Assembly: GCA_905234565.1 (NCBI GenBank)
Contig: CAJOHW010000015.1
Span: forward strand, 35,806-70,640
Source: an uncultured Oscillibacter sp.
Lineage (GTDB): Bacteria > Bacillota > Clostridia > Oscillospirales > Oscillospiraceae
Reading direction: 5' to 3'
DNA length: 34,835 nucleotides
The translations under genes were made by a program, and so were the position numbers. Positions 1 through 34,835 of this stretch are shown one piece after another (position 1 is the first letter of the stretch; each line of letters opens with the position of its first letter). The notes beneath the pieces were generated by a model. That model worked only from the letters and a program-made list of their open reading frames with translations. It did no database searches and was not told where the DNA came from.

Positions 1-590
1 CCCACGGCGTAGGGCACGCCGTACACCCGGTCTAAAAACAGGGCGTGGGAGGACACCTCCATGACCACATGGGTACAGCCCGCCTTCCGCATCCGGGCAA
101 AGAGGCCCTGTAATTCAAAGGACTCCGGGGTGGTCCGCTCTGTGGGCAGGATTTCACTGCCAATCAGGTTTTGGTTGGTGCCAATGAGCCCCACCTTGGT
201 GCCCGGCTCCCCTTCCAGAATCGCTTTCAGGAGGTAGGTGGTGGTGGTCTTGCCATTGGTGCCGGTGACGCCGATCATCACCATATGCGACGCCGGGTGA
301 TCGTAGAAGCTGGCCCCAAGGACAGCCAGGGCCCTCCGGGCGTTTTCCACCCGCACATAGGGGATCCCCTCCGGCGGCAGTTTTTCGCACACCACCGCCG
401 CCGCGCCCCGGGCGGCGGCCTGGGGGATGAAGTCGTGTCCGTCCACGGTGTAGCCCGTCATGGCTACGAACAGATCCCCCGGCTCCACCAGGCGGGAGTC
501 ATAGCGGACCGCCGGGATCTCCAAATCCATCGACAGGTCCGGCGATAGGGCGCGGATCTCCACGCCCGCCAACAGTTCTCTCAGACGCAT
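1..590 (-). CDS. murE: UDP-MurNAc-tripeptide synthetase MurE, N-terminal part (cut by window edge)
   Basis: Cytoplasmic Mur ligase that adds the third stem-peptide residue (meso-DAP or lysine) to UDP-MurNAc-L-Ala-D-Glu using ATP. The visible 196 codons begin MRLRELLAGVEI, continue through the N-terminal UDP-binding domain (DSRLVEPGDLFVA), and contain the Mur ligase P-loop GVTGTNGKTTT near residue 107, followed by ERTTPESFELQ. The ATG is preceded by AAAGGAGGGCGTC, a strong ribosome site. The gene starts 20 bp after the ftsI stop, so it is co-transcribed in the division cluster. The C-terminal part, with the residues that choose between DAP and lysine, lies outside the window, so the added amino acid cannot be told. 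Confidence 0.95.
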   Translation of the reverse strand, partial: MRLRELLAGVEIRALSPDLSMDLEIPAVRYDSRLVEPGDLFVAMTGYTVDGHDFIPQAAARGAAAVVCEKLPPEGIPYVRVENARRALAVLGASFYDHPASHMVMIGVTGTNGKTTTTYLLKAILEGEPGTKVGLIGTNQNLIGSEILPTERTTPESFELQGLFARMRKAGCTHVVMEVSSHALFLDRVYGVPYAV

Positions 591-610
591 GACGCCCTCC
601 TTTCGGACTT

Positions 611-3136
611 TTAGTCCAGCACGGAGCCGTCCCCGAACTGGACCGTCACCACGCTGCCGGCCTCCAATTCCTGTCCGGGCTGGCGGTCCTGGGAGATGGC
701 CCGGACGCCGGAGGAACCCGCCGTTCCCGCCACCCGCAGAATCAAGCCCTCCTGGGCCAGGACGGTCCGGGCCTCTGTCAGGCTTTTGCCCGTCACATCC
801 GGCACCGTGGACAGAGTTTCCGGCTTCTCCGCCCCCAAATACAGCACAATCTGTGCGTCGTTGGGCACAATGGCACCGCCCGCCGGGGTCTGGGCCGTGA
901 CGCTGTCTCCATCGCCTACGGTCCGCCAGGGAAAGCCCGCGGCGTTCAGGCGTTCCTCCGCCTCTGACAGGCTGCGGTTCACCACATTGGGCACCGCCGC
1001 GTCCGCCCGGGCCAGTTCCTCCTCGCTGTACTCCGACTTCACCCCCAGATAGGGCAGGATATCCGCCATAATCCGGCTGGCGGTAGGAGCTACCATGTTG
1101 CCTCCGGAGACGTACACGCCCGTGTTCCGGCTGGGGGTATCCATGGTCAGGAGCATTAAATACTGGGGATCGTCTGCCGGAGCGAAGCACATGAAGGACA
1201 CCACCACGTCTCCCTGGGGATTGGCGCTGGTCCGGGTACCGGTTTTGTCCGCCGTGCCGGTTTTCCCGCCGATGCGGTAGCCGGACACCTGGCCGTTTTT
1301 CCCTGTGCCTTTTGCCACCACGTACTCTAAGCACCGGCGCACCAGGGCGGAGGTCTCCTCACTGATGACCTGCCGGATGGGGGTGGCGTCGTGCTGGCGG
1401 AGGATGTTGCCGTCGCTGTCCAGGACCTGTTCCACCACATAGGGGGTATAGAGGTAGCCGCCGTTGATGCAGGCCGCCTGGGCCCGGATCAGTTCTAAGG
1501 GGGTGACGTTGAAGGTCTGGCCGAAGGAGTAGGAGGCCAGGGCGGCGGGGTCGTCTTTCAAAGTCTGCTCACTGGCGAAGATGCCCTTCACTTCCCCGAT
1601 CATGTCCACCCCGGTCTGGTCCATAAGGCCGAAGGATTTGAGATACTGGTAGTACTTCTCCGGCCCCACGCTCTGGGCGATGCGGATGAAGGCGGGGTTG
1701 CAGGAGTTGCCCACGGCCTGTTCCAGGGTCTGGCTGCCGTGGCCCGCCTTGCTGGAACAGCGCATGGTCCAGCGGCCCACCTGGACGGAGCCGGAGCAGT
1801 AGAAGGTGTCGCTTTCGCTGATGGTGCCCTCTTCCAGGGCGGAGGCTAAGGTAATGGGTTTGAAGGTGGAACCCGGCTCATAGGTGGAGTCGATGCACTT
1901 GTTGCGCCACTGGGTGCCCACGGCGCTGTTTAAGGCTGACGCCCGGGCGGCGGCGTAGTCCTCCTCGCTCCCGTAGCTGTCCCGGTCCGCCTCAATGCCC
2001 GCCAGGGTCCGCTCCAATTTCGCTTCCAGCGTAGGATCCAGCACCATGCCGTACTGGTTCAAATCGTAGTTGGGAAAGGACGCCATGCCCAGGATAGCCC
2101 CGGAGTTCACGTCCATGACGATGCCCGTGCCGCCGTTGGCGGCGTCGTAGCGGTCCAGCATCTCCCGGATGCCCTTCTCCAAATAGGACTGCACCGTCAC
2201 GTCCAAGGTCAACACCAAATCGCTGCCGTCCTCCGCGTCATAGTACTGCTCGTACTGGTACAGGAGATCAATGCCCGCGGCGTTTTTGGCGGTGACGGTC
2301 AGGCCGGAGGAGCCCTGCAGATCCTCCTCATACTTGGATTCCAGCCCCACGCCTCCCTGGTTCTCTCCGTTCACAAAGCCCACCACGTTGGCGGCCAGGC
2401 TGCTGTACGGGTAATAGCGCTTGGAGTCCGGCTGGAGCCACACGCCCTGGATCTTTTTGGGGCTGGACTTGCCGTCAGAGAGCAGGACGTATTTCCCGTC
2501 GGCGTTCTGCTCCGCGAGAACGTTGCCCTCCTCGTCGATGATGCCGTTGATAAACCGGCGGACCTGGTCGGCCACTTCCCGCTCTGCCTTTTTGAGAATC
2601 GTCTCATACTGGGACTGGGTCCGTTCCATGCGTTTTTCGATGGACGCCTGGTCCACGCCTAAGATCCGGCTCAGGCCCCGGGCGATATAGGCCTGGTCCA
2701 GCACCCGGGGCGGGGTATAGGATTCGTTTTTCTTCTCCGCGCTGGCGGCGGCCTGGGTAATGGACTCCCTCTGGTTATCCACGTACTGCTTGATTTCCAA
2801 GGGGGAGATGTTCACCGTCTCCGCCGTGGCGGAGACTGCCAAGGTAAAGCCGTTGCGGTCGTAGATGGAGCCCCGGGAGGCGCTGACCACCACGCTGCGG
2901 GTCTGCTGGCGGGAGGCTTTGGCCTGCATCTCCTCATGGCGGTTGATTTGCAGGTCATAGAGCCGGACGAACAGGGCCGCAAAGGTGGCGGCTCCCAACA
3001 GCACCATCACCCACACCGTACGGCCCCGGATGATCCGGTTGGCGGTTCTGACCCCCTCGCCGATTCTGCGGCCGGAGGGGGGTTCTTCCGTGGCGTCGTC
3101 CTTGGGACGGCGGAAAAATCCTGGAAACTTGGGCAT
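611..3136 (-). CDS. ftsI: Division-type class B penicillin-binding protein with two PASTA domains (FtsI/SpoVD family)
   Basis: Transpeptidase that cross-links septal or spore-cortex peptidoglycan, anchored by one N-terminal membrane helix (about residues 40-64). The order of parts is: basic cytoplasmic tail, helix, dimerisation domain with RGSIYDRNG, transpeptidase domain, two PASTA repeats (about 715-777 and 778-841). Catalytic motifs are all present: STFK with the acylated serine at about 423, SCN at about 478, and KTGT with lysine at about 625. The start at MPKFPGFF follows AAGAGGAGCCACT; an in-frame upstream start would add 18 residues without a good ribosome site. Position between ftsL and murE says division PBP; PASTA tails also occur in the sporulation paralogue SpoVD, which cannot be excluded without the rest of the genome. 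Confidence 0.93.
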   Translation of the reverse strand: MPKFPGFFRRPKDDATEEPPSGRRIGEGVRTANRIIRGRTVWVMVLLGAATFAALFVRLYDLQINRHEEMQAKASRQQTRSVVVSASRGSIYDRNGFTLAVSATAETVNISPLEIKQYVDNQRESITQAAASAEKKNESYTPPRVLDQAYIARGLSRILGVDQASIEKRMERTQSQYETILKKAEREVADQVRRFINGIIDEEGNVLAEQNADGKYVLLSDGKSSPKKIQGVWLQPDSKRYYPYSSLAANVVGFVNGENQGGVGLESKYEEDLQGSSGLTVTAKNAAGIDLLYQYEQYYDAEDGSDLVLTLDVTVQSYLEKGIREMLDRYDAANGGTGIVMDVNSGAILGMASFPNYDLNQYGMVLDPTLEAKLERTLAGIEADRDSYGSEEDYAAARASALNSAVGTQWRNKCIDSTYEPGSTFKPITLASALEEGTISESDTFYCSGSVQVGRWTMRCSSKAGHGSQTLEQAVGNSCNPAFIRIAQSVGPEKYYQYLKSFGLMDQTGVDMIGEVKGIFASEQTLKDDPAALASYSFGQTFNVTPLELIRAQAACINGGYLYTPYVVEQVLDSDGNILRQHDATPIRQVISEETSALVRRCLEYVVAKGTGKNGQVSGYRIGGKTGTADKTGTRTSANPQGDVVVSFMCFAPADDPQYLMLLTMDTPSRNTGVYVSGGNMVAPTASRIMADILPYLGVKSEYSEEELARADAAVPNVVNRSLSEAEERLNAAGFPWRTVGDGDSVTAQTPAGGAIVPNDAQIVLYLGAEKPETLSTVPDVTGKSLTEARTVLAQEGLILRVAGTAGSSGVRAISQDRQPGQELEAGSVVTVQFGDGSVLD

Positions 3137-3181
3137 AGTGGCTCCTCTTAAAAAAGCTATCAGGGCAAAAGTGACAGATAC

Positions 3182-3212
3182 GGGGAGCAAGAAGACGCGC
3201 TTCTCGCTCCCC
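3182..3212 (-). other. Intra-operon hairpin between ftsL and ftsI
   Basis: A 13-bp stem (GGGGAGC... pairing with ...GCTCCCC, one G-U pair) with a 5-nt loop lies in the 149-bp gap between the ftsL stop and the ftsI start. No T-run follows directly, so it is not a classical terminator; it could be an RNA processing or stability element that tunes ftsI relative to ftsL. Confidence 0.5.
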
Positions 3213-3285
3213 TCTGGATTTTTTATGAGGGAAATGATCTCTACGGACAGGCGTCCCGGCCTCTCCCTCTAAGAAAATGCGCCGT

Positions 3286-3825
3286 TCAGCCGAAAAATTC
3301 CTTCACCGCGTCAAATCCCGCCCGGGCGGACAGCAGCAGATGGTTCAGTACGCCCGGATCCTCATGGGGGTAGATCACCACGCTGTCTCCCCCGGACAGG
3401 TCCAGATAGCCAATCTGGCTGGTGCTGGGCTTGGACATTCCCGCCGCCTCCGCAGCCTCCTTTACGGAGGCCAAATCAAACATCCGGTCATGCTTGGCGC
3501 TGAGCACCACGTTTTCCGATTTCAAAGTTTCCAGCTGGGTTTTCAGGCGGACCGTCTCCGTGGACAGCCGCGTCAGTTCGATGTATCCCATCAGCAGGGC
3601 CACCATCAGCCCCACCGCCGCCGCCGCCCCCAGAATGCCCAGAATCGGCATCCGGCTGCGCCGCCGCACCTGGGCGGCCTCCCGGCGGCGTTTCCGTGCC
3701 GCGCCCAAGGTCTCCCGCTGTCCCGTCTCCACTTCCGCCTCTCCGGCGTGTTCCAACTCTCTCCGCCGCACTTCCCAGTCCAGACTGCCCGGAATCGTTC
3801 CCTCGTACCGCGCCTCCAGAGCCAT
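3286..3825 (-). CDS. ftsL: FtsL-like division protein
   Basis: A 179-residue bitopic protein: basic cytoplasmic N-terminus rich in Arg and Glu, one membrane helix (MPILGILGAAAAVGLMVALL, about residues 58-80), then an extracytoplasmic leucine-zipper-like segment (LSTETVRLKTQLETLKSEN) and a short tail. This is the topology of FtsL/DivIC, which bridge the divisome to the septal PBP. Sequence identity in this family is always low, so the call rests on topology and on position between rsmH and ftsI. The start MALEARYEG has GGGGGA ten bases upstream; a GTG nine codons earlier is possible but has a weaker site. The cytoplasmic part is longer than in most FtsL. Confidence 0.82.
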   Translation of the reverse strand: MALEARYEGTIPGSLDWEVRRRELEHAGEAEVETGQRETLGAARKRRREAAQVRRRSRMPILGILGAAAAVGLMVALLMGYIELTRLSTETVRLKTQLETLKSENVVLSAKHDRMFDLASVKEAAEAAGMSKPSTSQIGYLDLSGGDSVVIYPHEDPGVLNHLLLSARAGFDAVKEFFG

Positions 3826-3933
3826 TCGCCGCGTCCCCCTTTCCTTTTGCACACTTCCTGTATTTTTACCGCTCTATGTTGCAAGCGGCTTGTTTCCAAT
3901 TCAGCGTGATTCACACGATTTACATTTTCACGT

Positions 3934-4881
3934 TTACACGAACTCCGTGGGATCGCACTTCTCCGCCCCCCGGAGCTTCGCGCTTCTTGCCCGGGGGTTG
4001 GCCGATACCTCCGCCTCCCCGGCCTCCACAGGCTTCCGGTTCACCAGGCGCAGAATGGGCCGTTTCCCGCACACGCACACCGGGAACTCCGGCGGACACG
4101 TACACCCTTGGCACAGGTCCCGCAGCGTCCGCTTTACGATCCTGTCCTCCAAGGAGTGGAAGGTGATGACCGCCAGCCGCCCTCCCGGGCGCAGACGTTT
4201 CGCCGCTGCCCGGAGCATGGGCTCTATGGCGTCCAGTTCCCCGTTCACCGCAATGCGGACTGCCTGAAAGGTCCGTTTTGCCGGGTGCTGGGCCTCCCGC
4301 AGGGCCTTTCCCGGCATGGCCCGCCGCACAATCTCCGACAGTTCCTCCGTAGTTTCGATTGCCGATGCTTCCCTGGCTCTCACAATGGCCCGGGCGATAG
4401 GTCCGGCATACCGCTCCTCTCCGTAGTCCCGGAGGATCCGCCGCAGTTCCGCTTCGCTCCAATCGTTCACGACTTCCCGGGCCGTCAGGGGGGCGGACTG
4501 GTCCATGCGCATATCCAGAGGCGCGGCGTACCGGTAGGAGAACCCCCGGGCCGGATCGTCCAGCTGGGGGGACGACACGCCCAGATCAAAGAGCATTCCG
4601 TCCGCCGCGTCCACCCCCGCTCTATCCAGCAGGGCGTCTAAGTCCGAAAAGTTTCCCCGGATCAGCGTGATCTGATCCTTCCAGGGTTCCAGCCGTTCTC
4701 CCGCCTCCCGGAGGGCGGTTTCGTCCCGGTCGATGCCGATGAGACGGCCTTCCGGGGCGATCCGGTGGAGAATCTCCCGGGCGTGGCCTCCCCGGCCCAG
4801 AGTTCCGTCCACATACACCCCGCCGGGACGGGGGCATAGAAGGGACATGGTTTCTTCCAGTAGTACGGGGATGTGGTCCAT
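3934..4881 (-). CDS. rsmH: 16S rRNA (cytosine1402-N4)-methyltransferase RsmH
   Basis: SAM-dependent enzyme (formerly MraW) that methylates N4 of C1402 in the decoding centre of 16S rRNA. The 315-aa protein starts MDHIPVLLEE, has SAM motif I DGTLGRGGH (about 25-33), the family block FDLGVSSPQLDDPARGFSY, FHSLEDRIVKRTL, and the typical C-terminus NPRARSAKLR. Length is normal. Its ATG lies two bases after the mraZ TGA and has no strong ribosome site of its own, so translation is probably coupled to mraZ. A 108-bp gap follows before ftsL. Confidence 0.97.
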   Translation of the reverse strand: MDHIPVLLEETMSLLCPRPGGVYVDGTLGRGGHAREILHRIAPEGRLIGIDRDETALREAGERLEPWKDQITLIRGNFSDLDALLDRAGVDAADGMLFDLGVSSPQLDDPARGFSYRYAAPLDMRMDQSAPLTAREVVNDWSEAELRRILRDYGEERYAGPIARAIVRAREASAIETTEELSEIVRRAMPGKALREAQHPAKRTFQAVRIAVNGELDAIEPMLRAAAKRLRPGGRLAVITFHSLEDRIVKRTLRDLCQGCTCPPEFPVCVCGKRPILRLVNRKPVEAGEAEVSANPRARSAKLRGAEKCDPTEFV

Positions 4882-4883
4882 GG

Positions 4884-5327
4884 TCAGTTCTTTGCCCTTC
4901 TGCTGCGGGCCAGGGCATCCATAGCGGCAGCGATACCGTCCTCTTCCAGCATCCGGCGCTCCCGCTCCGCCCAGGTCTCCTCGTCCCACAGTTCCGCAAA
5001 GGCGTTGAGGCCCACAATGGTCACGGTTTTCTTCAGCCCCGCGTAAGCGCGGAGGGTGGCGGGGATCAGCACCCGGCCCTGGCCGTCGGGCTCACAGCGC
5101 ACGGCGTTGGCGTACAGCAATGACAAGGCCCGGGCCTCTGTATAGGTCAGAGCGTCGGCGTCCTCGGACATCTGGTCCCACTTGGCCTCGGGGTACACCG
5201 TCAGGCAGTGCTCCGCGCCGATGGTGATATAGAACACCTCGCCCAGAGCCTCCCGCATAGCGGAGGGGATCACCACTCGGCCTTTGGAATCCAGGTTGTT
5301 ATTGGATTTTCCCATCAGCCGCGCCAT
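4884..5327 (-). CDS. mraZ: MraZ transcriptional regulator
   Basis: DNA-binding protein that forms a ring of AbrB-like folds and represses its own division/cell-wall cluster by binding TGGG-type direct repeats upstream. The 147-aa protein begins [17 protein letters not shown] and has the two family signature repeats DSKGRVVIP and DGQGRVLIP (DxxxR). The start follows GGAGGGAGG by 8 bases; longer upstream in-frame reading would translate its own operator. First gene of the cluster mraZ-rsmH-ftsL-ftsI-murE, with promoter and operator just upstream. Confidence 0.96.
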
Positions 5328-5368
5328 GGCCCGCCTCCCTCCGAAAACCTTCCGAATTAGGGGGACGG

Positions 5369-5404
5369 CCCCACTTTTCTGGCCCTTATCCCCACAAATC
5401 CCCA
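5369..5404 (-). promoter_or_regulatory. Probable MraZ operator (TGGGG direct repeats)
   Basis: On the minus strand, just downstream of the mraZ -10 box, TGGGG occurs at 5404-5400 and 5394-5390, exactly 10 bp apart with a 5-bp spacer, and again at 5373-5369 (two turns further, with one extra base). This matches the known MraZ site architecture of TGGGN repeats separated by 5 bp. Placement between promoter and start codon fits autorepression. Confidence 0.72.
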
Positions 5405-5415
5405 CCTCTTGCCTA

Positions 5416-5444
5416 AGTATAGCCGCATTTGCAGAAATTGACAA
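5416..5444 (-). promoter_or_regulatory. Promoter of the mraZ division cluster
   Basis: TTGTCA (5444-5439), 17-bp spacer, TATACT (5421-5416) on the minus strand; A/T-rich DNA lies upstream (5445-5520) and may act as an UP element. The first transcribed bases lead into the TGGGG repeats. Confidence 0.85.
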
Positions 5445-5568
5445 GATCTATTTTTGGAGGAAAAACAAGGGAGTTTTATCCAATTTTAACCGTTTTTGCG
5501 AATTTTTTCCAAATAATTCAAACGCCTGTTTGAGATTTTCCCCTTTCGGGGCGTTCAAGGGGACGCCG

Positions 5569-5598
5569 CCCCTTGACACAAAATCTTGTGTCAAGGGG
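5569..5598. repeat. Perfect 13-bp palindrome in the gap between the coiled-coil gene and mraZ
   Basis: CCCCTTGACACAA and its exact complement flank a 4-base loop. No T-run follows on either strand. It lies 89 bp beyond the stop of the gene ending at 5687 and upstream of the mraZ promoter. It may be a 3'-end or insulating hairpin, or an intergenic repeat. The rest of 5445-5686 is A/T-rich and shows no gene. Confidence 0.6.
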
Positions 5599-5686
5599 GC
5601 CGGCGATCCGGAAAGAAAAACCATTATCTTGTGTGGGAAGAAAAGAGAACGGGAAATTCTTCGTGATTTTCCACAAAGTTGTGCCG

Positions 5687-6214
5687 TTATTTTCCAGAGG
5701 TGTCCTCTTCCACGGCGGGGGCTCCCGTCAGACGGGCCCGCTGCTCCTGGACCTTGGCGGCGGAGGCGGTGCGGAACCGGGCGCGGCTCTCCTTCACCTC
5801 ATTCAGCGCCGCCTGGATGGAGGCCTCTGTCCGGGCCAGGGCGTCCTCGGAGAACTCGCTGGCCATCTGGGACAGCATCCTGGCCCGGTCCCCGGCCTGT
5901 TCCAGAATCTGCCGGGCCTCCTCCCTGGCGTTGTAGACGATCTCGCTCTCAGAGACCAGCTTGGCGGCGGTCTGTTCCGCCTGGCGGACAATGCGGTCCG
6001 CCTCCCGCTTGGCCTCGTCCTTGAATTTTTCCCGGGCGGTCAGCAGTTCCTGGGAGCGCTTGATCTCCACGGGCAGCTGGGCTTTCAGCTCGTCCAGCAG
6101 ATCCAGCACCTCGTCCCGGTCCACCTTGCACATCCCGGTCTGCAGGGCCACGGGACGCGCCTCCTCGATCTTCTCATACAACATATCAATCAGACGATCG
6201 ACTTCGTTGGCCAT
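5687..6214 (-). CDS. Coiled-coil protein (DivIVA-like / ATPase subunit-B-like), function unknown
   Basis: A 175-aa soluble, charged, helical protein: a short N-terminal region (VDRLIDMLYEKIEEA), VDRDEVLDLLDELK, then a long Ala/Glu/Arg-rich coiled coil (about 45-155) and a short flexible tail. No membrane helix. Such proteins are often annotated as V-type ATPase subunit H or F0 subunit B family on the basis of the coiled coil alone; the DEVLDLLDELKAQLP stretch recalls the N-terminus of DivIVA-type proteins. Its ATG (ribosome site AAGGAG) lies inside the last 25 bp of coaD, so the two are translationally linked. No specific function can be assigned. Confidence 0.8.
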   Translation of the reverse strand: MANEVDRLIDMLYEKIEEARPVALQTGMCKVDRDEVLDLLDELKAQLPVEIKRSQELLTAREKFKDEAKREADRIVRQAEQTAAKLVSESEIVYNAREEARQILEQAGDRARMLSQMASEFSEDALARTEASIQAALNEVKESRARFRTASAAKVQEQRARLTGAPAVEEDTSGK

Positions 6215-6711
6215 AACACATTCTCCTTTTCTTCACGAATCATATCCCGTACCAGGGGAATCACTGCCCCTGGCAGATAAGGCTCTAAGGGCTGGCGGTA
6301 GCGGATCATCTCCCGGGCCATGGAGGAACTGAAGTGCTGGTAGGGGGGGCTGGCCGGGAGGAACAGGGTCTCCAGGTCCGGACGCAGCCCTCGGTTGATC
6401 AGTGCCATCTGGTACTCCGCGTCCAGGTCCGTTGCGTTGCGGATTCCCCGGACGATGACCTTGGCCTCCCGGGCGGCGGCGTAGTCCGCCAGAAGCCCCG
6501 GCCACAGCTCCGCCGACACATTGGGCAGGTCCTCCACCGCCGCCCGGACCAGGGTCAGTTTTTGTTCCGGGGTGAACATCTGGCTGCGCTTGTCCGCGTT
6601 GGGGCTGACGCACACCCACACCCGGTCAAAACAGGCGGCGGTCCGGGCGATGAGATCCAGGTGCCCCAGGGTAATGGGGTCAAAGCTGCCGGAACACACG
6701 GCTGTCCTCAT
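6190..6711 (-). CDS. coaD: Phosphopantetheine adenylyltransferase CoaD
   Basis: Transfers AMP from ATP to 4'-phosphopantetheine, the penultimate step of coenzyme A synthesis, in the cytoplasm. The 173-aa protein has the nucleotidyltransferase signature GSFDPITLGH (T-x-G-H at 14-17), KVIVRGIRNATDLDAEYQMA, and the second ATP-binding block FSSSMARE near residue 130 (family ISSTxVRE). Length is about the usual 160-170. It lies 44 bp after rsmD, a neighbour pair widely conserved in Gram-positives, and overlaps the following gene by 25 bp. Confidence 0.96.
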   Translation of the reverse strand: MRTAVCSGSFDPITLGHLDLIARTAACFDRVWVCVSPNADKRSQMFTPEQKLTLVRAAVEDLPNVSAELWPGLLADYAAAREAKVIVRGIRNATDLDAEYQMALINRGLRPDLETLFLPASPPYQHFSSSMAREMIRYRQPLEPYLPGAVIPLVRDMIREEKENVLWPTKSIV

Positions 6712-6755
6712 ATGGACTCGTTCCCTTTCCTTGTGGTGTCTTTTTTATCGTACGC

Positions 6756-7307
6756 TTACGTGCCGCCGTCCCGCCTCCACAGCGTCACGGCGATTTTCCC
6801 GTACCGGTAAGTACGGCCCGTCCCCCAGGGCGGCGGCAAAAGGATGGGCGGCGCGTCCGCCGGGTGCTCCGCCGAGAGGATCCCCCCGGGCAGCAGCAGG
6901 TCCCGTTTCACGATGCGCTCTATGGCGCCTTCCAGCAGTCCCCCGCCGTAGGGAGGGTCCAGGAAGATGAGGTCAAAACCCTCCGGCGCGGCGTCCAGGA
7001 AGGCCAGGGCGTCCCCCTGGGCCACCCGGGCCCGGTTTTCCAGGTCCGTACGGCGCAGGTTCTCCCGCACCAGAGCCAGGGCCTGGGGACGGCTGTCCAC
7101 AAACACGGCGCTCTCCGCCCCCCGGGACAGGCACTCAATGCCCAGCTGTCCCGTCCCCGCGAACAGGTCCAGGACCTTCCGGCCCGGAATGGCAAACTGC
7201 ACCGCGCTGAACAGTCCCTCTTTCACCCGGTCTGTGGTGGGGCGGGTTTCCTGCCCCTCCGGCTCTTTCAGCCGCCGGCCCCGGGCGGAGCCGGTGATCA
7301 CCCGCAC
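6756..7307 (-). CDS. rsmD: 16S rRNA (guanine966-N2)-methyltransferase RsmD
   Basis: SAM-dependent methyltransferase acting on G966 of 16S rRNA in the assembled small subunit. The 183-aa protein begins with the family N-terminus MRVITGSARGRRL, has TRPTTDRVKEGLFS, SAM motif I LDLFAGTGQLGIE (about 46-58) and the catalytic motif LDPPYGG (family [N/D]PPY). The start is a GTG; an ATG five bases upstream is out of frame. AGGGGG lies 11 bases upstream. First gene of rsmD-coaD-coiled-coil. Its leader seems to contain a whole MITE copy (7339-7498). Confidence 0.95.
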   Translation of the reverse strand: MRVITGSARGRRLKEPEGQETRPTTDRVKEGLFSAVQFAIPGRKVLDLFAGTGQLGIECLSRGAESAVFVDSRPQALALVRENLRRTDLENRARVAQGDALAFLDAAPEGFDLIFLDPPYGGGLLEGAIERIVKRDLLLPGGILSAEHPADAPPILLPPPWGTGRTYRYGKIAVTLWRRDGGT

Positions 7308-7338
7308 GGCATGGCGCCCCCTTTCCTGGTTCCCTTTC

Positions 7339-7498
7339 GGAAATCCTGATGAAATCCGCCTTCGGCGGCGGCTGGCCTTTTTGCACCGGATCTTCGTTGA
7401 AAAATCTTGAAATACATCCAGTATTCCTGCGATTTTTCGCCCCGATCCGGCACAAAAAATCTCAGCATCCGCTCTCGCCGGATTTCATCAGCGTTTCC
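7339..7498. mobile_element. MITE-like element, copy A (160 bp)
   Basis: Ends are inverted repeats (18/20 match): left GGAAATCCTGATGAAATCCG, right end the complement of GGAAACGCTGATGAAATCCG. Flanked by TTTC at 7335-7338 and 7499-7502, a likely 4-bp target duplication. Internal sequence (cttgaaat...ttcctgcg) matches copies B-D. It carries no transposase. Together with the promoters at 7507-7618 it fills the 368-bp gap between rsmD and ppaC. Confidence 0.82.
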
Positions 7499-7506
7499 TT
7501 TCGCAT

Positions 7507-7535
7507 ATTTTACGGCATGAGACGGGATTTTTCAA
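7507..7535 (-). promoter_or_regulatory. Promoter of rsmD-coaD operon
   Basis: TTGAAA (7535-7530), 17-bp spacer, TAAAAT (7512-7507) on the minus strand. The start of transcription would fall at about 7500, right at the edge of MITE copy A. Confidence 0.72.
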
Positions 7536-7589
7536 TAGCAAGCGCAAAATTTCCGCCTCAAAATCTGTTCTTTTCTTCTCTCCGCCGCC

Positions 7590-7618
7590 TTGCCCCCGGC
7601 GGAAGGGTGTGCTATACT
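7590..7618 (+). promoter_or_regulatory. Promoter of the pyrophosphatase gene
   Basis: TTGCCC, 17-bp spacer, TATACT preceded by TGC (extended -10). About 50 bp of leader before AAGGAGG and ATG at 7676. Confidence 0.75.
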
Positions 7619-7675
7619 AAGCAAGAGATTCTCTTTTGTGGTATTTTATGACAAGTCTGACAAGGAGGATGATTT

Positions 7676-9283
7676 ATGGACACCGTCTACATCACCGGCC
7701 ACCGGAACCCGGACACGGACTCCATCGTGTCCGCCATGGCCTACGCGGCGCTGAAAAACGCCCTGGGCGAGCGGCAGTACCAGGCGGCGCGGCTGGGGGG
7801 CATCAGCGACGAGACCCAGATCGTCCTGGACCGCTTCGGCTTCCAGCCGCCCCTGCTCATCAACAACGTGCGCAACCAGGTCCGGGACCTGAACTTCGAC
7901 ACCCCGCCGTCCCTGTCCCCCGCCGCCTCCATCAGCAGGGCCTTGGAGGCCATGCAGCAGAGCGGCTGTTCCGTGCTGCCTGTGGCGAATGACGACGGCA
8001 CCCTCTTCGGCATCGTCACCGTAGGGGATGTGGCTTCCTACGATATGTCCTCCGTCCGGGACCCCATGGTGACCCACATCCCGGTCTTTAACCTGATCTC
8101 CGTGCTGGAAGGCCAGCTTCTCAACGACAGCGGCCGGGAACACGTATCCGGGGCCATCAGCGTGGCTTTGCCCGCGGGCCGGGAGAACCTGATGTTCGCC
8201 GACAAGGAGTCCATCGTGGTGTGCGGCAACCAGCCGGATATGCTGCAACGGGCCTTTGATTTGAAGGTCAACTGCGTCATCGTCTGTCAGGCGGAGGTGG
8301 CCCCGGAACTGCTCTCCGCCGCCGGAAACACCTGCGTCATCTCTACGCCCTTCGACGCCTACCGGGCCGTGCGGCTGATTTTCCACGCCCAGCCTGTCTC
8401 CCGGATCTGCAACACCAAAAATCTGGTGTCCTTCCACTTGGACGACTACATCGACGATGTGCAAAACGCCGTCCTGGAACACCGCTTCCAGTCCTACCCC
8501 GTTCTGGACGAGGCGGAGCGGGTGGTGGGCACCCTGGCCCGGTTCCATCTCCTGCGGCCCCGGCGCAAGAAAGTGATCCTCATGGACCACAACGAGGCGG
8601 CCCAGTCCGTGCCGGGACTGGATCAGGCCCAGGTGTTGGAGATCATCGACCACCACCGTCTGGCGGACATCGAGACGAAAAACCCCATCTATATGCGCAA
8701 CGAGCCGGTGGGCAGCACCTGCACCATCGTGTGCGGAATGTACCAGGAAAAGGGCCTCATGCCCACGGAGAAGATGGCAGGGCTGTTGGCCGCCGCCATT
8801 GTGTCCGACACGGTCATGTTCAAGTCCCCCACCTGCACCCAGCGGGACCGGGACGTGGCGGCCCGTATGGCCCGGATTGCCAACGAGTCCTTAGAGGACC
8901 TGGGGCGGGCCATCTTCTCCGCCACCAGCGGGGACGACAAGACCGTGGAGGCCATGCTGGGCACAGACTACAAGGAGTTCCACATCGCGGGGCACTCCCT
9001 GGCCGTAAGCCAGATCACCTGCATGGACTCGGACCGTCTGCTCAAGCGGGAGGACGAGTTCTTAGAGGCCATGCGGGCGGTCCGGAAGAAGAAGGGCCTG
9101 GACACCGTGGCGCTCATGATCACGGACGTGCTCAAAGAGGGCACGGAGCTGATTTTCACCGGAGATTCCGACAGCATCCGCCACGCTTTCAACATCAAAA
9201 ATCAGGTGAACCATGCGTTCCTGCCCAAGATCATGTCCCGGAAGAAGCAGGTGATCCCCACCCTCTCCGCCATGTGGGGCTGA
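7676..9283 (+). CDS. ppaC: Manganese-dependent inorganic pyrophosphatase with CBS-DRTGG regulatory insert
   Basis: Family II cytosolic pyrophosphatase hydrolysing PPi to phosphate. The 535-aa protein opens with the DHH-type metal motif GHRNPDTDSIVSA (H8, D12, D14), then carries a long insert with a first CBS domain (about 65-130, SVLPVANDDGTLFGIVTVGD), a DRTGG-like domain (about 140-240) and a second CBS domain (about 245-300, SYPVLDEAERVVGTLARF). The catalytic domain resumes with MDHNEAAQSVPG and IIDHHRLADIET, and the C-terminal DHHA2 domain includes the substrate-binding end FLPKIMSRKKQVIPTL. Ordinary family II enzymes are about 310 aa; the insert accounts for the difference. In this family CBS domains bind AMP/ADP (inhibitory), ATP or diadenosine polyphosphates (activating). 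Monocistronic; ribosome site AAGGAGG. Confidence 0.95.
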   Translation: MDTVYITGHRNPDTDSIVSAMAYAALKNALGERQYQAARLGGISDETQIVLDRFGFQPPLLINNVRNQVRDLNFDTPPSLSPAASISRALEAMQQSGCSVLPVANDDGTLFGIVTVGDVASYDMSSVRDPMVTHIPVFNLISVLEGQLLNDSGREHVSGAISVALPAGRENLMFADKESIVVCGNQPDMLQRAFDLKVNCVIVCQAEVAPELLSAAGNTCVISTPFDAYRAVRLIFHAQPVSRICNTKNLVSFHLDDYIDDVQNAVLEHRFQSYPVLDEAERVVGTLARFHLLRPRRKKVILMDHNEAAQSVPGLDQAQVLEIIDHHRLADIETKNPIYMRNEPVGSTCTIVCGMYQEKGLMPTEKMAGLLAAAIVSDTVMFKSPTCTQRDRDVAARMARIANESLEDLGRAIFSATSGDDKTVEAMLGTDYKEFHIAGHSLAVSQITCMDSDRLLKREDEFLEAMRAVRKKKGLDTVALMITDVLKEGTELIFTGDSDSIRHAFNIKNQVNHAFLPKIMSRKKQVIPTLSAMWG

Positions 9284-9291
9284 TTCCCCGC

Positions 9292-9338
9292 AAAAGACGC
9301 CCAGGACCGGCCGTCCGCCCAGGGCTGGCGTCAGGTTT
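9292..9338. terminator. Probable bidirectional terminator between ppaC and the zinc-ribbon gene
   Basis: GACGCC...GGCGTC stem with a bulge and a GC-rich inner part, with AAAA on the left and TTTT on the right, so each strand ends in a short T-run. It lies between convergent stops. Confidence 0.5.
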
Positions 9339-9768
9339 TCGCCTGGATCTGTTCGCCGCACCGGGGGCAGGTGATGACAATCTTCCCCTTCCCCCGGGGC
9401 ACGCGGCATACCGCCCCGCATTTCTTGCAGGTGAAATATTTGTGTTCCTTGTCATTGTGCCGGGCGGCGGCACCGGAAAAGGTCCTCCGGATCCGCCCCC
9501 ACACGGCAAGCCACCGCCGGTTCTCCTCCTGGCGGCGGGACAGGTTCCGGGAAAAGAGCCGGAACAGCAGATACAGGGCCAGGAAAAAGCCCGCCGTATC
9601 CAGCAGCCACCCAGCGAAACGCCACCGCGTGACCCCTACGATCACCGCCCGCAGCACGTACAGTCCCACGTACCCCCACAGCAGGGCGTAGTTCAACGAA
9701 TCCATGCCGTTTCTGCCCAGCATCATCCTCTGGACGGCGGATTTCATCCGTTCCAGCATCTTCCCCAT
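9331..9768 (-). CDS. Small membrane protein with C-terminal zinc ribbon
   Basis: A 145-aa protein, family not recognised by name. Two hydrophobic segments (about 27-46, YALLWGYVGLYVLRAVIVGV, and about 53-71, GWLLDTAGFFLALYLLFRLF) are followed by a basic linker and a rubredoxin-like zinc ribbon: CKKCGAVC, then CPRCGEQI. Likely an inner membrane protein with the metal-binding end in the cytoplasm. The ATG at 9768 is only two bases from AAGGAG; the ATG at 9759 (MLERMK) is better spaced and may be the true start. Single gene, with MITE copy B in its presumed leader. Confidence 0.78.
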   Translation of the reverse strand: MGKMLERMKSAVQRMMLGRNGMDSLNYALLWGYVGLYVLRAVIVGVTRWRFAGWLLDTAGFFLALYLLFRLFSRNLSRRQEENRRWLAVWGRIRRTFSGAAARHNDKEHKYFTCKKCGAVCRVPRGKGKIVITCPRCGEQIQAKT

Positions 9769-9823
9769 CGCTCCTTCCCCGGCGCACGGCCCTTCCCCTC
9801 CCTGGGAAGCGGCCTTCTCTTTC

Positions 9824-9983
9824 GGAAACGCTGATGAAATCCGTCTGCGGCGGCTGGCGGCGCGTTTCCGCCAACTCTGCGTTGCAAAATCTTGAAATCC
9901 ACAAAGGATTCCCGCGATTTTGCGCCTTGATTTGACGAAAAATCGCTCACCATCCGCTCTTGCCGGATTTCATCAACGGTTCC
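9824..9983. mobile_element. MITE-like element, copy B (160 bp)
   Basis: Same family as copies A and C; about 95% identical to copy C by direct comparison (8 differences in 160). Terminal inverted repeats match 18/20. Flanks are TTTC (left) and TCTC (right), a possible decayed 4-bp duplication. With the promoters around it, it fills the 357-bp gap between 9768 and htpG. Confidence 0.85.
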
Positions 9984-9993
9984 TCTCCCCGCT

Positions 9994-10022
9994 ATTGTAC
10001 TCAAAATTTCCCCGCCGCACAA
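9994..10022 (-). promoter_or_regulatory. Promoter of the zinc-ribbon gene
   Basis: TTGTGC (10022-10017), 17-bp spacer, TACAAT (9999-9994) on the minus strand; transcription would start a few bases before the right end of MITE copy B. Confidence 0.65.
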
Positions 10023-10084
10023 CCGCCCCAGGCGGAAGTTTACAAATTTGTCACAGAAAAGTGGTTCCATTCCCGGAGACGGCG

Positions 10085-10093
10085 TGCTATATT
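10085..10093 (+). promoter_or_regulatory. Extended -10 promoter element of htpG
   Basis: TGCTATATT, an extended -10, 33 bp before the htpG ATG. No good -35 lies at 16-18 bp. No CIRCE repeat was seen. Confidence 0.5.
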
Positions 10094-10125
10094 GGGAGAA
10101 ATGAAAGGAAGTGCATTCCAACACT

Positions 10126-12006
10126 ATGGAAAAGAAAGAATTCAAGGCGGAGTCCCGGCGGCTGCTGGACCTCATGATCCACTCCATCTACACCCACAAG
10201 GAGATCTTCCTGCGGGAGCTGATCTCCAATGCCTCCGACGCCTGCGACAAGCTGTGCTATCAGGCTTTGACGGACGGCAGCGGCCTGAACCGTTCGGATC
10301 TCCGCATCCACCTGGCCCTGGACCCGGAGGGACGCACCCTCACCGTCTCCGACAACGGCATCGGCATGAGCCGGGAGGACCTGGAGGAGAATTTGGGCGT
10401 CATCGCCTCCTCCGGCTCCTTCCGCTTCAAACAGGAACTGGACAAGGACAACGCCGACGTGGATGTCATCGGCCAGTTCGGCGTGGGCTTCTACTCCGCC
10501 TTCATGGTGGCGGATCAGGTGACGGTGCTGACCCGGAAATACGGGGAGGACGCCGCCTGGAAGTGGGAGTCCTCCGGGGCGGAGGGCTATACCATTGAGG
10601 AAGCCCACAGGGACGCCCCCGGCACCGACGTGATCCTCCACGTAAAGCCGGATACGGAGGACGAGAAATACGGCGAATTTTTGGAGAGCTGGCGGATTCA
10701 GGAACTGGTCCGCAAGTACTCCGACTATATCCGCTTCCCCATCCGTATGGAGATCAGCAAGTCCCGGAAAAAGGAGGATTCCCCGGAGGACAAGCCGGAG
10801 TATGAGACTTACCGGGAGGAGGAGACGCTGAACTCCATGGTCCCCCTGTGGCAGAGGGCCAAGGGAGAGGTGACGGAGGAGGAGTACCACAAGTTCTACC
10901 GGGACAAGTTCCACGACTACGCGGATCCCCTGCGGGTGTTCTCCGTCTCCGTGGAGGGGGCCGTCACCTACCGGGCCCTGCTGTTCATCCCCGGCGCGGC
11001 CCCCTATGACTACTACACCAAGGACTTCCAGGCGGGATTGCAGCTCTACTCCAACGGCGTGCTGATCATGGACAAGTGCCCGGACCTGCTGGCGGAACAC
11101 TTCCGCTTTGTCCGTGGCGTGGTGGATTCCCCGGACCTGTCCCTGAACATCTCCCGGGAGATGCTTCAGCACGACCGGCAGCTGAAAGTCATCGCCAACA
11201 ACCTGGAAAAGCGCATTAAGAGCGAACTGGTGAAGCTCCGGAATGAGGACCGGGGCAAGTATGAGACCTTCTGGAAGCACTTTGGACGCCAGATCAAGTA
11301 CGGCGTGGCGGGGGACTTCGGGGCCCACAAGGACCTGCTCAGCGATCTCCTCATGTTCCACTCCTCCACGGAGAAGAAACTGGTGTCCCTGGCGGAGTAC
11401 GCCGACCGCATGAAGGAGGATCAAAAGTACCTCTACTACGCCGCCGGGGAGAGCCCGGAGAAGGTGGACAAACTGCCCCAGACGGAACTGCTGAAGGACA
11501 AGGGCATCGAGATCCTGTACTTCACGGAGGAAGTGGACGAGTTCTGCGCCCAGGTACTGCGGACCTATCGGGACAAGGAGTTCCGGTCCGTGCTGGATCA
11601 GGAGTTGGAAGAGGGGGACAAGGAGAAGGCCAAAGAGGCCGCCGAGGCCCATAAGGACGTGTTTGCCTTTGTGAAGGACGCCTTAGGGGACAAGGTGAAG
11701 GAGGTCCGGGCCTCCGCACGGCTGAAATCCCATCCCGTGTGCCTCACCGCCGGGGAGGGCATGAGCTTTGAGATGGAGAAGTACTTCCACGCCGTCCAGC
11801 CCGACGCCCCCATGCAGGCGGACCGGATCCTGGAACTGAACGTGGAGCACCCGGCCTTCCAGGCCCTGGAACGGGCGGTCAATGCGGATCCGGACCGGGC
11901 GAAACAGTACGCCTCCCTGCTCTACGATCAGGCCCTGCTCATCGCGGGCCTGCCTTTGGACGACCCCTCCGCGTTCGCGGATCTGGTCAGCGGGCTGATG
12001 GTGTAA
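10126..12006 (+). CDS. htpG: Molecular chaperone HtpG (Hsp90)
   Basis: Bacterial Hsp90, an ATP-driven dimeric chaperone in the cytoplasm. The 626-aa protein opens with the canonical N-terminus MEKKEFKAESRRLLDLMIHS and carries the GHKL ATPase motifs ELISNASDACDKL, SDNGIGM and GQFGVGFYSAFMVAD, the middle-domain block RGVVDSPDLSLNISREMLQ, and a C-terminal dimerisation domain. Length is normal. The ATG at 10126 is preferred over a GTG at 10111 because the family begins here; the nearest Shine-Dalgarno match, AAAGGAAG, is about 12-14 bases upstream, rather far. The gene 18 bp downstream may be co-transcribed. Confidence 0.97.
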   Translation: MEKKEFKAESRRLLDLMIHSIYTHKEIFLRELISNASDACDKLCYQALTDGSGLNRSDLRIHLALDPEGRTLTVSDNGIGMSREDLEENLGVIASSGSFRFKQELDKDNADVDVIGQFGVGFYSAFMVADQVTVLTRKYGEDAAWKWESSGAEGYTIEEAHRDAPGTDVILHVKPDTEDEKYGEFLESWRIQELVRKYSDYIRFPIRMEISKSRKKEDSPEDKPEYETYREEETLNSMVPLWQRAKGEVTEEEYHKFYRDKFHDYADPLRVFSVSVEGAVTYRALLFIPGAAPYDYYTKDFQAGLQLYSNGVLIMDKCPDLLAEHFRFVRGVVDSPDLSLNISREMLQHDRQLKVIANNLEKRIKSELVKLRNEDRGKYETFWKHFGRQIKYGVAGDFGAHKDLLSDLLMFHSSTEKKLVSLAEYADRMKEDQKYLYYAAGESPEKVDKLPQTELLKDKGIEILYFTEEVDEFCAQVLRTYRDKEFRSVLDQELEEGDKEKAKEAAEAHKDVFAFVKDALGDKVKEVRASARLKSHPVCLTAGEGMSFEMEKYFHAVQPDAPMQADRILELNVEHPAFQALERAVNADPDRAKQYASLLYDQALLIAGLPLDDPSAFADLVSGLMV

Positions 12007-12024
12007 AGGGAGAATCATTGCAAG

Positions 12025-12291
12025 ATGCCCGTATTGAGTATGTTTTTTGGGATCATTGTGCGTATGTACCGGGAAACCGGAGGAAAGCACAATCTGCCCC
12101 ACATTCACGCGGAATATGGCGGAGAGGAAATCGTGATAGCTCTGGACGGTAGGGTTTTGGAGGGAAGCATTCCAAGGGCCAAGATGAAATTGCTGGACGC
12201 ATGGATGGAAATTCATCGGGAAGATCTGGAAGCCAACTGGAAACTGCTGTCTGGCGGTGAACAGTTTTTCCGCATTGAACCTCTGCGCTGA
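12025..12291 (+). CDS. DUF4160 family protein
   Basis: An 88-aa protein with the DUF4160 pattern: MPVLSMFFGIIVRMYRE, then the histidine motif LPHIHAEYGGEEIVI, and a C-terminal WMEIHREDLEANW segment. The molecular function of this family is unknown. It sits 18 bp after htpG and 10 bp before a DUF2442 gene; the two families are very often adjacent, as here, in a toxin-antitoxin-like arrangement, though no activity is known. The pair's base composition is less GC-rich than htpG, compatible with later acquisition. Confidence 0.85.
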   Translation: MPVLSMFFGIIVRMYRETGGKHNLPHIHAEYGGEEIVIALDGRVLEGSIPRAKMKLLDAWMEIHREDLEANWKLLSGGEQFFRIEPLR

Positions 12292-12301
12292 GGAGGACCA
12301 A

Positions 12302-12562
12302 ATGTTACAGCCAAGGCTTACGGGCGTGGAACCGGAGGGCGTTCTGAAACTCCGCCTGATATACGAAACCGGAGAAGTCAAAGTGTTCGACGCGGCTCCT
12401 TATGCCAACGGCTCCTGGTTTGGCGAACTGCGCAATCCCGCGTATTTCCGCACCGTCCACCTTTTGCCCGGAGGCACCGGCATCGAGTGGGCCAACGGTC
12501 AGGATATCGCGCCCCATGAACTGTACGAATTGGGAATTCCCGTCGAAGACAGTCTGAAATAG
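12302..12562 (+). CDS. DUF2442 family protein
   Basis: An 86-aa protein starting MLQPRLTGVEPEGVLKLRL, with the DUF2442 features: a strand-rich N-terminus ending in VKVFDAAPY, then FRTVHLLPGGTGIEWANGQDIAPHELYE. The start follows GAGGAGG by six bases; an earlier in-frame start would overlap the DUF4160 gene. Last gene before a strong terminator. The fold is small and the function undetermined; pairing with DUF4160 suggests the two products work together. Confidence 0.86.
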   Translation: MLQPRLTGVEPEGVLKLRLIYETGEVKVFDAAPYANGSWFGELRNPAYFRTVHLLPGGTGIEWANGQDIAPHELYELGIPVEDSLK

Positions 12563-12579
12563 GCCATTGTGATGGCAAA

Positions 12580-12613
12580 GCGCCGCGCCCTGTAAGGGCG
12601 CGGCGCTTTTCTT
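12580..12613 (+). terminator. Intrinsic terminator after the DUF4160/DUF2442 pair
   Basis: Perfect 11-bp stem GCGCCGCGCCC / GGGCGCGGCGC with loop TGTAA, followed by TTTTCTTCT. On the minus strand only three Ts follow, so it may also stop the convergent gene less well. Confidence 0.93.
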
Positions 12614-12624
12614 CTGACGAACCG

Positions 12625-13485
12625 TTAAAACTCCAAATACTCCGTGCCCGCCTCCGGGGACAGGTACACCAGATCCTCCGCCGGGGACGGTTCCTGCGCT
12701 TCCAGGCCCAGGGTTTCCAACACCGTGCCGCCGTTTAAGCCCGTCTGCTGGCGCAGATTGTGGGCCGCCGCGTAGGCAGGGTCGTACTCCCACACCGCGT
12801 TCATCAGTGCGGCGGGACGGACCGCCCCCGAGGCCCGGATGGCCGGGTGCCCCTTCCACAGCTCAAAAATGGCCAGACACCCGGTGCGCTCCGGGAAATA
12901 GAGATAGCCGTATGTAGTGTGAATGCCGCACAGCCGGTCCAAGTCCATCTGGCGGCCCTTTTTCACCACGTAGTCCGAAAGCTCCACGGACCACACCGGA
13001 TAGCACACCGCGATCCCCCGCTCACAGCGGTGGGTCTCCAACAGGAACACCCCCCGGTCCAGGGCGGTATAGCGGAGGGTAAAGCCCATAGGCGTGACAT
13101 TGGGCACGGTGTAGTCCCCGAAGTACTCCGGCAGCTGTTCCATGCCAAAGACGGACATCTCGTGCAGGTCCTCTCCCGGGGACAGGGGCAGATTGTGGAC
13201 CATCCGATAGCGCAGAACCTCATAGCGGACAGCCAGATACCCGTTGGAGGACCCCTCAATGGCGTAGGCCAGGAATTCGGGATGGTGGGGCAGGGGTTCG
13301 CCAAAGGCTTTGGCTTGACGGGACAGGCAGGGGGTGTGGGCGGAAGCGGCGTAGAACTCCCGGGCGATGGGGCTTCCCTCCCGGCGGGTGGTGAAGTAGT
13401 AGACCCCGGGGCACAGTTCCTCCTCATCCAGGATCTCCCCCATATCGTCCTCGATCTCATAGGGAAACTTTTTCTCTGGATCCAT
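12625..13485 (-). CDS. Unrecognised 286-aa protein behind a structured leader
   Basis: I do not recognise the family. The product has no signal peptide or membrane helix and looks like a cytosolic mixed alpha/beta protein: an acidic N-terminus (YEIEDDMGEILDEEE), then regions rich in aromatic residues (CPGVYYFTTRREG, FLAYAIEGSSNGYLAVRYE, GIAVCYPVWSVELSDYVV, CGIHTTYGYLYFPERTGCL) and a low-complexity acidic tail. The ATG follows AGGAGG by 11 bases. An intrinsic terminator sits about 20 bp upstream of this start, after a long folded leader, so expression is probably set by transcription attenuation. Monocistronic. Confidence 0.85.
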   Translation of the reverse strand: MDPEKKFPYEIEDDMGEILDEEELCPGVYYFTTRREGSPIAREFYAASAHTPCLSRQAKAFGEPLPHHPEFLAYAIEGSSNGYLAVRYEVLRYRMVHNLPLSPGEDLHEMSVFGMEQLPEYFGDYTVPNVTPMGFTLRYTALDRGVFLLETHRCERGIAVCYPVWSVELSDYVVKKGRQMDLDRLCGIHTTYGYLYFPERTGCLAIFELWKGHPAIRASGAVRPAALMNAVWEYDPAYAAAHNLRQQTGLNGGTVLETLGLEAQEPSPAEDLVYLSPEAGTEYLEF

Positions 13486-13505
13486 GGTATCACGCGCCTC
13501 CTGAA

Positions 13506-13535
13506 TAAAAAAAGTGCGCAGCCGGAGCCGCGCAC
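13506..13535 (-). terminator. Leader terminator just upstream of the ribosome site of the 286-aa protein gene
   Basis: On the minus strand GTGCGCGGC, loop TCCG, GCTGCGCAC, then seven Ts (13513-13507). AGGAGG follows within five bases and the ATG lies at 13485. An intrinsic terminator placed here would block the gene unless prevented from forming. Confidence 0.85.
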
Positions 13536-13680
13536 CGAAAAACGCTTCCCCGTTTGCACCACACAAACTTTAGCACTCCCAAAGGAAAGACTAAATTCGG
13601 AAAAGCATTTTTACCGAAAGCTTTTCCTTCCTTTGAGAGGCAAACTAATCCCCGGTTTGTGCTATGAAGTTTGTGTGGTT
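13536..13680 (-). ncRNA. Candidate cis-regulatory leader RNA (three-way junction plus terminator)
   Basis: The leader folds, by hand pairing, into an outer stem P1 (13679-13667 with 13570-13558, 13 bp, extended after a 2-nt bulge by TAGCAC 13664-13659 with GTGCTA 13576-13571), a small hairpin P2 (CAAAC, 9-nt loop, GTTTG), and a long arm P3 (CTCAAAGGAA with TTTCCTTTGGGAG, then GGAAAAGC 13627-13620 with GCTTTTCC 13606-13599). The terminator at 13506-13535 follows. It lacks the T-box consensus and I could not match it to a riboswitch class. Alternative: a transposon-like palindrome. Confidence 0.6.
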
Positions 13681-13686
13681 GAGTTT

Positions 13687-13715
13687 ATCCTATCATAACG
13701 CATCTAAAAAAGCAA
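13687..13715 (-). promoter_or_regulatory. Possible promoter of the structured leader
   Basis: TTGCTT (13715-13710), 17-bp spacer, TAGGAT (13692-13687) on the minus strand. Transcription would begin at the base of stem P1. TATGAT nearby is an alternative -10. Confidence 0.45.
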
Positions 13716-13743
13716 GGGGCAATTCGACATTATTTTGCCCGTC

Positions 13744-13778
13744 GGCCACACCCGCCCCCCAGGGGGGCGGGTGTGGCC
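13744..13778 (-). terminator. GC-rich hairpin after cysS, probable 3' end
   Basis: GGCCACACCCGCCCC pairs exactly with GGGGCGGGTGTGGCC across a short loop. It begins 12 bp after the cysS stop but has no T-run on the minus strand, so it is either an unusual terminator or a 3'-end stabiliser. With the leader RNA and promoter it accounts for the 304-bp gap 13486-13789. Confidence 0.6.
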
Positions 13779-13789
13779 CTCAAAAAGTT

Positions 13790-15223
13790 TTACACCCGTT
13801 TCCACACCGCGCCGCCGGGCACATCCGTCACCTCAATGCCCTGGGATCGCAGTTCCTCCCGGATCCGGTCCGCCTCCTGGAAGTCTTTCGCCTGTTTCGC
13901 CTCGTACCGCCGCAGCAGCAGGGCGTCCACGGCATCGTCCCCCTCCCCGGTGATGGTATAGGCCCCGTGCTGCTGGCTCTGGGCGGTCTCCCGGAGGGCG
14001 GCGGAGCGGTCCAGCAGGGCGAGCCCCAGCACCTGGTCCAGATCCGACAGCACCGCCAGCTTCGTGGCGTCATTGGCCTTGGCCCGGAGGGCGTCATAGA
14101 GCAGCGTGACGCCGGAGGCAGTGTTCAGGTCGTTGCCCACCTGCCGGAGGAACTTCTCGTGGAACTCCGCCGTCACCGCGGAATCCACCTCTCCGCCCTC
14201 CTGTAAAGTGGAGATCTTTTTCAGCAGTTTCCGATAGGCACCCTGGGCGTTGCCTAAGTTCTCCCATGTGAAGGAGAGAGCCTTGCGGTAGTGGCTTTGG
14301 AGGCAGAAGAACCGGTAGGCAAGGGGATCGTAGCCCTTTTCTTCCAGCAGGGACACCGTCAGAAATTCCCCGGAGGATTTGCTCATCTTCCCCTGCTCCG
14401 TGTTCAGATGGGCCACATGGAACCACCAGGGGCACCAGGGATGCCCCAGATAGCTCTCGGACTGGGCGATCTCGTTGGTGTGGTGGGGGAAGGCGTTGTC
14501 CACGCCGCCGCAGTGCAGGTCCAGATACTCCCCGTTGTATTTGAGGGAGATGCCCGTGCATTCGATGTGCCAGCCGGGATAGCCCTCTCCCCAGGGGGAG
14601 TCCCATTTCAGGGCCTGGTCCTCAAACTTGGACTTCGTGAACCACAGGACAAAGTCGTTCTGACTGCGCTTGTTGGCGTCCTCCTCCACGCCCTCCCGGA
14701 CCCCCACAGCTAAGTCCTCTTTCTCATGGGCGTTGAACACATAGTACCGGGGGAGTTTGGAGGTGTCGAAATACACGTTGCCGCCGGCAAAATAGGCGTA
14801 ACCCGTGTCCATGAGTTTGGTGATGATTTTGAGGTACTGGTCAATGCACCCGGTGGCGGGCTGGACCACGTCGGGGCGCTTGATGTTCAGCTTGCGGCAG
14901 TCCTCAAAGAAGGCGTCCGTGTAGAACTGGGCGATTTCCAGCACGCCTTTATGCTCCCGCTTGGCCCCCAGGAGCATTTTGTCCTCCCCCTCGTCGGCGT
15001 CGGAGGCCAGGTGCCCCACATCCGTGATGTTCATGACCCGCCGGACGCTGTACCCGCTCCAACGGAGGAAGCGCTCTAAGACATCCTCGCAGAGGTAGCT
15101 GCGCAGGTTCCCGATGTGGGCGAAATGGTAGACCGTAGGCCCGCAGGTGTACATTTCCACGTGTCCGGGGGTGTGGGTGGTGAACTCCGCCTTCTTGTGG
15201 GTGGCTGAATTGTAAAGGAACAT
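13790..15223 (-). CDS. cysS: Cysteinyl-tRNA synthetase
   Basis: Class I aminoacyl-tRNA synthetase charging tRNA-Cys. The 477-aa protein has the first zinc ligand in MYTCGPTVY (C27), the HIGH-type motif HIGN at 36-39, zinc-site sequences GWHIECTGIS and FPHHTNEIAQSE, and KMSKS near residue 280, followed by the helical anticodon-binding end (QEADRIREELRSQGIEV). Length is normal. The start follows GGAGGAG by six bases. It lies 64 bp after cysE and shares its T-box, so both respond to uncharged tRNA-Cys: more synthetase and more precursor are made when cysteine runs short. Confidence 0.97.
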   Translation of the reverse strand: MFLYNSATHKKAEFTTHTPGHVEMYTCGPTVYHFAHIGNLRSYLCEDVLERFLRWSGYSVRRVMNITDVGHLASDADEGEDKMLLGAKREHKGVLEIAQFYTDAFFEDCRKLNIKRPDVVQPATGCIDQYLKIITKLMDTGYAYFAGGNVYFDTSKLPRYYVFNAHEKEDLAVGVREGVEEDANKRSQNDFVLWFTKSKFEDQALKWDSPWGEGYPGWHIECTGISLKYNGEYLDLHCGGVDNAFPHHTNEIAQSESYLGHPWCPWWFHVAHLNTEQGKMSKSSGEFLTVSLLEEKGYDPLAYRFFCLQSHYRKALSFTWENLGNAQGAYRKLLKKISTLQEGGEVDSAVTAEFHEKFLRQVGNDLNTASGVTLLYDALRAKANDATKLAVLSDLDQVLGLALLDRSAALRETAQSQQHGAYTITGEGDDAVDALLLRRYEAKQAKDFQEADRIREELRSQGIEVTDVPGGAVWKRV

Positions 15224-15287
15224 GGCTTTCTCCTCCGTTTGGCATTCCGGAATCCGGTGTTTCCCGTGTTTTTTCGCGTAAAGTTTC

Positions 15288-15977
15288 TTAAATCACATAG
15301 TCGTCGTACTCCTCCACGGTGTGGATGGGTTTTTCGTACAGGTTCAGCTTTTTCTCCAAATCCGCGATGCGCTCTCCCAGGGCGGCGATACGCTCCAAAG
15401 TGGGGTTGCTGACACTGGTTTGGTCCACGTCATCGGCAAAGTACACCGCCTCCCCCTTCACCCGCACAATCTGGGCCGGAACCCCTACGGCGGTACAGTT
15501 AGGCGGCACTTCCCGGAGGACCACGGCTCCGGCGGCGATGCGGGCGTTGTCCCCCACCCGGAAGGGCCCCAGCACTTTCGCCCCGCAGCCCACCAGCACG
15601 TTGTTGCCCAGGGTGGGATGCCGCTTGCCCTTGTCTTTTCCGGTGCCCCCCAGGGTGACGCCCTGATAGATCAGGCAGTCGTCCCCCACCTCCGCCGTCT
15701 CTCCGATGACCACGCCCATGCCGTGGTCAATCACCAGCCTATGGCCCAGGACGGCCCCGGGGTGGATTTCGATGCCGGTCCAAAACCGGCTCCACTGGGA
15801 CACCAGCCGGGCCAGGAACTTCCACCGGTGGACAAACAGCCAGTGGGCCAGACGGTGCCACAGCACCGCGTGGACCCCGGGATAGAGCAGAAAGATTTCC
15901 AGCTTGCTGCGGGCCGCCGGATCCCGGCGCTGGTAGGCCGCCAGCAGCCCTCCCAGCCGGGTCATGCGTTGGTTCAT
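15288..15977 (-). CDS. cysE: Serine O-acetyltransferase
   Basis: Makes O-acetylserine from serine and acetyl-CoA, the first step of cysteine synthesis. The 229-aa protein has the short Gram-positive form: helical N-terminus with PGVHAVLWHRLAHWLF, then a left-handed beta-helix of hexapeptide repeats (GIEIHPGAVLGHRLVIDHGMG, with the catalytic DH; VTLGGTGKDKGKRHPTLG; KVLGPFRVGDNARIAAGAVV), and the end NCTAVGVPAQIV. A coiled-coil C-terminal extension of about 50 residues follows (ERIAALGERIADLEKKLNLYE). The start at MNQRMTRLGG follows AAGGAG by ten bases. First gene behind the cysteine T-box; operon with cysS. Confidence 0.95.
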   Translation of the reverse strand: MNQRMTRLGGLLAAYQRRDPAARSKLEIFLLYPGVHAVLWHRLAHWLFVHRWKFLARLVSQWSRFWTGIEIHPGAVLGHRLVIDHGMGVVIGETAEVGDDCLIYQGVTLGGTGKDKGKRHPTLGNNVLVGCGAKVLGPFRVGDNARIAAGAVVLREVPPNCTAVGVPAQIVRVKGEAVYFADDVDQTSVSNPTLERIAALGERIADLEKKLNLYEKPIHTVEEYDDYVI

Positions 15978-16035
15978 TTCCTCAGCGCTCCTTTCCAAGC
16001 CGCGTTTTCTATGATGAGGATGCGGTACGGGGGAC

Positions 16036-16256
16036 AAAAAACGCCTCCCGTACTAAGGTACGAGAGGCGGCAGGCCGCGGTTCCACTCTCATTTCTCACT
16101 CCATGGCCCCTGACGCGGGCCGGACGGGGACGATGCCCTGCGCTCCCGGACGCACTTTCCCAGGTTCCGCCGCGGACGCGCTTCCAGCCTCTGACGCGCC
16201 CTCTCTGTGCTTGGGTGTCTGGTACTCTTTCCGTTCCTCGCGCTTGATTTTCGTGA
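16036..16256 (-). promoter_or_regulatory. T-box leader, cysteine specifier
   Basis: tRNA-sensing riboswitch controlling cysE-cysS. On the minus strand: lower Stem I with GAGTACC, apical AGAGAGGGCG, a specifier TGC at 16154-16152 followed by G and by TCCG, which pairs back with CGGA of the 5' strand; the antiterminator T-box GAGTGGAACCGCGG (16088-16075); and a terminator, CGCCTCTCGTAC with GTACGGGAGGCG and six Ts (16069-16036). Uncharged tRNA-Cys would stabilise the antiterminator and let transcription continue. The specifier choice is a hand alignment but agrees with the genes downstream. Confidence 0.93.
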
Positions 16257-16262
16257 CTTCTT

Positions 16263-16291
16263 ATATTAGCGAATCTTTTCCTCCCTGTCAA
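16263..16291 (-). promoter_or_regulatory. Promoter of the cysteine T-box operon
   Basis: Consensus TTGACA (16291-16286), 17-bp spacer, TAATAT (16268-16263) on the minus strand. It overlaps the last codons of the preceding gene, which ends at 16266. Confidence 0.9.
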
Positions 16292-16808
16292 GGGTTGTTT
16301 TTTCGTCTCCCAGCACAGGCCGCTCCTGATCGTCGAAGGCAAAGACCCAGTACTCCCGGCCCTCCAGGCGGGCGGTCCGGGCAAGGCAGAACAGTCCCGG
16401 CAGGGGGAAGGGGCCGTCCGGCACCCGGGGAAAGGCCACATAGCGCACGCCTCCTGCCTGACGGGCCAGGGCGGCGGGGCGTTTTTCCGGCAGCTGGCGG
16501 AGAAAGGCCCGGGTTTTCAAGGCCGGATCCCCGGCGCTGGCCCAGGCGTCCTCCCGGCGCAGTTCCACCCGCCGCAATGTCCCCGCCGGGGCCAGGGCCT
16601 GCCGGGAAAACCGCCGGGTGATCCCCGCCTCATGGGACTTAGGTTCCAGCACCCCGATCCGCACCTCTCCCCGGTCCCCCACCGCCCAGGCGCACCAGAT
16701 CCCCGCCCGCCGGGGCATCCGCACCCGCAGGCAGGTATAGGGCGGCTGGCGTTCCAGCGCCGCCTCCCCGATCTCCACGCCGTCGCACCACAGCGGAATC
16801 CCGTCCAT
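16266..16808 (-). CDS. Hypothetical protein, 180 aa
   Basis: Not recognised. A basic, Arg/Pro/Ala-rich soluble protein without membrane segments; strand-rich N-terminus (MDGIPLWCDGVEIGEAALE, YTCLRVRMP, GIWCAWAVGDRGEVRIGVLEP) resembling a small beta domain, then an Arg-rich middle (GTLRRVELRREDAW) and FPRVPDGPFPLPGLFCLARTARLEGREYWVF-type C-terminal strands. The start at 16808 follows GGAGGGAGACGG; an upstream in-frame stretch lacks such a site. Divergent from recG. The end carries the T-box promoter of cysE-cysS, so the 3' end of this gene is shared with a regulatory region. Confidence 0.72.
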   Translation of the reverse strand: MDGIPLWCDGVEIGEAALERQPPYTCLRVRMPRRAGIWCAWAVGDRGEVRIGVLEPKSHEAGITRRFSRQALAPAGTLRRVELRREDAWASAGDPALKTRAFLRQLPEKRPAALARQAGGVRYVAFPRVPDGPFPLPGLFCLARTARLEGREYWVFAFDDQERPVLGDEKTTLDREEKIR

Positions 16809-16910
16809 CCGTCTCCCTCCCTGTCTTTCCAAATCCTGCCATACGGCAAGCCTATGCGGGAAAGCGGCCCGGAATGCCGGGAAAGCGCTCTTTCTTTTTG
16901 GCGGATTTTC

Positions 16911-16919
16911 TGCTATACT
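16911..16919 (+). promoter_or_regulatory. Extended -10 promoter element of recG
   Basis: TGCTATACT, 38 bp before the recG ATG; -35 region TTTCTT is poor, as expected for an extended -10 promoter. Confidence 0.65.
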
Positions 16920-16957
16920 GAGGAGCGGAAACATTCCGCGCAAAGGAGGGGAGCGGC

Positions 16958-19009
16958 ATGGGAGAGCTGTCCCGGGAAGTGAAGGATCTGCGGGGCATCG
17001 GGCCGAAACGGGCCGCTGCCCTGGAAAAACTGGGCATTGTGACGTTGTGGGACCTGCTGTCCTGGTTCCCCCGGCGCTATGAGGACCGGCGGGCGGAAAA
17101 GGCCATCGGGGACCTGGTGTCCGGGGAGAGCGTCTGCGTCCGGGCCATGATCGCCCACGCCCCCGCTGTCAGCCACGTCCGGCAGGGCTTGGATCTGGTG
17201 AAGGTCCGGGCGGTGGACGACACCGGGGCCTTAGACATCACCTTTTTCAACCAGACCTGGCTGAAAAACGAACTGATCCCCGGGGAGACCTACGTCTTTT
17301 TCGGGAAAGCGGAGGTTCAGAACCAGCGGCGGACCATGGCGGGGCCGGTGGTGGAGCGGGAGGGCCAGCGGGAGGCAACAGGCCGGATTGTGCCTGTGTA
17401 TCCCTTAACCGCCGGGGTATCCCAGTTGGTGCTGCGGCGGTGTGTCCGGGAGGGATTGGACGCCTGCGCCGGGATTCTTCCCGACGCCCTGCCCGGGGAG
17501 ATCCGGCAGAAGTACGGGCTGTGCCGGGTGGGTTACGCCTATGAACACATCCACTTTCCGGAGAACGAGGAGGCGTTGTCCCTGGCCCGGCGGCGTCTGG
17601 CCTTTGAGGAATTGTTCCTGCTGTCCATCGGACTGCGGCGTCTGCGCCGGGGCCGGGAGGCGTGCCGCACGGAGCCTTTCCAGGCCGTGGACCTGTCGCC
17701 CTTTTACAATGCCCTGCCCTTTACGCTGACCGCCGCCCAGCGGCGGTGCATCCAGGAGGCGGCGGCGGATTTGTACCGGGAAGTGCCCATGAACCGGCTG
17801 TGCCAGGGGGACGTGGGGTCCGGCAAGACCATGGTGGCGGCGGCCTGCGGGTATCTGTGCGGGAAAAACCGCCGCCAGGCCGCCCTCATGGCCCCTACGG
17901 AACTGCTGGCCCGTCAGCACTTTGGGACCCTGTCCCCTCTGCTGGAACCCCTGGGCCTCCGCTGCGCCCTGCTGACCGGATCCACTCCCGCCAAGGAAAA
18001 GCGTGAGATCGGAAAGCGTCTGGCGGCGGGGGAGATCGACTTTCTTATTGGCACCCACGCCCTGATCTCCGGCGGGGTGGAGTACGCCGGCTTAGGGCTG
18101 GTGATTACGGACGAACAGCACCGCTTCGGCGTGGCCCAGCGGTCCGCCCTCAGCGCCAAGGGCGTCCACCCCCACACCCTGGTCATGTCCGCCACGCCCA
18201 TTCCCCGGACCCTGGCCCTGATTCTGTACGGGGATTTGGACGTGTCCGTTTTAGACGAACTGCCTCCGGGGAGAAAGCCTGTGGAGACTTACGCCGTCCC
18301 CGGCAGCTACCGGCCCCGGATCTATAAGTTCCTGGAAAAGCTCATGGCCCAGGGCCGTCAGGCCTACATCGTCTGCCCCATGGTGGAGGAGGGGGAGGAT
18401 CCCGGGGCGGAGGAGCGGAAAGCGGTGCTGGAATACGCCCGGCATCTGAAAGAGGAGGTCTTCCCTCACCGGCAGGTGGCCTATGTCCATGGGCGGATGA
18501 AGGCGAAAGAGAAGGACGCCGCCATGTCCGCCTTTGCCCGGGGGGAGGCGGAGATCCTGGTGTCCACCACAGTGGTGGAGGTAGGGGTGGACGTGCCCAA
18601 CGCGGCGGTGATGGTGGTGGAGAACGCGGAGCGGTTCGGCCTATCCCAACTCCACCAACTGCGGGGCCGGGTGGGCCGTGGAACCTGGCAGTCCTACTGC
18701 ATCCTCATCTCCGACAACCGTTCCCCGGAGACGAAACAGCGCCTGCAAGTGATGACCCGGACCCAGGACGGTTTTCAAGTGGCGGAGGAGGATCTGCGCC
18801 TCCGGGGACCGGGGGACTTCTTCGGCCAGCGCCAGCACGGGATCCCGGGGCTGAAGGTGGCGAATCTGGCCCTGGACGCGGAGCTTTTGCGGGACGCCCA
18901 GGCGGCGGCGGAAGCCCTTTTGACGGAGGATCCGGATCTAAAACAGCACCCCGCCACGGCGGAGCGGGCGGCGGCCCTGCTGGAAGCCAACGCCGACGGA
19001 CTGAATTGA
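16958..19009 (+). CDS. recG: ATP-dependent DNA helicase RecG
   Basis: Branch-migration helicase that remodels stalled forks and Holliday junctions. The 683-aa length equals the Gram-positive norm. N-terminus: helix-hairpin-like LRGIGPKRAAALEKLGI, RYEDRR, then the OB-fold wedge domain (about 60-150). Helicase motifs: Walker A GDVGSGKT near 285-292, ALMAPTELLARQH, DEQHRFG near 385, SATPIPRTLAL, VSTTVVEVGVDVPNA, QLHQLRGRVGR, and the C-terminal block LRGPGDFFGQRQHG typical of RecG. Ribosome site AAGGAGGGG. Single gene with its own promoter and terminator. Confidence 0.97.
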   Translation: MGELSREVKDLRGIGPKRAAALEKLGIVTLWDLLSWFPRRYEDRRAEKAIGDLVSGESVCVRAMIAHAPAVSHVRQGLDLVKVRAVDDTGALDITFFNQTWLKNELIPGETYVFFGKAEVQNQRRTMAGPVVEREGQREATGRIVPVYPLTAGVSQLVLRRCVREGLDACAGILPDALPGEIRQKYGLCRVGYAYEHIHFPENEEALSLARRRLAFEELFLLSIGLRRLRRGREACRTEPFQAVDLSPFYNALPFTLTAAQRRCIQEAAADLYREVPMNRLCQGDVGSGKTMVAAACGYLCGKNRRQAALMAPTELLARQHFGTLSPLLEPLGLRCALLTGSTPAKEKREIGKRLAAGEIDFLIGTHALISGGVEYAGLGLVITDEQHRFGVAQRSALSAKGVHPHTLVMSATPIPRTLALILYGDLDVSVLDELPPGRKPVETYAVPGSYRPRIYKFLEKLMAQGRQAYIVCPMVEEGEDPGAEERKAVLEYARHLKEEVFPHRQVAYVHGRMKAKEKDAAMSAFARGEAEILVSTTVVEVGVDVPNAAVMVVENAERFGLSQLHQLRGRVGRGTWQSYCILISDNRSPETKQRLQVMTRTQDGFQVAEEDLRLRGPGDFFGQRQHGIPGLKVANLALDAELLRDAQAAAEALLTEDPDLKQHPATAERAAALLEANADGLN

Positions 19010-19018
19010 AAAGCGTCC

Positions 19019-19062
19019 AAAAGCAGGACTGCCCGCCGTATCCGGCGGACGGTCCTGCTTTT
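19019..19062. terminator. Bidirectional terminator between recG and the VTC gene
   Basis: AAAAGCAGGAC ... GTCCTGCTTTT outer stem with an inner CCGCCG/CGGCGG stem. A T-run ends it on both strands; it separates convergent genes. Confidence 0.9.
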
Positions 19063-19078
19063 GATTCTCTCTCTCTTT

Positions 19079-19810
19079 TTATGCCGCGGCAGGGGTTTCC
19101 ACGGCGGGGATGCCCTGGCAGAGCAGTTCCTGCTTGTACCAGGTGCCGTACTTGGAAAAGGAGGTGGAGAAGATGCCGTTTTCGCTCAGCAGCCGTGCCA
19201 GCCACAGGGGGGCCGCGCCGGGGATTTTCAGCTCCATGAGCACCTGGTCCGGCGGCAGAATGGGGGCGCCGTCATCTCCCAGGCGCAGGTCCAAACGGGT
19301 GGTTCTGGCCCGGAGGCGGGTATCAAAGGTGACGCGCAGCTCCGGATTTTCGATTCCGGCCCAGGCCCCCCGGTCATAGGCGATGAACACCTGGGGAACG
19401 GGGTGGTAGCTCTCCATGAAGTAATCGATCTCCCGGAAGATCTGGCTGTCCCGGTCCGGCTTCCGGCCCTGGTGGAGGTACCGCGCCGCCGCCGCCGCGT
19501 CCAGGATCTCCCGGCGCTTGTAGACCACGCCGTCGAATTTCTTTTTCAGCTCCAAAAAAACCCGGCTGTCGTCCGATGCCACGCCGTAAGAGCGCATCCG
19601 GAGCTTTTCTTTATAGACGGGTTTGTCCAACGAGGTCCGGATCAGCTGGAAGTCCTCCGTGTCGTAGTAAAGGTTGCAGATGGTGTAGTTGGCATATTGG
19701 TCCGCCGTCACATAGGGGGCCATTCCCTGCCGCATGGCCCGGTACTGCGCCGGGGTCAGCAGGTATTTCTTCTCAATGCGCTTAAAGCAGCACTGTACTT
19801 CGTTTCCCAT
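19079..19810 (-). CDS. VTC-domain (triphosphate tunnel) polyphosphate-polymerase-like protein
   Basis: A 243-aa soluble protein matching the VTC domain, the catalytic tunnel fold of yeast Vtc4 that makes polyphosphate from ATP; the function of bacterial members is mostly untested. Tunnel residues visible include RIEKKYLL near the N-terminus (family R-x-E-x-K-Y), TICNLYYDT, YKEKLRMRSYG, RVFLELKKKFDGVVYKRR, QVFIAYDRGAW, LRVTFDTRLRAR, VLMELKIPGAAPLWLARLL and SFSKYG. These Lys/Arg/Glu clusters line the phosphate tunnel in the family. The start follows AGGAGG by eight bases. In related bacteria such genes often neighbour DUF4956 membrane proteins or CotH; neither is present here. Divergent from the large secreted protein gene. 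The 296-bp gap 19811-20106 holds that gene's promoter. Confidence 0.9.
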   Translation of the reverse strand: MGNEVQCCFKRIEKKYLLTPAQYRAMRQGMAPYVTADQYANYTICNLYYDTEDFQLIRTSLDKPVYKEKLRMRSYGVASDDSRVFLELKKKFDGVVYKRREILDAAAAARYLHQGRKPDRDSQIFREIDYFMESYHPVPQVFIAYDRGAWAGIENPELRVTFDTRLRARTTRLDLRLGDDGAPILPPDQVLMELKIPGAAPLWLARLLSENGIFSTSFSKYGTWYKQELLCQGIPAVETPAAA

Positions 19811-19962
19811 AGCCGTTGCCTCCTGTCCGCTGTGTGTCTCTGCGCGGTGTTTTTTCTGTTCTGTATATTTAATTCGGAGGCGGACCGGGAATTTTCGGGG
19901 TGGGAGGAGGAAAATTTGATAAGAACTTGAGAGGGAGCGGAAACGGACAGAGCAAGAGCGGA

Positions 19963-19991
19963 TTGACAGGAAAGGGAAAAACGGGTATGAT
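19963..19991 (+). promoter_or_regulatory. Promoter of the large secreted repeat protein
   Basis: TTGACA, 17-bp spacer, TATGAT; a leader of about 110 bases follows before the ATG at 20107. Confidence 0.85.
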
Positions 19992-20106
19992 ACAAGTGAT
20001 GGAGGAGACTTTTTCGCGGCAGTGCGCGTTTTGCCCGGGATTGGGCAAATCTTACCGTTCATAAGTCTATCTTTTCCACGATTTCTCAGAAAGACGAGGT
20101 GCTGCT

Positions 20107-23100
20107 ATGGAACGGATGGCAAAAAAATTGTTGGCCGCGGCGCTCAGTGCGCCTTTGCTGCTGGGACTGTTCCCGGCCCCTGCCCTGGCGGAGGAAGTTC
20201 CCGTCCCACCGGCGGCGGCTATGGTACAGGAGGCCCCGGTGGAACCGTCGGCCTTGACGGAGGCGTCCCCTGCGGCGGAAGAACCGGACATTCCGGAAGA
20301 ACCGGACACTCCGGAAGAAGCGGCGTGGGAGAGTGACGATGCCGCCGCCGTTTTGCTGGACGCCGCCTTTGCCTCCGGCTCCGGCACGGAGGCGGATCCT
20401 TTCCTAATTGAAACGGAGGCCCAGTTCCGCTCCTTCGCGGAGGCGGTCAACAGCGGCAATGCCTTTCGGGGGCAGTTCATCTCCCTGGGCGCGGATCTGT
20501 TCCTGTCCGGCGTTTTCCTGGACGAGGACGGAGAGGAACTGCCCTGGACCCCCCTGGGGTCCGGCACCAGCGTCACGGCGTTCCAGGGAACCTTTGACGG
20601 CGGCGGCCACAACCTCATCGGCCTGACCATCACGGACAGCCAGCCGGGCGGCGCGTCCCTGGGCCTGTTCGCCTCCCTGCGCTCCGCCGTGGTCAAAAAT
20701 CTGCTCCTCTCCTCTGTGAATCTTGACGTATCCGGCAGCGGCCTTCTGGCCGGAAGCATCGCCGGCAGCGCCGACGGCGGCAGCGTCATCGACAACTGCA
20801 CGGTGGACGGAACCATCCTCCTGTCCGATGGCACCGCAGGAGGGATCCTGGGGTCCCTGATCCAGGGCGCGGTGGTCAACTCAGTGTCCGCAGTGGAAGT
20901 CACGGCCTCCACCGCCGGAGGCATCGCCGGTACCTGCTCCGGCCTCATCGCCAACAGCGCGTCCCAGGGGCCTGTCTCCGGATCCGCCCGGGTGGGCGGC
21001 ATCGCCGGGGAACTGTCCGGCAGCGTCTATAACGTCTACGCCGCCGGAACTGTCTCCTCCGGCAGACCCATTTTCGGCACAGCCTCCGGCCAGGGAGACC
21101 GGCTGGCCCTGTACTGCGACCAGCGGGCCTTCCCCTCCCAGACCCAGGCCCAGGCGGCAGACACCTCCGCAGTGGACTTCGCCCTGACCATGGACGATGC
21201 CCTCCAGGGCCTGGAACAGGCCCTGCCCGATCTGGCGGAAAGCCAGGGCCTCCCAGCCGTCCCCCAGGTCTGCACCTGGATCTTTACCAACGCCGCCGTC
21301 CCCACCGGAGATCCGCCGGAATACGTCTACGCCCCGGTGAACCTCCCCTATCCCGTGTTCTATGGAGAGGCCTCCGGCGGATTTGACACCGTCACGTCCT
21401 CCACCGGCAAACGGGCGGCGTATTTCTGGGATTCCTCCTATCAGGGCAACCTGTCCCCGGCCTACGGCTCCGGCACTGTCATCCGGGGTGTGAAAGTTCC
21501 CGTGCGGATGCTGGAAGAACAGTCCCTCCGGTTTTCCGGTGCCAGCGCCTCTCAGGACTATCACTGCTATGAGGAGGAAAGCGTGGAGACTGCCCCGGCC
21601 CTGTGGCTTCCCCTGCTGGGGTTTGACGGCGGCACGCCGGTGCTGGGGGAGATCGCCGGCACTTCCACGGTGCTGTCCGGGGCGGAGGTGTCCCTGGAAT
21701 GCGGCAGCCGCCACGGCGACTATCTGCTCACCGTCTCCAAGGACGGCGGCGTTCTCACCCAGGCGGATCCCGGCTCCTTCGCCGTCTACGGCGCGGACCT
21801 TACCACCCAGGAGGGCGGCGTCTACCATCTGCGCCACCTGGAAAACCTCTATTACCGCTTCTTTGAGGAGATCGCCTTTTGCACCGTGTCTCCTGTGACG
21901 GGAAAGGGCCTGGCGGTCCATCCGGAGTATTTTCAAAATCTGGAAGGCCAGACCCTGACGGGGATCACCTACTACACCAGCGGCGGCGTCTATGAGATTC
22001 CCGCCAATGTAAAGGTGGAGGAGCCGAAACTGGCCTATGCCCTTATGAACATCCCCTACGCCGACTTCTTCGCCGCGGAATTGGACGCGGACGCGGCTCT
22101 GGAGGACGCGGCCAACGCCCCCCCAGTGGAGATTGACCCGAATCTGCTCCAGGGCATCTACCGCATGGAGACGGGGGAGATTGCCGGGGTGCGGTACCCG
22201 GTCCTTGTGGACGATTACAGCCTTCTGAACGCGGGACCGGAAGTCACCAGCCAGACGGCCCTGGCCACGGCTCCAGACTACGCCTGGTACCGCCCGACAG
22301 AGGCCCCCGCCTGCTATAAGCCCCTGTCCGTCAGCGGCGGGACCTATACCTTCGGGGCCGTGTCCGCCAGGGCAAAGCGGATCTTCGGCGGCTCCGGGGA
22401 AGCGGTCATCGGAGGGCAGTACCGAGATGTGGAGATCACTTTAGAGGGCATTGCGGGCCTGGAGAATACAACGATCAGCGCCGTGGTGATCACCGACAGC
22501 GGCGGTGTAAAATATCCCCTGCGCCACGAGAAAAGCCTCTGGTCCGCCACCCAAATGGGCTGGGATCTCACGGAGATCAACCTCAGCGGCAAGTCCATCA
22601 CCAATGTGCGCTATTATACGCCCGAGGCCGTGCTGGATTTCCCCATGACCATCACCTTCGGAGAGCCCTCCTATGTACTCATGAACATCCCCTACGCCGA
22701 CTTCTACCAGTCTGAGGGCGCGGAGGTGGACGCCGCCACCTCCGCCACCTTGCGATACCAGAATCAGGACCTTGCCAAGGGCGCCTACCACCTGAACAAC
22801 TCCCGGGACGGCAGCACGGCCGTCATGGCAGGCGTCATCTACCCGGTTCTGGTACCGGATCTGGGAATGCTGAACGCCGGTTTGGAGATTACGGACACCT
22901 CCAGCCGCACAGTATGGCTGGAAGTGGGGATCCGTCCGGAAGACGGAATCAAGCGGGTGGAGTCCAGATTGACCGGACAGGACCTGCTCTTCGCCAGCCC
23001 CTCCTATTCCTGGTACCGCCTCAGCGAGATTCCCGCCCGGTATAAAACCTTCTCCGTGACCCCCTCCCGGGACTTCCGGTTCGGCCCGGTCAGCGGAACC

Positions 23101-25404
23101 GCCGCTACGGTCCGGGGCGTCACAGGCACGTCGGAGGCCCTGACCCCCAACGGCAACGACATCGAGATCACCCTGACAGGCACCGGCATCGGCGGCGACG
23201 CCACGGTCAGCGGCGTGATAGCCACCTTCGACAACGGCATGAAACTGGGCCTGGTCCATGTGGCCGGGATCTGGCAGCGGACCCAAATCGGCTTTGCCGA
23301 CGGGGAGAACCTTCGGGGCAGAACCATCACCAATCTCCGCTACATCACCCCGGAGGGGGTGACGGATTACCCCGTCTCCATTCCTCTGACCCAATCCGGC
23401 TATGTGCTCATGAACATTCCCTATGAGGCGTTCTACGCCGCGGAGGGCAGCGGCATGGCGGTGGACGCGGTGACGGCCCCCACCATGAAATTTCAGGATC
23501 CGGATTTGGCCAGAGGTTCCTATCACAGCTCGGACGCCGAAAGCGGCGCGGACTGCACCGTGGACGGGGTCATCTATCCCGTGCTGGTGGGAGATCTGTC
23601 CGTGCTGGATCCGGACCTGCAAATCCGGGATTCGGACCGGGCCTCCATCCACGTCCCCGGCCTCAGCTCCACGGTGCGCCTTGTGGGACAGGAGGTGCTC
23701 TTTACCAGCCCGTCCTACGCCTGGTACGCCCTGGAAGAGGTTCCGGCGCGGTATAAGACCCTGTCTATCGGCAGCCGCGGCTTTGCCTTCGGCCCGGTCC
23801 TGGGCACTGCGGAACTGGCCCAGGCCAGGACCCAGGTCCAGACCCTGACGGAAAACGGCAACGACATCGAAATTACCCTGACCGGTACGGGCCTGGACGA
23901 GGAGGACACCGTCAGCGGCGTGGTTCTGACCTTCAGCGACGGGACCAGTTTAGGGCTTCCCCACGTGGCGGGTATCTGGCAGGGCACCCGCATCGGCTTT
24001 GCCGACGTGACGGCGTACGCCGGAAAGACCATCACCCAGATCCGCCTCTTTACGCCGGAACGGGTAGTGGACTGCTCTGTGTCCATCTCCCTGACCAAGG
24101 CCGCCTACGTGCTCATGAACATCCCCTACGCCCCCTTCTATGCCGCAGAGGGCGGAGAGACCAGTGTCACTGTGGACGCGGTCACGTCCTCCACGCTGCG
24201 CTTCCTGGACCCGGCGGCGGCGGCAGGCTCCTATCACGCCGCGGACGCCTCCACAGCGGCGGAGTGTACCGTCAATGGCGTCATCTATCCCGTACTGGTA
24301 CAGAATCTCGCGGACCTGAACGCCAGCCTGGAAGTTCTGCCCACGGACACCAAAACCGTCCACACCGTCAGCGGGACCGGAAAAACCCTCTCCCAGACAC
24401 AGCTGTCCGGACAGAACATCCTGTTTTGCAGCCCCAGTTACTCCTGGTACCGCCTGGAAGAAGTCCCCGTCCAGTATAAGGAAGTCAACGTGACGGCGGT
24501 GGGCAGCCAGAAACGTCTGTCCTTCGGCCCCATACTGGGAGGAGAGACGGAGACCGTGCTGGACGCGGAGGCCAGCGCCCTCTATGGACAGTCCGGCTAT
24601 GATCTGGCCCTGTCCCTGGACGAGGCGGGCCTCAACGATGGGGAGACGGTCAGCGGCGTGATCGTGACGATACACACGGTCACCGGCACCGGAACCAACG
24701 CCGTGGCAGCGGAGCAGAAACTGGGCCTTATCCATGTGGCGGGCATCTGGAACCGGACAAATCTCGGCATGACCAGCCTGCAAACCCTTCTCTCCGGTAC
24801 CTCCGAGGCCTCTGTCACCAACATCCGCTTCCTGACCCGGGAACGCATTCTGGACTGCCCCGTGTACCTGAATGTCAAAACCTTGCTGGCCGGAACCCAG
24901 AGCGCGGAGTTTACGGATCTCTCCACCCTCCGCATCACCAGCCAGTCCCCCCGCCTGGCCGGATTCCGAAATCCCATGCTGTCCATTACCTATGATGCCG
25001 GCAGCGGCATCCGGACCCTGCTGGAGGACTACGCCGTGACCCTGTCCGGCACCACCGCCACCATCCATCTGCCGGTGAGCATTGTCCGGGGACAGGTCTA
25101 CACCGTCACCGTCAGCAGCGACAACTATTCCGACCTGGTGCTGGAAAACGTGGCCTATAATCCCACGCGGATCCTCACGCTGCGCCTGCCGGACGGCTCC
25201 ACCATCGACGCCCAGGCCCCCAACGCCCCGGGCGCGGGACTGTGCTGCGCCTCCTATAACAGCGCGGGAAAATTCCTGGGGTTCTCCATCGTCAGGAACG
25301 ACACCGCCTCCGCCCTCTCCGGCGCGGCCTATGTGAAGATCATGGCCGTGGACGCCACGTGGAATCCCAAGGCCCCCGCCACGGTGGTCAGCCTGACGGA
25401 GTGA
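20107..25404 (+). CDS. Very large secreted repeat protein (GLUG-like N-terminal beta-helix, repeated Tp47-like modules)
   Basis: A 1,765-aa exported protein. A signal peptide ends after PALA (about residue 28). A Pro/Glu linker (EEPDIPEEPDTPEEA) leads to a right-handed beta-helix-like region of about 85-320 with GLUG-like turns (GGILGSLIQGAVVNSVSAV, GGIAGELSGSVYNVYAAGTV). Then come about five modules of 210-245 residues, each opening with a version of YVLMNIPYADFY (residues near 411 degenerate, 647, 859, 1102, 1337) and containing SPSYSWYRL, NGNDIEITLTGTG and LVHVAGIWQRTQIGF-type blocks. The C-terminal 160 residues form a beta-sandwich-like domain (VYTVTVSSDNYSDLVLENV). No LPXTG, SLH or lipobox was seen, so anchoring is unclear. 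The opening motif recalls the start of treponemal Tp47 (from memory; a search must confirm). Role probably cell-surface binding; no catalytic motif visible. Confidence 0.88.
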   Translation: MERMAKKLLAAALSAPLLLGLFPAPALAEEVPVPPAAAMVQEAPVEPSALTEASPAAEEPDIPEEPDTPEEAAWESDDAAAVLLDAAFASGSGTEADPFLIETEAQFRSFAEAVNSGNAFRGQFISLGADLFLSGVFLDEDGEELPWTPLGSGTSVTAFQGTFDGGGHNLIGLTITDSQPGGASLGLFASLRSAVVKNLLLSSVNLDVSGSGLLAGSIAGSADGGSVIDNCTVDGTILLSDGTAGGILGSLIQGAVVNSVSAVEVTASTAGGIAGTCSGLIANSASQGPVSGSARVGGIAGELSGSVYNVYAAGTVSSGRPIFGTASGQGDRLALYCDQRAFPSQTQAQAADTSAVDFALTMDDALQGLEQALPDLAESQGLPAVPQVCTWIFTNAAVPTGDPPEYVYAPVNLPYPVFYGEASGGFDTVTSSTGKRAAYFWDSSYQGNLSPAYGSGTVIRGVKVPVRMLEEQSLRFSGASASQDYHCYEEESVETAPALWLPLLGFDGGTPVLGEIAGTSTVLSGAEVSLECGSRHGDYLLTVSKDGGVLTQADPGSFAVYGADLTTQEGGVYHLRHLENLYYRFFEEIAFCTVSPVTGKGLAVHPEYFQNLEGQTLTGITYYTSGGVYEIPANVKVEEPKLAYALMNIPYADFFAAELDADAALEDAANAPPVEIDPNLLQGIYRMETGEIAGVRYPVLVDDYSLLNAGPEVTSQTALATAPDYAWYRPTEAPACYKPLSVSGGTYTFGAVSARAKRIFGGSGEAVIGGQYRDVEITLEGIAGLENTTISAVVITDSGGVKYPLRHEKSLWSATQMGWDLTEINLSGKSITNVRYYTPEAVLDFPMTITFGEPSYVLMNIPYADFYQSEGAEVDAATSATLRYQNQDLAKGAYHLNNSRDGSTAVMAGVIYPVLVPDLGMLNAGLEITDTSSRTVWLEVGIRPEDGIKRVESRLTGQDLLFASPSYSWYRLSEIPARYKTFSVTPSRDFRFGPVSGTAATVRGVTGTSEALTPNGNDIEITLTGTGIGGDATVSGVIATFDNGMKLGLVHVAGIWQRTQIGFADGENLRGRTITNLRYITPEGVTDYPVSIPLTQSGYVLMNIPYEAFYAAEGSGMAVDAVTAPTMKFQDPDLARGSYHSSDAESGADCTVDGVIYPVLVGDLSVLDPDLQIRDSDRASIHVPGLSSTVRLVGQEVLFTSPSYAWYALEEVPARYKTLSIGSRGFAFGPVLGTAELAQARTQVQTLTENGNDIEITLTGTGLDEEDTVSGVVLTFSDGTSLGLPHVAGIWQGTRIGFADVTAYAGKTITQIRLFTPERVVDCSVSISLTKAAYVLMNIPYAPFYAAEGGETSVTVDAVTSSTLRFLDPAAAAGSYHAADASTAAECTVNGVIYPVLVQNLADLNASLEVLPTDTKTVHTVSGTGKTLSQTQLSGQNILFCSPSYSWYRLEEVPVQYKEVNVTAVGSQKRLSFGPILGGETETVLDAEASALYGQSGYDLALSLDEAGLNDGETVSGVIVTIHTVTGTGTNAVAAEQKLGLIHVAGIWNRTNLGMTSLQTLLSGTSEASVTNIRFLTRERILDCPVYLNVKTLLAGTQSAEFTDLSTLRITSQSPRLAGFRNPMLSITYDAGSGIRTLLEDYAVTLSGTTATIHLPVSIVRGQVYTVTVSSDNYSDLVLENVAYNPTRILTLRLPDGSTIDAQAPNAPGAGLCCASYNSAGKFLGFSIVRNDTASALSGAAYVKIMAVDATWNPKAPATVVSLTE
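22036..24870 (+). repeat. Tandem protein-level modules in the large secreted protein
   Basis: Four clear modules begin at the codons for LMNIPY near 22045, 22681, 23410 and 24115 (unit lengths about 212, 243 and 235 codons), preceded by a decayed one near 21337 (VNLPYPVFYGEA). Modules 3-5 are closest to each other. DNA identity is moderate, so the duplications are old or under diversifying drift. Confidence 0.85.
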
Positions 25405-25447
25405 CGCTTCTGTCAGAAAAAATCTCCCCTTGATCCCGCTTTTCCCC

Positions 25448-25476
25448 TTGCGTTCTGGGGAAAAATGTGGTATGTT
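25448..25476 (+). promoter_or_regulatory. Promoter of the SprA-like gene
   Basis: TTGCGT, 17-bp spacer, TATGTT; 58 bp before the ATG. No clear terminator was found after the preceding gene, so some read-through is possible. Confidence 0.6.
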
Positions 25477-25534
25477 GTAAGAGAATAAAAATACTGGATT
25501 CTTGTGCCCGCAATAGAAGGAGGAGGGATGGGCC

Positions 25535-27097
25535 ATGGCAGGAATCGGTGCCATCGCAAGCTTTAACCGTACATCCGCCTGGGAGTCCGTGTCCGATTAC
25601 AGAGGAGCGTCCCGGTCCCGCAGGGCGGAGCAGGCCAGTCAGACAGCGGCCAGCGCCGCGTTGTCCAACACCACCACCCAGAACGCCAAGAGCGATCAGA
25701 ACGCGCAAAGCGCCCAGCAGATCCGGAACACCGCGTCGGCGCTCTATACCAACCGGGAGACGAAAATCCCCACGGAGAAGGATCTGGACAAGACCTCGGA
25801 ACACGTGGCCAAGATGCGGATCCGCTATCCCCGGCAGAGTACCCGCGCCGCTATGGCGCAAAAGCTCCAGGCCGCCGCCCGGAACGGCAGGACCACCGCG
25901 TCCACCACCATGGGAGACGCCTTCAACACCAAGGCGAAAGGCGCCCAGAGCGCCGACGCGCAAAACGCGGGGAATCCCGCCATCCAGAACCCCGGTGAGG
26001 GAGAATTGCAGCTTCTGTCCCAGCAGCAGTCCCAGGGCCGCTCCCAGGGGCTGGACCTGCTGTCGGACGAGCAGAACCTCTCCAACAGTTCCCTGAACGC
26101 CCAGGATCCGTCCAGGGACGTGCTGAACAGCCAGGATTTCGCCAACAGGATGCTGGATCTCCGGGAGCCGCCCCAGAATGCCCCCCGGGATCTCCCCCAG
26201 GACGTGGCCCAGGATCGGCCCCTGCCGGATACCCCGCCCCAGGCCCAGGATCAGCCGTTGGATCTGTCCCGGAGTTTGGAGCAGTCCCAGCAGGCGTCCA
26301 ACAACCCGCTCCAGGCCCAGCAGATGGCCAACAATCCCAGCCAGCAGGCCCAGGATCTGGACCTCTCCAATGAGCTGGCGGGGCTCCAGGACGACAACGC
26401 CGACATCGACAAGGACCAGTCCGTCCAGGGCAACGAAGCCGCCGCCCAGTCCGCTATGGACCAGGATCAGTCCATTCTCCCCGGTGAGAAGGACGCAGAG
26501 GAGGACGCCGTCAACGGCGTGAAGGACGCCAAGTCCCCGGCGGAACTGGCGGAGGAATCGGAGTGCAAGACCTGTGAGGAGCGGAAATATCAGGACGGCT
26601 CTGACGATCCCGGCGTCTCCTACAAGCTGCCCACCAAGATCAGCGCCGACGAGGCCCCTGCCGCCGTCCGCAGCCACGAACAGGAACACGTGGTCCGGGA
26701 ACGGGCGGAGGCCCAGCGGGAAGGCCGGAAAGTGGTCAGCCAGTCCGTCACCATCCACACCGCCATCTGCCCCGAGTGCGGCAAGGTCTACGTCTCCGGC
26801 GGCACCACCCGTACCGTCACGGCGGCGGATCCCAAGCATCAGGAGAGCAACGACAGCGTTTCCAGTCTGGCGGACCATCTGAAAGACAAGCTGGGCGCCT
26901 GGGAAGGGGACCGGAACTTCCACAAGGCCGCCTCCTGGCTCACGGGGGAAAGCCCGGACAGCGGGGAGAACGGTTCGCTTTGGAACGCTTCCCAGAACGC
27001 CGCCCAGAGCGTTACCCCGGCCCAGAACGCCAACAACACCAACGGGCAGTCCGGCAACGGACGCCAGTCGGAGACTTATTGGTTCGAGGCGGCGTAA
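25535..27097 (+). CDS. SprA-related putative metalloprotease with long Gln/Asp-rich linker
   Basis: A 520-aa protein of the SprA-related / putative metalloprotease CJM1_0395 type. The conserved C-terminal core has CKTCEERKYQDGSDDPGVSY (C344, C347), the zinc-protease-like HEQEHV (H381-E382-H385), then CPECGKVYVSGGTTRTV (C412, C415). HExxH plus four cysteines suggests one catalytic and one structural metal. The N-terminal two thirds are low-complexity, rich in Gln, Asn, Ser, Asp and Ala, probably disordered. No signal peptide or membrane helix. The start follows AAGGAGGAGGG; a closer ATG seven bases upstream is out of frame. Proteolytic activity is inferred from the motif only, and no substrate is known. 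Confidence 0.82.
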   Translation: MAGIGAIASFNRTSAWESVSDYRGASRSRRAEQASQTAASAALSNTTTQNAKSDQNAQSAQQIRNTASALYTNRETKIPTEKDLDKTSEHVAKMRIRYPRQSTRAAMAQKLQAAARNGRTTASTTMGDAFNTKAKGAQSADAQNAGNPAIQNPGEGELQLLSQQQSQGRSQGLDLLSDEQNLSNSSLNAQDPSRDVLNSQDFANRMLDLREPPQNAPRDLPQDVAQDRPLPDTPPQAQDQPLDLSRSLEQSQQASNNPLQAQQMANNPSQQAQDLDLSNELAGLQDDNADIDKDQSVQGNEAAAQSAMDQDQSILPGEKDAEEDAVNGVKDAKSPAELAEESECKTCEERKYQDGSDDPGVSYKLPTKISADEAPAAVRSHEQEHVVRERAEAQREGRKVVSQSVTIHTAICPECGKVYVSGGTTRTVTAADPKHQESNDSVSSLADHLKDKLGAWEGDRNFHKAASWLTGESPDSGENGSLWNASQNAAQSVTPAQNANNTNGQSGNGRQSETYWFEAA

Positions 27098-27130
27098 AGC
27101 GTTTTGAGAGTGGTTTGCAAGAGATGAACA

Positions 27131-27160
27131 GGAGGCGGTTCCCTTTCGGGAACCGCCTCC
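27131..27160. terminator. Terminator hairpin between SprA-like gene and nfnB
   Basis: Perfect 13-bp stem GGAGGCGGTTCCC / GGGAACCGCCTCC with loop TTTC, between convergent stops. The T-tract is weak (TTGCGTACCTTTGCG on plus). Confidence 0.75.
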
Positions 27161-27184
27161 TTGCGTACCTTTGCGTTCTTCTAT

Positions 27185-28573
27185 TTACTTGCTCAGGGCC
27201 TCGTGAATGGCTTTCGCGGCGGTCTTGCCCGCGCCCATGGCCAGAATCACCGTGGCGGCCCCGGTGACGGCGTCGCCGCCGGCGTAGACGTGATCCCGGG
27301 AGGTCAGGCCGTCCTCGTTGACCACGATGCCGCCCTTGCGGTTGATCTCCAAGCCCTCCGTGGTGGACTTAATCAGGGGGTTGGGGCTGGTGCCCAGGGC
27401 CATAATCACGCAGTCCACGTCGATGTCGAACTCGCTGCCGGGGACCTCAATGGGCCGCCGCCGTCCGGAGGCGTCCGGCTCTCCCAGTTCCATGCGGATA
27501 CAGCGGATCTTGTTGACGTTCTCCTCCTGGTCCGCGAAGATCTCCACCGGGTTGCAGAGGGTCTTGAAGATGATGCCCTCCTCCTCGGCGTGTTCCACTT
27601 CCTCTTTCCGGGCGGGCAGTTCCTCCATGCCCCGGCGGTAGACGATGTACACCTCCGCCCCCAGGCGTTTGGCGCACCGGGCGGCGTCCATAGCCACGTT
27701 GCCGCCGCCTACCACCGCCACCTTCTTGGGGTGGATGATGGGGGTGTCGGAATCCGGGAGATAGGCTTTCATGAGGTTGATCCGGGTCAGGAACTCATTG
27801 GCGGACAGCACGCCCTTGAAGTTCACGCCGGGGATGTTCATAAACATGGGCAGTCCCGCGCCGGAGCCGATGAACACGGCCTCAAAGCCCATTTCGCTCA
27901 TCAGCTCGTCCACGGTAATGGTCCGGCCCACCACGGTGTTGGTGGCGATGGTGACGCCCAGGGCTTTCAGGCCGTCCACTTCCTTCTGGACGATGGACTT
28001 GGGCAGACGGAACTCGGGAATGCCGTACACCAGCACGCCGCCTGCCAGGTGCAGGGCCTCGAATACCGTGACCTCATAGCCCAGACGGGCCAGGTCCCCG
28101 GCGCAGGTAAGTCCCGCGGGTCCGGAACCCACAATCGCCACCCGGTGGCCGTTGGAGGTGGGCTTTTCCGCCGGGGCGGTGGTGTTCTGGTTGTGGAAGT
28201 CCGCCACGAACCGCTCCAGCCGTCCGATGCCCACGGGATCCCCCTTCTTGCCCCGGACGCAGTACTTCTCGCACTGGCTCTCCTGGGGGCATACCCGTCC
28301 GCACACGGCGGGCAGGGCGGAGGTGGCGGCGATGATCTGATAGGCCTCCTCAAACTTGCCCTCTTTCACCTGGGCGATGAACTCCGGTATCCGCACCATG
28401 ACGGGGCAGCCGGTCATACAGGGCTTGTTCTTGCAGTTCAGGCAGCGCTGGGATTCGTCCAGGGCCTGCTCCTCGGTGTAGCCCAGGGCCACTTCCTGGA
28501 AGTTCTTGTTCCGGACCTCCGGGTCCTGGGAGGGCATGGGGTTCTTGTCCAGACGCATATTCGCCTTTGCCAT
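27185..28573 (-). CDS. nfnB: NfnB-type / GltA-type NADPH-binding flavoprotein subunit
   Basis: Large subunit of NADH-dependent reduced ferredoxin:NADP+ oxidoreductase, which uses flavin-based electron bifurcation to link NADH, NADPH and ferredoxin pools. The 462-aa protein has N-terminal cysteine clusters for two 4Fe-4S centres (CLNCKNKPCMTGCPV and CGRVCPQESQCEKYC), the FAD motif VAIVGSGPAGLTCAGDLARLGYEVTVFE-type from about 145 (GSGPAG), a second Rossmann motif VAVVGGGNVAMDAARCAKR for NADPH, and the C-terminal YAGGDAVTGAATVILAMGAGK. It is often annotated as glutamate synthase small subunit GltA, but the partner immediately upstream is the NfnA-type ferredoxin-NADP reductase rather than a GltS large subunit. 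Three bases separate the two genes. Confidence 0.92.
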   Translation of the reverse strand: MAKANMRLDKNPMPSQDPEVRNKNFQEVALGYTEEQALDESQRCLNCKNKPCMTGCPVMVRIPEFIAQVKEGKFEEAYQIIAATSALPAVCGRVCPQESQCEKYCVRGKKGDPVGIGRLERFVADFHNQNTTAPAEKPTSNGHRVAIVGSGPAGLTCAGDLARLGYEVTVFEALHLAGGVLVYGIPEFRLPKSIVQKEVDGLKALGVTIATNTVVGRTITVDELMSEMGFEAVFIGSGAGLPMFMNIPGVNFKGVLSANEFLTRINLMKAYLPDSDTPIIHPKKVAVVGGGNVAMDAARCAKRLGAEVYIVYRRGMEELPARKEEVEHAEEEGIIFKTLCNPVEIFADQEENVNKIRCIRMELGEPDASGRRRPIEVPGSEFDIDVDCVIMALGTSPNPLIKSTTEGLEINRKGGIVVNEDGLTSRDHVYAGGDAVTGAATVILAMGAGKTAAKAIHEALSK

Positions 28574-28576
28574 GGG

Positions 28577-29416
28577 TTACGCCTCCTTCTTCAGGAGATT
28601 GCAGGTCTCCTCGTGCTTTTTCACTTCCCAGTCGTGATACATCATGTTCCGCTTCACGGCGATGTTCCAATCCACCTGATGTCCGTCAAAGTCCGGGCCG
28701 TCCACGCAGGCGAACTTCATCTCGCCGCCGACGCTGAGGCGGCAGCCGCCGCACATTCCCGTGGCGTCGATCATAATGGGGCTCATGGACACGGTGGTGG
28801 GGATGCCGTAGGGCTTTGTGGTCAGGCTCACGAACTTCATCATGACCATGGGGCCCACGGCGAACACCTCATCGTACTGGTTCCCGGCCTCGATAAGTTC
28901 TTTCAGGGCGTCCGTCACCAGGCCCTTCTGGCCGTAGGAGCCGTCATCGGTGCAGATTTTCAGGACGCTGGTGGCGTTGCGGAAGTCGTCCTCCAAAATC
29001 ACCAGGTCCTTGTTCTTGAAGCCCACCACGGCGTGGACTTCCGCCCCGGCGTCATGGAAGGCTTTCAGCACCGGATAGGCAATGGCGCAGCCCACGCCGC
29101 CGCCGACTACGCAGACCTTCTTGCTGCCGTCGATGACGCTGGCCTTTCCCAGGGGGCCTACGAAATCCTGGATAGAGTCTCCGGCCTCTTTGGCTTTCAG
29201 CTTCTCCGTGGTGGCTCCCGCCGTCTGGACGATGATGGTGACGGTGCCCTTGTCCAGGTCACAGGTGTTGATGGTAATGGGGATCCGCTCCCCGCCCTCG
29301 TCCACCCGCAGGACGATGAACTGGCCCGGTTTGGCCTTCTTCGCCACCAGGGGCGCTTCGATCTCGTAGAGCGTGATCGTAGGCCGCAGCGCCTCTTTTC
29401 TCACGATTCGATACAT
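28577..29416 (-). CDS. nfnA: NfnA-type ferredoxin:NADP+ reductase subunit
   Basis: Small subunit of the Nfn complex (also annotated sulfide dehydrogenase SudB or ferredoxin-NADP reductase alpha). The 279-aa protein has an N-terminal FAD domain (RPTITLYEIEAP, KPGQFIVLRVDEGGERIPITI), an NAD(H) domain (VCVVGGGVGCAIAYPVLKAF) and a C-terminal 2Fe-2S cysteine cluster MCGGCRLSVGGEMKFACVDGP. The start at MYRIVRKEAL follows AGAAGGAAGG. Together with nfnB it forms a two-gene operon with its own promoter at 29482-29510. Confidence 0.92.
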   Translation of the reverse strand: MYRIVRKEALRPTITLYEIEAPLVAKKAKPGQFIVLRVDEGGERIPITINTCDLDKGTVTIIVQTAGATTEKLKAKEAGDSIQDFVGPLGKASVIDGSKKVCVVGGGVGCAIAYPVLKAFHDAGAEVHAVVGFKNKDLVILEDDFRNATSVLKICTDDGSYGQKGLVTDALKELIEAGNQYDEVFAVGPMVMMKFVSLTTKPYGIPTTVSMSPIMIDATGMCGGCRLSVGGEMKFACVDGPDFDGHQVDWNIAVKRNMMYHDWEVKKHEETCNLLKKEA

Positions 29417-29481
29417 ATCCTTCCTTCTTTCCCCTTGAATTTGCCCACGGCCCACCTCCGGCCGCGCACAACCTTGATATA

Positions 29482-29510
29482 AGTTTAACAGATCCGTCCC
29501 CCCGCGTCAA
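29482..29510 (-). promoter_or_regulatory. Promoter of nfnAB
   Basis: TTGACG (29510-29505), 17-bp spacer, TAAACT (29487-29482) on the minus strand. The -35 box overlaps the stop codon of the vapC remnant. Confidence 0.8.
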
Positions 29511-29679
29511 TGGTTTTTCATGGCGGGAGGGGGACTGTCCAAAGGTTCAGCCCAGTTTTCCAGCCTCAGCCCGTCCACCCGCTGGAACTCCCGGAGATTG
29601 TTTGTCACCAGGGTCAGGTTTAGGGAACGTGCGTGGGCGGCAATCAAGTTGCGTAAATGACGATGTTTGTATCCAGCAT
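29507..29679 (-). pseudogene. vapC toxin remnant with internal deletion
   Basis: PIN-domain ribonuclease toxin reduced to its two ends. The start codon at 29679 opens MLDTNIVIYA, the canonical VapC N-terminus with the first metal-binding Asp, but the frame then hits TGA. In another frame, directly afterwards, comes the typical VapC C-terminus LIAAHARSLNLTLVTNNLREF and GLRLENW, ending at 29507. Normal VapC is about 130 aa, so roughly 70-90 codons are missing and the join is out of frame. No working toxin can be made. It starts eight bases after the vapB stop. Confidence 0.85.
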
Positions 29680-29687
29680 ATATTTTA

Positions 29688-29918
29688 TCACAGCGCGTCC
29701 CGCTCCTGTGTCGGCAGGTCCTCGATGTCACCCGTCAGGCAGTCCGGCGTAAACAGGTCAAGGCTTTTCAGCATCGCTCCCCATGGATCGGACTTCGGCA
29801 TGAGAATCACGGCGTTTCCAATGCGGTGGATGAACACCTCGGGATCCGAAAAACGGCAGGACTTCGGCAGACGTACCGTCTGCGTGTCTCCGCTTACCAA
29901 TATTTTCGCTGTTTCCAT
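29688..29918 (-). CDS. vapB: VapB/VagC-type antitoxin
   Basis: A 76-aa AbrB/MazE-fold antitoxin: METAKILVSGDTQTVRLPKSCRF is the swapped-hairpin DNA-binding N-terminus, DPEVFIHRIGNAVILMP the second half, and the acidic C-terminal tail would normally wrap the toxin. AAAGGGGG lies nine bases before the ATG, with a good promoter (29946-29974). The antitoxin is intact although its toxin is broken; it could survive as an autoregulator or as an antidote to a related toxin elsewhere. Confidence 0.87.
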   Translation of the reverse strand: METAKILVSGDTQTVRLPKSCRFSDPEVFIHRIGNAVILMPKSDPWGAMLKSLDLFTPDCLTGDIEDLPTQERDAL

Positions 29919-29945
29919 AGAGAATGGCCCCCTTTCCCGACAAAA

Positions 29946-29974
29946 AGTATATCCTGACAGCGGCGCAAAGTCAA
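29946..29974 (-). promoter_or_regulatory. Promoter of vapB
   Basis: TTGACT (29974-29969), 17-bp spacer, TATACT (29951-29946) on the minus strand, between MITE copy C and vapB. Confidence 0.8.
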
Positions 29975-29984
29975 CCACTCTTAG

Positions 29985-30144
29985 GGAAACGCTGATGAAA
30001 TCCGTCTGCGCCGGCTGGCGGCGCTTTTCCGCCAACTCTGCGTTGCAAAATCTTGAAATCCACAAAGGATTCCTGCGTTTTTGCGCCTTGATTTGACGAA
30101 AAATCGCTCGCCATCCGCTCTTGCCGGATTTTATCAGCGTTTCC
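29985..30144. mobile_element. MITE-like element, copy C (160 bp)
   Basis: Best preserved copy: terminal inverted repeats GGAAACGCTGATGAAATCCG match 19/20, with a perfect 4-bp duplication TTAG on both sides (29981-29984, 30145-30148). About 95% identical to copy B. It lies upstream of the vapB promoter. With the terminator region it fills the 364-bp gap between vapB and the ABC ATPase gene. Confidence 0.9.
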
Positions 30145-30161
30145 TTAGAGAAAGCTACGGC

Positions 30162-30191
30162 AAAAGTTCCCGCCGGAATCCGACGGGAACT
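30162..30191 (-). terminator. Terminator of the trpXYZ-type operon
   Basis: On the minus strand AGTTCCCGTCGG / CCGGCGGGAACT (one mismatch) then TTTTGCC. Two more GC-rich hairpins lie between it and the operon's last stop (GGACGGG...CCCGTCC near 30245-30265 and GGAGGG...CCCTCC near 30205-30222). Confidence 0.82.
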
Positions 30192-30282
30192 CTATGCCCG
30201 CAACGGAGGGGCCGCGTTCCCTCCGACAATGCGCTCATTTCTCCGGACGGGGCAGGGCCCCGTCCCGCTTACGACAGTACAG

Positions 30283-31068
30283 TTATGAAAGCAGAATCCG
30301 GTCGTTGTCCAGGGACTTTCCGGCCCCGGCCCGGAACCGCTCCAAGAGGTCCGGTACCTTCATGCCCTGCCGCTCCGCGCCGCCCACATCCAGCACAATG
30401 CCCCCGGCGTCCATCATCAGGGTACGGTTCCCCATATCCAGGGCGTTTTGCAGGTTGTGGGTCACCATCATGGTGGTGATGTGGTGCTGGTCCACAATGC
30501 GCCGGGTCAGATCCAGCACCTTCTCCGCCGCCGCCGGGTCTAAGGCGGCGGTGTGCTCGTCCAGGAGCAGCAGCCGGGGGGGATTCATGGTGGCCATGAG
30601 CAGGGTCAGGGCCTGCCGCTGGCCTCCGGACAGCAGTCCCACGCTCTGGCGCAGCCGGTCCTCCAGCCCCATACCCAGCAGGGACAGCCGCTGCCGGAAC
30701 CGCTCCCGGTCCCCCCGGGTGATCCGGGAGAACAGCCCCCCGCTGCCCGCCGCCAGGGCCAGATTTTCCTCAATGGTCATATTGGGGGCGCTGCCCCGCA
30801 TGGGGTCCTGGTACAGCCGCCCAATCCGCTTGGAGCGCACATGGGACGGCTGGAAGGTGATGTCCTCCCCGTCTAAGAAGATGCTGCCCTGGTCCGTGAA
30901 GAAGTCCCCGCAGATGGCGTTAAACAACGTGGATTTCCCCGCGCCGTTGGAGCCGATGATGGTGACGAAGTCCCCCGCCTCCAGCGTCAGGGACAGGTTC
31001 ACAATGGCGGTTTTGGCGTTGGGGGTGCCGGGATGGAAGGTCTTGGAGATTCCCCGAAGTTCCAGCAT
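30283..31068 (-). CDS. ABC transporter ATP-binding protein, TrpZ-type
   Basis: Cytoplasmic ATPase of a COG2984/COG4120/COG1101-type importer. The 261-aa protein has Walker A GSNGAGKST near 40, Q-loop YQDPMRGSAPNMTI, signature LLSGGQRQALT, Walker B LLLLDEHTAALD and the H-loop MVTHN. The start ATG overlaps the permease TGA by one base and follows GAGGAGG; a GTG one codon earlier is too close to that site. Last gene of a three-gene operon behind a tryptophan T-box, which supports tryptophan (or a precursor) as substrate. Confidence 0.93.
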   Translation of the reverse strand: MLELRGISKTFHPGTPNAKTAIVNLSLTLEAGDFVTIIGSNGAGKSTLFNAICGDFFTDQGSIFLDGEDITFQPSHVRSKRIGRLYQDPMRGSAPNMTIEENLALAAGSGGLFSRITRGDRERFRQRLSLLGMGLEDRLRQSVGLLSGGQRQALTLLMATMNPPRLLLLDEHTAALDPAAAEKVLDLTRRIVDQHHITTMMVTHNLQNALDMGNRTLMMDAGGIVLDVGGAERQGMKVPDLLERFRAGAGKSLDNDRILLS

Positions 31069-31979
31069 CACGTCCTCCTCTCCATCATGCGCCGGAACAG
31101 GGTCCGGCGGCCCGCCAGATAGGGCAGAAAGATGGCCAAAATCACAATGAGGGACGAGATCAGTTTCAGCATATAGGCGGGCATATGGAACCGCAGGGCG
31201 ATGGTGTACACCACCCGGAACAGGCAGGAGCCCAGCACCATGCCCATGGCCCGGCTGAAAATCCCTCCCCGGCCCATGAGAGTCCGTCCAATCAGCAGGG
31301 AAGCCAGGGCAATCGTCACCATGCCGCTGCCGATGTCAATGCTGACGGATTTTTGGGCCTGGCTCAAAAGGCATCCGGACAGGCCTGTAAAGGCGTTGGC
31401 CACGCACAGCCCCACGGTGGTGGTGAACACCGGGTCAATGGAGGAGGAGCGCACCATGTCCGGATTGTCTCCCGTGGCCCGGATGGAGAGCCCTAAGCGG
31501 GTATTTAAGAAGAACGTGAGAAACGCCGCCGTCAAAGCAACCGCAATCACCGCCACCACCAGGCGGTACTGTCCCGCAAGGGGCGTGGCGGACAGCAGGG
31601 CCCTCATCTTGGTAAACACGGTGTCCGTCCGGTTCAGGTTCAGCTGGGCGGCTCCGCCCATGACCCAGATGTTCACGCTGTACAGCCCCGTATTCACGAT
31701 GATCCCCGCCAGAAGGCTGTCCACCCCCATGCGGGTTTGGAGCAGGGCGGCGGTAAAGCCCGACAGCACCCCCGCTCCCATGGCGCACAGCACCGCCCCG
31801 TAGGGGTGCCCGCTGATGGCCACGGCGGCTCCCACAGCGGCCCCCAGGGTAAAGCAGCCGTCCGTGGACAGATCGCACACGTTCAGCATGGAGTAGCTCA
31901 AAAACAGGGCCAGCACCGTCAGGGAGCAGATCAGTCCCAGTTCCAGGGCCGTCTGGCCCAGGGTCCACAGGGCGTCCAC
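31068..31979 (-). CDS. ABC transporter permease, TrpY-type
   Basis: A 303-aa polytopic inner membrane permease (about 8-9 hydrophobic segments), COG4120-like, distantly related to branched-chain amino acid and sugar permeases. Family blocks include LNVCDLSTDGCFTLGAAVGA, RMGVDSLLAGIIVNTGLYS, NTRLGLSIRATGDNPDMVRS and VGLCVANAFTGLSGCLLSQ. It starts with GTG two bases after the stop of the binding-protein gene and has no strong ribosome site, so translational coupling is likely. Confidence 0.93.
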   Translation of the reverse strand: MDALWTLGQTALELGLICSLTVLALFLSYSMLNVCDLSTDGCFTLGAAVGAAVAISGHPYGAVLCAMGAGVLSGFTAALLQTRMGVDSLLAGIIVNTGLYSVNIWVMGGAAQLNLNRTDTVFTKMRALLSATPLAGQYRLVVAVIAVALTAAFLTFFLNTRLGLSIRATGDNPDMVRSSSIDPVFTTTVGLCVANAFTGLSGCLLSQAQKSVSIDIGSGMVTIALASLLIGRTLMGRGGIFSRAMGMVLGSCLFRVVYTIALRFHMPAYMLKLISSLIVILAIFLPYLAGRRTLFRRMMERRT

Positions 31980-31981
31980 GC

Positions 31982-33064
31982 TCAGTCCGCCGTCCCGCCG
32001 AAGCTCTCCGCCGTGGTGATGGACTCCACCCGGGTGCAGAGGGGCGCAAACAGGGCGCTGACCTCCTCATAGTCCAGTCCCAAAGCGGCGCAGGTCTCCG
32101 TATTCACCGTGGCGGTGCCGTTGTCAAAGGTCCGCACCGGCGTGGAGGCGGGATCCGCCCCGTCCAGAAGTACCGCCGCCACCATATCCGCCGTCTCCGC
32201 GCCTAAGTTGGCGTAGTCCACGCCGTAACCCAGGAACGCGCCGTTCAGGGCGAAGGAGTCCGCCCCGGTGAAATGGGGGATCCCCGCCTCCGCCAGGGTC
32301 TCATAGATGGACAGCTCCGCCTTCATAATCGTATTGTCCGTCGGGGTGAACACGGCGTCCACGCCGTCCGCCGCCAAAGCCTGGGCCGCCAGCATGACCT
32401 CGTCGATGGAGGTGCCCGTCCGCTCCACAATCTCCACGCCCCGATCCTTCAAGTACGCCCGGGCGTGGGCAATGGGGGTGGTGGAGGAGTCCTGGCCCTG
32501 GTCGTACAGGAGGCCGATTTTCCTGGCGTCGGGTTTCAGGGCGAAGATCAGGTTCATAATGGCGTTGGTGTCCAAATAGTCGGAAGTTCCCGTCAGATTG
32601 CCACCGGGGGCGTCATTGGAGGCCACCAGCTGGGCCCCTTCCGGGTCCGACACGGCGGAGAAAATCACCGGCAGGTCCGTGCCCTCTGTGGCGGCCTGCA
32701 TCTGCACCGCCACCGGCGTGGCCACGCCCACCATCAGATCCACCTCATCCGCCTGGAAATTGGCGATGATCTGGGTCAGCACTGCCGCGTCAGCGTTGCA
32801 GTTGTCATAGGACACCGCAAAGGCCACGTTCCGCTCCCGGCCAATCTCCGCCAGACGCCGCTGGATGTTCTCCACAATCTGGTTTAAGGACGCGTCGTCC
32901 ACGTAGTTGCAGATTCCCACCTTGTAGACGGCGGATACCTCCGTCTCCTCCTCCCCGCCAGAGGAGTTCTCCGCGTCCTGGGCCGCCTCCGTCCCGGACT
33001 GGCCGCAGGCGGACAGGACCAAAAGCAGGGCCAGCGCCATAGCGCCAAACAGTTTCTTCTTCAT
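31982..33064 (-). CDS. ABC transporter substrate-binding lipoprotein, TrpX-type
   Basis: Extracytoplasmic ligand-binding lipoprotein of 360 aa, COG2984 family. Signal peptide MKKKLFGAMALALLLVL ends in lipobox LSAC, so the mature protein is lipid-anchored at the cysteine near residue 20. A Glu/Ser-rich linker precedes the two-lobed binding domain (YKVGICNYVDDASLNQIV, VDLMVGVATPVAVQMQAAT, PVIFSAVSDPEGAQLV, GTSDYLDTNAIMNLI, AVFTPTDNTIMKAE). The start at MKKKL follows AGGAGG. First gene after a T-box whose specifier reads TGG, so tryptophan is the expected ligand; this is the arrangement described as trpXYZ in Firmicutes. Confidence 0.93.
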   Translation of the reverse strand: MKKKLFGAMALALLLVLSACGQSGTEAAQDAENSSGGEEETEVSAVYKVGICNYVDDASLNQIVENIQRRLAEIGRERNVAFAVSYDNCNADAAVLTQIIANFQADEVDLMVGVATPVAVQMQAATEGTDLPVIFSAVSDPEGAQLVASNDAPGGNLTGTSDYLDTNAIMNLIFALKPDARKIGLLYDQGQDSSTTPIAHARAYLKDRGVEIVERTGTSIDEVMLAAQALAADGVDAVFTPTDNTIMKAELSIYETLAEAGIPHFTGADSFALNGAFLGYGVDYANLGAETADMVAAVLLDGADPASTPVRTFDNGTATVNTETCAALGLDYEEVSALFAPLCTRVESITTAESFGGTAD

Positions 33065-33124
33065 CTTCCATTCCTCCTGTATGCGTGATGGATCTGTCAT
33101 GGACAGGCGGCAGGCGGGAAAAAC

Positions 33125-33448
33125 AAAAATCCCCCGTCCCCATGGGACAGGAGATCTCCTGCGGTACCACCCAAATTGGCGCGTGTGCGCCCACTCTTTT
33201 CCGCACGGGCTGAATGCCCCCGCGTACCCCGTGGATAACGGCCGGGGGGCCGTCGGCGCCTACTGGGAGGGGAAGCGTTCCCTTCCGTTGGGGCCGCCCT
33301 CGAAAGCCCATTCGTGCGGACGCCCTCCGCCCCGTTTCCACCCTCCGGGGCTCTCTGCCGGACCGCGTTCCGACTACTCCTCTTTCTCACAGGTTTGGCG
33401 TATGGGATTGCGTTGTCAGGTTCCGCCTCACAGGGAGGCAGATCTATG
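33125..33448 (-). promoter_or_regulatory. T-box leader, tryptophan specifier
   Basis: tRNA-sensing riboswitch upstream of trpXYZ. On the minus strand: AGAAAGAGGAGTAG at the base of Stem I, apical CAGAGAG and GGGTGGAAAC, specifier in CGAATGGGCTTTC with TGG at 33310-33308 preceded by the usual GAA and followed by a purine; CTTTC pairs back with GAAAG. The antiterminator T-box GGGTGGTACCGC is at 33172-33161 and the terminator (ATCTCCTGTCCC with GGGACGGGGGAT, then Ts) at 33155-33125. Uncharged tRNA-Trp would switch the transporter on. Confidence 0.93.
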
Positions 33449-33454
33449 TGGGCG

Positions 33455-33483
33455 ATTATAAACGCCTCCGGGGGCCTTGTCAA
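33455..33483 (-). promoter_or_regulatory. Consensus promoter of the tryptophan T-box operon
   Basis: TTGACA (33483-33478), 17-bp spacer, TATAAT (33460-33455) on the minus strand: a perfect consensus match. Confidence 0.93.
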
Positions 33484-33556
33484 GAGGAAATTTCAGAGAA
33501 GAAACGGAAGAGATTGCCAATTCTTGACGGCTCCCTTGGTTCAGAGAAAATTTCTC

Positions 33557-33585
33557 TTGACAAAGGGGGAGGAAGCGCGTATAAT
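33557..33585 (+). promoter_or_regulatory. Consensus promoter of the tRNA-Leu pair
   Basis: TTGACA, 17-bp spacer, TATAAT, perfect consensus, divergent from the T-box promoter 74 bp away. The primary transcript has a leader of about 110 bases with a possible hairpin (AGATTT...AAATCT and TTGCC...GGCAA near 33632-33680). Confidence 0.92.
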
Positions 33586-33701
33586 ACGCAAACAGACAGG
33601 CCAAACGGAAGTGCGATACTCGTGAAGCGTAAGATTTACCGTCAGTTGCCGTGCCAGGGACCTGCACTGTGGCAAATCTGAAAGAGCGCGGGTTAAAATG
33701 C

Positions 33702-33787
33702 GCGGCTGTGCTGGAATTGGTAGACAGGCCAGCTTGAGGTGCTGGTGTTTTAGCGACGTGTGGGTTCAAGTCCCGTCAGCCGCACCA
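33702..33787 (+). tRNA. tRNA-Leu(GAG)
   Basis: Acceptor stem GCGGCTG / CAGCCGC, encoded ACCA end, anticodon loop TTGAGGT closed by CCAGC/GCTGG (anticodon GAG at 33736-33738), a long class II variable arm and GGTTCAAGTCC T-arm. Reads CTC and CTT codons. Confidence 0.97.
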
Positions 33788-33807
33788 ACCGTTTCCTGAA
33801 CTGCCGT

Positions 33808-33895
33808 GCGCGAGTGGTGGAATTGGCAGACTCGCTAGATTCAGGTTCTAGTGTCCTTTACGGACGTGCGGGTTCAAGTCCCGCCTCGCGCACCA
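33808..33895 (+). tRNA. tRNA-Leu(CAG)
   Basis: Acceptor stem GCGCGAG / CTCGCGC, encoded ACCA end, anticodon loop TTCAGGT closed by CTAGA/TCTAG (anticodon CAG at 33842-33844), long variable arm. Reads CTG, the favoured Leu codon in this GC-rich genome. It lies 20 bp after tRNA-Leu(GAG) on the same transcript. Confidence 0.97.
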
Positions 33896-33903
33896 AAAAC
33901 TAT

Positions 33904-33955
33904 ATAATCCGAACCCGTCTCTGATTGGCGATGGGTTCGGATTATTGGTATTTTT
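33904..33955 (+). terminator. Terminator after the tRNA-Leu pair
   Basis: ATAATCCGAACCC pairs exactly with GGGTTCGGATTAT (extended by a few pairs into the loop), followed by TGGTATTTTT. Confidence 0.88.
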
Positions 33956-34054
33956 GACCGATATGAAACTATTCACCTCCAAAATGGGGGAATGAAACGT
34001 CCGAAATGGAGATCGGGAAAGTCAAAAACAGAAAAATAAGCAACATAAACTTAG

Positions 34055-34211
34055 GCCTTGTTTGAACAATGATCGCGCACCCGGACGGCGGCCCTTTCTC
34101 CGCCATGTTGCGTTTTTTCCTTGAAACCCATCCAGGATTCCTACGAAAAAACGCCTTGTCTGACGAAAAAACGCCTCGCCATCGGGCAACCTTCCATTTT
34201 TCAAACGCGCC
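34055..34211. mobile_element. Diverged MITE-like element, copy D (157 bp)
   Basis: Flanked by TTAG on both sides (34051-34054, 34212-34215). Ends are imperfect inverted repeats containing GTTTGAA/TTCAAAC. The interior follows copies A-C in order: GGCGGC, TTTCTCCGCC, GTTGCG, CTTGAAA, ATCCAGGATTCCT, GCCTTG, TGACGAAAAA, CGCCTCGCCATC. It lies in the 390-bp gap between the tRNAs and the last gene. Confidence 0.72.
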
Positions 34212-34229
34212 TTAGAGAATATAGTTGTC

Positions 34230-34258
34230 TTTTTCCCCTGTTCGTGTGATGCTATATA
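34230..34258 (+). promoter_or_regulatory. Possible promoter of the DUF4760-like gene
   Basis: TTTTTC, 17-bp spacer, TATATA preceded by TGC (extended -10); GGGGAGGTG ribosome site and ATG at 34286 follow. Confidence 0.5.
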
Positions 34259-34285
34259 AACAATCAATTTTGGGGAGGTGTTGTT

Positions 34286-34738
34286 ATGGCAGACGTTTTT
34301 GCGATTATTATATCCGTAATTGCTTTAGCTCTTTCTATTTTTCAATTCTTTGCGGAACGACAGCGGGGACGTGACGAAGCCACTATCAATGCGTTTGCCG
34401 AACTTCAAAGAGAAGTATTAAACAAAGAAGCTTATGTTAATGCCAGCGTTTCTGATATTCTTGAAAAGCACAAAAAAATTGAATCGGATGAAATAGATGA
34501 AGATTGGGAGCAGATATCAGAATACTTGGCTCGGATTGAACAATTTGCTGTTGGTGTAAACACAAAGGTTTATAATCTTTCAGTCCTTGATCGCATGGCT
34601 GGTTCGCATATTGTAAAAGAATACAACCGTTTTTCTCCTATTATTGATTATAAGCGTAAAAAGGGGAACACCAACAAGCGTTATATTGAATTTGAAACTA
34701 TGGCAAAACGTCTCAAAAAATTTAATCCGGATGTTTAG
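34286..34738 (+). CDS. Small membrane-anchored protein, DUF4760-like
   Basis: A 150-aa protein with one N-terminal membrane helix (VFAIIISVIALALSIFQFF, about 4-22) followed by a charged, helical cytoplasmic part (ERQRGRDEATINAFAELQREV, EDWEQISEYLARIEQFAVGV, YKRKKGNTNKRYIEFETMAKRL). The pattern fits DUF4760-type proteins, whose function is unknown. Ribosome site GGGGAGG. Codon use is clearly more A/T-rich than the rest of the window (many AAA, GAA, TTT, ATT), which suggests acquisition from elsewhere; it lies just after a tRNA pair and a MITE copy. Confidence 0.75.
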   Translation: MADVFAIIISVIALALSIFQFFAERQRGRDEATINAFAELQREVLNKEAYVNASVSDILEKHKKIESDEIDEDWEQISEYLARIEQFAVGVNTKVYNLSVLDRMAGSHIVKEYNRFSPIIDYKRKKGNTNKRYIEFETMAKRLKKFNPDV

Positions 34739-34756
34739 TCTATGGAATTTGATTAA

Positions 34757-34791
34757 CCCGTCCATCGGGGGCACCCTCTCCGCTGGACGGG
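34757..34791. terminator. Hairpin after the DUF4760-like gene
   Basis: CCCGTCCA and TGGACGGG pair around a 19-base loop, 18 bp after the stop. No good T-run follows on plus (GCAGGGCTTTGC), so termination is uncertain. On the minus strand a frame stays open from the window edge to a TAG near 34740, so it could instead lie inside the 3' end of a gene. Confidence 0.4.
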
Positions 34792-34835
34792 CAGGGCTTT
34801 GCACCTTGTTTTTTATCCAGCGTCAGATCAAAACC

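What the first reader, a model, noticed from the sequence alone, without database searches (positions are those of the whole stretch)
13506..13715. Candidate undescribed attenuator RNA controlling an unknown 286-aa protein
Seen: a promoter-like pair, a folded segment with a 13-bp outer stem, a small hairpin and a long arm, then a UCCG-loop terminator with seven Ts whose end touches the ribosome site of the next gene. Known: a folded leader followed by such a terminator is the hallmark of riboswitches, T-boxes and leader-peptide attenuators. It lacks the T-box consensus and I could not match the riboswitch cores I know. Inference: a ligand-, RNA- or protein-responsive leader of unknown class. 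Its target gene is also of unknown function.
Basis: partly seen in the sequence, partly recalled or inferred. Interest (0 to 1): 0.78.

Follow-up and report, generated by a model that had tools for sequence, protein, structure and literature searches.

The report
Undescribed RNA switch in gut bacteria
The stretch before this gene is one copy of a large, apparently undescribed family of RNA switches that many gut and rumen bacteria place, together with a promoter, in front of varied genes, often ones for cell-surface proteins, and that seem to decide whether transcription stops or runs on into the gene.

Summary
On the minus strand, 13715-13505 carries a promoter-like pair, a 13-bp outer stem, a long arm and a UCCG-loop terminator ending at the ribosome site of a 286-aa gene. 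Rfam 15 has no match. It is not a lone structure: covariance models found the same RNA in 9 of 86 same-genus genomes, 90 of 400 family genomes and 143 of 394 order genomes (74 of 168 genera), but in a phylum-wide sample of 398 only in its own (capped scoring). Thirty genomes chosen for their hits hold 1-16 copies. Downstream genes differ; 50 of 87 look like lipoproteins or have another hydrophobic N-terminus. A promoter at fixed spacing travels with the RNA, also in 25 of 27 tandem copies read by eye. This is most likely a new class of transcription attenuator. Its signal is unknown; nothing was tested at the bench.

The parts
13710..13715 (-). -35 element TTGCTT
   Evidence: aligned with the family promoter (T 92%, T 87%, G 70% for the first three bases in 119 copies)
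13687..13692 (-). -10 element TAGGAT, preceded by an extended -10 TG
   Evidence: family -10 conserved
13667..13679 (-). P1, 5' strand (ACCACACAAACUU); the expected transcription start lies at or one base before its first base
   Evidence: P1 covaries in 64 relatives
13577..13664 (-). P2 arm and apical hairpin inside P1
13599..13612 (-). Apical switch strand AAAAAUGCUUUUCC (5' strand of the pseudoknot; partly paired in the local apical hairpin)
13558..13570 (-). P1, 3' strand
13538..13551 (-). Post-P1 switch strand GGGGAAGCGUUUUU: 14 continuous pairs with the apical strand (pseudoknot)
13523..13552 (-). Antiterminator: 13552-13548 with 13527-13523 and 13545-13543 with 13532-13530
13507..13536 (-). 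Intrinsic terminator: hairpin 13536-13513 (10 pairs, UCCG loop) and T run to 13507
   Evidence: terminator pairs 98.4% conserved in 64 relatives
13497..13502 (-). Ribosome binding site AGGAGG, 4 bases after the T run
12625..13485 (-). 286-aa gene of unknown function, the gene behind the leader here
13744..13778 (-). 35-base palindrome just after the upstream gene (which looks like cysteinyl-tRNA synthetase; name recalled), probably its terminator, separating it from the leader
   Evidence: gene name not from a call

Best explanation
The leader is one member of an undescribed, order-wide family of cis-acting transcription attenuators. RNA polymerase starts at the base of P1 and makes a P1-closed arm. 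The strand after P1 (here GGGGAAGCGUUUUU) then has two exclusive partners. If it pairs with the apical strand (AAAAAUGCUUUUCC) in a long pseudoknot, the terminator hairpin is free to form and transcription stops after about 170 nt. If the apical strand is held in its local hairpin, the post-P1 strand pairs with the 5' half and loop of the terminator (antiterminator) and polymerase runs on into the gene. Shown by sequence: the elements, their conservation, covariation of P1, pseudoknot, antiterminator and terminator, and position before genes. Inferred: that the exclusive states are used as a switch, that the pseudoknot is the OFF state, and that some cellular signal (ligand, protein or other) chooses between them.
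For: Family by covariance model: 10 hits in 9 of 86 genus genomes at E <= 2.2e-5, 90 of 400 family genomes at E <= 0.01, 143 of 394 order genomes at E <= 0.001. Pair counts on 64 aligned copies: P1 93.2% paired, 9 of 12 pairs with two-sided changes, score 0.361 against 0.151 shuffled; pseudoknot 92.9%, 47 two-sided cells against 11.4 shuffled, score 0.220 against 0.172; antiterminator 92.6%, 25 two-sided cells against 12.2, score 0.244 against 0.216. Sliding the partners by 1-3 columns lowers pairing to 21-63%. Strands fit their own RNA's partner better than the average of other copies: pseudoknot 104 of 114, antiterminator 90 of 114. Terminator and antiterminator are near balance (means -17.0 and -15.4 kcal/mol; the lowest-energy fold chooses the antiterminator in 70 of 114). 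Cis position: chosen start codon within 40 nt of the terminator in 66 and within 100 nt in 88 of 106 copies, median 28 (the choice favours near, long frames with a ribosome site); longest downstream frame co-directional in 82 of 104, upstream in 52 of 99.
Against: No transcript, termination or expression data. In the window's own copy the terminator is the stronger of the two (-18.0 against -15.1), and its antiterminator has only 8 pairs with an internal loop. Antiterminator pairing does not reach the best 5% of shuffles in 6 of 14 upstream tandem copies, among them all three tested from one genome, and it is weaker in the long subtype, so it may not be universal. Shuffle and own/foreign tests do not correct for shared descent, and the shift in percent paired is small for pseudoknot (92.9 against 90.5) and antiterminator (92.6 against 91.3). 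Few unpaired bases outside the switch strands are near-invariant, so a small-molecule site is unproven. Tandem copies with their own promoters are unusual for a plain leader. Relatives of the 286-aa gene lack the RNA.
Confidence: 0.8

Rival explanations
1. It is a riboswitch in the strict sense: a small molecule or ion binds P1/P2 and the conserved unpaired bases and stabilises one of the two states. (A special case of the best explanation, not exclusive with it.)
For: Near-invariant unpaired bases (A-UA after P1, GGU before the apical A run, GCAA after P1), a near-balanced expression platform, a set of scattered genes.
Against: No metabolic theme in the genes seen, only a surface-protein bias; few invariant unpaired bases; no ligand tested.
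Confidence: 0.45
2. It is mainly a stand-alone small RNA gene family (promoter, structured RNA, terminator) that acts in trans; genes downstream only profit from read-through.
For: The promoter is conserved at fixed spacing in 119 copies and recognisable by eye in 25 of 27 tandem copies; up to 16 copies per genome; arrays of up to four; the antiterminator is not above shuffles in some tandem copies.
Against: Start codon a median 28 nt after the terminator, and a co-directional bias only downstream; the antiterminator reaches into the terminator loop, which a stand-alone RNA would not need. In arrays the post-P1 strand fits its own apical strand better than a sister's in 15 of 25 copies, with 6 ties and 4 the other way, which speaks for intramolecular pairing.
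Confidence: 0.12
3. A leader-peptide attenuator, in which ribosome stalling on a short upstream frame controls the terminator.
For: Same outline of antiterminator and terminator.
Against: Only 9 of 114 copies contain any frame of 6 or more codons with a ribosome-site-like sequence, and the expected transcription start at P1 leaves no room for one before it (inference).
Confidence: 0.02
4. A repeat or mobile palindrome with no regulatory role.
For: Occurs at unrelated loci, and once beside an integrase-like gene on an unverified virome scaffold.
Against: One copy in its own genome, compensatory changes in exclusive helices, position close to gene starts, no match among plasmids with one query.
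Confidence: 0.02

Closest known systems
Transcription-terminating riboswitches with an antiterminator (general expression-platform type; recalled)
   Same: Terminator, antiterminator and an upstream folded domain whose pairing decides between them; scattered single genes behind them.
   Different: No Rfam class matches; the deciding helix is a long pseudoknot from inside the arm to the strand before the terminator; promoter spacing to P1 is fixed; whole promoter-to-terminator units occur in tandem. Ligand unknown.
T-box leaders (recalled)
   Same: Leader plus terminator and antiterminator in Firmicutes.
   Different: No T-box match in Rfam; no tRNA-charging enzyme among the 25 of 38 Pfam families shown for 87 downstream proteins.
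Type III toxin-antitoxin (ToxIN) leaders (recalled; named in PMC8040213 section 7)
   Same: Promoter, structured RNA, terminator, then a gene.
   Different: I see no short tandem repeats in the window's RNA (by eye; the repeat search, did not run); no ToxN among the 25 of 38 Pfam families shown.
Candidate structured RNAs of human microbiomes (PMC8040213)
   Same: Predicted RNAs directly upstream of genes, including in Clostridiales.
   Different: In its main text the terms ruminococc, oscillo and lipoprotein do not occur (I saw outline, section 7 and passages); its supplementary tables could not be opened, so an unnamed overlap is possible.
6S RNA
   Same: About 170-nt hairpin-like RNA with own promoter.
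   Different: A 6S RNA match above cut-off lies elsewhere in the same genome; this RNA has a terminator switch.

Membership tests
Known Rfam family | Score above a family's gathering threshold | tested here: not met
   Window, its leader region, and 21 other loci (3, 18): no family covers this RNA
Transcription attenuator (general kind) | Intrinsic terminator just before a co-directional gene | tested here: met
   Window; within 100 nt in 88 of 106 copies, window's included
Transcription attenuator (general kind) | Conserved antiterminator excluding the terminator | tested here: met
   92.6% paired, 25 two-sided cells, 0 of 500 shuffles reach either; but 6 of 14 upstream tandem copies are not in the best 5% of shuffles
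Transcription attenuator (general kind) | Read-through changes with a signal | not testable with these tools
   Needs transcription assays
Riboswitch | Direct binding of a small molecule or ion | not testable with these tools
   Needs binding assays
T-box | T-box core recognised by its covariance model | tested here: not met
   No T-box match
Leader-peptide attenuator | Conserved translated short frame in the leader | tested here: not met
   9 of 114 copies only
6S RNA | Match to the 6S model at this place | tested here: not met
   RF00013 hits one other locus only

The most novel reading that the evidence does not exclude
A whole order of gut and rumen bacteria uses one portable promoter-plus-riboswitch cassette, in up to 16 copies per genome and in arrays of up to four, to couple an unidentified cellular signal to a dispersed regulon of surface lipoproteins, BspA-type repeat proteins and uncharacterised proteins; the long pseudoknot that decides termination is a new kind of expression platform and the ligand is one not yet known to be sensed by RNA.
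Probability: 0.35. Interest if true: 0.92.

Novelty: new variant of a known kind. Interest (0 to 1): 0.78.

Why it matters
If right, a regulatory RNA found in over a third of the sampled genomes of an order of gut and rumen bacteria (143 of 394) has no name and no known signal. It would give a handle on the control of many surface proteins in bacteria that are hard to manipulate, and the pairs to test are laid out. The fixed promoter and the complete tandem units also ask why an attenuator should travel with its promoter.

Tried and rejected
Searching through the 286-aa protein: a scan of genome contigs with its peptides confirmed no relative. Relatives in the genus (10 of 86 genomes, own included) lack the RNA at the 23 other loci searched, of which some are fragments of one gene and two (L011, L022) begin inside the gene. 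Structure of the 286-aa protein alone: unusable (mean pLDDT 33), so no fold search was made. 6S RNA: excluded. T-box and other Rfam classes: no match. Leader peptide: disfavoured. Phage or plasmid as the main home: an exact 3' pattern found nothing in viral contigs; one relative as DNA query found no plasmid and 2 of 50,697 phage records, both unverified virome scaffolds. The local hairpin P3 could not be counted on alignment A6 because its 5' strand is misaligned there (56.6% paired); local pairing was estimated from base-pair probabilities instead (mean 0.58, at least 0.5 in 83 of 114). Literature: eight searches ran and one query was rejected for a sign. None of the listed titles and abstract starts describes this RNA. 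Of papers I saw: PMC8040213 outline, abstract, section 7 and passages; PMC11109978 outline, abstract and passages; PMC8632094 one passage; the rest as search listings only. Subscription papers, preprints and supplements were not seen.

Rows dropped and choices made before counts: 5 of 88 model hits (cut off or partial) were left out, giving 121 copies with the 38; the 121 are not dereplicated (L107 and L189 look the same). 7 of 121 failed the P1-energy or length filter. Alignment A6 used 64 of 121 copies chosen by me: it leaves out the 35 long-type copies and 22 short ones, among them truncated and similar ones but also the divergent L076 and L078, whose pairings are seen only. The 80 loci were found by a pattern from the post-P1 strand and terminator, so those letters are conserved there by construction. 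The downstream start codon was picked by a score that favours long, near frames with a ribosome site, and it is wrong in some cases (L106). The 87 proteins are those of the 106 that passed a further distance, length and ribosome-site rule. The 37 targets come from L122-L201 only. Shuffles keep base composition only.

Full report
WHAT IS THERE. On the minus strand the order is: end of a gene that looks like cysteinyl-tRNA synthetase (name recalled from its translation), with a 35-base palindrome at 13778-13744; a promoter-like pair TTGCTT (13715-13710), 17 nt, TAGGAT (13692-13687); a structured leader from 13679; a terminator 13536-13513 with Ts to 13507; AGGAGG at 13502-13497; ATG of a 286-aa gene at 13485. 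The leader folds at -78.3 kcal/mol, z -6.6 against dinucleotide shuffles. Rfam 15 gives no match at gathering score in the window but two tRNAs, and only sub-threshold matches in the leader. The protein matches no Pfam or NCBIfam family at E <= 1.

A FAMILY, NOT A SINGLE LEADER. The leader is single-copy in its genome. BLAST in 86 same-genus genomes found partial matches at three other loci, none before a relative of the 286-aa gene; two of them precede similar lipoprotein genes. A covariance model from these four (R1) found 10 hits with E <= 2.2e-5 in 9 of 86 genus genomes (22 of 86 at E <= 1, the weaker ones not followed) and hits in 90 of 400 family genomes and 41 of 106 genera at E <= 0.01. 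The 80 listed are uncultured or MAG records titled Clostridia, Clostridiales, Clostridiaceae, Oscillospiraceae, Ruminococcaceae, Ruminococcus, Ruminiclostridium, Firmicutes or Bacillota, mostly with gut or rumen names; what lies beyond the limit was not seen. R1 hits all 80 of these loci (88 hits). A second model from 64 copies (R2) found 143 of 394 genomes of the same order and 74 of 168 genera at E <= 0.001, but 1 of 398 in a phylum-wide sample, its own genome. In these wide searches only 7 candidates per genome were scored, so absences and copy numbers are lower bounds. In 30 genomes chosen because they had hits, with deeper scoring, there were 1 to 16 copies.

ANATOMY. The 121 copies come in two sizes: up to 178 nt (86, one of them a partial 112-nt hit) and 186-233 nt (35). 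114 of 121 pass a filter on P1 energy and on the length after P1. P1 covaries strongly on the 64-copy alignment (93.2% paired; 9 of 12 pairs with two-sided changes). Inside P1 an arm ends in a hairpin with a conserved GGUAAAAAyGC strand. After P1 comes GCAA, then a strand of the type CGGAGCUnUGCGUUUUU, then the terminator and its U run.

THE SWITCH. The post-P1 strand is complementary to two places. (i) The apical strand: in the window 14 continuous pairs, AAAAAUGCUUUUCC with GGGGAAGCGUUUUU. On 64 copies 92.9% of cells pair, 7 of 15 pairs have two-sided changes, 47 such cells against 11.4 in shuffles, and slid partners fall to 35-63%. Divergent copies keep it with other letters, for example L076 and L077. 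(ii) The 5' half and loop of the terminator: 92.6% of cells pair, 6 of 12 pairs have two-sided changes, 25 such cells against 12.2, slid partners 35-58%. Copies with altered terminator loops alter the post-P1 strand to match, for example L074, L107, L115 and L076. Energies with own against foreign partners: pseudoknot -18.05 against -15.41, better in 104 of 114; antiterminator -15.06 against -13.29, better in 90 of 114 (these tests ignore shared descent). Pairings (i) and (ii) exclude each other, and (ii) excludes the terminator. Terminator and antiterminator are close in energy (means -17.0 and -15.4), and the minimum-energy fold of this region picks the antiterminator in 70 of 114; in the window's own copy it picks the terminator (-18.0 against -15.1). 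The apical strand is also locally paired, with mean probability 0.58. I infer: local hairpin kept, then antiterminator, gene on; pseudoknot formed, then terminator, gene off. The direction is inferred, not shown.

CIS OR TRANS. Of 112 copies with at least 300 nt downstream, 106 are not followed by another copy and have a candidate frame; the chosen start lies within 40 nt in 66 and within 100 nt in 88 of 106, median 28; 75 of the 88 have a ribosome-site-like sequence (the choice of start favours near frames). The longest downstream frame is co-directional in 82 of 104, upstream in 52 of 99. This favours action on the adjacent gene. Against it stands the self-contained unit: in 119 copies the promoter columns align, with the -35 at -35 and an extended -10 (TGnTATAAT) at -15 to -7 when the first P1 base is +1, most key bases 80-92% conserved (the window is one base off). 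In 12 arrays with 27 copies I recognised such a promoter before 25 by eye, the four-copy and three-copy arrays included; the exceptions, one copy each in L181 and L140, also have a poor P1. In 14 upstream tandem copies the pseudoknot lies in the best 2% of shuffles in 13, the antiterminator in the best 5% in 8; three copies of one genome fail the antiterminator. In 11 arrays the post-P1 strand fits its own apical strand better than a sister's in 15 of 25 copies, with 6 ties and 4 the other way (mean -17.3 against -14.5). So the pseudoknot looks mainly intramolecular as far as sequence can say.

GENES BEHIND IT. They are not one family. Of 87 downstream proteins, 24 look like lipoproteins and 26 have another hydrophobic N-terminus by a simple rule, 37 neither. 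With one filter for both, 25 of 37 targets against 51 of 222 neighbouring frames have such N-termini, and 15 of 37 against 8 of 222 look like lipoproteins (a heuristic, not a trained predictor). Pfam, 25 of 38 families shown: BspA-type repeats in 14 of 87, S-layer homology in 4, zinc ribbon in 2, and singletons such as cohesin, AMP-binding, VanZ, YpsA/SLOG and helix-turn-helix. The 286-aa protein has relatives in 10 of 86 genus genomes, own included, but none of the 23 other loci searched carries the RNA: the RNA is not tied to this protein.

WHAT IT WORKS LIKE AND WHAT IT IS. It works like a riboswitch or protein-responsive attenuator with an antiterminator that a pseudoknot can disarm. It matches no Rfam class. 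Leader-peptide control is disfavoured: 9 of 114 copies have any short frame with a ribosome site. Near-invariant unpaired bases are few: A and UA after P1, GGU before the A run, GCAA after P1. They are the natural candidates for a binding site, but a small-molecule site is not demonstrated. In print: the searches listed no description of it; the microbiome survey PMC8040213 reports thousands of candidates whose tables I could not open, so an unrecognised overlap is possible.

VERDICT. The class of mechanism is known; this RNA family, its pseudoknot-controlled platform, its fixed promoter and its gene set appear undescribed within what was searched. Interest 0.78.

Noticed in passing
L277 (G1140:C60), L278 (G997:C48): Arrays of four and three complete promoter-RNA-terminator units directly before one gene.
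   Followed up: partly
L279 (G1196:C42), after the second copy: A third promoter and P1-like start follows the two modelled copies; these copies lack the usual U run before the terminator and look like a divergent subtype.
   Followed up: no
L284 (MT837627.1) 1165-4870: On an unverified virome scaffold the RNA follows an integrase-like gene and precedes a zinc-ribbon-like and a lipoprotein-like gene, so the unit may also travel on integrative elements (gene names from reading the translations).
   Followed up: partly
L285 (MT835845.1): A phage-collection record that carries the RNA (before a lipoprotein-like gene) but whose other genes look bacterial on reading, probably mislabelled chromosomal DNA.
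   Followed up: no
window 12625-13485 and L003-L025: The 286-aa protein has no Pfam or NCBIfam match; relatives give up to six matches (some of them fragments) in a few larger genomes of the genus.
   Followed up: partly
window 13744-13778: A 35-base, near-perfect G+C-rich palindrome follows the upstream gene.
   Followed up: no
35 copies such as L077, L122, L132: A long subtype of 186-233 nt with an extra part inside P1 and, in the pattern-found ones, a nearly invariant CGGAGUUUGCGUUUUU strand; its antiterminator is weaker.
   Followed up: partly
L156, L177, L197 and L106, L132, L188: Two recurrent small unknown proteins (about 60-75 aa, cysteine-rich; read by eye for L106) are found behind the RNA on separate contigs.
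   Followed up: no
L107 503-607: A THF riboswitch lies on the same contig as one copy of the RNA (Rfam), so known riboswitches coexist with this one.
   Followed up: no
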